Shown here: piece after piece, positions 1-44,997 of the stretch
Position numbering within the stretch: position 1 is the first letter of the stretch
How the letters are laid out: each line of letters starts with the position of its first letter
From: a virus
DNA length: 44,997 nt
Direction: 5' to 3' (one strand)
Virus record (IMG/VR): IMGVR_UViG_3300026078_000042
Coordinates: 1-44,997 of that record
Translations under genes and position numbers: made by a program
Notes under the pieces: generated by a model
Databases searched by the model: none
The model's input: only the letters and a program-made list of their open reading frames with translations
What the model was told of the DNA's origin: nothing

Positions 1-371
1 CATGGCTTACATCATACACATTACATAATTCTTAGCCATCAACTTGCCATAACTTGATTTAACATAATATCGAACCGACATCTGGCTCAGCTCGTCGCCT
101 CGCCGCGCGTTCCGCGGGCCACCCACCCCTCTAAAGAGATAGCTTTGGGGATGGTGATAACACATTCCCTATCCGGGAGGGTAAAAGAGAAATGAGCCTC
201 TAGGGCTGCATATAGGGAGGGAAATAGGGGGTCTGTACCTCCATAGCTGCTGTATCTAGATGTACGCTCCTATCCCCTGTAATCCCCTTACGGAGCGTTT
301 GAGCGGGGCTTTGGGAGAAAGGGGATATTCTGTCTTATACAGATTTTAATCAGAATTAGGATAGATATTAC

Positions 372-401
372 TTGACTATAAGGAGAGTTCTATGTTAAAA
401 T
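372..401 (+). promoter_or_regulatory. Sigma70-like promoter P1
   Basis: A -35 box TTGACT (372-377) and a -10 box TAAAAT (396-401) are separated by 18 nt, close to the bacterial sigma70 consensus. It points rightward towards the first gene at 495. Use by host polymerase is inference, supported by the lack of a visible phage RNA polymerase. Confidence 0.55.
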
Positions 402-424
402 ACCTACCTAGAATAATAAAATAG
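392..424 (+). CDS. Possible 10-residue leader peptide
   Basis: ATG at 392 opens a 10-codon frame (MLKYLPRIIK) ending in TAG. AAGGAGAG lies about 6 nt upstream, an excellent ribosome site. The frame overlaps the -10 box of P1, so it would have to be read from an RNA starting further left, or it is accidental. No function can be assigned. Confidence 0.2.
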   Translation: MLKYLPRIIK

Positions 425-444
425 AGGAAGCTAAATAAAAACTC

Positions 445-476
445 TTGACTTTCTCTTAAAAATCTGACGATACTAT
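445..476 (+). promoter_or_regulatory. Sigma70-like promoter P2
   Basis: A second TTGACT (445-450) is followed after 18 nt by GATACT (469-474), or after 20 nt by TACTAT (471-476). It lies directly upstream of the Shine-Dalgarno AGGAG (477-481) of the gene at 495. Tandem TTGACT boxes upstream of the first rightward gene suggest the main promoter of the right-going block. Confidence 0.5.
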
Positions 477-494
477 AGGAGTAAATTAAGAAAT

Positions 495-815
495 ATGAAT
501 AAAGAAGTAGATAAGACGGCCCCCAAAGGGCCGGATCTGATAGAAAATAAAGAAAAGAAGATATCTTATAAGAAAGCTTTTTATATAAGATCCTTTCTGA
601 CTAATGCTTTAACAGAAGAGATATTGTTAAGAAGATTTGGATATCGGCGTCTTGAAGAGACGCCCGATAGACTATATCCTGATATAAAGAAATCTCTATT
701 CTCGCTGAAAGCGAGATTATTCCACGACCGAAGGAAGTGGGAAAATAATAGAGAGGCGAAGGGATTGGATTACAAGCCCGAGCCTATTTACGATAAGAAT
801 ACTAGAATATTCTAA
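495..815 (+). CDS. Hypothetical basic protein, first rightward gene
   Basis: The product is 106 aa, rich in Lys, Arg and Glu, with no membrane segment; I do not recognise the family. AGGAG at 477-481 sits about 13 nt before the ATG. The codon use (many ATA, AGA, AAA) is more A+T-rich than in the virion genes downstream, so it may be a more recent acquisition or an early gene. A long hairpin follows the stop. Being first behind two sigma70-like promoters, it may be made early. Confidence 0.65.
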   Translation: MNKEVDKTAPKGPDLIENKEKKISYKKAFYIRSFLTNALTEEILLRRFGYRRLEETPDRLYPDIKKSLFSLKARLFHDRRKWENNREAKGLDYKPEPIYDKNTRIF

Positions 816-849
816 TCCCGATAGGGTACCTTCGATACCCTCTTCGGGA
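816..849 (+). terminator. Hairpin after first gene (weak terminator or attenuator)
   Basis: TCCCGA (816-821) pairs with TCGGGA (844-849), and inside it AGGGTA (823-828) pairs with TACCCT (836-841), giving a two-part stem with a short loop. There is no clear U-run after it (CGATTTAACT), so it may act as an attenuator, processing site or RNA stabiliser rather than a strong terminator. Confidence 0.4.
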
Positions 850-884
850 CGATTTAACTGGCCGCGTTTTTCGGGGTCCTGTGC

Positions 885-1229
885 ATGAGAAGTAAATATC
901 TCGATCTACTCTACAGGACCTTGAACGTTCTTTTGTTCAAGTCCAGATTACCTGATATCCCAGTAATTAGGAAAAAGATATCTGAGAATTTTGCTGGGTA
1001 TTACTTCTACAAAGGCAAAGAGCCTGTAGGTATAGTAATAGGTTCTTGGGTATCGATAGAAGACTCCCTCCAAGTACTTGTTCACGAGATGGCTCATGCC
1101 TATACTCACCTGGTACTTAAAGATCGATCTAAACTGGAACACTCCCCTAGCTTCATCAAAGTACTCACCAGAGTGTACAAGAGGCTAGGGTTTCCTCCCC
1201 CTACTCCCGAGGAGATAGCCAATGGCTAA
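885..1229 (+). CDS. SprT-like zinc metallopeptidase-type protein
   Basis: The product is 114 aa. It has an HExxH zinc site, HEMAH, at about residues 68-72, followed after about 18 residues by HSPSF, resembling the 'HG..F' segment after the zinc helix in SprT-like proteins. Larger SprT/SPRTN proteins degrade proteins crosslinked to DNA. This short version has just the catalytic core and lacks the C-terminal zinc ribbon. The gene ends in an 8-nt overlap with the next (ATGGCTAA). The role in the phage is unknown; the metal-binding call is good, the substrate is inference. Confidence 0.7.
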   Translation: MRSKYLDLLYRTLNVLLFKSRLPDIPVIRKKISENFAGYYFYKGKEPVGIVIGSWVSIEDSLQVLVHEMAHAYTHLVLKDRSKLEHSPSFIKVLTRVYKRLGFPPPTPEEIANG

Positions 1230-1530
1230 TCCGCATATTATTAACTGGACTAATCCTACCCAGGATACCCAAGGTAATCCATATACTCAATCCGAGAACA
1301 CGGGTTATGAGATCTCTTTTGATGACGGTGCTCCGATCACGCTTCCCGGAGTGACTTGGGCCACTACCTTTGATATGTCCACTCTGCCTGCTTATCAGGC
1401 CCTCAAGGCCGGTACCCACACGGTTAAACTAGCCGCACTGGATAGTGCAGGAGCGTCCCAGTTTACTGGCGACGTGACGTTTCTCCTTGTCGCTACCCCG
1501 ATGGCTCCGACGAATCTGGTTGTGGTTTAG
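1222..1530 (+). CDS. Small fibronectin III / Ig-like protein
   Basis: The product is 102 aa with a beta-rich pattern: an aromatic strand early on (INWTNPTQD), a GYEISFDDG strand, a THTVKLAALDSAG strand and a C-terminal hydrophobic strand ending APTNLVVV. This spacing resembles one FnIII or Ig-like fold, as found on many phage virion surfaces. The start overlaps the SprT-like gene by 8 nt. A head-decoration or accessory adhesion role is inference. Confidence 0.6.
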   Translation: MANPHIINWTNPTQDTQGNPYTQSENTGYEISFDDGAPITLPGVTWATTFDMSTLPAYQALKAGTHTVKLAALDSAGASQFTGDVTFLLVATPMAPTNLVVV

Positions 1531-1532
1531 TA

Positions 1533-1703
1533 ATGCCTAGTAAATCCGCTAAACAACATCGCTTTATGGAGGCGATTGCTCATAGCCCTGAATTCGCTAA
1601 GAAAGCAGGAGTCCCCCAGTCTGTGGGTAAAGACTTTGCTAAGGCTGATGACAAAGCCGGGATTACCAAGACCCACAAAGGCAAACCTCGTGGAAGAGGT
1701 TAA
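1533..1703 (+). CDS. Conserved small phage protein (MPSKSAKQHRFM type)
   Basis: The product is 56 aa, starting at ATG 1533, two bases after the previous stop. The pattern MPSKSxKQxRFM, then a PEFAKKAGVPQSVGKDF-like core and a basic tail, is one I recognise as a small protein common among phages, of unknown function. Composition is strongly basic with no membrane segment. The gene overlaps the next one by 14 nt. Confidence 0.7.
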   Translation: MPSKSAKQHRFMEAIAHSPEFAKKAGVPQSVGKDFAKADDKAGITKTHKGKPRGRG

Positions 1704-1833
1704 GTTCATTCCTTCCCTTTGGTCCGCTGCAGCCCGAGCTAGACTCGCAGAAGGCGGATACCTCTGGAACGAAGATGGTACTAAGGTTACTCCCGAGCAA
1801 GTCTGGAAAGAATTTAGAGAAGGATTGAAATGA
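1690..1833 (+). CDS. Small hypothetical protein, GTG start
   Basis: The product is 47 aa (begins MEEVKFIPSLW). I chose GTG at 1690 because AAAGG lies about 8 nt upstream and the region before it is the coding 3' end of the preceding gene. The stop overlaps the next start as ATGA (1830-1833). The residues WNEDGTKVTPEQVWKEFREG suggest a small alpha/beta unit; no family recognised. Confidence 0.55.
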   Translation: MEEVKFIPSLWSAAARARLAEGGYLWNEDGTKVTPEQVWKEFREGLK

Positions 1834-2087
1834 AAAAGCAGATTATTGATACCGATGCAGTAGCAACTCCGGGTCCGATGACCAAGAACCCGTACCAGAA
1901 CTCTACCCCAATGAGGGGTCTTGAGACTCATGTTGAAGGGTCTATGGGAATGAACCATATGGAAGCATCCAGGGTCCACGGAGCGGGTATCGCTTTCGGT
2001 AAGGTAGGTAACAAGCCTGATCACTCTAACGCCGTTCCTAGAGGCTCTATTGGCACTAGAATGGGTACTACCTCAAGGAATCTCTAA
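1830..2087 (+). CDS. Hypothetical 85-aa protein
   Basis: The start overlaps the previous stop (ATGA) and its stop overlaps the next start by one base (TAATG). The sequence is polar, rich in Gly, Met and Asn, with no predicted membrane segment or motif I recognise. Its place among small virion-region genes suggests a minor structural or accessory protein, which is a guess from position only. Confidence 0.6.
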   Translation: MKKQIIDTDAVATPGPMTKNPYQNSTPMRGLETHVEGSMGMNHMEASRVHGAGIAFGKVGNKPDHSNAVPRGSIGTRMGTTSRNL

Positions 2088-2308
2088 TGCCAGGTGATAC
2101 CCTTCCAAGAGGCCAATCCAGCCCAGGCTCCCCAGGTCTATCCGGAGCTATCAAAGATGCTGTAGGAGCCATTGCTAAATACGTAGCTCCTAGATCCGTT
2201 CGTCAGCCTACTCAAGGAAAGGATGAAGACAGGGCTATCGATGCGGAGTCCAGTGGAGACGCTCCGACAAGGTTACCGGGACATGAGGTAGATCCCGATG
2301 GGGATTGA
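2087..2308 (+). CDS. Hypothetical Pro/Gly/Asp-rich protein
   Basis: The product is 73 aa, low in hydrophobic residues, rich in Pro, Gly, Arg and Asp, so probably mostly disordered. It overlaps its neighbours by 1 nt and 11 nt. No family recognised. Confidence 0.5.
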   Translation: MPGDTLPRGQSSPGSPGLSGAIKDAVGAIAKYVAPRSVRQPTQGKDEDRAIDAESSGDAPTRLPGHEVDPDGD

Positions 2309-2507
2309 CCCTAGTCCTCCTTACTGGGGTAACGAAGATTATCCTGCCCGTGACCCTGTCGATATGCGTTCTCTTATCCCTGATGGTGGGGACATATCTG
2401 CGACTAATAATTCTCAAGTCAGTGCGGACGACTACCAGATCCACGGAGCAAACTCTCCGTTCGAGACCCGCCGACACGACGAAGCTTATCTAGAACCCAA
2501 TCTATGA
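2298..2507 (+). CDS. Hypothetical acidic 69-aa protein
   Basis: The product is acidic, rich in Asp, Ser and Pro, without a hydrophobic core long enough for a membrane helix. I prefer this frame over the overlapping frame at 2305-2493 because it links both neighbours through start/stop overlaps (ATGA at 2504). No family recognised. Confidence 0.5.
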   Translation: MGIDPSPPYWGNEDYPARDPVDMRSLIPDGGDISATNNSQVSADDYQIHGANSPFETRRHDEAYLEPNL

Positions 2508-2731
2508 GTGATGAACAGTCTCCAAGACCCGTTTCCCCGCCAAAACTGGTACTTCCTAGCCCTGCTCCGCAATCCGAAGCGGACGGAATACAGGCTGGCG
2601 GCCAGTTCCAGTACTCCCCCAATCCTATCCCCGGAGGCTCTGAGCAAGGAGCTACTAGAATTCCGGGAGATGCAACCCGACACCCCACCAGTAAACAGTG
2701 GACTAAATCACCAGTCCCCAGGAGTCGATGA
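2504..2731 (+). CDS. Proline-rich hypothetical protein (one of two overlapping frames)
   Basis: The product is 75 aa, very rich in Pro, Ser and Gln. It is chosen because both ends overlap their neighbours as ATGA, the pattern seen for genes around it. A second full-length frame, 2511-2741 with GTG at 2508, encodes a more globular-looking 76-aa product (MNSLQDPFPRQNWYFLALL start) and is an equally long competitor. I could not separate them by codon type, so either or both may be translated. Confidence 0.45.
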   Translation: MSDEQSPRPVSPPKLVLPSPAPQSEADGIQAGGQFQYSPNPIPGGSEQGATRIPGDATRHPTSKQWTKSPVPRSR

Positions 2732-3954
2732 TGTCCGTTAGTTCACTGAATCAAGCCTTACTCAAGGTAGGTATCCTAGGCCCCGCCGTCTCCGTTACTG
2801 CTCCCCAGAATCTGAGCACTGTATCACCTCTTGGTGAGGTAAGAGTAGAAAATCCAGCCTCCCAGTTGTTTCTGGATACTTTCAGTACAGCCGCTCTCGA
2901 TACAATTAATCGATGGGCCTCTACTACCGGAGGTACCGGTTCCAGCGTAACCCCCTCTCTAGGCCAGGTAGTCCTTACCAGTGGTACAGTAGCTAACAGT
3001 TTTGCCAAGCTTACCAGTGCCCTGGCTACTGGACAGGGCATATTCCAGCCTAGTGAGCCGGGATTCTTACTGTTCAACGCCCGAGTCAATATCCAGTCCC
3101 CTCCCCAGACTACTGCCCTTCTGAATTTTGGTCTAGGCACTTCTCCTACTACTCCAACTATTGCCTCCCCGATTACCGAGTTCATTGGGTTTGAAGTCAC
3201 ACTCGCTGGTAAGCTCCAGGCCGTTGTCTACCAGACCGGCACCCGAGTCCTGATTCAGGATCTATCCGTAGCTCTTCCGAATAACCCTCCGGGAACGCTT
3301 GCTCCTCAGCCTACGGATGCTAATGCCCATAAGTATTTCATCTACTTCCGAGGAGATATTGCTTACTGGTGTATCGATGACAAGGATAACGTTGTAGCCC
3401 AGTACCAGACGGGAGCCAACGGTCCTAACAGCAATAACCTCCCCATCCTGTTCCAGGCCGTGTCTAACGGCACTCCTGGAGCTACCATTCAGGTTAACGC
3501 TGTATCTCTCGGAGATACTTCTCATACCGGATCTTCCAATAACCTGTTCAATGGGTTCACTAACGAACTCCAGAAATCCAATACAGATTCCAATACCGCT
3601 CTGATTACCTTGACAGCTCAGGGATCTGGTACCGTCAACAGTGCTGACCAGATTAACGTGAACGGTAAGGGAGTAGTTATTGGAACTAACATCACTGTCC
3701 TGACAGCGGGCTCTGTTACTGTCAATATTCAAGGTAAGGACATCGTCTCAGGTCAATATTACACCATTGCATCCAGCGCAGCCATTGCAGCGACCGGATT
3801 CAATAACCTTGTGGCATATCCCGGTATTACCCCTATTACTGCCACTAATACAGTAGGATCTTTCGCCGTGGTTCTACCCAGGACATGGAGAGTTCAAGCA
3901 GTCGTGGCCACAGGCCCGGCTACTGCCACTATCGGCGCTTCCGTAATCAACTAA
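2728..3954 (+). CDS. Putative virion surface / head decoration protein
   Basis: The product is 408 aa, rich in Thr, Ser, Gly, Asn and Val, with alternating beta-strand patterns and only two Trp-containing stretches (residues about 40-45 and near YFRGDIAYWCIDD at about 205-217). This composition suits an extracellular all-beta structural protein. It precedes the 246-aa beta-rich protein and lies upstream of terL. Alternatives are a head fibre or lectin-like domain protein. No catalytic motif was seen. Confidence 0.55.
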   Translation: MMSVSSLNQALLKVGILGPAVSVTAPQNLSTVSPLGEVRVENPASQLFLDTFSTAALDTINRWASTTGGTGSSVTPSLGQVVLTSGTVANSFAKLTSALATGQGIFQPSEPGFLLFNARVNIQSPPQTTALLNFGLGTSPTTPTIASPITEFIGFEVTLAGKLQAVVYQTGTRVLIQDLSVALPNNPPGTLAPQPTDANAHKYFIYFRGDIAYWCIDDKDNVVAQYQTGANGPNSNNLPILFQAVSNGTPGATIQVNAVSLGDTSHTGSSNNLFNGFTNELQKSNTDSNTALITLTAQGSGTVNSADQINVNGKGVVIGTNITVLTAGSVTVNIQGKDIVSGQYYTIASSAAIAATGFNNLVAYPGITPITATNTVGSFAVVLPRTWRVQAVVATGPATATIGASVIN

Positions 3955-3985
3955 TCAACCCACTCATGCTAAGAGGTAATTACTA

Positions 3986-4726
3986 ATGGCATATCCTAAT
4001 TACGCCTACCCAGGCGCTTCCCCGTTCGTTTCAGAGATTATCCGTTCCACTATCCCGTTCGTAGTTGCCAACACTGGCACTATGGGTAACAACGGGGCGG
4101 TGACTCTCGGTACTGCCCTTAACAAGGCATATCCAGCGGCATATCTCTATCTGCCTGCCGGCGCTATCCAGACTGGTAGCCCTGCTGGTTGGTACTTCAC
4201 TATCTTCTCGTCCACTACTGTAGGTGTGGTCTACCAGAACAGCTATTCTGCTGGTGTTCCTCCCCTTCCAGCGGCTGCAGCTCTGCCAGGTAATATCGGC
4301 GGTACCCTTGTTCCGTTTGTGTCCACGGGTCCTGGTGCCTTCACTGGTACTACAGGTGCTGTGACCGGTCCGAACATTGCCCTACCCCAGAACACGCTAG
4401 GTCCTCAGAGTTCTTTGCGGTACCAGGCCATCACGTCTACTAACAGTTCGGCCGGTGCAAAGGTCGCGAGCCTGATCTTCGGTGCTACAACTGTGTCCAC
4501 CTTCTCGGCTACCACCTCCACTGGTCAGCGCCAGGATGCGTTTCTGTCGAATCAGGGCACCTTCAAGGACCAGATCGTTGTGACTAACGATACTGATGGT
4601 ACTGAGACTCTTACCCGGGCCACTAACGATACGACTACGGATCTCACTATCTCGGCCACTCTCAACCTTGCGGTTGCGACTGATACCCTGACTCTTGAGG
4701 CTTTTGTTGTGGAGTTGCTGCCGTAA
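3986..4726 (+). CDS. Putative structural (decoration-like) protein
   Basis: The product is 246 aa, rich in Ala, Thr, Gly and Val and beta-prone, with almost no Lys. AGAGGT lies 8 nt before the ATG, a good ribosome site that suggests strong expression. Together with the preceding 408-aa protein it looks like a capsid or tail accessory protein. No family recognised, so the role is inferred from composition and position. Confidence 0.55.
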   Translation: MAYPNYAYPGASPFVSEIIRSTIPFVVANTGTMGNNGAVTLGTALNKAYPAAYLYLPAGAIQTGSPAGWYFTIFSSTTVGVVYQNSYSAGVPPLPAAAALPGNIGGTLVPFVSTGPGAFTGTTGAVTGPNIALPQNTLGPQSSLRYQAITSTNSSAGAKVASLIFGATTVSTFSATTSTGQRQDAFLSNQGTFKDQIVVTNDTDGTETLTRATNDTTTDLTISATLNLAVATDTLTLEAFVVELLP

Positions 4727-4731
4727 ATAAT

Positions 4732-5088
4732 ATGGAACTCGTTAAGCAAGATCGTAGGAAGCTTTGGAAACCAGGTCAGTCGGGTAATCCGGCTGGCCGT
4801 CCAAAAGGTACTAAGAACAAGGTTACCTTGATGAAGCTTGCCCTTGAGGGGGAGCTTAGGACTCAATTAGGTCCGCATATGGCCGGCATTCTGGCAAAGG
4901 CTATTCAGATGGCCAATGACGGAGATCCGGCTATGATCAAGCTACTGATTGATAAGACAGTACCCACTACCAAAGCTTCTGATGATGAAGCTAACGATAA
5001 AGAGAAGATTGTAATTCAGATCGGACGTCTCCCGGAAAGGGCAGACGAATCGATCCCGATTAACGCCGAGAGCGTTGAGGTTAATTAA
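4732..5088 (+). CDS. DUF5681-type protein, candidate small terminase or DNA-binding partner
   Basis: The product is 118 aa. The N-terminus (residues about 10-30) has the signature W-KPGQSGNPAGRPKGTKNK, characteristic of DUF5681 proteins, which often sit close to terminase genes. A helical region follows (residues 31-80) and an acidic tail. Lying 750 nt before terL it is the best candidate here for a small-terminase-like role. That role is inference; the family signature is clear. Confidence 0.65.
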   Translation: MELVKQDRRKLWKPGQSGNPAGRPKGTKNKVTLMKLALEGELRTQLGPHMAGILAKAIQMANDGDPAMIKLLIDKTVPTTKASDDEANDKEKIVIQIGRLPERADESIPINAESVEVN

Positions 5089-5385
5089 ATGGCTAAAGAA
5101 GAGAGAGATTCAGGTTATTCTGATTCCCCAGTTAGGTCTAGTATCGGAGGCGGCTCCACAGTCGCTCACGCGGGTCCTGCAGGTAATCACATTAAGGGGC
5201 ATAGCGTTCACGAACGCCAATGCACCGGGGGTTCTTTTGATAACACCCCAGGTCAGGTGGGTATGTCCAACGTAGATGCTACGGTGCACTTTGCCGAGAC
5301 CCAGTCAGGCCCAAAGGGATTAGATTCCATGGGCGGTACTGAGTATCGAGGCCGGGGTAATTCTAGAGATGGGAGTGGATACTAA
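5089..5385 (+). CDS. Hypothetical glycine/serine-rich protein
   Basis: The product is 98 aa, rich in Gly, Ser and His, with low hydrophobicity, probably mostly disordered. GAGGT lies 7 nt upstream of the ATG, inside the end of the preceding gene. The stop overlaps the next start by one base. No function can be assigned. Confidence 0.55.
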   Translation: MAKEERDSGYSDSPVRSSIGGGSTVAHAGPAGNHIKGHSVHERQCTGGSFDNTPGQVGMSNVDATVHFAETQSGPKGLDSMGGTEYRGRGNSRDGSGY

Positions 5386-5753
5386 TGGGCTTCAATCCAG
5401 GCGCTATTGAGCGCCAATTCAACGATGTGTATGATCGAGTAGCTTACGGCTGGGCTGTAGCTTCCGCAGGAGCTATTACCGCTGGAACTCAGGCTACTGT
5501 TACTATCACAGTGCCGGGTGTAGGAGTTTCGGCTACGCAACCTTGGGTACCTATTGCAGTGTGGTCTAGTGTGTACCCGGGTGCGGTGGATATGAACGGT
5601 TTCGTATCGGCTGCTAATACTGTGGTTTTACTGATTACCAATAACTCTGCTGGTACTATTACTCCTCCGGCTAGTACTACTTATGGTGTTGTCATGGGTC
5701 GTCTTAATCAGAGGTTCACCCAGCCCAATACTGCTGGTGGAACTTCAGGTTAA
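5385..5753 (+). CDS. Hypothetical small beta-rich structural protein
   Basis: The product is 122 aa. A short helical N-terminus (residues 1-25) is followed by Val/Thr/Ala-rich beta segments (TVTITVPGVGV, NTVVLLITNN) and a flexible tail. It resembles small capsid-stabilising or tail accessory proteins in composition only. Its stop is 5 nt before the tRNA gene. Confidence 0.5.
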   Translation: MGFNPGAIERQFNDVYDRVAYGWAVASAGAITAGTQATVTITVPGVGVSATQPWVPIAVWSSVYPGAVDMNGFVSAANTVVLLITNNSAGTITPPASTTYGVVMGRLNQRFTQPNTAGGTSG

Positions 5754-5758
5754 TAGTA

Positions 5759-5835
5759 GCCCGTTTAGCTCAGTGGTAGAGCGGACGCATTGTAGGCGAC
5801 CAGGTAGCGGGTTCGATTCCCAGCAGCGGGCTCCA
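5759..5835 (+). tRNA. tRNA-Thr (anticodon TGT), slightly degenerate
   Basis: The acceptor stem GCCCGTT (5759-5765) pairs with AGCGGGC (5825-5831). The D arm is GCTC/GAGC with loop AGTGGTA. The anticodon loop ATTGTAG (5789-5795) has U33 and anticodon TGT, read as Thr. The T loop TTCGATT follows GCGGG, and an encoded CCA is present at 5833-5835. Oddities are an A-A mismatch in the anticodon stem and a bulged A on the 3' side of the T stem, so function is likely but not certain. It may serve ACA codons. Confidence 0.75.
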
Positions 5836-5839
5836 CATA

Positions 5840-7153
5840 ATGAGATTTGATCTACACCCCAGTCAGCTTGATATATTCGAAGACCCGGCTCGATTCAAAG
5901 TAGTCGCGGCCGGTCGTCGCTTCGGTAAATCACATCTGGCTGCGGTGAATCTGATTATCAAGGCTCTCGAAGAAGAGAATAAGGCAGGATACAACATACA
6001 GGACAAGGAAGTCTATTATATAGCACCCACCTTTGAGCAAGGCAAGAAGATCATGTGGCCCAAGCTCAAGGATATGGCCAAGTATGTTAAAGACGGAGGC
6101 ATCATTGAGTCGACTGTGGAAAACGTCGGCACTGCTACTCTTGTTAACGGTCGTAGAATCTCTATTAGAGGGGCTGACCGTCCCGACACTCTTCGCGGTA
6201 TTGGTCTTAGCTACGTTGTACTGGATGAGTACGCGTTCATGAAACCAGACGTGTGGTCTATGATTATACGCCCTGCTCTGGCTGATGTCGAAGGCGAGGC
6301 TCTTTTCATAGGAACTCCTGATGGAAAAAATCATTTCTACGACCTCTGGAACTATGCTAACTGCCACGGACCAGTTTGGAGAGCTTGGCAATTCGAATCC
6401 CTCAAAAATCCAGTACTTAACCCGGACGAAATCGCGCAAGCTATCACCAGCTCGAATATGTCAGTTGCTGCGGCTAGACAAGAATTTGGAGCTAGTTTCA
6501 ACTCTGGAGGGGGTATTATCCTCCGGGAAGAGTGTTGGAGATACTGCGATGAGCCGGAAGATGGTGATTACTATATTGCAGTGGATCTCGCAGGATTTAC
6601 TACTGAAGGCAATATCAAAAAGGGGGCCATCTCTGTCAGAGACGATCACGCCATTGCTATCGTCAAAGTCGGAACCTACGGATGGTGGGTCAGAGAAATC
6701 ATCTCAGGAAAGTGGGACACCCGAGAAACAGCCCTGAGACTTATGAAGGCTTATCAAGACATTCGCCCTATGAAGCTGGGTATCGAGAAAGGATCTCTCA
6801 GGAACGCTATTATGCCCTATATAGAGGATATGCAGCGTCAATATTGCCGATTCTTTCCTGTGTGGGATCTTGAGCCCGGGAGTAAGAAAGTTGGTGGAAA
6901 AGAAGACAGAATCCGATGGGGGTTGGAAGGACGACTTGAAAAAGGTCGAATCTTCCTTAACAAACAGGAAAGAGCTGACAATCTATGGCAGCGTAAGCTT
7001 GTTGAGCAAGCTAACGATTTCCCGTCTCCCCTATCCCACGATGATCTTCTTGATGCGCTCGCTTACATAGATCAGCTAGCAGATGTGTCTTATCACTACG
7101 ATATCGGAACCATAGATGACTTTCAAATACTCGATAGTTACGCAGGTATCTAA
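5840..7153 (+). CDS. terL: Terminase large subunit (packaging ATPase/nuclease)
   Basis: The product is 437 aa. The ATPase domain shows a Walker A AAGRRFGKS at residues 23-31 and a Walker B VVLDE at 126-130. The RNase H-like nuclease domain has AVDLAG with Asp249 and a C-terminal HDDLLDALAY with Asp401/402. These drive DNA translocation into the prohead and cut the concatemer. The ATG is only 4 nt after the tRNA CCA end, so any ribosome site would have to lie inside the tRNA. The portal gene starts right after the stop. Confidence 0.95.
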   Translation: MRFDLHPSQLDIFEDPARFKVVAAGRRFGKSHLAAVNLIIKALEEENKAGYNIQDKEVYYIAPTFEQGKKIMWPKLKDMAKYVKDGGIIESTVENVGTATLVNGRRISIRGADRPDTLRGIGLSYVVLDEYAFMKPDVWSMIIRPALADVEGEALFIGTPDGKNHFYDLWNYANCHGPVWRAWQFESLKNPVLNPDEIAQAITSSNMSVAAARQEFGASFNSGGGIILREECWRYCDEPEDGDYYIAVDLAGFTTEGNIKKGAISVRDDHAIAIVKVGTYGWWVREIISGKWDTRETALRLMKAYQDIRPMKLGIEKGSLRNAIMPYIEDMQRQYCRFFPVWDLEPGSKKVGGKEDRIRWGLEGRLEKGRIFLNKQERADNLWQRKLVEQANDFPSPLSHDDLLDALAYIDQLADVSYHYDIGTIDDFQILDSYAGI

Positions 7154-9469
7154 ATGACTATTGTCTCTGATGTCACTACAGATCCGCAAAATGTATCCTC
7201 AGAAACTATTGATGGAAGGAGATCTTTCGGTGAACTTATATCATGGGTCATGTCCAGGGTCGTACGGTGGCGAACGACGAGGGATTCCAATTACTTTGAC
7301 TTGTGGGATGCCTACTTTGCCTTGTGGCGAGGACAATGGACTACGCAGCTCAAGATTCGGGAATCCGAACGATCCAAAATCATTACCCCCATCACTCAGC
7401 AGTGTGTGGACGCAACGGTATCTGAAATGGTTGAGGCCACTTTCGGACGAGGAACGTGGTTTGATATAAGAGACGAGGGAGATCCTAAGAAGAAGGCTTT
7501 AGCTGAACAAGCCCGAGATAATCTTCTTATAGACATGGAACGAGATAAGATTCAGCACGGGGTCATGGAAACATTTCTTAATGGAGCTATTTATGGAACC
7601 GGTATCGCTAAAAGAATCGTCGATCAAAGATCTCTTGCTACTTATACTCTCGATCCGTATGGCAACACTCAAGAATCGTCTTTACCAACTGTTTGCGTTT
7701 GGTGGCAAGCTATACCCCCTTACAATTTCGTTATTGACACCGCCGCTCTTACAATCGATGACGCGCTGGGCGTAGCTCACGAAACTATACGTCCTATAGC
7801 TGAGATTGAGGCTAAACAGAAGAACGGGGAGTACTACAATGTCCCTATCGGATCAGCAAGTGGATATGCTACTGGAATTATTGCCAGAGGCCCCAAGGGA
7901 GAAAACCTTGAGGTTAATATCCTCGATGGAACCTATCTTACAGAGTATCATGGAAAAATACCCGCAAAGTACCTGGAGAGAGCGGCTAATGCTGATGAAC
8001 AAAACCACAATCCCCTAAGTGAGTATGCCCTTCAGGATGGTGATAAGAAACAGCTTCCTGAAGATATGGTGGAGGCTATTGTCGTTATCGCCAACGGTAA
8101 TGCCTGCCTCAAAGCTGTTGCAAATCCGTTCCCAGGTGGAGACCGTGGTTTCATTGCTTATCAACACGATCGCGTACCTAACCGGTTTTGGGGTCGTGGT
8201 GTAGTGGAGAAGGCTTATAATGCTCAAATTGCTCTCGATGCTGAGATCCGCGCTAGAATTGATGCTATGGCCTTGCTCACATATCCCATTGTTGGATTTG
8301 ATGCGACAAGATTGCCTAGAAATCTCAATCTACAGATCAAGCCTGGAAAAAGCTTTTTAACTAACGGTGATCCTGAAGAGATCATACGACCCATTCAATT
8401 CGGACAGATCAACCCGGCATGGTTCCAGCATTCTCAGGATCTCATGCAAATGATTCAACTGGCAACGGGTACATTCGATTCGGATGGTCCGTCTTATGGT
8501 CAGGGAGGAACTGCCAGCGGAGCTTCCATGTCGATGGGAGCCTCTATCAAACGAGCTAAGCTCACGATGCAGACCATCGATGAGGATTTCCTAGATCCCT
8601 TGGTCAAGAAGACGTACTTAGCTTACCAGACGCTGGACCCGGAACGATACCCCCACCTGATCGATTTCTCTGTGAACTCCTCGATGTCCATCATGGCTCG
8701 GGAGTTCGAACAGACTCAGATGACAAATCTACTGGCCATTATTCCACCGCAATCCCCGGCTTTCTTCGTGGTTTTGAAGGCTATCGTAGAGAACTATTCA
8801 GGTCCAAGCCGTACTCAGCTTCTGCAAGCCATCGATCAGATGTTGCAGCCTAATCCGCAGCAACAGCAGATTCAGCAGATGACTCAGCAACTGCAGGTGA
8901 AGGGAGCTATGGCTGAAGTAGCCAAGCTGGAAGCGGAAGTCAAGAAATTACAGTCAGAACTGCCTGTCAATCAGGCTAAGGCTCAGGAATTGTCGGCTAA
9001 GGCTCAGAACACTCCTGCCCAGACTCAACTGCAGATGATGGAGATGATGTTGAAGGCTAAACAAGAAGGCGGCAAGCAGCAAGCTCAGCACTATGATCGG
9101 ATGCACAGCGAAGTGCAGCACCACCGGGATCATGTCCATGGTGTCCTTGACCTGGCCTCCAGACACACTCTGGAACAGGACAAGATGTCCCAAGAAGCTC
9201 GATTGGCACGGGAGAAGAATCAAGCTGATGTCACTAAGTCCAAGTATCAAGCTCAAGCTTCTATTGCTCAGGCTCAAATAGCAGGGAAAACTAAGACCAG
9301 TGAGGGGGCTGCTCAACGTAAGCACGAGTCTACAGAGGCTCAGAGAGATAGGCTACACGAGCACTCAGTAGGCATGCTTTCCAGACGCCACGAAAGATCT
9401 CAAGCTGACGCTGATAGAGAACATGAATCCCAGATGGCCCAAATGGAACAACCATCACAAGGTGAATGA
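7154..9469 (+). CDS. Portal protein
   Basis: The product is 771 aa, in the size range of podovirus portals, directly behind terL. The N-terminal two thirds carry a portal-like pattern (W-DAYFALWRGQW near residues 45-60, ITPITQQCVDATVSEMVEATF near 75-95, FLNGAIYGTG near 135). The last 200 residues are a Gln/Lys/Ala-rich coiled-coil tail (from about 570), like the long helical barrel of some portals. It forms the 12-subunit DNA channel at one capsid vertex. Assigned by position, size and pattern. Confidence 0.85.
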   Translation: MTIVSDVTTDPQNVSSETIDGRRSFGELISWVMSRVVRWRTTRDSNYFDLWDAYFALWRGQWTTQLKIRESERSKIITPITQQCVDATVSEMVEATFGRGTWFDIRDEGDPKKKALAEQARDNLLIDMERDKIQHGVMETFLNGAIYGTGIAKRIVDQRSLATYTLDPYGNTQESSLPTVCVWWQAIPPYNFVIDTAALTIDDALGVAHETIRPIAEIEAKQKNGEYYNVPIGSASGYATGIIARGPKGENLEVNILDGTYLTEYHGKIPAKYLERAANADEQNHNPLSEYALQDGDKKQLPEDMVEAIVVIANGNACLKAVANPFPGGDRGFIAYQHDRVPNRFWGRGVVEKAYNAQIALDAEIRARIDAMALLTYPIVGFDATRLPRNLNLQIKPGKSFLTNGDPEEIIRPIQFGQINPAWFQHSQDLMQMIQLATGTFDSDGPSYGQGGTASGASMSMGASIKRAKLTMQTIDEDFLDPLVKKTYLAYQTLDPERYPHLIDFSVNSSMSIMAREFEQTQMTNLLAIIPPQSPAFFVVLKAIVENYSGPSRTQLLQAIDQMLQPNPQQQQIQQMTQQLQVKGAMAEVAKLEAEVKKLQSELPVNQAKAQELSAKAQNTPAQTQLQMMEMMLKAKQEGGKQQAQHYDRMHSEVQHHRDHVHGVLDLASRHTLEQDKMSQEARLAREKNQADVTKSKYQAQASIAQAQIAGKTKTSEGAAQRKHESTEAQRDRLHEHSVGMLSRRHERSQADADREHESQMAQMEQPSQGE

Positions 9470-9714
9470 TGAACCCACAAGAAATGTTCAATGTCTACGA
9501 TCAGCTATTTGCCCAGGAAGGGTGGAAAGACTTGGTGGCTGATTTTACCCAACGTAAGATAGAAATGGCAACTCATTTGCTTAATTCTAATGCTGGGGAG
9601 ATAGAGCTATATCGTGCTCAGGGAAGATACCAGATTTATGACTACATTATCAATCTAGAGAATACCATGGATGCTGCTAAACAGCACATGGCAGAGGAAG
9701 CTGCTAATGGCTAA
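9466..9714 (+). CDS. Hypothetical helical protein between portal and scaffold
   Basis: The product is 82 aa, predicted mainly helical and amphipathic (QEMFNVYDQLF, RYQIYDYIINLENTMDAAKQHM). Its start overlaps the portal stop by 4 nt (ATGA). Location suggests a small head-assembly factor. No family recognised. Confidence 0.55.
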   Translation: MMNPQEMFNVYDQLFAQEGWKDLVADFTQRKIEMATHLLNSNAGEIELYRAQGRYQIYDYIINLENTMDAAKQHMAEEAANG

Positions 9715-9982
9715 GCTAATTCTCTACGATTTCAAGTGCCCCGATTGCGGTCTTATATTTGAACGCATGGTGCATTCCTTCGAACAAACGACTAAATGTC
9801 CGCATTGCTTTAAAGAGCAAGCGGAAAGACAGATTTCTGCACCCCGCTTGGACTGGAGACATATGGGAGTTTCGTACGACTTCCCTACGTCGGCCGGAAA
9901 GTGGACCAAGATGCAGTGGGAAAAGAACCGTACTGACAAAGGTGGTAGAGCTGACGGGCAGCCAAACCTTAAAGAGTACTAA
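9707..9982 (+). CDS. FmdB-like zinc-ribbon protein
   Basis: The product is 91 aa. I start it at ATG 9707, where MAKLILYDFKCPDCG begins, overlapping the previous stop by 8 nt (ATGGCTAA). CPDC at residues about 10-13 and CPHC at about 33-36 form a zinc ribbon of the FmdB type (short Tyr/Phe-rich strand before the first CxxC, knuckle pair 20 residues later). FmdB-type ribbons are common next to phage head genes. Function unknown; nucleic acid or protein binding is likely. Confidence 0.7.
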   Translation: MAKLILYDFKCPDCGLIFERMVHSFEQTTKCPHCFKEQAERQISAPRLDWRHMGVSYDFPTSAGKWTKMQWEKNRTDKGGRADGQPNLKEY

Positions 9983-10071
9983 ACGGCCATCTGAAATCGC
10001 CGAATTAGATTCGCCCCAGTACGTAATAACCTAGAAACGCTACTATTCCCAAGTAGTGATGGAGAACGTTA

Positions 10072-10896
10072 ATGACTGTTACTAATTTGACCGCGAATGC
10101 GGGTAATGATTTTGATTTAGAGTACAAGGATGTAGTTCAGGATAGTACCAATCCGGACAATCTAGCAATAGAACAAACTGTCCCGAAGAAGTACGAAGGT
10201 AAATCCGTAGAAGATCTCATCGGGATGCACGTGAACCTGGAGAAGGTTCTACATCGACAAGGTAACGAGCTAGGCCAGCTTCGTAAAGTAGTCGATACGC
10301 AATCCCGGGCTTTAGAACAAGCTGTTTCCCGTACCAATTCCGTCACGCCCGAAACACGTAAAAACGAGCCTTTAACAGCTCAAACTCTTTTGGACGACCC
10401 TACAAAGGCTATCGCCCAGACTGTAGCTCCAGCCGTGAACAATCTGGAACAACGGTTGCAGAGCATTGAAACCAAGACTGCTCAAGCCAACTTCGAGCAG
10501 AAACACCCGGAATTCCAGAAGGATGTACAGGATCCTGAATTCCAGAACTGGGTGCTCGGGTCAAAGACCCGGTCTAAGCTCCTGGTTGGTGTACACAATT
10601 ATGATTTCGATGCTGGTGAAGCTCTTTGGGAAATGTGGGATGAACATAAGGCTGCTGTAAGCACCGCCAAGAGCACTCGCGAACAGAAGATCCAGGCCGC
10701 CACTACCGTAAAGAACGCTGCTTATGTAGCCCCTAACGAGGCTAGTTCACAAAGTAAGCCTATTTACAGTCGTGCCAAGCTTGCCGAACTCCAGATGCGA
10801 GCCCTCAGTGGTGATCAATCTGCAGAAGCCCGGTGGAACGATCCCGAATTTCAGAAAGAATACCAAATGGCGTATGCCGAGAACAGGGTCCGGTAA
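10072..10896 (+). CDS. Capsid scaffolding protein
   Basis: The product is 274 aa, highly charged and helical, with the stretch KKYEGKSVEDLIGMHVNLEKVL near residues 38-60 that is typical of scaffolds in podovirus head modules, followed by coiled-coil and a proline-poor C-terminus. It lies between portal and coat genes, the usual place. GGAG sits 7 nt before the ATG. It shapes the procapsid and is then removed. Confidence 0.8.
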   Translation: MTVTNLTANAGNDFDLEYKDVVQDSTNPDNLAIEQTVPKKYEGKSVEDLIGMHVNLEKVLHRQGNELGQLRKVVDTQSRALEQAVSRTNSVTPETRKNEPLTAQTLLDDPTKAIAQTVAPAVNNLEQRLQSIETKTAQANFEQKHPEFQKDVQDPEFQNWVLGSKTRSKLLVGVHNYDFDAGEALWEMWDEHKAAVSTAKSTREQKIQAATTVKNAAYVAPNEASSQSKPIYSRAKLAELQMRALSGDQSAEARWNDPEFQKEYQMAYAENRVR

Positions 10897-10966
10897 TACT
10901 CACTAACAAAAAGGATGCTCTTTATAGCTGAGGCTATCTAGATCCGTCCGACTCTAAGGAAACCCT

Positions 10967-11965
10967 ATGGCACTTGGTCAAGGTCAATTAACCTTTAACA
11001 ATGTCAGTTACTTCCTCCCCCAACTTTGGGCGGACGAACTGGCGGTACGATACAAAAAGAACCTCGTGCTGGCGAATCTTGTTGATAATCTCGATCATAC
11101 TGGAAAGTATGGTGAGGTAGTCCACATTCCGACAGCTACCCGTGGTACTGCGGCTCAGTATTTCTCTACACCTGGTCAGGCTGTTAACTTCACCGCCCCT
11201 GTCACTAATGAGATGCAGATTGCTATCAATCAGTGGTGGGTGCATGGTAAGCAGATCCCCGATCTCGTTGAGAAGCAGTCTCTTCCGAGCTTGCGAAAGT
11301 TCATCGTCAATGACATGAGCTACTCGTTGGCCCTAGCTGTTGACAGTTTCCTTAACGATCAGGTGGCTTCTACTCTACAGGGTGCTGGTCCCGTGATCTA
11401 CGGTGCTAGCAACAACACCAAGCCGGCTACTGGCTCAGGCTCTGTGGTTGGTGGTGACGGTTCTACTCTGTGGAGTCCCACTGCTAATACCAATACCGGT
11501 AACGGTACAGATCTGACTGACGATGGTATCCGACGGGATATGCAGACTCTCGACGATCTGGACGTTCCTGGTGATAACCGATACTGGCTCGTGCCTCCGG
11601 TGACCAAGAGGAAGCTCTTGGGTATCCCCCGGTTTACCGAGCAAGCGTTTGTCGGTGAGGGGCCTGAGGGCGGTATTCGGAACGGCTACGTAGGTAACCT
11701 GTACGGTACCCCCGTCTACGTTTCGAGCAACTGCTCCACGTTCACTGCTGCAGACAACGCGACTTCGTACAGGCAGATCGTGTACGCTCACATGAGTGCC
11801 TTGATTCTGGTTACTCAGATCAAGCCCCGTGTGCAGGCTCAGTACAAGGTGGAATATCTTTCGGATGCGATTGTGGCGGATGTGGCCTTCGGCGCCGCCG
11901 TGGTTCGCACGGAGAACAACACCACTCTGGACCGAGGTATCAGCGTTATCGTTCCTGCTACCTAA
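10967..11965 (+). CDS. Major capsid protein
   Basis: The product is 332 aa, just downstream of the scaffold. Patterns typical of podovirus coat proteins are visible: an N-terminal strand plus PQLWADELAVRYKKNLVLANLVD, then GKYGEVVHIPTATRG, and a helix KFIVNDMSYSLALAVDSFLNDQ (residues 105-127). AGGA lies 6 nt upstream of the ATG. Codon choice is strongly biased towards few codons and the region is richer in G+C, consistent with very high expression. HK97-fold membership is inference. Confidence 0.9.
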   Translation: MALGQGQLTFNNVSYFLPQLWADELAVRYKKNLVLANLVDNLDHTGKYGEVVHIPTATRGTAAQYFSTPGQAVNFTAPVTNEMQIAINQWWVHGKQIPDLVEKQSLPSLRKFIVNDMSYSLALAVDSFLNDQVASTLQGAGPVIYGASNNTKPATGSGSVVGGDGSTLWSPTANTNTGNGTDLTDDGIRRDMQTLDDLDVPGDNRYWLVPPVTKRKLLGIPRFTEQAFVGEGPEGGIRNGYVGNLYGTPVYVSSNCSTFTAADNATSYRQIVYAHMSALILVTQIKPRVQAQYKVEYLSDAIVADVAFGAAVVRTENNTTLDRGISVIVPAT

Positions 11966-11974
11966 GCGATAACC

Positions 11975-12742
11975 ATGGCTCGTACTTTTCTTCAGCTAAT
12001 CAATGACGTTCTCGTACGTCTGAGAGAAACACCGGTGGTCACTAATACGGCCACCGCGTATTCCACCCTCATAGGAGCACTCATTAATGATGCTAAAAGA
12101 GAAGTAGAGGATTCATGGCAGTGGTCGGGATTGCTGGACTATTTCACGTTCACAGTCACGAGCTTAGGTGTGTACCAATATGAGACTACCGGGGCTACTA
12201 CAAACTCCGGTAGGACTCTGGGTGACAGGACTCGTCTATGGATTGACGATGAGGAGAACGTTCCTCTACTGTTCTGCACCACCAAGAATTTCGAGAATCA
12301 ACTGAAATGGCAGCCTGCTCTGGACAATTTCATTCCTTATCAGGTTTCCATTAATCAAGGAGCTACAGCCCAGAACATTCCCGTGGCTTGGCAGGTAGTT
12401 CCCAGTACCATAAACAGTACTGCCGGTCTTTGGAACAAGACAATCAATATTTACTATCCCCCTAATCAGATCGCAGTATCTAATAGTCTTACTTATCGAT
12501 GCTATGTGGTTAACCCGCAGACAGATCTGGTTAACGATAGCGATACTTTGATTATACCATATTGGCCTGTGGTCCAAAAAGCTTATCTGTATGCCCTGTT
12601 CGAGCGTGGTGAGGAGTTAGGAGAATCTCTGAGCCTGACTGCTAAGAAGGTCGAAGATACGATGAGTAACGCTATTGAGCTGGATCAACAGACTACCAAG
12701 GGGAATCTGCATATCAATATTCCGTATGGTGGTTCCTACTAG
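11975..12742 (+). CDS. Head-to-tail adaptor / tail tubular protein A-like
   Basis: The product is 255 aa. The N-terminus (MARTFLQLINDVLVRLRE, then IGALINDAKREVEDSWQWSGL at about residues 30-55) matches the helical adaptor of T7 gp11-type proteins, which connect portal to tail nozzle. It sits directly behind the coat gene and before the nozzle-like gene, the same order as in T7-like phages. Start at ATG 11975, 9 nt after the coat stop. Confidence 0.8.
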   Translation: MARTFLQLINDVLVRLRETPVVTNTATAYSTLIGALINDAKREVEDSWQWSGLLDYFTFTVTSLGVYQYETTGATTNSGRTLGDRTRLWIDDEENVPLLFCTTKNFENQLKWQPALDNFIPYQVSINQGATAQNIPVAWQVVPSTINSTAGLWNKTINIYYPPNQIAVSNSLTYRCYVVNPQTDLVNDSDTLIIPYWPVVQKAYLYALFERGEELGESLSLTAKKVEDTMSNAIELDQQTTKGNLHINIPYGGSY

Positions 12743-14304
12743 TGCCTAGTCAGACTAATTACGGCAACGCTCCGTTACTGCCTATATCCAAGGTAGCCAC
12801 GGGGAAATACGGGTTAAATTTGCAATCCCAGGGATCTTTGTTGCCCACGGAATGGGCTACCCAAGCCGATAACATGATCTTCAATAACCAGGGTATTCTT
12901 ACTACCCGATTCGGGTGGGGGGCTCCTCTTAATGCTACCCCTATGTCCGGTAGCCCTGCTATACGATCAATTTTTCAGTACGTACCTACTTCCGGATCTA
13001 ATCAGATAGTGTCTGCCGGTGGAAACCATATCTACTCAGGCACTACTACTCTGACGGATATTACAGGTGCTTTAACCCCTTCGGCTGATAATTGGAAATT
13101 CGTCAACTTTAACGGGCTCGTCTATGGGCTACAGACAGGACACCCCCTCATTCAATGGAACGGTACTGGAAACTTTGCAGCTACTACGGCTGCTTCTGGA
13201 TCAGTGCCCAATGGAAACGAAATTCTATCTGCTTTTGGAAGACTTTGGGGAACTGATTCCACAGGACAACTTCTTAAATATTCACAGCTACTGGACGCCA
13301 CCAACTGGTCTGTAACGGGAGCCGGTTCCTTTAACCTGACCTCTGTATGGGGCACAGGTAACGATGCTATCGTGGCCTTGGCTGCGTTCAACAACCTCCT
13401 CATAGTCTTCGGGAGCAACAACATAGTCATATGGGGGGCTAATAATAATTCGGTATTGGGCATGGACCCTAATACCATGTTCGTAGTGGATCTTATACCT
13501 GGTATAGGGTGCGTAGCCAGAGACAGTGTGAAGAACATCAGTGGAGAGGATCTGGTATTCCTGTCCTACACAGGTCTTCAATCACTTAAAAGAGTGATCA
13601 TTGAGAGATCTAATGCCACCAGGAACATATCCCTTAACGTAAGGGATAATCTGATGAGCATAGCCATTTCTGAACCCAAGAACAATATAAAATCCACTTA
13701 TGATGCTGTATCTGGATTCTATTTGCTTTGTTTCCCGACATCTCAGACTATTTTTGTATTCGATACTCGACTAGTACTTCCGGATGGCACCTGGAGAGTA
13801 ACTCAATGGAATAATTTCTTTCCAACAGCTCTCTGGACTCTGCAGGATAACGAGACTACGTATGCAGGGTTAAACGGGCAACTCTACCAGTATGGGGATG
13901 TTCTCAATATATCCAATGATAATGGAAGTGGGTACACAGCTTCCTATAGTTCTGGATGGTTGGATTTCGGGGAGGAACTGAATACCCGCCTCAAGATGCT
14001 CAAACGAATGGCATGCGTGTTCTCTACCACGGGAAGTGGTACAGCTAACTTCAGATGGACGTGGGATTTTACCAGTGAATGGGCGAACTACCAAATTCCA
14101 TTCAGTACCAATATACCATCTCAATTCGGGATAGCCCAATTTGGCATAGACAATTTTGGCGGAAATCTATCCGGGCTAAATCTGGCTTTCCCTACCACAG
14201 GCAAGGGTCAATATATAAAATTGGGGGTTGATTTCTTTGTCTCCAATGATCAGTTCTATATCCAGTTGCTGGAAATGTACGCTAAGGTAGGAAGAATCAT
14301 ATAA
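12742..14304 (+). CDS. Tail nozzle / tail tubular protein B-like
   Basis: The product is 520 aa and begins with GTG overlapping the previous stop by one base (TAGTG). It is rich in repeated Gly-Thr-Asn-Trp beta strands (for example FQYVPTSGSNQIVSAGG, WGTGNDAIVALAAFNNLLIVFGSNNIVIWG), as expected for the beta-propeller of nozzle proteins of podovirus tails. Position right after the adaptor supports this. Fibres bind nearby. Confidence 0.7.
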   Translation: MPSQTNYGNAPLLPISKVATGKYGLNLQSQGSLLPTEWATQADNMIFNNQGILTTRFGWGAPLNATPMSGSPAIRSIFQYVPTSGSNQIVSAGGNHIYSGTTTLTDITGALTPSADNWKFVNFNGLVYGLQTGHPLIQWNGTGNFAATTAASGSVPNGNEILSAFGRLWGTDSTGQLLKYSQLLDATNWSVTGAGSFNLTSVWGTGNDAIVALAAFNNLLIVFGSNNIVIWGANNNSVLGMDPNTMFVVDLIPGIGCVARDSVKNISGEDLVFLSYTGLQSLKRVIIERSNATRNISLNVRDNLMSIAISEPKNNIKSTYDAVSGFYLLCFPTSQTIFVFDTRLVLPDGTWRVTQWNNFFPTALWTLQDNETTYAGLNGQLYQYGDVLNISNDNGSGYTASYSSGWLDFGEELNTRLKMLKRMACVFSTTGSGTANFRWTWDFTSEWANYQIPFSTNIPSQFGIAQFGIDNFGGNLSGLNLAFPTTGKGQYIKLGVDFFVSNDQFYIQLLEMYAKVGRII

Positions 14305-15575
14305 TGGCAGTCTATAATCAAGTACTTACATACACCTTCCGAGACTCTCTAGCTTCTGGTAATCCTCAGAAGGTTATCTTCGGAGCTTATCTTGACGGAG
14401 AGTTCGGGGCTATCCATACTGCCAGTTTGGACGCGGTATCTTTGTCTCAAAACAATACTATAGCAGGCAACAATAGTTTCACGGGTACCAATACTTTCTC
14501 TGGGGCAACTATCACTACTACATTTGCGGGTAAGATAGTAGTTGGGGCTCCTACCAGTGGAACAGCTATTATTGCTCAAGGGACTACTTCTGGAATCAAT
14601 AACGCGTTCATATCGCAGAGCACGGATTCCGCGTATCAATTGAGTCTGGGCTATAATTATGGAACAGCTAATTTCATTAATTCTTCCGGTACAGTAGCCC
14701 GTGCCTTACAGATACAAATCGGCAATACTGCTTATGCTACCTGGGCTGCTTCTGGTAATTTGACTTTATCTGCACCTACAAGCGGGGTTGCTCTAACCGT
14801 CAGTGGTCTGAACGCAAGCGACTCTGTCCTGATTAATTCCACAGGTGCGGCTGCCGGATTAGGCATAGGGTGGAACGTAGGACTGACCGCCAGTCAGTGG
14901 AATATATTTACACAATCCACAGATCCACTCGTAATAGGTACTGCTGGGGCCGCAGGAGTAAACTTATCCACTAACTCAGCTCAACGCCTTACGATAAACT
15001 CGACTGGAAATGTAACGGTCAACGCGCCTGCAAGCGGAAATGCCCTTACGATTACCCCAGTCGCAAACGCCAATGGTTTGGTAGTCAACGCCCCGAACAC
15101 TGCAAGTCAGTCATTCGGAGCAATAATCCAAGCAGGTACAAACTCTTCTGACTATTCTTTTAAAATCAACAATGCAGCCACGACGACGACCTATTTTCAG
15201 GTACGCGGAGATGGAGTTGTATCTGGTAATGATGGTACCAATCTATTTGAGTTGGGGTACAAAGATGTACCAGAAAATTCACAGAGTATCAGTTATACCT
15301 GCGTACTGTCTGATCGAGGGAAAGTAATTGCAGAGTTGACTTCTGGAACAACTCTAACCATCCCTGCCAATGCTTCAGTTGCGTACCCGGTCGGTACAGT
15401 GTTGACATTCGCTAATCTGTCAGGTGGCAATATTTCTATAGCGATTAACTCAGACAGTATGACCCTTGCAGGTACCGCTACCACAGGAACGAGAACTTTA
15501 GCCAGTAACGGGCTAGCCACTGCTATGAAACTGGTCTCCACCGGGTGGCTTATCAGCGGAGCTGGGTTGACATAA
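14304..15575 (+). CDS. Tail fibre protein (virion-binding N-terminus)
   Basis: The product is 423 aa. The first about 45 residues (VLTYTFRDSLASGNPQKVIFGAYLDGEFGAI) follow a pattern common at the start of podovirus tail fibres, the part that attaches to the tail. The rest is a Thr/Ser/Asn/Gly-rich repeat shaft with GNVTVNAP-type strands, and the last 100 residues (from ISYTCVLSDRGKVIAEL) look like a globular tip. Overlaps the nozzle gene by one base. Confidence 0.75.
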   Translation: MAVYNQVLTYTFRDSLASGNPQKVIFGAYLDGEFGAIHTASLDAVSLSQNNTIAGNNSFTGTNTFSGATITTTFAGKIVVGAPTSGTAIIAQGTTSGINNAFISQSTDSAYQLSLGYNYGTANFINSSGTVARALQIQIGNTAYATWAASGNLTLSAPTSGVALTVSGLNASDSVLINSTGAAAGLGIGWNVGLTASQWNIFTQSTDPLVIGTAGAAGVNLSTNSAQRLTINSTGNVTVNAPASGNALTITPVANANGLVVNAPNTASQSFGAIIQAGTNSSDYSFKINNAATTTTYFQVRGDGVVSGNDGTNLFELGYKDVPENSQSISYTCVLSDRGKVIAELTSGTTLTIPANASVAYPVGTVLTFANLSGGNISIAINSDSMTLAGTATTGTRTLASNGLATAMKLVSTGWLISGAGLT

Positions 15576-16204
15576 TGAGCGGAATCCTCAATGTACTGGT
15601 CGCTACTGGAACAAGATTCGTTGCAGTAACCCGTACTTTTACATCTTCTGGTAGCGACACCATTCCGACAGGTGCCACCACAATGGTACTTGAGTTGTTC
15701 GGAGCAGGTGGAGGTGGTGGAGGAGGTGGTGGAGCTGGGCTGGCTGGTGGCGGAGGCGGAGGTACGGGAGGGTACTCCCGGTCCAGCTATAGTGTGTCTT
15801 CTTCCAACGGGAAGACCGTGAATTTTACTTTAGTAGCCGGAGGTGCTGCTGGAAGCAATAATACCTCTACAGCAGGCACTACAGCTTCAGCTTCTACCGT
15901 GAGTAGTGGTACGTTCTCTATAACTACCATGACCGCGAACGGAGGTGTGGGGGGCGGAGCAGCTTCCGGTAGCACCCCAGGAACAGGATCGGCCGGGGGA
16001 ACTGCTTCTGGTGGTAACGTAGTTAATACTACGGGTAATTCTGGTGGTAACGGAACAAGTACCGCTGGAGGATCTGCGGGTGCTGCTATTACAGGGGTTA
16101 ACGGTAATGGTAACTCGGGGGGCACGGGAGGTGTCAACAACAATCCACCTAATGTCCAGCCAACCGTAGGTGGAAACTCAGTTTTGTATATAAGGTATAC
16201 GTAA
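15575..16204 (+). CDS. Glycine-rich tail tip / receptor-binding candidate
   Basis: The product is 209 aa; ATG 15575 overlaps the preceding stop by one base (TAATG), so I prefer it over an upstream in-frame start at 15545. After a strand TRTFTSSGSDTIPTGATTMVLELFGAG (residues 17-43) comes a long run of glycines and further GG repeats, typical of phage glycine-rich tail proteins that often form the tip of fibres. A host-recognition role is inferred. Confidence 0.65.
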   Translation: MSGILNVLVATGTRFVAVTRTFTSSGSDTIPTGATTMVLELFGAGGGGGGGGGAGLAGGGGGGTGGYSRSSYSVSSSNGKTVNFTLVAGGAAGSNNTSTAGTTASASTVSSGTFSITTMTANGGVGGGAASGSTPGTGSAGGTASGGNVVNTTGNSGGNGTSTAGGSAGAAITGVNGNGNSGGTGGVNNNPPNVQPTVGGNSVLYIRYT

Positions 16205-16205
16205 T

Positions 16206-16715
16206 ATGCCTAATCCTTTCCCAATAGTCACTCCTTCTAATCAAGGCCCTGTTTTCGACACGTTGGATGAAGCCGCTCACGAGGCATCCAAGGATTTCGG
16301 TAAACAAGCTGATATAGAGCAATCCGCTGCCCTGTTCAGACGCGCAGACGGTAAATACCAATTCTCAGCCCCCGTTAATAATTCGGATCACGATAATTTC
16401 GGAATGAGGGTGCAGTTTCCACAAGGTACTATACTGGCTGGAGTGGTGCACAGTCACCCAGGTAAAGACGAACTAGGCCAGTACTTTTCTCCTAATGATA
16501 TAGGAGTGGCTAACCAGTTAAAGGTCCCCAGTTACATAAGATTCTTAAAGGATAACTCAATACGAAGGTACACTCCAGGACAAACCTCTACTACGTACAT
16601 GAAAGGGTTCGGAACCCATGTTACACGAGGTGACGCCCTTAAGCTACCTTCTCCAGATGCTAAATCCCCCACTACTGACGCACTCGCGGCTCCTGCCGCT
16701 GCTCCTACTAATTAA
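16206..16715 (+). CDS. DUF4329-type JAMM-like peptidase domain
   Basis: The product is 169 aa. It carries the JAMM-type metal site HSHP at residues 82-85, followed by Ser95 and Asp98 (HxHPx(9)SxxD), and a strand YIRFLKDNSIRRYTP that resembles DUF4329 proteins, some of which are found in toxins and phage tail regions. The N-terminal acidic residue expected upstream of the HxH site could not be fixed by eye. It lies between fibre genes and a holin-like gene. An isopeptidase or amidase activity on a surface polymer is inference. Confidence 0.65.
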   Translation: MPNPFPIVTPSNQGPVFDTLDEAAHEASKDFGKQADIEQSAALFRRADGKYQFSAPVNNSDHDNFGMRVQFPQGTILAGVVHSHPGKDELGQYFSPNDIGVANQLKVPSYIRFLKDNSIRRYTPGQTSTTYMKGFGTHVTRGDALKLPSPDAKSPTTDALAAPAAAPTN

Positions 16716-16716
16716 T

Positions 16717-16884
16717 ATGGACCACACTTCTCTACACACTGCTGCAAGTGGTTCTGCTATAGCCGCCTTGATGGCCTTTTGTCTTCAATGGCTACCTTTA
16801 CTCCAAGCTGTGGCGGCCATAATCGCCATAGTTTCAGGGGGATTGTCTATGTATTACGCTTTGACGAGGGATAAAGATGGCTAA
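16717..16884 (+). CDS. Small membrane protein, holin-like
   Basis: The product is 55 aa, from ATG 16717. A hydrophobic stretch, residues 12-50, can hold two short or one long membrane helix (SAIAALMAFCLQWLPLLQAVAAIIAIVSGGLSMYYAL), ending in a charged tail RDKDG. Size and tail charge fit a small holin. A separate 3TM holin exists at 24772, so this could be an antiholin, a second holin or a virion membrane protein. It overlaps the next gene by 8 nt (ATGGCTAA). Confidence 0.6.
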   Translation: MDHTSLHTAASGSAIAALMAFCLQWLPLLQAVAAIIAIVSGGLSMYYALTRDKDG

Positions 16885-19321
16885 CGGTGGAATAAATATC
16901 AACCCTACCGGAGGCTCCCTACTTTCCTCCTTGATAGGCGGTTCCGGTTCTCTCGGTCAAGCGGCAAATCAGATATGGCAGAACGGTCAGTTCATGCCGT
17001 ACAATCTCCAGTTACCTGGATCTACCCTTAATTTCAATGGAAATACGGCTACAGGAGCTTTGTCGGGTACTCAGCAAGGAGTACAGAACAGCTTCCTTAG
17101 TCAGCTCCAGAACGCAATGGGAGGGGCGGCTTACAATCCTACTGCCTCTCTAGGCGGAGCCCTGACCAATTTCCAGAACAACGTAGGCCAAGCCCCCAAT
17201 CTTACTCAGTACGGGAACGTTAACACTGCGGGTAACTCTCTTGTGGGAGCTTCCCAGAACCTGTTGAACAACGTCCCGAACTTCAATCAGGCTCTCCAGA
17301 GTAATTACACCTCTCTGGCTAACTCCCAGATGCCGTTCTTGCAGCAAGCATCTCAGAGTAATCTCGATAACGAGTTTTCTAAGGGTACTTTGGCATCCAC
17401 CGCCGGAGCCTACCAGACGGCAGGCCAGCAACTGGCTAATGCCTCAGTATTGAATCAGGATTACGCTACTGCTTTCGGTAACGCCCTGAACCAGCAGAAC
17501 TCAACATACCAGAACGCTAACGCGTTAGGTCAGGCTGGATCGAATATAAATCTGCAGCAAGGCGGACTCTTGGGTAATCTGGCTTCTACTCAGTTCGGCC
17601 AGAACCTGGGGGCACAGCAAGCTCTATTCGGAGCTGCTGGTCAGAACGCCAATCTACAAGAACAGCAATCCGAGTTTGGTCCTCAGTTTTACCAGAGCCA
17701 AGCCAATTCTGCGTTCAGCAATATCATGAACCAGAACCAGCAAGTAGCCAATCAGGTCCAGACTGGGGGTAACCTGGGACAGCAGCAATCCACAGCCAAT
17801 ACGAACGCCTCAATGCCGTTCCTTCAGGCGGGTCAGATTGCTAATCAAGGCCAGTCCGGTCTTTTGAACAGTCTACTGTTCGGTAACGGACAACAAGGTG
17901 GGGGTCTACTTGGAGCCCTGCTGGGCGGTCAATACGGGGGTGGGGGTGCTGGCGGATTACTAGGTAATCTGGGTAATTCCCTAAGCGGGTTATTCAATGG
18001 CGGAACTGGGGGGAACAGTTCCAATACTAATGGTGACCTCACACTGCAGAACATGGGGAACCCCTATACCGATCCCACTATGTCTGATGTCGGCAATTCC
18101 GATATCATAAACGGGTCAGATATAGGGAACATAAACTGGGGGAATGACCAGAGCGACCTTGGTGGGTCTTTTTCTAGCGCTGGCGGGCAAGCCGCCGACC
18201 TTAACCCAGAACTGGCCGGGTTGAGCACAGACGCTTCCCAGGCTCTACAGGACGCTTCTGGATCGGCTCCTAATTTCCAGATGCCTTCAACCACAGGGTC
18301 TCTAAGCAACGGCGTAGGAGCTGGCGTAGGGGCTCTAAACCTTATTAACGGAATTAGTAAAGGTAGTCCTGGTGGGTATTTACAAGCGGCAGGAGGAGCT
18401 AATAAGCTCCTTAATTCGGCAGGAGTTAACACCGGGAGTGCTGGACAAGGACTAGGAGCTGCCAGTAACGCCATGGGTATCTATAACGGTATCCAGCAAG
18501 GCGGAGTACAGGGGTACGGATCGGCGGCGGCTAATGCGGCTCAGCTAGCCGGCAACTATTTCGGCAACCAGGCCCTCAGTGCCGCAGGCGGGTACATAGC
18601 AGCCCCACTCGCGGTATACAATTTCGCCAATAACTGGCAATCCGGGGCAACTGGTTCCGACGCGATGAATGGAGCAGCCGCAGGAGCGGCAATAGGGTCT
18701 GTAGTCCCTGTCATAGGAACAGCCCTAGGAGCAGTAATCGGAGGAGCGGTAGGTGCTTTATCATCGGCTTTCGGTCCGGGCAAGACTGATCCTGAGACAA
18801 GTGGAGTTCAGAATATCATCAACGCTACTTCATCGAACGGTAATAACCCAGCCATTGCGGCCAGTGTAAAGAACCCATATCTATCTCTTGCAGGGTTATT
18901 CGATGAGAAATCTTCTTCTCTCCCTATCTATCAGCAATATGGCAGAATGGGAGAACAGTCGTTCACTAACGCTCTTGTTGGGAAGATAAATAGCGCGGTT
19001 CAGCAGAACCCGTCTCTTAAGAACAATCCATCAGCGGTGTACAGTCAAGTTGTGCAACCGTGGGTAAACAGCATGGGTGATTGGAGTAAGGTGGGTTCCA
19101 CGTATAATGCCACGGTCCAAGGCACCCTGCAAGATATGACTCAACAATACATGAGCGGTAACGCTGCTGTAAACTGGCAATCAATTGGGGGGCAGAACCC
19201 GTTCTCCGATATCTACAACAATTCTCCGTTCACTAATACAGGGTTACAGAAACAGATAGCGGCGGATAATGCCTCTACACAGAAGAATCTTGGCGGAAGC
19301 CACGGTACACAGAGAGATTAA
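16877..19321 (+). CDS. Internal virion / ejection protein (814 aa)
   Basis: A very large product, rich in Gly, Asn, Gln, Ala and Ser, almost without charged clusters. It contains NQQ- and GLLG-type repeats through residues 1-450 and a glycine-zipper segment (GAAAGAAIGSVVPVIGTALG, about residues 600-620) that could insert in membranes. This is typical of podovirus core or ejection proteins that travel into the host envelope with the DNA. Start overlaps the preceding gene by 8 nt. Confidence 0.65.
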   Translation: MANGGININPTGGSLLSSLIGGSGSLGQAANQIWQNGQFMPYNLQLPGSTLNFNGNTATGALSGTQQGVQNSFLSQLQNAMGGAAYNPTASLGGALTNFQNNVGQAPNLTQYGNVNTAGNSLVGASQNLLNNVPNFNQALQSNYTSLANSQMPFLQQASQSNLDNEFSKGTLASTAGAYQTAGQQLANASVLNQDYATAFGNALNQQNSTYQNANALGQAGSNINLQQGGLLGNLASTQFGQNLGAQQALFGAAGQNANLQEQQSEFGPQFYQSQANSAFSNIMNQNQQVANQVQTGGNLGQQQSTANTNASMPFLQAGQIANQGQSGLLNSLLFGNGQQGGGLLGALLGGQYGGGGAGGLLGNLGNSLSGLFNGGTGGNSSNTNGDLTLQNMGNPYTDPTMSDVGNSDIINGSDIGNINWGNDQSDLGGSFSSAGGQAADLNPELAGLSTDASQALQDASGSAPNFQMPSTTGSLSNGVGAGVGALNLINGISKGSPGGYLQAAGGANKLLNSAGVNTGSAGQGLGAASNAMGIYNGIQQGGVQGYGSAAANAAQLAGNYFGNQALSAAGGYIAAPLAVYNFANNWQSGATGSDAMNGAAAGAAIGSVVPVIGTALGAVIGGAVGALSSAFGPGKTDPETSGVQNIINATSSNGNNPAIAASVKNPYLSLAGLFDEKSSSLPIYQQYGRMGEQSFTNALVGKINSAVQQNPSLKNNPSAVYSQVVQPWVNSMGDWSKVGSTYNATVQGTLQDMTQQYMSGNAAVNWQSIGGQNPFSDIYNNSPFTNTGLQKQIAADNASTQKNLGGSHGTQRD

Positions 19322-19326
19322 CTACG

Positions 19327-20814
19327 ATGCCTAGTAATATGCCCCCGATGGGCAACTTCGGTAACCTTCTGGCTACTCAGGATCGCCTAAACAATCAAGC
19401 GGGTTTCCTGAACTATGATCCTTCAGGATATGTGAACCCAGCACAGTTTGCTCCTGCTCAAGCTAGTATGTACTCTCAGATGATGAATATGTACCAGCAG
19501 CAAGCCCGGGCTATGTTCAATATGCAGAACCCCCAGCAGGCTTTACCACAGAATTTAGGCGGAGCCCTAGGTCAATTAGCATCGAGAGCGCTTGGGGGAA
19601 ATCCCCCTCAGCAATCTCAACCATCGCCACCCCAGCAAGGTATGCAGCCTGATCCGATAACTCAGATGCTCTTAGCTCGTCGTACAATGTACTTGCGAGG
19701 TGGGATGCAGCTTGGCGAAGCGCAGGCACGGGCAGCGGAAGATCTGATGCGAGACCCGCAGGCGGCTCAAGACCCAAATGCAAGTATGATAGCGCAACGC
19801 GCTTATCAAGAAGCTGTTGATAAACTCCATTACGATCCCAAAGTTGCACAGGAGAAGTCATACAGCACCGAGAATTTTATTGATCCAGATACTCATCAAG
19901 TCAAAAGTGTTCAAGTAGGTTCTCCGGAATGGGGCAGAGCTATTGAGAATCAGTGGCCAAAGGCTGGGGATGTGCCTCAGGAAGCTTTTGGTAAAACACA
20001 AAGCTATGATAAGAACGGGATGATTGTAACGGAGAGATTCGGGGATAATGGTCCCCATCAGATTGCCTCTTCAACTCAGCCGATCCAGTACGGTGTTACG
20101 GCTACCGGTTCTCCTAGCCAAGTTGCTGGGGCCTTCCCTAACGGTCCTAAAGTCTTCGGTAACGCGGATGCGGCTGAGATTACCAAAGATCTTACAAATA
20201 GATCCATAGCAGCGAAGAACGCGGTTGATGGTATCGACACGGTTACTAGTATGCTTAATCAAGATCCTAACGCTATTGGTAAAGCTGGGGATGTTCTAGA
20301 GAAGGTCAATAACTGGAGATCAGAAGTAGCCTCCTTGGCAAAGACAGCAGGCTTCGACCCAGCTAGTATTCCCATGACTGCGTCGTTTGCTCAGAAGTCC
20401 GCGCCCTATATAGATCGCTTTCGTAAAGCGGGTATCGACGCTACGAAGTGGAACGGCATGATCACGGACCTTGCGTATTCTATCGAGGCTACTCAAGGAA
20501 ATACCAATACGGACCCAAGTTCCAGGGCGTCGAGAATAGAACAGATTAAGGAAGATATACTCGGGGATAGGTCCAGTGATAGTGAGGCCGTGAAAGGCAG
20601 TCTCTCCCAGGTCAGGTCTCGTCTTATTTCGTCTCTCAACAATGAGTTCGAAGGAAAACCAGGTGTAATGGAAAAGCCCAATTGGCTCCAGAAAGAAAAT
20701 AGTCGGAACAATAATCCATCTGGCTCTAATCAAAGTCCACAAGTAGGCCCCTATTCCGATCCAGAGAAAGAGCGTAGATACCAAGAGTGGAAGAGACTTC
20801 ATGCTACATCTTAG
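19327..20814 (+). CDS. Internal virion protein (495 aa)
   Basis: The product is Met/Gln/Pro-rich at the N-terminus (residues 1-130: a disordered, coil-prone region) and more globular and helical after about 130. It begins six bases after the previous stop. No catalytic motif was seen. It is placed between two other very large virion proteins, so it is most likely part of the ejection complex. Confidence 0.6.
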   Translation: MPSNMPPMGNFGNLLATQDRLNNQAGFLNYDPSGYVNPAQFAPAQASMYSQMMNMYQQQARAMFNMQNPQQALPQNLGGALGQLASRALGGNPPQQSQPSPPQQGMQPDPITQMLLARRTMYLRGGMQLGEAQARAAEDLMRDPQAAQDPNASMIAQRAYQEAVDKLHYDPKVAQEKSYSTENFIDPDTHQVKSVQVGSPEWGRAIENQWPKAGDVPQEAFGKTQSYDKNGMIVTERFGDNGPHQIASSTQPIQYGVTATGSPSQVAGAFPNGPKVFGNADAAEITKDLTNRSIAAKNAVDGIDTVTSMLNQDPNAIGKAGDVLEKVNNWRSEVASLAKTAGFDPASIPMTASFAQKSAPYIDRFRKAGIDATKWNGMITDLAYSIEATQGNTNTDPSSRASRIEQIKEDILGDRSSDSEAVKGSLSQVRSRLISSLNNEFEGKPGVMEKPNWLQKENSRNNNPSGSNQSPQVGPYSDPEKERRYQEWKRLHATS

Positions 20815-20900
20815 TAGGTAACCAAGGTTTTGCGTTTCTTAGACAATAACCACACGTGAAATTATACGTGCATTTGCATTCCACGGATTTAACATAATAC
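20815..20900. promoter_or_regulatory. Short intergenic spacer with hairpin and shared 14-mer
   Basis: The 86-nt gap holds a 5-bp inverted pair (CACGT/ACGTG) around an A+T-rich loop, and the 14-mer GATTTAACATAATA (20886-20899) that also occurs at 56-69 near the left end. Possible promoter or processing signal; no clear -35/-10 pair is seen. Confidence 0.25.
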
Positions 20901-23657
20901 ATGCCAACTCCTAATTTAAGTGAAGACGAAGAGTTCGAATTCCGTAATCGGATGGAGCAAGAACGAGCTTTTGCTCCTAAACTACCGTCCGGTGGGGGAT
21001 CTAAGGGACCTTTTTCTTTGCCGAACTACAAGATGAGATTCCCGAATATCGATCCTATGTCCGAGGGAGAACCTACTGTTGTCGATTTCTCCGATCAAGA
21101 GAAGAAGATGGCTAACGAAGGGATCGATATCACTTCAGGACTCCCGTATAACCTTCGGAATCGTGTAGATATGGTTCCAGGAGCTACTGATGAGGATAAG
21201 AAGAGCATCATAAACCAGTACTATGCCAAGGATGTCGGAGTAAACCGTAACGCTTATGGTAATCTGGAGTACATCAACCCCCAGACAGGACGTCGAACTC
21301 TTGTGAATTCGGTGGTACCGCAGGTACCGACAGTCGGTGGATCACTCGATTTCCTAGGACAGTCCGCTGGAGCTGCGATTGGGGGAGCCTTAGCAATCCC
21401 CACTGGTAACCCTCTGGCAGTTGGGGCAGCTTCGACCTTAGGAGCGGCAGGCGGCCAGGGTGTTGCGGATCTAGGTAAATATATCGTATCACGATCTCTG
21501 GGCTTGGCTCCCAATAGGACGGGGGCGGAGAATGTCCAGCAAGCGGGGAAAGATATTGCTTCTGCCGCTGCGACGACGGCGGGAGGGGAGCTTGTTGGGA
21601 GCGTTCCAAGGATGACTCGGTTTGCTCTGACAGGTTCTTTGAGTTTAAAATACAAGAACGCAGTCGAGATGCAATCGTGGCTAGGCAATGCACAATCTGA
21701 CTTATATGACTATTATAAGTTGGTTGGTGGCAATGAGAAATTTCGACTGAGTGTTCCAGAGCTTCTACAGACGTCAGACAACCGCGCAGTTCGTCAACAA
21801 GCTTTTGAGCAGCAAGAGAATTTTGTGAACTCATATAAGAGTCTCCCTGAATTAAGAGCACAAGAAAGGGTTCGATTGGAAGACAATCTCACTCAACTAC
21901 AGAGTGACTTTCAGGCTGTGACAGACAATTACAAGCCTCCTAATTTTCAGCCGGGTCAATCGGGAGAGGATATAAAAAATCACTTCCTGGCAATGAAGCA
22001 AGCTCAGTATAATCAAGCCCAGCTAAAGCAAGAACTGGCTCAGGAGAACGCGAAGCGGGCTGCACAGGGTCTTCCTTCCTGGTCTACTGACCAGATGAAT
22101 CAGATGCTAACGACGATGACTAATCAAGTAGAGGCCGCTGGGAAGGACCGTCTTGATACCGCGTATACTAATCTTAAGATAATGCTCGGGGTCCCTAAAG
22201 AAGTGGCGGGCCTCAAAAGCACTGATAGTCTCTTCCAGGCACAAGCACCCAAAGTACAGATCCCACTTAGCCCAATCACGCAAGCAAAGCTCAAAGTCTT
22301 CTATACTAACGCTCTTTCCGCGAGAAATAGTGAGGATTCCTCCCTTGGTGACGCTATGCTCTCGGCAATACCAGATGGCTTCTTCGCAGATAAGACCAAG
22401 CCACTGGGTGGCCTTAATCTCGACGGACAGTACGATATGTTCTGGACTATTGAGAACATACAGAATATGCGTTCCGGGGTCCGGGCGGCCATGAAAAGTA
22501 GTCAAGGTAATCTCCAGCCTCGTGCTCAGGATATGGCCAAAATGGCAGATCTGTTAAAGGAGAACGTTCAGGATTATTTCCAGAGAAAGGGCGATCCTGC
22601 CGTCATGAACGCTTGGGAACAAGCTCAGCAGGAGACTCAGAATTACGCTCAGAGCTTCCGGAACAATATTCTTTCTCAGGTGATGGAGAAGAAGAACGGA
22701 TTTCCCGCAACAACCTACAATCAGGCGGTTTCCCGTCTTCTGATGAATAATGGCAAAGGCCAGCCACAACAAGGGGTACAAGAGCTATCCAAGATTCTCG
22801 AGGGTGATCCAGAAGCACGCAACGATGTGAAGAACATGGTGTGGTCTCTTTATAAGGACCAGGGGTATCTTCCCAGTGACGGTATTCCGACTCGTCAAAG
22901 TTGGGCAAAGTTTCAGAACGATTTCGAGGGTCCAATTAAAGTCTTCTTTGACAAAGATGATGTCAATCAGTTAAAGAGCTACGAGGATATGACCAGTGAG
23001 ATTGCTAAATCCAATAAGGATCTCAAGACTTTCAATACTGCTTGGAACGCATCTCAATATGGTCAGTTAGGTCGTCCTAATAGTAACAGTCTTGCTAACG
23101 CCGTTTTCACTCCATCCATAGGTCCAAATAAGCTCAAAGGGCTTGGTGTTTACCTCAACCGCGAGCAACCGGACCTGTTTCAAGCACTTCAAGGAGACAC
23201 GGCGTCCCGCTTTGCGAAGATGGTTAGCGACCCTAATGGTATTCCGATTCCCAGTAAAATAAACGCAGTTATCCAACAGTATGGCTCCCGATTGAGTGAA
23301 GTGATGGGGCCTGATTACATGGCTTCCGTAAAGGCTATTGCCTCCGAAGGCGAGAAGCAGAGTACCTTGAACAGTTTGTCAGGGTATACAGCTTTGCAAG
23401 GGAAAGAGCCTGAGAGCATTTACAAGAATGTAGTGCGGTGGCTCGTCGCCCCGCCAATGTCCGGGGAGGGCAGGGGTGTAACGGCTTTATGGGCCGCAAG
23501 GAAGCAGGCGGCAGGTAGAGTAGTATACAACGCACTTCTATCTCCAGAGAACTTGAACAAATTTATTCTCAATCGGGATCTGTCCAACAAATCACAAGCC
23601 GCTATGGGCATCCTTGCTGACTTCGGGGGCCAGGCACTCGCAACTGGGCAAGATTGA
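20901..23657 (+). CDS. Internal virion protein (918 aa), last rightward virion gene
   Basis: The product is the largest in the window. The N-terminal third contains an Ala/Gly-rich segment with hydrophobic repeats (GGALAIPTGNPLAVGAASTLGAAGG near residues 160-185), then a helical, coiled-coil-rich body (from about 270) with no transglycosylase or protease signature that I can see. It is the third of the ejection-type proteins. Its 3' end overlaps the convergent (-) gene 23592-24050 by 66 nt. Confidence 0.65.
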   Translation: MPTPNLSEDEEFEFRNRMEQERAFAPKLPSGGGSKGPFSLPNYKMRFPNIDPMSEGEPTVVDFSDQEKKMANEGIDITSGLPYNLRNRVDMVPGATDEDKKSIINQYYAKDVGVNRNAYGNLEYINPQTGRRTLVNSVVPQVPTVGGSLDFLGQSAGAAIGGALAIPTGNPLAVGAASTLGAAGGQGVADLGKYIVSRSLGLAPNRTGAENVQQAGKDIASAAATTAGGELVGSVPRMTRFALTGSLSLKYKNAVEMQSWLGNAQSDLYDYYKLVGGNEKFRLSVPELLQTSDNRAVRQQAFEQQENFVNSYKSLPELRAQERVRLEDNLTQLQSDFQAVTDNYKPPNFQPGQSGEDIKNHFLAMKQAQYNQAQLKQELAQENAKRAAQGLPSWSTDQMNQMLTTMTNQVEAAGKDRLDTAYTNLKIMLGVPKEVAGLKSTDSLFQAQAPKVQIPLSPITQAKLKVFYTNALSARNSEDSSLGDAMLSAIPDGFFADKTKPLGGLNLDGQYDMFWTIENIQNMRSGVRAAMKSSQGNLQPRAQDMAKMADLLKENVQDYFQRKGDPAVMNAWEQAQQETQNYAQSFRNNILSQVMEKKNGFPATTYNQAVSRLLMNNGKGQPQQGVQELSKILEGDPEARNDVKNMVWSLYKDQGYLPSDGIPTRQSWAKFQNDFEGPIKVFFDKDDVNQLKSYEDMTSEIAKSNKDLKTFNTAWNASQYGQLGRPNSNSLANAVFTPSIGPNKLKGLGVYLNREQPDLFQALQGDTASRFAKMVSDPNGIPIPSKINAVIQQYGSRLSEVMGPDYMASVKAIASEGEKQSTLNSLSGYTALQGKEPESIYKNVVRWLVAPPMSGEGRGVTALWAARKQAAGRVVYNALLSPENLNKFILNRDLSNKSQAAMGILADFGGQALATGQD

Positions 23658-24050
23658 AGTTTCGAGCCGTTCCTCTTTGTCTTTAAGCCACCGGGCAGCT
23701 ATAGGATCGTTGTCCTGGATTTGCCATCTCGGAGAGTGACATAGCTCCCTGATCTCAGCTCGACACTCCTCAAGAGCCTTACGATACCCTCGCCAGTACC
23801 ACACCCTGTGCCATCGACCCGTAACCTTGGCTAGGAGCTGGTAATCAAGAGATGTGGTTACTCGTTCTTTCCATCGATCTTTGAGCTTGATCAATTTTCG
23901 ACGAACGGAGAACCACTTAAAAACTCCTCTACATAGAAGGGTTTCGTAAAGATAATCCTTATCTCCCGATACTCCTCCTTTTATAATATCCTCTACGATC
24001 AAAGTAGGTTTGTTTTGCCTGAGCTGGTCAATTGATTTGGGAGTAAGCAT
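23592..24050 (-). CDS. Hypothetical basic, Trp/Arg-rich protein
   Basis: The product is 152 aa with a strongly basic Trp-, Arg- and Tyr-rich centre (RWHRVWYWRGYRKALEEC, residues about 78-95) and an acidic tail. Nucleic acid or membrane interaction is possible; no family recognised. AAAGG sits about 12 nt upstream. The start lies on the same CATG as the endolysin start, so the two divergent start codons overlap. Confidence 0.6.
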   Translation of the reverse strand: MLTPKSIDQLRQNKPTLIVEDIIKGGVSGDKDYLYETLLCRGVFKWFSVRRKLIKLKDRWKERVTTSLDYQLLAKVTGRWHRVWYWRGYRKALEECRAEIRELCHSPRWQIQDNDPIAARWLKDKEERLETSILPSCECLAPEVSKDAHSGL

Positions 24051-24486
24051 GTTTTATTTCGACCTTTGCTTTGAAAAAATAATCATGAACCCATCCATTG
24101 AGGGCGGGGCCAAGTACGTAAATAACCCGAAAGATCCGGGAGGAGAGACCAAATACGGCATTGCAAAGAGGTCTCATCCCACGATAAATATAGCGGAGTT
24201 AAGTGAATCGGATGCAAAGGCCATATATATTCGAGAGTATTGGGACCCTTTATCTTTATCCGATGCACCGTATACATGGGCTTTGGTAACTTTCGATTGT
24301 GCCGTTAATCAAGGAGTCGGGACCGCAAGGATTCTCCGAGAGACGAGCCCAACGATCCCGGTGTTCATGGCTAAACGAGCCTTAAAATATGCTAGAGAGC
24401 CGCAGGAACAGCTTCAGCAGTTTGGATTGGGGTGGATGACGAGGCTATTTCTTGTGATGCAAATGGCTTCGACTCCATCTCCATGA
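24049..24486 (+). CDS. Endolysin, GH108-type muramidase
   Basis: The product is 145 aa. The N-terminal helix plus the catalytic Glu18 in IEGGAKYVNNPKDPGGETKYGI, and the YWDP motif at about residue 64, match glycosyl hydrolase family 108 (N-acetylmuramidase), which cuts the glycan backbone of peptidoglycan. I choose ATG 24049 because FDLCFEKII precedes EGG as in family members; GGGAG lies just upstream. It is short for the family and lacks the C-terminal peptidoglycan-binding part. No signal peptide, so release needs the holin. Confidence 0.85.
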   Translation: MFYFDLCFEKIIMNPSIEGGAKYVNNPKDPGGETKYGIAKRSHPTINIAELSESDAKAIYIREYWDPLSLSDAPYTWALVTFDCAVNQGVGTARILRETSPTIPVFMAKRALKYAREPQEQLQQFGLGWMTRLFLVMQMASTPSP

Positions 24487-24703
24487 TTCTATTAATAATG
24501 GACTCAATGAACTGGCGGCACTTCCATCGAGGGAACGGTTGATGTGGGTCGATAATCGTATTAACGATAACCGGGTCTCCAGCATCAAAATTGACCACGA
24601 ACGCCACTTCGACCTTGACATCCTCTCGACCTTGAGCATGTAACTCCCTTTGAACCATCTTCAGGATATCGGTACGTTCTGGCAACTTCATCTGTTTAGT
24701 CAT
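24392..24703 (-). CDS. Hypothetical 103-aa protein
   Basis: The N-terminal helix (EILKMVQRELHAQGRED type) leads into a beta strand VKVEVAFVVNFD and a helix (residues 60-75), then a polar tail. Its start overlaps the preceding (-) gene by 8 nt (ATGACTAA), supporting a real operon. The 3' end overlaps the convergent endolysin by 95 nt. Function unknown. Confidence 0.6.
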   Translation of the reverse strand: MTKQMKLPERTDILKMVQRELHAQGREDVKVEVAFVVNFDAGDPVIVNTIIDPHQPFPRWKCRQFIESIINRIMEMESKPFASQEIASSSTPIQTAEAVPAAL

Positions 24704-24773
24704 TCTTTTTATTTCCCGCTAATAACCAGCCAATAGCAAACCCTAGTAGACCCCAAACGAGTAATTCTAACAT
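24696..24773 (-). CDS. 25-residue single-span membrane peptide
   Basis: The peptide is one hydrophobic helix (about residues 1-18) followed by GNKKND. GGAG lies 9 nt upstream of the start, within the holin N-terminus. Its start shares a CATG with the holin start on the other strand, the second such case in this region. Coupled by 8 nt to the gene at 24703. It might tune holin action, since holin regulators are often tiny membrane peptides; that is inference. Confidence 0.5.
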   Translation of the reverse strand: MLELLVWGLLGFAIGWLLAGNKKND

Positions 24774-25233
24774 GGCAAATATTCTCCAAGATTTAGCTTC
24801 CGCGGCCGGGACCGCAGCTTCCACTGCGGCCTCCGGTATTATAGGTCCTATTCTATCTATTATCGATAAGGCTATCCCTGACCCGCAGGCAAAGGTGCAG
24901 GCGCAAATTGCCATTCTGACACTGCAACAGCAAGGGAAGCTTCAGGAAGAGTCTCAAGGGCTCCAGTTAGCACTGGCCCAAACTGACTTAGATAAGACGG
25001 AGGCACTTTCGACATCTTTCTTTCGCTCTGGCTGGCGGCCTTTCGTAGGTTGGATAGGTGGAATTGGATTAGGCTATCAGTTTCTTGTACAACCTCTAGG
25101 AGCCTGGTTATCTCTGATAAAGCATTGGCCCGTTCCTCCAACTCTCGATCTATCGACTCTAATGACGATTCTAGGAGCACTTCTGGGATTTGGAGGGTAC
25201 AGATCGTTCGAGAAGACTCAGGGGCTTTCATAG
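24772..25233 (+). CDS. Holin, 3TM superfamily
   Basis: The product is 153 aa. An N-terminal amphipathic Ala/Gly-rich region and a Gln-rich helical linker (PDPQAKVQAQIAILTLQQQG) precede the typical C-terminal membrane part: FRSGWRPFVGWIGGIGLGYQF, a central hydrophobic segment, and LMTILGALLGFGGYRSFEK (residues about 83-150), a signature pattern for 3TM holins. It forms the pore that lets the endolysin out. The (-) genes on both sides and inside make this locus an antisense overlap. Confidence 0.8.
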   Translation: MANILQDLASAAGTAASTAASGIIGPILSIIDKAIPDPQAKVQAQIAILTLQQQGKLQEESQGLQLALAQTDLDKTEALSTSFFRSGWRPFVGWIGGIGLGYQFLVQPLGAWLSLIKHWPVPPTLDLSTLMTILGALLGFGGYRSFEKTQGLS

Positions 25234-25357
25234 TCTTTGTCTTCTTCTTAACAAGTCCCGTCTCCGCATCAGGCTGATTTGCAGTGTTATTAAATCCTGC
25301 TGTCGTGGGCGTCCAACCGGAACCAGATATGGTAAAAATCTGATTGTTACTAGGCAT
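24872..25357 (-). CDS. Coiled-coil protein antisense to the holin
   Basis: The product is 161 aa. The start at 25357 has GAGGT about 10 nt upstream and overlaps the preceding (-) stop by 8 nt, as in its operon neighbours. Residues about 58-105 form a coiled coil (LESSLESIDRELEERANAL type). Only the first 41 codons lie outside the holin gene; the remaining 362 nt are fully antisense to it. The 5' part is well supported; whether the full length is used is unclear. Confidence 0.5.
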   Translation of the reverse strand: MPSNNQIFTISGSGWTPTTAGFNNTANQPDAETGLVKKKTKTMKAPESSRTICTLQIPEVLLESSLESIDRELEERANALSEITRLLEVVQETDSLIQFHLSNLRKAASQSERKMSKVPPSYLSQFGPVLTGALETLPEASLAVAVSEWQFAPAPLPAGQG

Positions 25358-25628
25358 TTGAAACCACCTCTGGATTACTAGAGACTTGCCCTGCCTTCGC
25401 GGCATCCACAGTAAGTTTCTGCTCATACTGATAACACAAGAACCAGAAATTCAGATTCAGAACGTCCTCGGTTTCTTTAGCCATTTGCTTCTCCTCGTAG
25501 ACGTTTCCATCAGTCAGCAGATATACATTCTCTATCGGATACACTGCAGATCTATAGATCGCTACCCATCGACCCAGGTTATCCATCCATTTGATTTCCT
25601 GAGTAATCTTATATTTACTTGAATCCAT
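25350..25628 (-). CDS. Hypothetical 92-aa protein
   Basis: The product begins with a beta-rich segment (KYKITQEIKWMDNLGRWVAIYRSA) and ends in a helical half with an aromatic cluster NLNFWFLCYQYEQK. GGAG lies 6 nt before the ATG. No family recognised. It lies directly left of the (+) terminator region and begins the chain of coupled (-) genes that runs through the lysis region. Confidence 0.6.
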   Translation of the reverse strand: MDSSKYKITQEIKWMDNLGRWVAIYRSAVYPIENVYLLTDGNVYEEKQMAKETEDVLNLNFWFLCYQYEQKLTVDAAKAGQVSSNPEVVSNA

Positions 25629-25638
25629 TGTTACTCCT

Positions 25639-25845
25639 CTAAGCCTCCCCCTCGGGAGGCTTTTTATTTTTATTCTTACCTTGTATCTCTTTGACCTTCT
25701 CTACCATAGCTTGTCTGGCATCCGCTGGTAGAAACTCCAGAGCCCAGTTCTTAGCTACATCCGAACCTTTCATCCTGTACAGGTAAATATAGCGTAAAGC
25801 CCATTTCTTAACCAGCTTGGGATGGTTTATGACTACTTGACCCAC
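25639..25845 (-). CDS. Small basic protein, GTG start
   Basis: The product is 68 aa. I choose GTG 25845, with GGTGG upstream, so it overlaps the exonuclease 3' end by 38 nt; an internal ATG further down is possible. The C-terminus is Lys/Asn/Pro-rich (KNKNKKPPEGEA) because the terminator hairpin for the opposite strand lies inside the coding sequence. Helical, Trp-containing, of unknown function. Confidence 0.5.
   Translation of the reverse strand: MGQVVINHPKLVKKWALRYIYLYRMKGSDVAKNWALEFLPADARQAMVEKVKEIQGKNKNKKPPEGEA
25641..25671 (+). terminator. Rho-independent terminator of the rightward late block
   Basis: AAGCCTCCC (25641-25649) pairs with GGGAGGCTT (25654-25662) around a CCTC loop, followed by TTTTTATTTTT. 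This is a strong bacterial-type terminator reading rightward, located 400 nt after the holin stop, and it encodes the end of a (-) gene. Confidence 0.85.
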
Positions 25846-26590
25846 CTTCGACCACCGTATTTTTATTGTTGTTCTTCGGTTCTCGGTATGGCACGGAACT
25901 CCACTTTCCACAGTTCTTACAATACAACCGTTGACGTTTGGTGGCTTCTGTGACGTATATTCCTCGTCTTTGGATGTCCTCACTGGCGCACGAAGAACAG
26001 GACTGCGGTCCACTACCGCGCAACAAACCCATATGAGGATGAGCACGGATAAGAGGGCGTAAATCAAGATAATCCTCTGCCAGTGTAATCACATCATCGT
26101 AGCAATGCTCTACAATATGCTCAAGAGCTTCCTTTTTCCCGTACGCTGCATCCATCCATAAAGCCAGATCCACACTCGTCTTAGATGTGTTCCCCAAGAA
26201 AGCAGAGACGCTAGCCAGACGATTACTATGTAAAGCCAGTTTACGACGTGCTGTATCATAGAGATCTATGTGCGGGACATTTTCCAAGTGTGGGATATCA
26301 ATGCCCCGGCTGCGCCAATAAAGTATCCTACTACTAAGAAAGGGAAGATCGAATCTTTTCCCGTAATAGGTAACCCAAAGATCAGCACTAGACAACTCGC
26401 GCACAAGATCCACGACAAGACCTTGATCATTCCTAAGATCACGTTTGTACCCCTTATACTTATCGATGCGGAACATCTCTACGTCCATATTCAGCGGATC
26501 GCACACAGCTCCACAGAATATGAACCCTTTATTAGCCTTGAGATCTGAAGTCTCTAGGTCCCATACTGCGATCTTAGGTTCATTGGCCAT
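25808..26590 (-). CDS. RNase H-fold exonuclease (YprB-like) with zinc ribbon
   Basis: The product is 260 aa. DLE (residues 11-13) starts the DEDD exonuclease pattern, followed by a YYGKRFDLPFL segment near 80-95 and HCYDDVITL near 170, typical of YprB-type 3'-5' exonucleases. The last 55 residues carry CSSC and CKNC, a zinc ribbon. ATG 26590 has GGAG 8 nt upstream. It probably trims DNA or RNA 3' ends. Confidence 0.8.
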   Translation of the reverse strand: MANEPKIAVWDLETSDLKANKGFIFCGAVCDPLNMDVEMFRIDKYKGYKRDLRNDQGLVVDLVRELSSADLWVTYYGKRFDLPFLSSRILYWRSRGIDIPHLENVPHIDLYDTARRKLALHSNRLASVSAFLGNTSKTSVDLALWMDAAYGKKEALEHIVEHCYDDVITLAEDYLDLRPLIRAHPHMGLLRGSGPQSCSSCASEDIQRRGIYVTEATKRQRLYCKNCGKWSSVPYREPKNNNKNTVVEGGSSSHKPSQAG

Positions 26591-26744
26591 GATTGGACTC
26601 CAGAATCTCCAGAGCACTCTCGATACGATCCAGTACCTCGGTAACGTACCACTCCTTCTCTAATACCAGTTCCTCGAACTCGGTATAGCAGGCCCTCAAC
26701 GTTTCCCGGATGAACGCACTTTCTATGTTCGATAGGCGAGTCAA
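26580..26744 (-). CDS. Small helical acidic protein, TTG start
   Basis: The product is 54 aa, starting with TTG at 26744, which has a perfect AGGAGG 6 nt upstream and overlaps the preceding stop (TTGA). It ends 11 nt inside the exonuclease gene. One long amphipathic helix rich in Glu and Leu. No family recognised. Confidence 0.6.
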   Translation of the reverse strand: MTRLSNIESAFIRETLRACYTEFEELVLEKEWYVTEVLDRIESALEILESNHGQ

Positions 26745-27043
26745 GAAGCACCTCCTTTTGATCGGGTAAGCTCCTGCTCGACGAGGGTGGCATAGCCCGC
26801 AATATCATGCCAGTGGTCAGTGTAAGACCAATCGCCAGACAGAATGCGACCCAGCTTGACAGCGACCATCTCCAGCGCGTGCTTACCGTAAGAAGGTAGG
26901 TCGTCCCAATTGCGGCCAGTACGCATAAATTCGGTAATATTTTGAGTAATGCCGGATTGTGCACGAAAATGTCCATGAGTCCCTCCTCTATTATCAAGGG
27001 TATGCGAGACGGAGTAAGGTCCTGTTGAATTCGTCTCGGGCAT
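26741..27043 (-). CDS. DUF6378-type phage protein
   Basis: The product is 100 aa. Residues about 18-25 (NRGGTHGHF) and the C-terminal HWHDIAGYATLVEQEL match the pattern of DUF6378 proteins found in many phages, which I know as small proteins of unknown function. ATG 27043 overlaps the HD gene by 50 nt; an alternative TTG/ATG at about 27127 has GGAG upstream but lies deep inside that gene. A second frame with a membrane-like product overlaps it (see findings). Confidence 0.65.
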   Translation of the reverse strand: MPETNSTGPYSVSHTLDNRGGTHGHFRAQSGITQNITEFMRTGRNWDDLPSYGKHALEMVAVKLGRILSGDWSYTDHWHDIAGYATLVEQELTRSKGGAS

Positions 27044-27548
27044 ACTCCCGGTCCCACGGCTCAACTGTGATAGACCCTGAATAGATGTATTCGGAATCTG
27101 GAAATAATACTGCTCGTTCTGCATCAAGTAGCTCCTTATCTATTGTTTTTATTGGTGGAGCGTTAAGGTATTCTGGTCTTAAACCGAACTGCTTATAAAT
27201 CCACTCGGCTAAATTGTTCTCTGCACTCTTATATCCTTCAAAGGCCCACATCTTTTTGAAGGGTCCTGGGATATCCTTAAGTACTGCTTCTGTAGCATCA
27301 TGTAATAGAGCTGCCAATCTGAGTTCATTGTCATATATAGTATTGTAATACTTCTTATCTATGACGTATCTACTTGCCAAAACACTGTGCTGGGCCACGG
27401 AATAGAACCATTTACACCCTCCAGCGTATCGGCATTCGTTAGCTAGGTGGTGACCTAGCCAATCCCAGGTAGGGGTATCTTTTATACCCTTTATTTCAGG
27501 TTTCCAAGGATCAAAAAGACCCCCATTAGCTATTCGTATCTCAGGCAT
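26994..27548 (-). CDS. HD-domain hydrolase (YfbR-like)
   Basis: The product is 184 aa. QH (His54) in WFYSVAQHSVLA, then HD (His83 Asp84) in AALLHDATEAVLKDIPGPFK, and a late conserved Asp in IKTIDKELLDAE, match YfbR-type HD phosphohydrolases, which remove phosphate from nucleotides. The ATG at 27548 with GGAG 7 nt upstream is chosen over an in-frame upstream start. It probably adjusts host nucleotide pools for replication. Confidence 0.8.
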   Translation of the reverse strand: MPEIRIANGGLFDPWKPEIKGIKDTPTWDWLGHHLANECRYAGGCKWFYSVAQHSVLASRYVIDKKYYNTIYDNELRLAALLHDATEAVLKDIPGPFKKMWAFEGYKSAENNLAEWIYKQFGLRPEYLNAPPIKTIDKELLDAERAVLFPDSEYIYSGSITVEPWDREYARDEFNRTLLRLAYP

Positions 27549-27753
27549 CGCCATACTCCGAAGTATCTTCGAATCCGCCACCAATTCTACGTATATAGTC
27601 CTTGCCGCCATCCACACCAAATCTGAAACAGTCGGTCGGCTCTACAGGACACTTATGTATTTTAAAATCGTGTCTGTTAGTGGATTCTATTTCAGCTCCG
27701 CAAGCGGTACACTTAGCACTATTACGTATAATCTGGTTTGGTCTGGTCGTCAT
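27541..27753 (-). CDS. Small zinc-ribbon protein
   Basis: The product is 70 aa. CTAC at residues about 15-18 and a His/Cys pair later (HDFKIHKCP) form a possible zinc site. The end, GVDGGKDYIRRIGG, follows the pattern of small phage proteins with a short zinc domain and a VDGGxxYxRR tail. AGGA lies 6 nt upstream. Overlaps the HD gene by 8 nt. Function unknown; nucleic acid binding is likely. Confidence 0.65.
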   Translation of the reverse strand: MTTRPNQIIRNSAKCTACGAEIESTNRHDFKIHKCPVEPTDCFRFGVDGGKDYIRRIGGGFEDTSEYGDA

Positions 27754-27779
27754 CTATAGTCCTTAAGTCCACCACAGGA

Positions 27780-28217
27780 CTATTGCAACCACTCATCAGG
27801 AACGCTGTCCCCAATGGCCCACATGCAACCACGGCCTCTCGCCCAGTCTGAATATCTCTGTTTGTGTTTGCTTGTGCACCAATTGTCTTTTTGAAAAAGG
27901 AATCGGAGATCAATTTCTCTTCCTTGAGGACTTTTAAGAAACCGTTCCATTCGTCCTCTAGTTCTTGCATCAAGTTTTCCCTTGATTTCGACGTAGAACG
28001 ATCCCCCAGAATCTCTAAGCCGAAGGTCAGGCGTGTACCGGCGTTTTCGTACACAAGGTCTATGTCCACACTGTGGGCATCGGGTACTCCTCTCGTGTTC
28101 TTCGTAAGTGATAGTTTCCGGTTCATATTCGTATTGGACATTTCTTTTCTCCAGGTCCGCTATAACGGCTTCTTCTAATCCAGATCGAAATCGGTCATTC
28201 CGAGCCCGTCGCACCAT
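27780..28217 (-). CDS. Holliday junction resolvase, T7 endonuclease I-like
   Basis: The product is 145 aa, the size of T7 endonuclease I (about 149). Glu15 in RSGLEEAV, Asp64 in YTPD and the Glu77/Lys79 pair in EIKG match the PD-(D/E)XK catalytic residues. A CPQC insertion with a further Cys (residues about 47-55) suggests an added zinc site. It resolves branched DNA before packaging. The start has no clear ribosome site and lies inside the preceding zinc-finger frame, suggesting translational coupling. Confidence 0.85.
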   Translation of the reverse strand: MVRRARNDRFRSGLEEAVIADLEKRNVQYEYEPETITYEEHERSTRCPQCGHRPCVRKRRYTPDLRLRDSGGSFYVEIKGKLDARTRGRMERFLKSPQGREIDLRFLFQKDNWCTSKHKQRYSDWARGRGCMWAIGDSVPDEWLQ

Positions 28218-28375
28218 TCGCAAGTGCGGGATTGGTTTGTTGCTGGGCCGTAATTGGCTTGGATTGTGCCGAATCCGTCGCACTCCGGGCAGAGCTTGAC
28301 GTGTCGGTGTCTCCGCTTGCTTTTGTCTTCCCATCCACTACCACCGTCTTTTTGTTCTTGATCTTTGGATACCAT
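28175..28375 (-). CDS. DnaJ-type zinc-finger protein overlapping exonuclease tail
   Basis: The product is 66 aa. CPECDGFG (residues 29-36) and CEWCDGLG (52-59) are the two CxxCxGxG repeats of DnaJ-type zinc centres. The gene lies mostly in another frame of the exonuclease's polar tail (28195-28375), so both may be real. Weak GAAG upstream of the ATG. Its end overlaps the resolvase start. Confidence 0.6.
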   Translation of the reverse strand: MVSKDQEQKDGGSGWEDKSKRRHRHVKLCPECDGFGTIQANYGPATNQSRTCEWCDGLGMTDFDLD

Positions 28376-29223
28376 GGTGCTTCGTCCGCATACTCTTTTA
28401 GTTTTACCAACCAATACGTCTCATAAACCCTTCGATACGTATCTTCCTCAGATTCATCCTTATAAGGACATCCTTTTACTTTCTTAGACTTCTCGTATTC
28501 CGCGTGCACAATCTCAATCATGAACTCTTTGTGAGCGTTCCACTGCACCACTCGGTTCTTGGCTTTCTGGAACCCCATACCCCAACATCCGGGGATATTA
28601 TCCACCCTATCCCCCATCAGGACTTGCATCCACAAAGCATCCCAGGCTTCCAGTGGGGTTACATCGAAAGATTCGTCCTTAACCCAATTGTAGTGCCTAC
28701 CGGGAATCTGGAGAAGATCTTTGTCATTTCCTACGATTATGTAGTTATCTTGCCCCAATTTACAAGCTTCTATGGATACCTCGTCCTCAGCTTCGTGGCC
28801 CGTTACTACGACACCAGAATGCGTATCACATAGATATTCACGAATATCTGCAAGGTAAATAGGCCGTACCACGCCATCACGCGAACCTTTGTAACGGGTG
28901 TGCTTCGCCAGAGAATCTCTAAAATTTCCCGAAGTAGGGGTAAGAAAAAGGCTATAATCATTGCTAGTATTTTCACGGATCTTCCTTACGAAACTATCAC
29001 ATATTGTTTTTGCTTCTTCCAGAGTCCCGACCTCCCGTCGGGACCAAGTAAAATAACCCTTCTCATCCCATTCCCTGGTTTCCTTCCAGTTCTCCGGATA
29101 CACCATATCTGGAGGTTCTGTCAAATCTAGTACCTTGGTACACAGATACTTAGTCTTCTCGACGGCAGCAGCCGCTCGGTAAGCAATGCTGTCCCCATCA
29201 ATAAGGGCTACTACTTTACTCAT
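28195..29223 (-). CDS. 5'-3' exonuclease (FEN/T7 gp6-like)
   Basis: The product is 342 aa. Acidic active-site residues are visible: LIDGDSI (8-12), HEAEDEV (143-149), VGNDKDLL (164-171), and a helix-hairpin-helix type GDRVDNIPG (204-212). These define the FEN superfamily, which removes RNA primers and resects DNA. The last 50 residues are Ser/Thr/Gln/Ala-rich, low-complexity, and overlap a zinc-finger frame, so the true end is uncertain. Overlaps the SLOG gene by 8 nt. Confidence 0.9.
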   Translation of the reverse strand: MSKVVALIDGDSIAYRAAAAVEKTKYLCTKVLDLTEPPDMVYPENWKETREWDEKGYFTWSRREVGTLEEAKTICDSFVRKIRENTSNDYSLFLTPTSGNFRDSLAKHTRYKGSRDGVVRPIYLADIREYLCDTHSGVVVTGHEAEDEVSIEACKLGQDNYIIVGNDKDLLQIPGRHYNWVKDESFDVTPLEAWDALWMQVLMGDRVDNIPGCWGMGFQKAKNRVVQWNAHKEFMIEIVHAEYEKSKKVKGCPYKDESEEDTYRRVYETYWLVKLKEYADEAPWYPKIKNKKTVVVDGKTKASGDTDTSSSARSATDSAQSKPITAQQQTNPALANGATGSE

Positions 29224-29608
29224 AAATCTCCAGTACTGGTACTTTGCGTTTCCGGGCTGTCTGCTTCATGTGGTCTGTGCCTCTACTTCCTGGGAACGCT
29301 ATTACTAAATCAGGCTTTCCTTCTTCTAGCATTTGGATATTCCTGATAATACCTGCCTTTTTACCATGCAAATCCCAGTCAGCCTTGTATACCTTGTATT
29401 GCACCCAATTTACGACTGCCCAATCCTCAGCAAAAGAATCTACTCCCCTTGCTCCTCCTAAAATCAAGAATAAGTCTGGACGAGGCATCCAAGTTCCTGC
29501 TTCCCCTCCTATATCATTAGGATATAGGGGATTAAATAGACGGGTTAGCCAGGAGTAAACATTAAGGTTATCTTTATAATCCCTTCCACCGCAGACTAAA
29601 ATTCTCAT
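29216..29608 (-). CDS. SLOG-domain (YspA/DUF2493-like) protein
   Basis: The product is 130 aa. MRILVCGGRDY at the start, GGARGVDSFAEDWA (about residues 51-64), HGKKAGIIRNIQML (about 81-94), and PDLVIAFPGSRGTDHM form the Rossmann-like SLOG pattern (the cpYpsA-related DUF2493 group). The domain binds nucleotides or nucleotide-derived signals. Start overlaps the preceding stop as ATGA. Substrate unknown. Confidence 0.85.
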   Translation of the reverse strand: MRILVCGGRDYKDNLNVYSWLTRLFNPLYPNDIGGEAGTWMPRPDLFLILGGARGVDSFAEDWAVVNWVQYKVYKADWDLHGKKAGIIRNIQMLEEGKPDLVIAFPGSRGTDHMKQTARKRKVPVLEIYE

Positions 29609-29844
29609 CCTAATATCTCTGGTAAAGGAAGTTCACCATTAGCCGTGCCTCCAGATTCCCACTCTTCCAGTGCGACAAGCATCTTTCTGGCATTACACAG
29701 AACGCTGGTGGACATCTCCAGAACATCGAAATCCTTGTGAATAATTCCATACACGTCTGTGGGAGTATCCGGGACCTTAACAATATGGAGCGCGTACTTA
29801 GCCTTCTCGTCTATTTTAGTTTTTACTTCTACATTAAGAGGCAT
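29605..29844 (-). CDS. Hypothetical 79-aa protein
   Basis: The product begins with MPLNVEVKTKI, a beta-rich half, then a helical half (VLCNARKMLVALEEWE). GGAGG 6 nt upstream supports the ATG at 29844 over GTG 29850. It overlaps the putative SSB gene by 11 nt. No family recognised. Confidence 0.6.
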   Translation of the reverse strand: MPLNVEVKTKIDEKAKYALHIVKVPDTPTDVYGIIHKDFDVLEMSTSVLCNARKMLVALEEWESGGTANGELPLPEILG

Positions 29845-30400
29845 GTTCACCCTCCGTAGAAACTCCTACTGCGCTGCATTTCTGGAAGAACTCATTAGTC
29901 AGATCCTCGATCTTGGCCAGAATTACTTCTGCTCCAGCTCCTTTCTTTTCTGGGATGATAAGAGTTCCTGCCGCAACAAGGATTCCTGTGACTTCGATAG
30001 CGGCATTTCGTGCGGATTGATACTGTATTCGGATATCGTTGCCTCGTCGGTACTCGTCGTTCTCGATATCCCGCTTTGTCTTGTCCTCCCAATACTGGGC
30101 ATTGCTCCCTCCGGTCCCATTAGCCTTATTAGGCTGATTGCCAGAGTCACTATTGCCAGGAACCCTATCACTAGGAGCACCAGACAAAAGGTTAATGGTA
30201 TCGACAATGACAGATGCTCTGCCGTTAACGACCTCATAGTAAAACTCAATTGTGTCTCCTTTTCTTACTTTCGGGTCCGAGATTCCGCATCCAAAAAAGC
30301 CTTCTGCTTCCTTCAGAGTGAAACTCCACAGTTTCTTCCCCCGGAAATCCTTCCCGTCGCACCACTTCACTTGCCCTTTCATCTTCATTTTTTCGTTCAT
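29834..30400 (-). CDS. Putative single-stranded DNA-binding protein
   Basis: The product is 188 aa. The N-terminal 65 residues look like an OB fold (five strands, with KGDTIEF in the typical place). A Gly/Asn/Ser-rich linker (residues 70-100) leads to a helical C-terminal region (SARNAAIEVTGILVAAG) and an acidic tail STEGEH. It lies among replication genes, and SSBs are expected here. Family assignment is inferred from fold pattern. GAGGAG sits 13 nt upstream, long spacing. Confidence 0.55.
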   Translation of the reverse strand: MNEKMKMKGQVKWCDGKDFRGKKLWSFTLKEAEGFFGCGISDPKVRKGDTIEFYYEVVNGRASVIVDTINLLSGAPSDRVPGNSDSGNQPNKANGTGGSNAQYWEDKTKRDIENDEYRRGNDIRIQYQSARNAAIEVTGILVAAGTLIIPEKKGAGAEVILAKIEDLTNEFFQKCSAVGVSTEGEHAS

Positions 30401-30602
30401 TTTTATTCTTATTCTCCTCGATCCCTTTAGGATCGCATTTTATACAGGTACCTTCTCCGTACCTTTTGAATTTGTCTAGTCCTGCTCCGCAGAATCCACA
30501 GAACTCTCTACGCTGCCCAGGCGAATCTTGATTCGTTTTCGAACTTCTCTTCGTCGGCCGCTCTTCCGTCTGGAAGCTTCGCCTCTCCCCAATAGTCGCC
30601 AC
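30246..30602 (-). CDS. Zinc-ribbon reading frame after DNA polymerase (uncertain)
   Basis: In this frame CGFC and CIKC (30411-30496) form a clear zinc ribbon followed by a Lys/Asn-rich stretch. There is no good start after the polymerase stop; GTG 30602 (118 aa) lies inside the polymerase gene with weak ribosome site. The frame also overlaps the SSB start. It could be a short zinc protein, a +1-shifted polymerase extension or a chance frame. Confidence 0.3.
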   Translation of the reverse strand: MATIGERRSFQTEERPTKRSSKTNQDSPGQRREFCGFCGAGLDKFKRYGEGTCIKCDPKGIEENKNKNERKNEDERASEVVRREGFPGEETVEFHSEGSRRLFWMRNLGPESKKRRHN

Positions 30603-32451
30603 ACTTAATACCAATCCCAAGAGGGAAACTAAAATCACGATTATACAGCCTGGATAAGACACCGTATATATCCTCTGTGTAGGATTGTACCATTATAGAT
30701 TTAACTTTGTCACCTTCTTCTTCCGGACTCTCTAAGACACCGCTATCGTGAACAGTGTTACTAATAAAAGAATCCATATTCCTAATGCCGTGCCACACAA
30801 GAACAAGACTAAGTTGACTAATGTCCGCTGTAGCGAAGGATTGAACAGGATAGTTAAAAATACTAGGAGTATTAGTAATGTACCCACTTGACATCACCTC
30901 AGTGTCAGGCCAATAAAACGTAAGTCCGGTGACGGTTCGCAGAGATTTATGTTCCAGTGCATGATAAACCCAGGACATTTGAGTGTCATATATAGCCTTG
31001 TACCGTTCTCGAAAGGCTCTGTAATACTCACGCTCCCTTTTAGTGCCGGAATTACCCCCGTAGAGTGGTTTGAATGTGTAAGGCTTAGCGTCTTGTCGAG
31101 TAGTCCCCAGGATCTTCGCGGTGAACGAGTGCACATCAATCCGGTTAAGAACATCCTTTCTTGCGACGGGGTCATTCCCAAGGTCACCTGCAACTCTAAA
31201 CTCGAGTTGGGGGCAATCCCCGTCAATAACTTTCCAACCCTGTTTCCTAGCGCGGAATAGACGTTTGAGGGATCTGTCTTGGTTCTGGAACTGGAGACCC
31301 CACTTACCACCTGAGCACGAGAGCCTGTGGGTGCCTGTAACTGTTTGATTAAATTGAGCATAAATCAATCCTCCGTCCTGTTCACAAGCCCCTTTCATGC
31401 TCTCCAGGGACTGAGTTTTCTTCTTAAGAGGAGCTAATCGGCTCCATAAACCTTTAAACTCCAACTGGTCTGTGGTACTTGCTCGAAGTCCGCTAATCGT
31501 TTCCTCGTCCGTACTGGGTTGCCCAGCAGGGGTCCGTATAGGCTCCCCTTTACGATCCTTGAGTTCCTCAAATCCGAGCCTAGTGTAGAGTAGTTCTCTA
31601 AGTTGCTTTGTAGATCTCCAATTAATAGCTCCAAACCCGTCTTCAAGTTCGGAGAGAATTTGGTTGTACTCGGTAAAACAAGCTGTGTGTGCAATCTGTA
31701 CCCGTTCTCTATCAAGCTGAACTCCGTGGGATTCGATGTCGCTAAGCATCGGTGTGACAGCACATCGCCCATAAAGGACGTTCTCAAGGGACTCCCCATA
31801 AACTTGTCGCCGCTGTCGAATAAACAGACTCTCGTCTCTGAGAACGTCAACGACGCAATACTCTCCAAGAACGTTTGAGTGAATTGTTGAGGGGCACACT
31901 CCAGATTTAATAAGCGCTGACACGTATTGCATTTTGCCTGATATGCCATATCTCTCTAGTGTCGGGTCTAAACCCAACCCTCCTGTAAATTTACGATTGC
32001 CTGCCTGAACATACTCAGCTATCTGAGTACACCAAACTACCAGATCTCTAAGTTCTTGTCCACACCTAAGGAGCCAGGAACATTCGAATTTTGCGTTGTG
32101 TGCCACAATGAACGAAGCTTGGCAAATGTCGGATAGGAGTCTAGATTGTTCAAACTCACTTCCAAAGTGAGCAAACACTCCGGTTTTTCCGTGTGCCAAG
32201 CTTTGCTCAAAATCACTTTGGCTCCTGTTTCTACTCGGATGCGTTGGGCCACATCTCCAAACCGCGCAAACAATTCGGTTATGTGGGTTTTGGGGACTTC
32301 CTTTGTCGAGATTCGTTGTTTCAAAATCAAGGACGACGTAATCATCTCTTAAATATACCTCTGGGTCCCAATCTAGTACGTGCGGTTTATTTGTGGGGGG
32401 TTGAGCACAACTCCTTAATATCTCCGCGTTTGCAAATTTCGATTTTTCCAT
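30508..32451 (-). CDS. DNA polymerase, family A with 3'-5' exonuclease domain
   Basis: The product is 647 aa. The exonuclease domain starts with DFE (42-44). The polymerase motifs are A (GDCPQLEFR, Asp412), B (R452...K456...Y464, RQDAKPYTFKPLYG) and C (VHDS, His568-Asp569-Ser570, where most enzymes have HDE). It replicates phage DNA. ATG 32451 is chosen; the upstream ribosome signal is only A-rich. It overlaps the preceding gene by 65 nt. Confidence 0.92.
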   Translation of the reverse strand: MEKSKFANAEILRSCAQPPTNKPHVLDWDPEVYLRDDYVVLDFETTNLDKGSPQNPHNRIVCAVWRCGPTHPSRNRSQSDFEQSLAHGKTGVFAHFGSEFEQSRLLSDICQASFIVAHNAKFECSWLLRCGQELRDLVVWCTQIAEYVQAGNRKFTGGLGLDPTLERYGISGKMQYVSALIKSGVCPSTIHSNVLGEYCVVDVLRDESLFIRQRRQVYGESLENVLYGRCAVTPMLSDIESHGVQLDRERVQIAHTACFTEYNQILSELEDGFGAINWRSTKQLRELLYTRLGFEELKDRKGEPIRTPAGQPSTDEETISGLRASTTDQLEFKGLWSRLAPLKKKTQSLESMKGACEQDGGLIYAQFNQTVTGTHRLSCSGGKWGLQFQNQDRSLKRLFRARKQGWKVIDGDCPQLEFRVAGDLGNDPVARKDVLNRIDVHSFTAKILGTTRQDAKPYTFKPLYGGNSGTKREREYYRAFRERYKAIYDTQMSWVYHALEHKSLRTVTGLTFYWPDTEVMSSGYITNTPSIFNYPVQSFATADISQLSLVLVWHGIRNMDSFISNTVHDSGVLESPEEEGDKVKSIMVQSYTEDIYGVLSRLYNRDFSFPLGIGIKCGDYWGEAKLPDGRAADEEKFENESRFAWAA

Positions 32452-32746
32452 TGTTCTTCTTATTATATTCTCGATCTGTAGTCCAGGTATACTCCTGTCC
32501 ACTCTTGGTCTTGAATACCACCTTATTGGGGGTATCCGATACAATCGTTACTACCGGAGTGGTCTGCCACCAATCCTGCCCCTGCATAGTCCGGGCGTAA
32601 ATAGACCCAACCCGCATCCTGTATCCGATGAGAGGCCGGGAATCGCTTTCGCAGGCATCCATTCCATCATATGTTTCATACTTGATGGCCATGGACATCC
32701 CCCCGGAATCCCCTCTGCCATCTGACTTTCTTACGAGCTTATACAT
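32387..32746 (-). CDS. Hypothetical small beta-rich protein
   Basis: The product is 119 aa. The central part (GSIYARTMQGQDWWQTTPVVTIVSDTPNKVVFKTKSGQEYTWT) is beta-rich with an alternating pattern, like a small barrel. AGAGGT lies just upstream of the ATG. The end overlaps the polymerase start by 65 nt. No family recognised. Confidence 0.6.
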   Translation of the reverse strand: MYKLVRKSDGRGDSGGMSMAIKYETYDGMDACESDSRPLIGYRMRVGSIYARTMQGQDWWQTTPVVTIVSDTPNKVVFKTKSGQEYTWTTDREYNKKNNGKIEICKRGDIKELCSTPHK

Positions 32747-32755
32747 TTTAACCTC

Positions 32756-32914
32756 TTAAGTTATCGGGTGTTCCTTACCGCAAACTGTGCACCGGTACGC
32801 TGTAACGCGATTGGGGCTAGCCGGTTTCTGGCAAGAATTGGCCACACGTCTACCAGGACCGTAATAGTTATCCTGGTATTGGCTCTTACAAGAGCAATCC
32901 ACTATCTTATACAT
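32756..32914 (-). CDS. Small Cys-rich zinc protein
   Basis: The product is 52 aa. CSCKSQYQD, a further Cys and a final CTVCGKEH give two Cys pairs, a small zinc ribbon. GGGGG lies 7 nt upstream of the ATG. It lies in the replication operon between helicase and the 119-aa gene. Nucleic acid binding is likely; the role is not known. Confidence 0.6.
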   Translation of the reverse strand: MYKIVDCSCKSQYQDNYYGPGRRVANSCQKPASPNRVTAYRCTVCGKEHPIT

Positions 32915-32960
32915 TTACATTCCCCCACATTTAGGACATCAGCAATCTTTCCTGTGCTTT

Positions 32961-34193
32961 CTATTCCGAGAGGTCTTCGACAACTCCGGTTTGCGTGTTG
33001 AATCTCGCGAGCCACGTTTCGTGCTTACCTCCGAGCTTGTTTTTGGGGGTGCTAATGCCTCTAATACCTGCTCTCTTATACTCTTCGGTAGCTCCGATTC
33101 CAATTGCGAGATCAATTGCTCCGGGAATCCCTGTCTTGCTTGAGTCGATATCTGATAGCCCAAGGAAAGATTTTCCTTCAGCGGAATCTCCAGCTTGAGT
33201 GACAGAAATAACAATCGATCCGGTGGACTTCCCCAAGTTCCTAGCTCCACGTGCAGCGTTGTCGAGTGCTTCGGCACGATTACCTCCAGTTCCTGATTCT
33301 TCTATGTTACGTAATTGGTCAAGGATTACGACGGAAGGCTTGAACCTATCGATCTCTCTACGGAATCCCGCAAAGCTTCCAGGGGATACGGCAATTCCAA
33401 TAAAGTTTGCATAGCCCTTTGAGAGTGCCATTCGTTCAGCTCCCTCAGGATCGCTACGCACATGCTCCTTAGTCCATCCGGAGAGTCGCATAATATATCG
33501 AATAACAGTATCTGGCATCGGTTCTTCGTTGCCAAAGTGTATGATACGCTTCTCCTCCCGGAGGACAGGTGCCACCAGGTCGATCGCGAGAAGGGTTTTT
33601 CCAAGTTCTGGTCTACCATACACGAGTATGTGGTGTCCTGCTCTAGCGCCCCCGTCGCAAACTGATATAAGTCGTTCCGTTCCAAGTCGGATAACCCCGT
33701 CTTTGTTGAAATGCTTATCGAGCAATTCCCTGACGGAATGTCCTTGATATATTTCACTATCCGAATCTTCAGAATTGGGTTCTGGCTCACGATCTAGCTC
33801 CTGATATTGCTGTATAAGGGTTTGTACATCATCTCCCTCGGCACGATTTGCAAGGAGCCCAGCCAGCTTATCGCCGACTCGGCGCTTTCTTTGCTGTCGA
33901 ATATCGTACAGAAGATTGGGTACAGAAATGCTCTCGTCAAGACTTCGGGTGAATTCCTCGACTGCTTTAAGATGTTTCGGATTAACAATTTCCGCTTCGG
34001 CTCGCTGTACAAGGACTTCCTTTGGGCAAGTAGTTGCAGCTCCGTCGCGAGAATAGAAATCCTCCAATATTTTTGCGATGACTTGGGCAATTGGTGAAAA
34101 TGTACTGGAAAAGGCGTTCCCAAGAACCCCTCGTACTTCTTCATACGCGCTCCTTCTTAAGCACGCGCTTAATATCCTGCCTTCTTGTGACAC
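32961..34193 (-). CDS. Replicative helicase, DnaB-like
   Basis: The product is 410 aa. A helical N-terminal domain (residues 1-135) is followed by an acidic linker and a RecA-like domain with Walker A GRPELGKT (193-200) and Walker B VVILDQL (288-294), then SVTQAGDSAEG. It unwinds DNA ahead of the polymerase and probably interacts with the primase encoded just upstream. It starts with GTG overlapping the primase stop (TAGTG). Confidence 0.88.
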   Translation of the reverse strand: MSQEGRILSACLRRSAYEEVRGVLGNAFSSTFSPIAQVIAKILEDFYSRDGAATTCPKEVLVQRAEAEIVNPKHLKAVEEFTRSLDESISVPNLLYDIRQQRKRRVGDKLAGLLANRAEGDDVQTLIQQYQELDREPEPNSEDSDSEIYQGHSVRELLDKHFNKDGVIRLGTERLISVCDGGARAGHHILVYGRPELGKTLLAIDLVAPVLREEKRIIHFGNEEPMPDTVIRYIMRLSGWTKEHVRSDPEGAERMALSKGYANFIGIAVSPGSFAGFRREIDRFKPSVVILDQLRNIEESGTGGNRAEALDNAARGARNLGKSTGSIVISVTQAGDSAEGKSFLGLSDIDSSKTGIPGAIDLAIGIGATEEYKRAGIRGISTPKNKLGGKHETWLARFNTQTGVVEDLSE

Positions 34194-35014
34194 TACGGAA
34201 CCTCTAAAAAATTAGTCAGGTTATCGTAAATAGCGTTTCTTATACGATCCCTGGACACATATTTGAGATCCGCTCCTAGAGTCCATATCCTTATCTTATC
34301 GAACAGAGTACTGAACTGGTCCCTGTACTCTATCATTTGTTTCATTGTGCCTATATCCAAGGCTAATTCTATTTCCTTATAGTGCTCATTAATCTCAAAA
34401 GCGACCTCCCAGTTCATGGTAGTCCCGTTAAGGGCCACACCCGTGAACCCGGAATCAGCCACCTTTCGGGCTGATATCAGATCTTCTACCACAATACAAT
34501 AGTTCGAGAATTCCTTTTTCTGATTATCACGGCACCATCCAATGAAGGGTTCATCCCGTTCAGGATAGCTTATAGCCTTATTGGGCTCTGTACCCGTCCA
34601 ATCCCTCAATACCCACCCTCTGTGCTGCCCTTGAGGCCCATAAACGCGTATAGCATCCCTTTTAAGAGAAGGACACCAGTACACATCCGGACCTGGGGTT
34701 ATTCCGAATCTCCACCTCCACCATTCCACTTGAGAAGGGAGTAATTCTTCCAAATCCCGAGTGAACGAGTGAAGCTTCCTGATCCTAGGGACTAATCCGG
34801 CTTCTCCATCGCCTATAACAAGTTTCCCTCGATAATTACAAGTAGCCCGAAAGCACTTATAAAAAACAACTCCTCCATGGTCCCTAGAACAAAGAAAAGA
34901 CTTCTCTTCACTAATACCTCCGTTACACTTCGGACAAATCGATCTTAACGACTCCCCTTTCGACAAGGTCTGAGCCGTAAGCTCTACTTTATTCTTAAGA
35001 CTCAGTATCGTCAT
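34193..35014 (-). CDS. DNA primase with zinc-binding domain
   Basis: The product is 273 aa. Cys27, Cys30, Cys42, Cys54 and Cys59 form an N-terminal zinc site of the primase type. A TOPRIM-like segment YCIVVEDLISARKVADSGFTGVALNG (residues 172-197, with Glu177/Asp178) follows. It makes RNA primers. It is short compared with T7 gp4 and lacks the helicase part, which here is a separate gene directly downstream. Confidence 0.8.
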   Translation of the reverse strand: MTILSLKNKVELTAQTLSKGESLRSICPKCNGGISEEKSFLCSRDHGGVVFYKCFRATCNYRGKLVIGDGEAGLVPRIRKLHSFTRDLEELLPSQVEWWRWRFGITPGPDVYWCPSLKRDAIRVYGPQGQHRGWVLRDWTGTEPNKAISYPERDEPFIGWCRDNQKKEFSNYCIVVEDLISARKVADSGFTGVALNGTTMNWEVAFEINEHYKEIELALDIGTMKQMIEYRDQFSTLFDKIRIWTLGADLKYVSRDRIRNAIYDNLTNFLEVP

Positions 35015-35189
35015 AGTCTGGCCAATAAGACGTTATTGGATCTTTATTGAAATCCAGCTCTCGATCCACCGGCCAATCATCCGCAGCTTGATCGAAATCT
35101 CCCGAGCCTGTCTCGGAAAGTTCGTCTTCCCTGAGAGACTCCAGACTTAGCTGGTTCAGGATTAGGTCGTTCTTTTTCTTGTTGTTCAT
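34995..35189 (-). CDS. Small acidic protein
   Basis: The product is 64 aa, rich in Asp and Glu, with a basic N-terminus (MNNKKKND). GAGGGA sits 8 nt upstream, a strong ribosome site. It overlaps the gene upstream by 113 nt in a different frame and the primase by 20 nt. No function assigned. Confidence 0.6.
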   Translation of the reverse strand: MNNKKKNDLILNQLSLESLREDELSETGSGDFDQAADDWPVDRELDFNKDPITSYWPDYDDTES

Positions 35190-35526
35190 ATGAGTATTCC
35201 CTCACAATTGAAAGCTTAGCAGCTTTTTCTTCTGATGTCTTCGGAGTCACGAACCAATTATACAGGAAAACCGTGTTCTGTGTCTTGGGGTTTATTCCTA
35301 TTTCGAATTTATCTACCCGATACCCTAATTTGATAAGGTGCTTCATCCACTTATCCCCACCCCCATACCCAGGGGTGTCGGAGAATTGAATGATCTTGCA
35401 CGTTCTCCCGTTCCATTTAGTCTTCTCTATGAGACTTTGTATATTGAACTGAGTGGGGTCTGAGTGTTGTACTCCTTCCATTTCGTAGATGGCGCAGCAG
35501 TGATGGGAAGCTAAAATGTTCGGCAT
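35077..35526 (-). CDS. Hypothetical protein, alternative TM-anchored form
   Basis: The preferred start is ATG 35526 (149 aa; GAGAG 6 nt upstream), which gives a mixed alpha/beta protein with a Gly-rich GYGGGDKWMKHLIKLGYRVDKFEIG centre and a disordered, Arg-rich end. The frame stays open to ATG 35655 (192 aa), adding a hydrophobic helix (about residues 5-25) and an Arg-rich stretch, which would make a membrane-anchored form. Unrecognised family. Confidence 0.5.
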   Translation of the reverse strand: MPNILASHHCCAIYEMEGVQHSDPTQFNIQSLIEKTKWNGRTCKIIQFSDTPGYGGGDKWMKHLIKLGYRVDKFEIGINPKTQNTVFLYNWFVTPKTSEEKAAKLSIVREYSYEQQEKERPNPEPAKSGVSQGRRTFRDRLGRFRSSCG

Positions 35527-35655
35527 ATTTATCTCTCTTCGACGTATTCTCCGGGCGAGGAAGCGCCTACGCAAATCCGTCACTAGAAAACCTAGTGTAC
35601 ACACCATAATTCCGATTAATAAAACCCAAAACAGGAATTTATAAAAAATATCCAT

Positions 35656-35778
35656 AAATAGATAGAACTTTTTGCGTTTTGAGTTGTCTAAAGTATACTT
35701 TTTATCTTTATGTATCTCTACAAGAAAACAAAACTCTTATTAAACTATGTATACTTTAGCTTAAAGGGATTCTATCCG
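35656..35778 (-). promoter_or_regulatory. A+T-rich promoter/operator region of the leftward replication block
   Basis: This very A+T-rich gap separates the amidoligase module from the replication block. It contains an 11-bp inverted repeat, and TATACT in the leftward direction with a poor upstream TTGTAG at 20 nt spacing. It most likely holds a promoter for the leftward genes from 35526 on. Confidence 0.4.
35688..35759. repeat. 11-bp inverted repeat (operator-like)
   Basis: CTAAAGTATAC (35688-35698) and GTATACTTTAG (35749-35759) are perfect inverted copies separated by 50 nt. Each arm contains the palindrome GTATAC. This arrangement suits two protein-binding sites flanking a promoter, or a stem-loop with a long loop. 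No other copy was noticed in the window. Confidence 0.6.
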
Positions 35779-36408
35779 TTAGCCGGACACAGCCTTTTCA
35801 ACCACTGCGACATCACCCTCCGGGTAAGATTTCAAGGCACCCTCCGATTTCATCCTATTGAAAGTCTTCACGTAAGTAGTATTTTTATCGATGAACCGTG
35901 AGTCATAGAGGTATGACACCATTCTGGGAGGTACGATACCCCACACCTTCGAGGGCCAGAAACTACCAGCATAGGTATTATTGTTGTACATGGGAAACTC
36001 GAATACTTGAAACCCGTGTTCAGGGTGCTGTTGAAATTCCCTGATGAGAGCTTTGAAACTGGTAAACCAAGCCTGGTCCTTGCCGATAATGATAGAATCT
36101 GCGTATACCAGGTAATTGGGCAAGTAACGACCAGAGTCCGTTGGAAAATATGGACTGGTTTCCTTAAGCATCCTGTAAGTTGTATGGGTGGCACAATACC
36201 CCGAAAACTCCCGGATAAGTTGATTCTTCACTTCTTCTTTTCGCAGGAGTGCGCCCAGTTCTCCTGATGGCCAGTGATCAAACCACGAAAGACCATCATG
36301 ACTTTTCTGTAGAACAAGCTTTCCCACCAATTTCACGGAACAATTATACTCCGTGGAAGTGAACGCGAGACGAATGTAAGCTTTCGATCCATCAAAATCA
36401 AGTATCAT
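35779..36408 (-). CDS. Hypothetical protein in the amidoligase cluster
   Basis: The product is 209 aa, alpha/beta with many aromatic residues (FWPSKVWGIVPPRMVSYLYDSRF near 150-170). GAGGT 7 nt upstream and 9-nt spacing from the ATP-grasp gene place it in the same operon. No motif I recognise; an accessory or acceptor role is possible from context only. Confidence 0.6.
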   Translation of the reverse strand: MILDFDGSKAYIRLAFTSTEYNCSVKLVGKLVLQKSHDGLSWFDHWPSGELGALLRKEEVKNQLIREFSGYCATHTTYRMLKETSPYFPTDSGRYLPNYLVYADSIIIGKDQAWFTSFKALIREFQQHPEHGFQVFEFPMYNNNTYAGSFWPSKVWGIVPPRMVSYLYDSRFIDKNTTYVKTFNRMKSEGALKSYPEGDVAVVEKAVSG

Positions 36409-36417
36409 GATCTTACC

Positions 36418-37194
36418 TCAGATGATTTTACGCAGATTTTCGACGTAGAACTTCAACGATTGACCTTCCAGACCTGGGGCAGTATTCACTTCTCCCACCA
36501 CCCATTTCCCTCCTTTCCTCATAATATCGACTGCGGCGTAATCCAGTTGCAAGCAATCCATAACCTGCATTGCCAGTTTAACCGCGTGGCCATCTTCGAC
36601 AACGTTTCTGGCGAAGATCCATCCGTTATCGTAGGTACGAATGTAGTTATCGGGCTTCTCATCCAGCCCGAAATCTTCGTATCTATCTGGTCCTACTCGT
36701 TTCTTTTCCACATACATGTGGTGGACAAAGCTCAGTCCCTTGATGACATGCGTCCGGCTCTCAACACTCTTGGGGAAATTCTTAGTATATACCTTCGCAC
36801 TCGATAGCTCTGTTTCTCCCTTGAGTACAAGCTTAAGACCACTTCCACCGTGTCCGTGGAGTTGCGTGTGACAGAAGACGCTACTATTGACCAGCCATTT
36901 GACAGCTTCAGCTCTGTCCGTGGTGAACTCAAGAGTTGGAATACCTGCATCTTTGAGTATCCTGAATGTGGCCAGCTTATTGGAGGCCGTAGCTACCGCT
37001 GGGGCCTTGTTTAGAATGTGACTGAACCCGGTGAACGGAGTCGAAACTCCCCAATTCACTAGAGTTCTGTGCTTATTCCGTTGGGAATCTATGAGCTTCA
37101 TCTCTTCGGGTAATCTCAGGAGCATCCCAAGCTCCCGGCACAGTTTCCGGGGTGTGCCCCCCTTCCAGGGACTAAGCAAAATTGGCATGACCAT
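36418..37194 (-). CDS. ATP-grasp ligase
   Basis: The product is 258 aa. The ATP-grasp pattern is visible: NKLATFRILKDAGIPT (72-87), the Gly-rich loop HGHGGSGLKL (113-122), VIKGLSFVHHMYV (150-162) and the metal-binding GEVNTAPGLEG (234-244). Such enzymes activate a carboxylate with ATP and join it to an amine, like RimK or D-Ala-D-Ala ligase. GGAG lies 9 nt upstream; gap of 4 nt from the amidotransferase gene. Substrate unknown. Confidence 0.85.
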   Translation of the reverse strand: MVMPILLSPWKGGTPRKLCRELGMLLRLPEEMKLIDSQRNKHRTLVNWGVSTPFTGFSHILNKAPAVATASNKLATFRILKDAGIPTLEFTTDRAEAVKWLVNSSVFCHTQLHGHGGSGLKLVLKGETELSSAKVYTKNFPKSVESRTHVIKGLSFVHHMYVEKKRVGPDRYEDFGLDEKPDNYIRTYDNGWIFARNVVEDGHAVKLAMQVMDCLQLDYAAVDIMRKGGKWVVGEVNTAPGLEGQSLKFYVENLRKII

Positions 37195-37198
37195 AGTC

Positions 37199-38623
37199 TT
37201 ATGCTCCGTAAATATCGGCTAGTTTCTTTTCGTCTTTGGCACATAGGGGACATATCAATTGCCACTCGGTGTCTTCTGGAGGATCTTCCGGGCATCTTGC
37301 CCAGGGGTACCATTTTACCTTATCCTTGTCCAGAGACAAAATTGTTCCGTTGCATCCTACGCACCCGAGTTTAGCGATCTCTCGCCACTCTTTCAATGAA
37401 ATCGTGGTATCGTTGGGGCCAGGATACATGATCAGAGAATCTGGATCTGGAGGAGTCAATCCCAACGAGTTCGATTCTTCCTTTTTTTTCGCTTCCCCTG
37501 TTTCTTGCTGTTGCTGGGGTGGGGGAAGGTACCTCCGCGCATCTTTAGTCGCTTCGGTTGGGTTAATACGAACCTTGTAAGTGAATTTCACTAGCCCATT
37601 AACCATTTCCGAGTGGGATGCATCCACAATGCACGGAAGTGATCTACGGGTGAACTTATAAGTCTTTTCCCAATCTTCCTTGCAAACTCCGTCTATCCTG
37701 ACTTCTCCGTTATCAAGTCTGCGGATAGCCTTCACGCAACCGTGAGTAGTACTGTTACTGTACAGCACCACCTCGTTATTCTCGCAATCGACGTAAATCC
37801 GGTCCCCGGCATCAGGTAGTCCACCCGTAGCCTTCGTTCCCCCACCACTGTACACCGTATAGATCGGTTTTTTTTGCTCGTATGACTCTACGATAGGTTC
37901 AGAGAGGTTATCCTTCGTGAGATCCCATGAGTATAGCTTATATGGATCGAGCTGCCAGAAAGCCTCTGGAGTGCCTTTGGCGTGGTATGGAATGTCCAAC
38001 CTATCCAGACAGAACTGAAGGATTTCCTTCTCCGAGGCGTAGTACATCACCGTTCCATCGGGGCTCTTGGCTAGGAACAGATCCCTATTACTCTCATTGC
38101 GAGCAATGTGGAACTGCTTATCTTTCTCACTGTACCACGTGAGTACGTAATAACCCTGCAACTTCTCCAGGGTTTCCTTAGCCCCATTGACCAGAATGGA
38201 GTGAGTGACGTGGGCACTATCTACATCGTGCTTGAACCCTGCGGGAGTTAACGAGTGGTAGTTACTTACGTGCCCATTATGGGTAAGGATAACCGAATCC
38301 AGAGGATCATTGTCCTTGACATACCAGAAAGGGTGCGAATTCTCATGGTTCGGAGACCCTCCTGTCGGGGCTCGGGTGTGCCCCATGATCACACGAGACA
38401 TGGAGACATTGCTTTCTACCCAGGAATACGTCTTGGTCTGGATAAAATCCGGGGATGCCAGGCGAGATTTGACGAAATCTGGCTTGAACTTATTGCTGAT
38501 AAGTCCTACACCACACCCGCTGTATCCCCGGAGAACGGAAATAAAAAGCCCTTGAGTAATGTACTGAGGGGCTTTGGTGAACATGCCTTTCTCGGCACGA
38601 AAGGCTCCAACTAATCCACACAC
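37199..38623 (-). CDS. Class II glutamine amidotransferase with C-terminal zinc ribbon
   Basis: The product is 474 aa. It starts with GTG and begins M-Cys2-G, the nucleophile that must follow the removed start. HTR (82-84), HPF (97-99) and HNGH (115-118) are the expected glutamine-binding residues. Residues up to about 210 form the glutaminase domain. A middle linker and a C-terminal CVGC/CPLC zinc ribbon (about 420-465) replace the synthetase domain of GlmS/PurF. It likely supplies ammonia to a partner ligase. Confidence 0.88.
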   Translation of the reverse strand: MCGLVGAFRAEKGMFTKAPQYITQGLFISVLRGYSGCGVGLISNKFKPDFVKSRLASPDFIQTKTYSWVESNVSMSRVIMGHTRAPTGGSPNHENSHPFWYVKDNDPLDSVILTHNGHVSNYHSLTPAGFKHDVDSAHVTHSILVNGAKETLEKLQGYYVLTWYSEKDKQFHIARNESNRDLFLAKSPDGTVMYYASEKEILQFCLDRLDIPYHAKGTPEAFWQLDPYKLYSWDLTKDNLSEPIVESYEQKKPIYTVYSGGGTKATGGLPDAGDRIYVDCENNEVVLYSNSTTHGCVKAIRRLDNGEVRIDGVCKEDWEKTYKFTRRSLPCIVDASHSEMVNGLVKFTYKVRINPTEATKDARRYLPPPQQQQETGEAKKKEESNSLGLTPPDPDSLIMYPGPNDTTISLKEWREIAKLGCVGCNGTILSLDKDKVKWYPWARCPEDPPEDTEWQLICPLCAKDEKKLADIYGA

Positions 38624-38637
38624 GGTTCGTTATCCTT

Positions 38638-39567
38638 TTATTGAATTGCTGAAATGAAATGAAACATGGTCAAAGAACCTTTCTTAAGATCTTCTTCGAC
38701 GCTCTTTGTGTTCTTCAAGAGAAACGGAGCTTCCGCCTCGAACACGCGGTATATGAACTCCTTGGCCCCGTAAGACTTGACGTGGTGCATCAAGTCAACT
38801 ATATCCCACTGCTGCTCAATGACGTATTTCTTGATTCTCATCAAGATGTTAAGCCAAATGAGGATCTTCTCCTTTTGCATATTAACAGGTGCTTGGCGGA
38901 ATTCTGCTGTGCCAAATTGCCCCAGAGACAAGAGATTAAGACCTGCGTACTTGTGGTAGTTCTTGTTATTGTGCAATTGGCTACCAAGGGAGAGTCCGCT
39001 ATCCGTACTCCCCGTATCGGATTTCAAAATCTCTTTGTAAGGCTTCAGTATCCGGGCATACTGCAAGTAATGATGTGGATTTGCATACCACGGGATGCAA
39101 TAATTGCATCCGTCTCTATTGGCTCCCAGGAATTTGTAGAGTAAAGGTTCTACCAGGGCGTATAGAGCCGCAACCCGGTGAGCATCCCGAGGATAATTCA
39201 GTTCACTGAGATCCATGTGAACGTGCAAACTGGTCCGATACGAAGCTGTGAACCCATACGCTCTGCTAGCCGCGTCCATGGCCTCGATTGCAGATAGGAT
39301 ACGTGTGCCGGAATAGGGTTCCTTGAACGTGAACTCCATCCCGTTCTGCCTAAGCGATCCATCCACATGATACGCAAAAAGAGCTTTGACCGCCGCAACT
39401 ATCGGAGCCAGCGGATTAGGGGATAAAGGACTGTTCTGATAGGGAAATTTATCCGTGTTCTCCCACTCATATTCCAGGCCCATGTATGTCTTAGGGAGGC
39501 AAAGAAGAGGAGTATTCTGCTCCCTCTCTTCCAACCCAGACAACTTCAACAGATTTTTTACTTTCAT
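38638..39567 (-). CDS. Amidoligase_2 family (COOH-NH2 ligase)
   Basis: The product is 309 aa. MGLEYEWEN (29-37), NGMEFTFKEP (75-84), SLHVHMDLSEL (113-123) and GTAEFRQA (near 237) match the glutamine-synthetase-like Amidoligase_2 fold, with catalytic Glu/His residues. These enzymes form amide bonds between a carboxylate and an amine. Start overlaps the neighbour stop as ATGA; gap of 14 nt to the amidotransferase. Confidence 0.85.
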   Translation of the reverse strand: MKVKNLLKLSGLEEREQNTPLLCLPKTYMGLEYEWENTDKFPYQNSPLSPNPLAPIVAAVKALFAYHVDGSLRQNGMEFTFKEPYSGTRILSAIEAMDAASRAYGFTASYRTSLHVHMDLSELNYPRDAHRVAALYALVEPLLYKFLGANRDGCNYCIPWYANPHHYLQYARILKPYKEILKSDTGSTDSGLSLGSQLHNNKNYHKYAGLNLLSLGQFGTAEFRQAPVNMQKEKILIWLNILMRIKKYVIEQQWDIVDLMHHVKSYGAKEFIYRVFEAEAPFLLKNTKSVEEDLKKGSLTMFHFISAIQ

Positions 39568-40241
39568 GGTATTACTTGAACCTTATCCGGGTGTACATGG
39601 CCCAGGTCCACCAGGATTTCTTTACTGAGCGGCGTTTTGACTAGAAACTTTCTTTCAACTCCCGGGAATTTAAGCACTTCTCCTATACTGGAATTTTTGA
39701 GAAACACTTTCCTTGATTTGAAATCAATTGCGAAATCGCCCTGTGCAGCCACAGCACTGGATTCCATATCCAAGGCTTCTCCTAGAGTAGGAATAGAAAG
39801 CATTGAATAGTAACGAGGAAATGCACAGGCCATAATATTCTGTACCGTGATCTCCCCCGCTTGCGGATTCCCTAGGAATTGCACGGCCAGATTATTAGGA
39901 TTATCCGCAGATACCGAAGTAACCAAGGGATACGATTTCTTAAGGTTACGACTCATACTTGGGTACCAAAGAGCCACGCTAGTCCCGAGATTGAAAGTCT
40001 TACCATAAGGAGGCAGTACATCCAAAGATTTCCACCAATCTTTGAAGCTGAACGTCTTGGGCTTCAGTTCCCTTTGTCGGGTCAGATATTGCCCGTGTAC
40101 CGTACCCCCAATCAAACCCTCGCACATAAACAGGCGTTTCTTGGTTTCTGTCAGATTCCATAACAGAATTGTTTTTATGAAATAGTGCTCGAAATCGCCG
40201 GATTCACAATCCTTGAATTGAGCACCGGCTACTATGTTCAT
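39564..40241 (-). CDS. Hypothetical protein between two amidoligases
   Basis: The product is 225 aa, mixed alpha/beta, with basic and aromatic N-terminal half and strands near the end (KVFLKNSSIGEVLKF, ERKFLVKTPLSKEILVDLG). Both ends overlap their neighbours as ATGA, so it is almost certainly translated together with both amidoligases. No family recognised; it may be a substrate-binding partner. Confidence 0.65.
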   Translation of the reverse strand: MNIVAGAQFKDCESGDFEHYFIKTILLWNLTETKKRLFMCEGLIGGTVHGQYLTRQRELKPKTFSFKDWWKSLDVLPPYGKTFNLGTSVALWYPSMSRNLKKSYPLVTSVSADNPNNLAVQFLGNPQAGEITVQNIMACAFPRYYSMLSIPTLGEALDMESSAVAAQGDFAIDFKSRKVFLKNSSIGEVLKFPGVERKFLVKTPLSKEILVDLGHVHPDKVQVIP

Positions 40242-41098
40242 TTTGTTTGCTCTCTCTCCACAATCTTGTTCCAGTGTTCCGTGTATTCCAATACCCGGGA
40301 CCTGGCATGCGGAATTTTCTGCGGGGACTTGACCTTCAAGAACCCCTCAATTCCTGTACTATGCAAGAAATCGTGCAGTTTCAGATTGAATTTTTCTCCT
40401 CCCAGGATATCCACGGACTTGATCACATCAAGTATTCGCTTCTCCATTTGGGCAAGATATGTTTCTGGCACCTTTATCGCAGGACTCGCCCAGCTATTGT
40501 CGGGGGATCTCCACTCGACTCCGTAACTGGTCTCCCTGTATAGACCCGGATGTCCATAGAATTCCCACCTCAGAGGATCGTAACCTAAGTGACTTACGTA
40601 CTCTACGTACGCAAAACAATCGATGGCCTTGATAAACATCTTGGGATCAAGGTCCTTTGGCCACGGATTAAGGCCAATGTGTATATGGCCTCCGGCAAAC
40701 CTGCGATTCTTGAACATATTGACCTGAGGTTTTACGCGCAGACCATATGCCCAGAAATCTGCATCACATCCCAGGACGGAGGCTTGAGGAAATAGCCGAA
40801 GTTTTTTGGAGTCAAACTGGGCCGTGGCACTTGGCCAGATGGCATAGTCCTTATTCAGGACAAGAAAAGCTGTAATGATGCGATCCAATCGCTTCTTTAC
40901 TTCAACGAGAGTGTCTGCCGGGGATACGTTAAATTCCACAGCGCACCCATCCTCAAGATATCCTCCTTCAGGAGTCAGGAAGATGGGCGCCTTCTTCGCT
41001 CCTCCGAAAAGCCCGCACGCAGGTACGGGTACATCGGGATTTGACTTGTGAGTCACAAAAAATTCGGGATCAGCTCCGAATGTCACTTTCGTAGTCAT
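40238..41098 (-). CDS. phiEco32-type COOH-NH2 ligase (amidoligase type 2)
   Basis: The product is 286 aa. FGADPEFF (7-14), LEDGCAVEFNV (48-58), GGHIHIG (136-142) and YRETSYGVEWRS (187-198) match the phiEco32-like amidoligase family, distinct from the Amidoligase_2 type. Predicted glutamine-synthetase-like fold that forms amide bonds. First gene of the module, overlapping the next by ATGA. Substrates unknown. Confidence 0.88.
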   Translation of the reverse strand: MTTKVTFGADPEFFVTHKSNPDVPVPACGLFGGAKKAPIFLTPEGGYLEDGCAVEFNVSPADTLVEVKKRLDRIITAFLVLNKDYAIWPSATAQFDSKKLRLFPQASVLGCDADFWAYGLRVKPQVNMFKNRRFAGGHIHIGLNPWPKDLDPKMFIKAIDCFAYVEYVSHLGYDPLRWEFYGHPGLYRETSYGVEWRSPDNSWASPAIKVPETYLAQMEKRILDVIKSVDILGGEKFNLKLHDFLHSTGIEGFLKVKSPQKIPHARSRVLEYTEHWNKIVEREQTK

Positions 41099-41152
41099 CT
41101 TAACTGCCTAATATCTTTGTAATTTTAAGAATCTTAAGTAAATAAAATAAGT

Positions 41153-41173
41153 GTCCCCTATATAGCGGGGGAC
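41153..41173 (-). terminator. Hairpin upstream of the amidoligase operon
   Basis: GTCCCC (41153-41158) pairs with GGGGAC (41168-41173), a 6-bp stem with a 9-nt loop. In the leftward direction it is followed by ACTTATTTTATTT, an imperfect U-run. It could end transcripts from 42-43 kb or attenuate entry into the amidoligase genes. Confidence 0.45.
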
Positions 41174-41400
41174 GACGCTCCTTGTTCAGAGATTGTCTTC
41201 AGAAAGCAGCAGTTTAAAAGCTGTCCGCCGTCCTAGATACTTCCAGAAACTCCCGGGCCGGGTACAACCCCGCCGGTAATGTGTACGTATCAAAATCTCT
41301 CCGTAAGGCTACGGTATTATAGCCTTAAGGGTTTCAGTTTATCAGTCTGACCCTTTGGTTTTTATAGGCAAAATTTGTCGTAGAAAATAGATAGAGAAAG

Positions 41401-41476
41401 GCCCTCTTCAAGGCCGAAGCTAATAATCTGTCAGGATTTACCCAGTTAAACTGGGGTTCGATCCCTCAAAGAGGGC
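41401..41476 (+). other. tRNA-like element (acceptor and T arm only)
   Basis: GCCCTCTT (41401-41408) pairs over 8 bp with AAGAGGGC, and a T arm TGGGG-TTCGATC-CCTCA is complete. No convincing D arm or 7-nt anticodon stem-loop is found and CCA is not encoded, so it is not a normal tRNA. It is on the opposite strand to its neighbours. It may be a decayed tRNA or an RNA mimic. Confidence 0.4.
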
Positions 41477-41489
41477 AAACTAATTCTAG

Positions 41490-41675
41490 TTATTCAGAGT
41501 GAGGGAGATCAGGACCGTACTTACCGGCCTCTTTTAGTTGTTGCAGCGCTCTTTCTTGGCGCTTACGCAATCTTATGGAGTGTGCTACGGGAGTAGTGGG
41601 TCTACGTCTATTAGGAATAGCATATTTCAAAGAATCTCGCCTACGGGATATAGCCCGTTTAATTGTCGAGAACAT
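41490..41675 (-). CDS. Small basic protein
   Basis: The product is 61 aa, very rich in Arg and Lys (about one quarter), helix-prone, probably nucleic acid binding. GGAG 6 nt upstream supports the ATG. It is the last gene before the leader region of the amidoligase operon. No family recognised. Confidence 0.55.
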   Translation of the reverse strand: MFSTIKRAISRRRDSLKYAIPNRRRPTTPVAHSIRLRKRQERALQQLKEAGKYGPDLPHSE

Positions 41676-41697
41676 TACATACTCCGGATGATACCGG

Positions 41698-41976
41698 TCA
41701 GGACCTTACAGATACAGGTAGTGTCAGAGTACTTTTATCTTTGCGCGCTTCATCGTACAAAGATACGTCTTTCAACTGCGGGATGTTGTCTTTGAGCCAC
41801 TTCTCAGCAGACATTTTGTTAACTGTTATTGATATGCTGAGAGTGCCATGGAAAGGAAAGTTAGGATTTGGTAGGTTAGTGGAAAGGGTGATGATATCCG
41901 GTCTATTGTTTCTCCGTATGATGTCGGCCGAGTGAACTACCAGTGCGAACAGAACCCCAACGTTTTGGATAGCCAT
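41698..41976 (-). CDS. Hypothetical protein, GGAG-preceded start
   Basis: The product is 92 aa from ATG 41976 with GGAG 8 nt upstream, preferred over an in-frame upstream ATG at 42009. The N-terminus (IQNVGVLFALVVHSADII) is hydrophobic and beta-prone. Overlaps the 55-aa gene by 74 nt. Unknown function. Confidence 0.5.
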   Translation of the reverse strand: MAIQNVGVLFALVVHSADIIRRNNRPDIITLSTNLPNPNFPFHGTLSISITVNKMSAEKWLKDNIPQLKDVSLYDEARKDKSTLTLPVSVRS

Positions 41977-42070
41977 CTTGTTGGCTCCTTTTGTCCCGAT
42001 GTTTATCAAGTCTTATATTCAACCAACGAAAAAGGGCTAGCACCAGAATCACATCTAATGCTAGCCCCAT
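41903..42070 (-). CDS. Small single-span membrane protein
   Basis: The product is 55 aa starting 5 nt after the csrA stop. Residues 2-14 are a short hydrophobic segment (GLALDVILVLALF) followed by a basic, soluble tail, suggesting an inner-membrane peptide with a cytoplasmic tail. AAAGG upstream at 11 nt. Overlaps the next gene. Confidence 0.45.
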   Translation of the reverse strand: MGLALDVILVLALFRWLNIRLDKHRDKRSQQDGYPKRWGSVRTGSSLGRHHTEKQ

Positions 42071-42074
42071 GATT

Positions 42075-42278
42075 TTAAAACCTTTTCTTTCCGCCAGTTC
42101 CGAGTAGACCCAATCTATTGAAGACTTCACCCCTATGTATAGAAACATTAGGGTCTTTAGTTTTAACTCCAATCCTTATTTGGCTTCCCTTTATACTCAG
42201 TAGAGTGAAGACTACATCCATGTCTCCTATGATAATCTCGTCCTGCCCATCTTTAACCTTTCTAGTTAATATCAGCAT
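42075..42278 (-). CDS. csrA: CsrA family RNA-binding regulator
   Basis: The product is 67 aa, the usual CsrA size. MLILTRKV at the start (Leu4, Arg6), IIIGDMDVVFTLLSIKG and VSIHRGEVF with Arg49 are the CsrA signature and RNA-contact residues. CsrA dimers bind GGA in hairpin loops near ribosome sites and control translation of host carbon, motility and biofilm genes. The region before its ATG reads GGCGGACGGAT, so a GGA overlaps its own ribosome site and self-regulation is plausible. Confidence 0.9.
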   Translation of the reverse strand: MLILTRKVKDGQDEIIIGDMDVVFTLLSIKGSQIRIGVKTKDPNVSIHRGEVFNRLGLLGTGGKKRF

Positions 42279-43056
42279 ATCCGTCCGCCTTTGTTGGTAA
42301 GAGATGCAGGCTAACTACGTTTCGACCGTAGTTCAGGATACTCCGCAAGGTACAGGGTAAACTGCCGTGACCTTCTAAGGCGGAGTCTCTCCTGGTTTTA
42401 ACTCATAAACTATTAGCCTATAGAACCGGTCGCGCTTGTTTCCTGTGATCTAATACGCCGGACGAGTGGCCGGAAACCCGTACGGTACTATCTCTACTCC
42501 ACATCAACTAAAAAGGAACTGACCTACTTGTTTCGACTTCGCCGTATCGGGGTAGAGTAGACACAGCGGGAAACAAGTTGCGTGCCGGCCGGTTCCAAAC
42601 TTCTTCTTTCTCGAATCCTCTTCCTAGCCCATTAGGCGATATTCAGAAGAGGATTCTGGAAAGTATCAATCATCCGATCCTAAGATGCTTACATCAAGTT
42701 TTGAGAGTATTATCGCATCAAAACCTCCTTAGTAAGGTAGGAGGATTGCAGCATCGAGCCAAGGGGCAACGTAGGGGAACGTTGGAGGCTATCGGGGTAG
42801 GAGCCTCAAAACTCAACACTGCAACCCTCCTAAAGATTAGACACAAGCTATGCAATAAAGTTCCCCGGTCTTTAGGCTTAAGGTCCCGGGGAATAACCCT
42901 GCTGAGTTATTTCTATATTCAAGCTTATGCGATCCAGTTTCCACATGCTTAAAATCTTTAATTGCTTGTGTATTCTATAGCCGTCACCCTGGCATGGGGA
43001 GGACCAAGCTTCGCAATCCTCCTACAGATTAGACAAGCTTGGCCATAAAAAGTTCC
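42279..43056. ncRNA. Large structured non-coding region (candidate ncRNA)
   Basis: About 780 nt without a credible gene but with dense base pairing: AACTACG/CGTAGTT (7 bp) near 42314-42334, a broken 20-bp pairing of 42424-42447 with 42562-42594, GAATCCTCTTC/GAAGAGGATTC (42613-42623 with 42646-42656), GTTTTGAG/CTCAAAAC (42698-42705 with 42805-42812), and TTCCCCGG/CCGGGGAA near 42861-42892. Two related 45-nt copies lie at its right end. It may be an RNA upstream of csrA; the strand is not known. Confidence 0.5.
42821..42865. repeat. 45-nt repeat, copy A
   Basis: Copy A, about 80% identical with copy B (43013-43057): both read GCAAYCCTCCTAMAGATTAG, an ACA..AAGCT segment and end AAGTTCCC. An inverted partial copy (TAGGAGGATTGC, 42738-42749) pairs with either, perfectly with copy B and with one mismatch in copy A. 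Confidence 0.7.
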
Positions 43057-43057
43057 C
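43013..43057. repeat. 45-nt repeat, copy B
   Basis: Copy B ends at the stop codon of the 43057-43284 gene, inside an 8-bp stem AAGCTT-type (CCAAGCTT/AAGCTTGG) in the leftward direction. Its inverted match at 42738-42749 is 12 of 12 bp. Confidence 0.7.
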
Positions 43058-43284
43058 TAGGAGTCCTTAGCCTCTTGAATGATGACCTTTGTCCCTGAGT
43101 GCAAAGCGGCCCTTACAGTAAGCTTCCACGCTGTAGGAGCCGCGTCGAGTAAAGCGGTCAAGATATTTGCCAGGGCTGCGCAAGCCACCGGTAAATCTAT
43201 TTCGGGATGATCGTCCATATATTTGGTGAGTAAAGCATCGATTTCCTTCTCAATAGGACCTAAGTCCTTTACTTTCCAGTGCAT
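43057..43284 (-). CDS. Hypothetical 75-aa helical protein
   Basis: The product is mostly helical, with an acidic N-terminal half and an Ala/Leu-rich second half (LPVACAALANILTALLDA). GGAG about 9 nt upstream. Ends at the repeat copy B. No family recognised. Confidence 0.6.
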   Translation of the reverse strand: MHWKVKDLGPIEKEIDALLTKYMDDHPEIDLPVACAALANILTALLDAAPTAWKLTVRAALHSGTKVIIQEAKDS

Positions 43285-43301
43285 AAACTGTACTCCAAAT
43301 G

Positions 43302-43326
43302 AAAAGGCCGGGCACTAAGCCCGGCC
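43302..43326 (-). terminator. Leftward rho-independent terminator
   Basis: GGCCGGGC (43306-43313) pairs with GCCCGGCC (43319-43326), 8 bp, loop ACTAA. In the leftward direction the stem is followed by TTTTC. It would end transcripts of the tiny membrane genes upstream. Confidence 0.65.
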
Positions 43327-43331
43327 TATAG

Positions 43332-43400
43332 TTAATCGAACCACGATAAGATGTAGCTTATCACTACGAACGCTATCACAATACAGATTATCAAGTGCAC
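43332..43400 (-). CDS. 22-residue membrane peptide, GTG start
   Basis: The frame starts with GTG after GGGGG (7 nt spacing) and encodes HLIICIVIAFVVISYIL then SWFD: one membrane helix. Directly behind the 32-residue peptide. Short, so possibly accidental, but its composition and ribosome site fit. Confidence 0.4.
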   Translation of the reverse strand: MHLIICIVIAFVVISYILSWFD

Positions 43401-43402
43401 GA

Positions 43403-43501
43403 CTATTCCCCCACGTCTGTCAAGCCCATGACTACGCTCACAACCAAGAGTACCACTAGGATACCCGCGACTATGTAAAAGGCTGCTGCCAACTTATTCA
43501 T
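43403..43501 (-). CDS. 32-residue membrane peptide
   Basis: MNKLAAAFYIVAGILVVLLVV: a charged start then one helix (residues 5-26) and an acidic end. No strong ribosome site is seen. Together with the 22-residue peptide it forms a tandem of tiny membrane proteins, as used by some phages to change host membrane functions. Confidence 0.5.
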   Translation of the reverse strand: MNKLAAAFYIVAGILVVLLVVSVVMGLTDVGE

Positions 43502-43530
43502 CTTGATATTACCGCTCTAGTTTAACCACA

Positions 43531-43558
43531 TAAGGACCTTAATATCTTAAGGTCCTTA
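43531..43558. promoter_or_regulatory. Perfect 12-bp hairpin
   Basis: TAAGGACCTTAA (43531-43542) pairs over all 12 bp with TTAAGGTCCTTA (43547-43558) around a 4-nt loop. There is no U-run on either side. It lies between the 50-aa gene and the membrane peptides, so operator, RNA stability element or weak terminator are all possible. Confidence 0.55.
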
Positions 43559-43579
43559 AGCTGATAAACTAAAGTCACC

Positions 43580-43732
43580 TTACTCGATAACTAATGTAAT
43601 CCTCCTGATGACGTGCATATAAGGCTGCATAGCATCTACACAGACCTTTATTATGTCAAACCACTTAGAGTGGGCTACCCCAGTAGTCCCATCACTGAAC
43701 GTCACAATGACCGTGTAAGTTATGGTTTCCAT
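43580..43732 (-). CDS. Hypothetical 50-aa protein
   Basis: METITYTVIVTFSDGTTGV is a strand-turn-strand start, followed by a helix and a strand MHVIRRITLVIE. AGGATGAGG lies just upstream. Beta-alpha-beta; no family recognised. Early, strongly preceded genes of this kind in phages are often host-takeover factors. Confidence 0.6.
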   Translation of the reverse strand: METITYTVIVTFSDGTTGVAHSKWFDIIKVCVDAMQPYMHVIRRITLVIE

Positions 43733-43754
43733 AGCCTCATCCTAAAGCTAGCAG

Positions 43755-43778
43755 AAAAGGGGGAGCCTAAGCTCCCCC
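43755..43778 (-). terminator. Leftward terminator of the 382-aa gene
   Basis: GGGGGAGC (43759-43766) pairs with GCTCCCCC (43771-43778), loop CTAA; in the leftward direction TTTTC follows. It lies 23 nt after the stop of the large gene, so that gene seems to form its own transcript. Confidence 0.75.
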
Positions 43779-43801
43779 GATGATGGTGTCGTAGTCTCTT
43801 A

Positions 43802-44950
43802 TCAGACTGCCGCTTGCTGCGGAGTGCTCTGATTCTCCGGGCCGTGCTCTTCTACGTCTGGAGCCATATCCTTGATATTCTGCTCATCGATGGCTTTCTG
43901 CTCCAGATACGCTTCCTTGTCGTCTGCCAGGGCCATCTTCTCCGAATCCGTCTCGGCCAGGTTCCAGTCTTCCTCCGTGACCCAGTCGGGCTTGACCAAG
44001 GGCTCCCCTGAAACCACTTCGGGCAGAGCTTGACGCTCGGCTTCGGTAACGACCGGCTTGCTTCCGGCTTCCGCTGCCTGTTCCCGTGTCTTGTCGTGTA
44101 CCTTCTGTGCAGCAGCCCGGATGTTGGATGCACACACATACAGATACTGACGAATCACAGTCGGCTCAACTGTCCCGTAAGCATCGTGGATTGCACGCTT
44201 CAGATGGTTCAAGGCTTCGACCGTTTCGTCGTCAATCTTGACATCTTCCGAGACGTGTCCACCACGAGCCATCCCAGCATCAGCACCCTGAGTAGCTGTT
44301 GAGCTTACCCCGGCCGCTGCGTTCTTATCCGCAGCCTCCTTCGTAGCCCGTTCCGCTGCCCTACGGTGCAACTCCTGCTTCGACTTGAGCGTATCCCCCG
44401 CTTTTTGGGCCATACGAAAGTCAGCCATGAACAGGGTTGAGCCCTTGTCCTTGTCCGCGTACCGCTTGCCCCAGGGATCGAGGAACCCATCGGGAATGAA
44501 CCTCTGTTCCTTGCTCTCGTGATCCTTTTCGAAGTTCCACAGTTCCTGTAGAACGATCGAAAGATCTTCCGCCCTGTCAATGGCCGAGAACAGAGTCGAT
44601 TTGATAGACATATACGTCCCGAGAGCTTTGATCCCTCCCGTCGTAGCAATCTGATTGATCGATTTGGCCTTCAGCTCGGAGCAAGCCTTGGACTCGGCTT
44701 GAGCAAAAGTTCCCTTGGCTTGGTGAACCGTATCACACTGCTGTATGACCCGGAACATCTTGCCTGTGAGTCCTTCTGTGGTACGGACCAGGGTAACAAT
44801 GGTCTTGAAGATGTTCTCTACTAGCTCAGGCTTGAACTCTGCCCGAGTAAGGATATTGAATATCTGTGCTCTGCCCTGGCCTTCCATCGCAGCGTTTGCC
44901 AATTGCTGGGCCTTCAACTGCGACTCGGTGAATTTCACTTCAGTATTCAT
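43802..44950 (-). CDS. Hypothetical 382-aa Ala/Glu-rich protein
   Basis: The product is highly helical, with long charged Ala/Glu/Lys/Gln-rich stretches and an acidic C-terminus (EEHGPENQSTPQQAAV). GGAG 6 nt upstream. G+C is visibly higher and codons are more uniform than in nearby small genes, a sign of strong expression. It has its own terminator. No family recognised; a structural or abundant early protein is possible. Confidence 0.65.
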   Translation of the reverse strand: MNTEVKFTESQLKAQQLANAAMEGQGRAQIFNILTRAEFKPELVENIFKTIVTLVRTTEGLTGKMFRVIQQCDTVHQAKGTFAQAESKACSELKAKSINQIATTGGIKALGTYMSIKSTLFSAIDRAEDLSIVLQELWNFEKDHESKEQRFIPDGFLDPWGKRYADKDKGSTLFMADFRMAQKAGDTLKSKQELHRRAAERATKEAADKNAAAGVSSTATQGADAGMARGGHVSEDVKIDDETVEALNHLKRAIHDAYGTVEPTVIRQYLYVCASNIRAAAQKVHDKTREQAAEAGSKPVVTEAERQALPEVVSGEPLVKPDWVTEEDWNLAETDSEKMALADDKEAYLEQKAIDEQNIKDMAPDVEEHGPENQSTPQQAAV

Positions 44951-44997
44951 ACAAACTCCGATTAAGTTAATGAGATTTGACCTAAACCCGGAGCATT
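44951..44997 (-). promoter_or_regulatory. Upstream region of the leftmost-transcribed early gene
   Basis: This holds the CGGAG ribosome site of the 382-aa gene and a little A+T-rich sequence. Any promoter must lie further out, beyond the end of the window. Confidence 0.4.

Follow-up and report, generated by a model that had tools for sequence, protein, structure and literature searches.

The window analysed here is a complete virus record of 44,997 bases (~45 kb), in which positions 35779-41098 hold a cassette of six open reading frames, all on the minus strand. Outside the cassette the window resembles a tailed phage. Genes for the large terminase, the portal and the major head protein occupy the plus strand, and the minus-strand neighbours of the cassette encode exonucleases, endonuclease I, DNA polymerase A, a DnaB-like helicase and primase. 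The genes of the locus, in cassette order, are as follows.

40238..41098, minus strand: COOH.NH2 ligase type 2 (GCS-like carboxylate-amine ligase), 286 aa; PHROG_3815, 8.6e-33
39564..40241, minus strand: X, diverged member of the core family XF, 225 aa; profile match and slot
38638..39567, minus strand: Amidoligase_2 (GCS-like ligase), 309 aa; Pfam 4.8e-11, above cut-off
37199..38623, minus strand: class II glutamine amidotransferase (GATase; Ntn hydrolase) with C-terminal CxxC...CxxC, 474 aa, GTG start; GATase_6, 2.7e-14
36418..37194, minus strand: ATP-grasp ligase, RimK/alpha-L-glutamate-ligase-like, 258 aa; PHROG_2599, 1e-48; Pfam 1.7e-5
35779..36408, minus strand: Y, clade-specific sixth gene with a YNC motif, 209 aa; homologues in phages L099 and L180
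35077..35655, minus strand: gene downstream of Y, outside the six-gene set, 192 aa; N-terminal hydrophobic segment and 'CC-FSD-N-W' domain

The original prediction had described five overlapping or closely packed leftward genes plus a sixth, and the layout of six tightly packed leftward genes is confirmed: 4-nt overlaps occur at two junctions (COOH.NH2 ligase/X and X/Amidoligase_2), and the remaining gaps measure 14, 4 and 9 nt in gene order. The six-gene set is not a product of chance, because the identical order recurs in two further phages, L099 and L180, at ~28-48% identity. Promoter-like sites near the cassette were no more frequent than in shuffled sequence.

The four enzyme families first proposed for the locus (COOH.NH2 ligase, Amidoligase_2, class II GATase and ATP-grasp) were recovered by profile searches in Pfam and PHROGs. 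The COOH.NH2 ligase is assigned by its PHROG match, its Pfam score (COOH-NH2_lig) being 14 bits, under the 25-bit cut-off, and the RimK Pfam match of the ATP-grasp protein lies above the cut-off. Loss of the catalytic residues had been named as one of the observations that would speak against the module; in alignments of the window enzymes with 12-16 relatives the residues are largely conserved. Among 15 aligned sequences, the COOH.NH2 ligase has D10, E12, E55, H138, H140, R188, E195 and R197 invariant, and the alignment of Amidoligase_2 shows G30, E32, E34, E36, S71, E78, H115, H117, R151, Y207, N211, E222 and R224 invariant, so that acidic, His and Arg active-site residues are kept in both GCS-like ligases. 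The GATase keeps the N-terminal catalytic Cys (C2) and the glutamine-binding R, N-G and D (R84, N116-G117, D135), and T87 is conserved as well. Its C421, C424, C458 and C461, kept in 14 of 16 relatives, form a C-terminal CxxC...CxxC pattern consistent with a zinc-binding element. The ATP-grasp protein keeps the ATP-binding Lys (K73) and the metal-binding triad (D223, E235, N237), and has substitutions at two sites that the rest of its family conserves, R to H109 and N to T187. Its best solved relatives are RimK and the alpha-L-glutamate ligases, with which it has the ATP-grasp fold and metal-binding residues in common, although the similarity is modest (~1e-10 with the family profile). As a lone query in direct BLAST or pattern searches, the window ATP-grasp found no close match, and alignments were needed. 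By sequence, no solved structure resembled either GCS-like ligase or X.

The genes belong to a known kind of cassette, which is uncharacterised and of which the window holds a divergent version. This type has been named the 'peptidoglycan modification cassette', and superinfection exclusion has been proposed as its role (PMC5498523, PMC10580990, PMC11945000). It is present in RIO-1/PSA-HP1, phiEco32, PA11, LUZ24 and CW02 (Hardies 2013 and Iyer 2009, as cited in PMC5498523). The ATP-grasp, amidotransferase and YtfP-like (GGCT family) proteins of phage SU10 have been detected by mass spectrometry and are listed among its early gene products (PMC4281155). In the cassette literature, where Iyer 2009 and Hardies 2013 are represented through the papers citing them, we found no published experiment on, or demonstrated activity for, any cassette member. 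The window has the same four enzyme families, clustered on one strand, and the same X slot as the named cassette, with an XF protein between the two GCS-like ligases (profile P 1.1e-7). It has no C26 or GGACT gene; these are frequent companions of the cassette, for which no requirement has been published.

Relatives are found in numerous deposited phage records, 307 for the ATP-grasp protein and 300 for the COOH.NH2 ligase, and the window proteins are only ~19-36% identical to the annotated phage relatives that were aligned. The gene-order comparison confirmed that the arrangement is common to phiEco32-type and many other phages: the usual order in annotated relatives is COOH.NH2 - hypothetical protein - Amidoligase_2 - (GATase) - ATP-grasp. 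Two main orders prevail among the sampled loci (52 and 44 loci), and the order of the window, COOH.NH2-X-Amidoligase_2-GATase-ATP-grasp, is that of the 44 loci and of LUZ24-like phages, e.g., WS1160. Alcaligenes phage QDWS535 (OK172329) also has this order, together with similar helicase, polymerase, exonuclease and holin genes. However, it carries a GGCT ~4 kb from the cassette, which the window lacks, no Y homologue was found in it, and its ATP-grasp is 34% identical to that of the window. In 84,980 bacterial and archaeal species genomes, screened by a pattern search that detects only relatives matching its peptides, the COOH.NH2 ligase occurred on just 12 contigs; all came from MAGs, and most also held much of the cassette. 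The data fit a cassette that is near-exclusively viral among the collections searched.

X and Y had both been regarded as unrecognised proteins. It is true that neither matches any Pfam or PHROGs family, and as lone queries in direct BLAST and pattern searches neither gave a close match; for the 225-aa X, however, the description did not last. In relatives, the protein between the two GCS-like ligases belongs by alignment to one family, XF (phrog_11055/phrog_4877, unknown function), a member of which sits in this slot in 115 of 126 sampled pairs, taken from IMG/VR and phage loci with some contigs counted twice. When the X proteins of the window and L099 were aligned as a pair to the 111-member XF profile (hhalign), the match had a probability of 94.2, P 1.1e-7 and a score of 49.2, and covered nearly the whole length of X. 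The controls scored far lower: 100 column shuffles peaked at 18.2, eight other window/L099 gene pairs gave 9.4-14.1, and Y gave 10.0. Before the L099 homologue was added, a small XF profile had given a suggestive P of 0.0054, and X is hardly recognisable as XF without profiles. Judged by profile similarity and slot, the cassette has a fifth core family, as yet unnamed, and X is a diverged representative of it, an identification that is new here. The predicted structure of an XF representative is confident (pLDDT 92, pTM 0.88) and has no significant match among solved structures. The top entries were HEX-1, eIF5A and EF-P (E 3e-3 or worse, TM <=0.33), a predicted likeness that amounts to a hint only. 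The significant viral matches of the predicted fold are uncharacterised phage proteins, one of them from phage CW02, and they probably belong to the XF family themselves.

Apart from core and replication genes, the commonest neighbours of the cassette match Peptidase_C26 (4.5e-23) and GGACT (4.9e-22) in Pfam. One or both were present in 126 of the 132 sampled loci with all four enzymes (both in 35, C26 only in 58, GGACT only in 33, neither in 6). All copies lie on the cassette strand, at a median distance to a core gene of 147 nt for C26 and 11 nt for GGACT. When the whole records of the six loci with neither were searched, L006 gained GGACT and L050 gained C26; the other four are two fragments of 6 and 13 kb, L154 and L099. 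Both C26 and GGACT are families associated with the breakage of gamma-glutamyl amides, and these partner families, which the window itself lacks, therefore point to gamma-glutamyl chemistry in the cassette. In the raw table the two families appeared to exchange with each other (Fisher one-sided 4.9e-7; 0.0135 at 40% clustering), but the independent-pairs test on the tree was not significant. The apparent exchange mostly follows lineage, and thus interchangeability of C26 and GGACT was dropped and is not claimed.

In a tree of the four concatenated enzymes, the window, L099 and L180 group together as a clade with full support. The loci closest to this clade on the tree, 11 in number, all carry GGACT, and none has C26 in the sequence examined. 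Neither GGACT (PF06094) nor C26 (PF07722) was found in the whole window record, and both are absent from the L180 and L099 records, the latter a 25.8-kb fragment; loss of GGACT in this clade is the simplest reading. Compared with the phages of the 'peptidoglycan modification cassette', the clade thus has neither GGACT nor C26 and carries Y behind its ATP-grasp gene. It is a divergent cassette variant, a distinction that is drawn here for the first time. Neither the C26 and GGACT partners of other cassettes nor their absence from this clade had entered the original prediction.

Homologues of Y were found in L099 and L180 only. They follow immediately on the ATP-grasp gene, L180 has a paralogue in tandem, and the YNC motif is invariant among them. 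The predicted structure of Y (pLDDT 58) gave no fold match. The idea that Y might be a diverged GGACT or C26 found no support (E 2.4 and 1.1, respectively). In five sister loci, the gene right after ATP-grasp encodes a protein of 228-293 aa with a similarly placed Cys motif, and this family is homologous to that of the gene at 35077-35655 (P 2.2e-7; score 50.7 against a null maximum of 17.4). The 'CC-FSD-N-W' family has 34 members across 27 cassette loci, and the members scanned gave no significant Pfam match and no clear PHROG match. The signal of Y against this family is weak (score 21.5, reached by 0 of 200 shuffles, with a null maximum of 18.8; P 0.012), and an HMM search did not retrieve Y. 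Since this signal is weaker than that of the sister-locus family, membership of Y in this undescribed family of small proteins recurring near cassettes is probable on sequence grounds, not established. The protein encoded at 35077-35655 is possibly a distant relative of Y.

The original interpretation is supported in part, through the enzyme families, the kept catalytic residues and the shared gene order; ammonia supply by the glutaminase was its prediction. We propose that the cassette works early in infection: the two GCS-like ligases and the RimK-like ATP-grasp enzyme would use ATP to turn carboxylates into acyl phosphates and would join these to amines, giving gamma-glutamyl or peptide amides. 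As a further member of this pathway, the class II amidotransferase would either release ammonia from glutamine or cleave a gamma-glutamyl amide, and X could be a scaffold or adaptor with no catalytic role. The product would in most cassettes be finished or recycled by an enzyme that removes gamma-glutamyl groups (C26 or GGACT); in the clade of the window, this step may be missing or performed by another protein, possibly Y. The substrate would be a cell-envelope peptide, e.g., a peptidoglycan precursor, changed to the benefit of the phage, for instance by excluding later phages. Such a peptide would be the likeliest target, a choice that follows the literature hypothesis only. Taken as a whole, this model of amide pathway, X scaffold and envelope-peptide substrate stands, in our estimate, at about an even chance of being right. 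A variant in which X is the carrier or substrate of a gamma-glutamyl protecting-group amide pathway, and Y an unrelated enzyme replacing the removal step in the clade of the window, seems to us very improbable.

Several other activities could be imagined for these genes. The cassette may modify a host or phage protein, e.g., by attaching glutamate or a different amino acid to it; X would then be the adaptor or the modified substrate. RimK modifies ribosomal protein S6, and RimK and the alpha-L-glutamate ligases are the best solved relatives of the ATP-grasp enzyme; EF-P and eIF5A are modified proteins themselves, and it is their barrels and that of HEX-1 that the predicted fold of X weakly recalls. 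That likeness is not significant, however (best E 3e-3, TM <=0.33), no acceptor lysine is invariant in the XF alignments, and two GCS-like ligases with C26/GGACT partners better fit metabolite or peptide chemistry, so that we consider protein modification unlikely, although the strongest of the alternatives. Such chemistry could also end in a free small molecule that blocks a host process or defence, namely a peptide or amine in amidated or gamma-glutamyl form, with no polymer being decorated. Linked ligases followed by gamma-glutamyl removal resemble the gamma-glutamyl protection schemes of butirosin, ergothioneine and putrescine breakdown, and C26 and GGACT adjoin the cassette. Against this product, the clade of the window lacks the removal enzymes and, next to the cassette, neither a transporter nor a resistance gene was noticed; it comes second among the alternatives and is also unlikely.

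Attachment of an amino acid to modified DNA bases is much less plausible than either. Phage DNA bases bearing amino acids do exist, the cassette adjoins replication genes in many phages and thymidylate synthase lies nearby in a few relatives, but no base-modification gene was recognised among the ~30 window ORFs searched and the literature treats the cassette as cell-wall related. Least credible of all is degeneration of the cassette in the clade of the window, with GGACT lost, X diverged to the edge of recognisability, two ATP-grasp positions changed and the function reduced or gone, since all six frames are open in each of three phages with <=46% mutual identity over the concatenated enzymes and the other catalytic residues are kept, which calls for long-term selection.

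The preferred reading, an amide-forming pathway acting on an envelope peptide, concerns a cassette found in hundreds of phages, whose hosts include Pseudomonas, Escherichia and Vibrio. Once X is counted as a core partner and C26/GGACT as companions that are almost always present, it becomes a concrete chemical hypothesis with a defined gene set, and the clade of the window offers a natural test of the need for the gamma-glutamyl-removing step.

The 225-aa protein X lies between the two GCS-like ligases of the amidoligase cassette. Its homologues from the two other loci of the window's clade (L099:5084-6085 and L180:6685-7590) are longer at the C-terminus by about 75-110 residues, and this extension is absent from the window X. 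At L019, L024, L032, L062, L064, L069, L072 and L085 the cassette is arranged differently: its Amidoligase_2 is large (about 560-600 aa), and X was not detected in the slot between the ligases. In L180, the clade-specific gene Y is immediately followed by its tandem paralogue (L180:11598-12155). L154, a 42.6-kb record placed outside the window's clade, contains the cassette and two ATP-grasp genes, and the frequent companions Peptidase_C26 and GGACT are both missing from it.

The middle region (about residues 240-410) of the window class II GATase (37199-38623) matched no Pfam family, and a conserved CxxC...CxxC motif is located at the enzyme's C-terminal end (residues 421-461). Two other window genes were recorded:

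5759-5835, single tRNA-Thr gene, immediately upstream of the large terminase gene
29216-29608, YAcAr/SLOG-family protein (Pfam 7.8e-16), amid replication genes

A CC...FSD...N...W pattern is shared by an undescribed small-protein family, of which the following members are examples:

Window 35077-35655 (-), next gene downstream of Y
L099:3704-4099
L022:13394-13783
L023:9844-10607
L092:7773-8183

Further members exist beyond these; the family recurs in the vicinity of amidoligase cassettes, with two or three copies at some loci.
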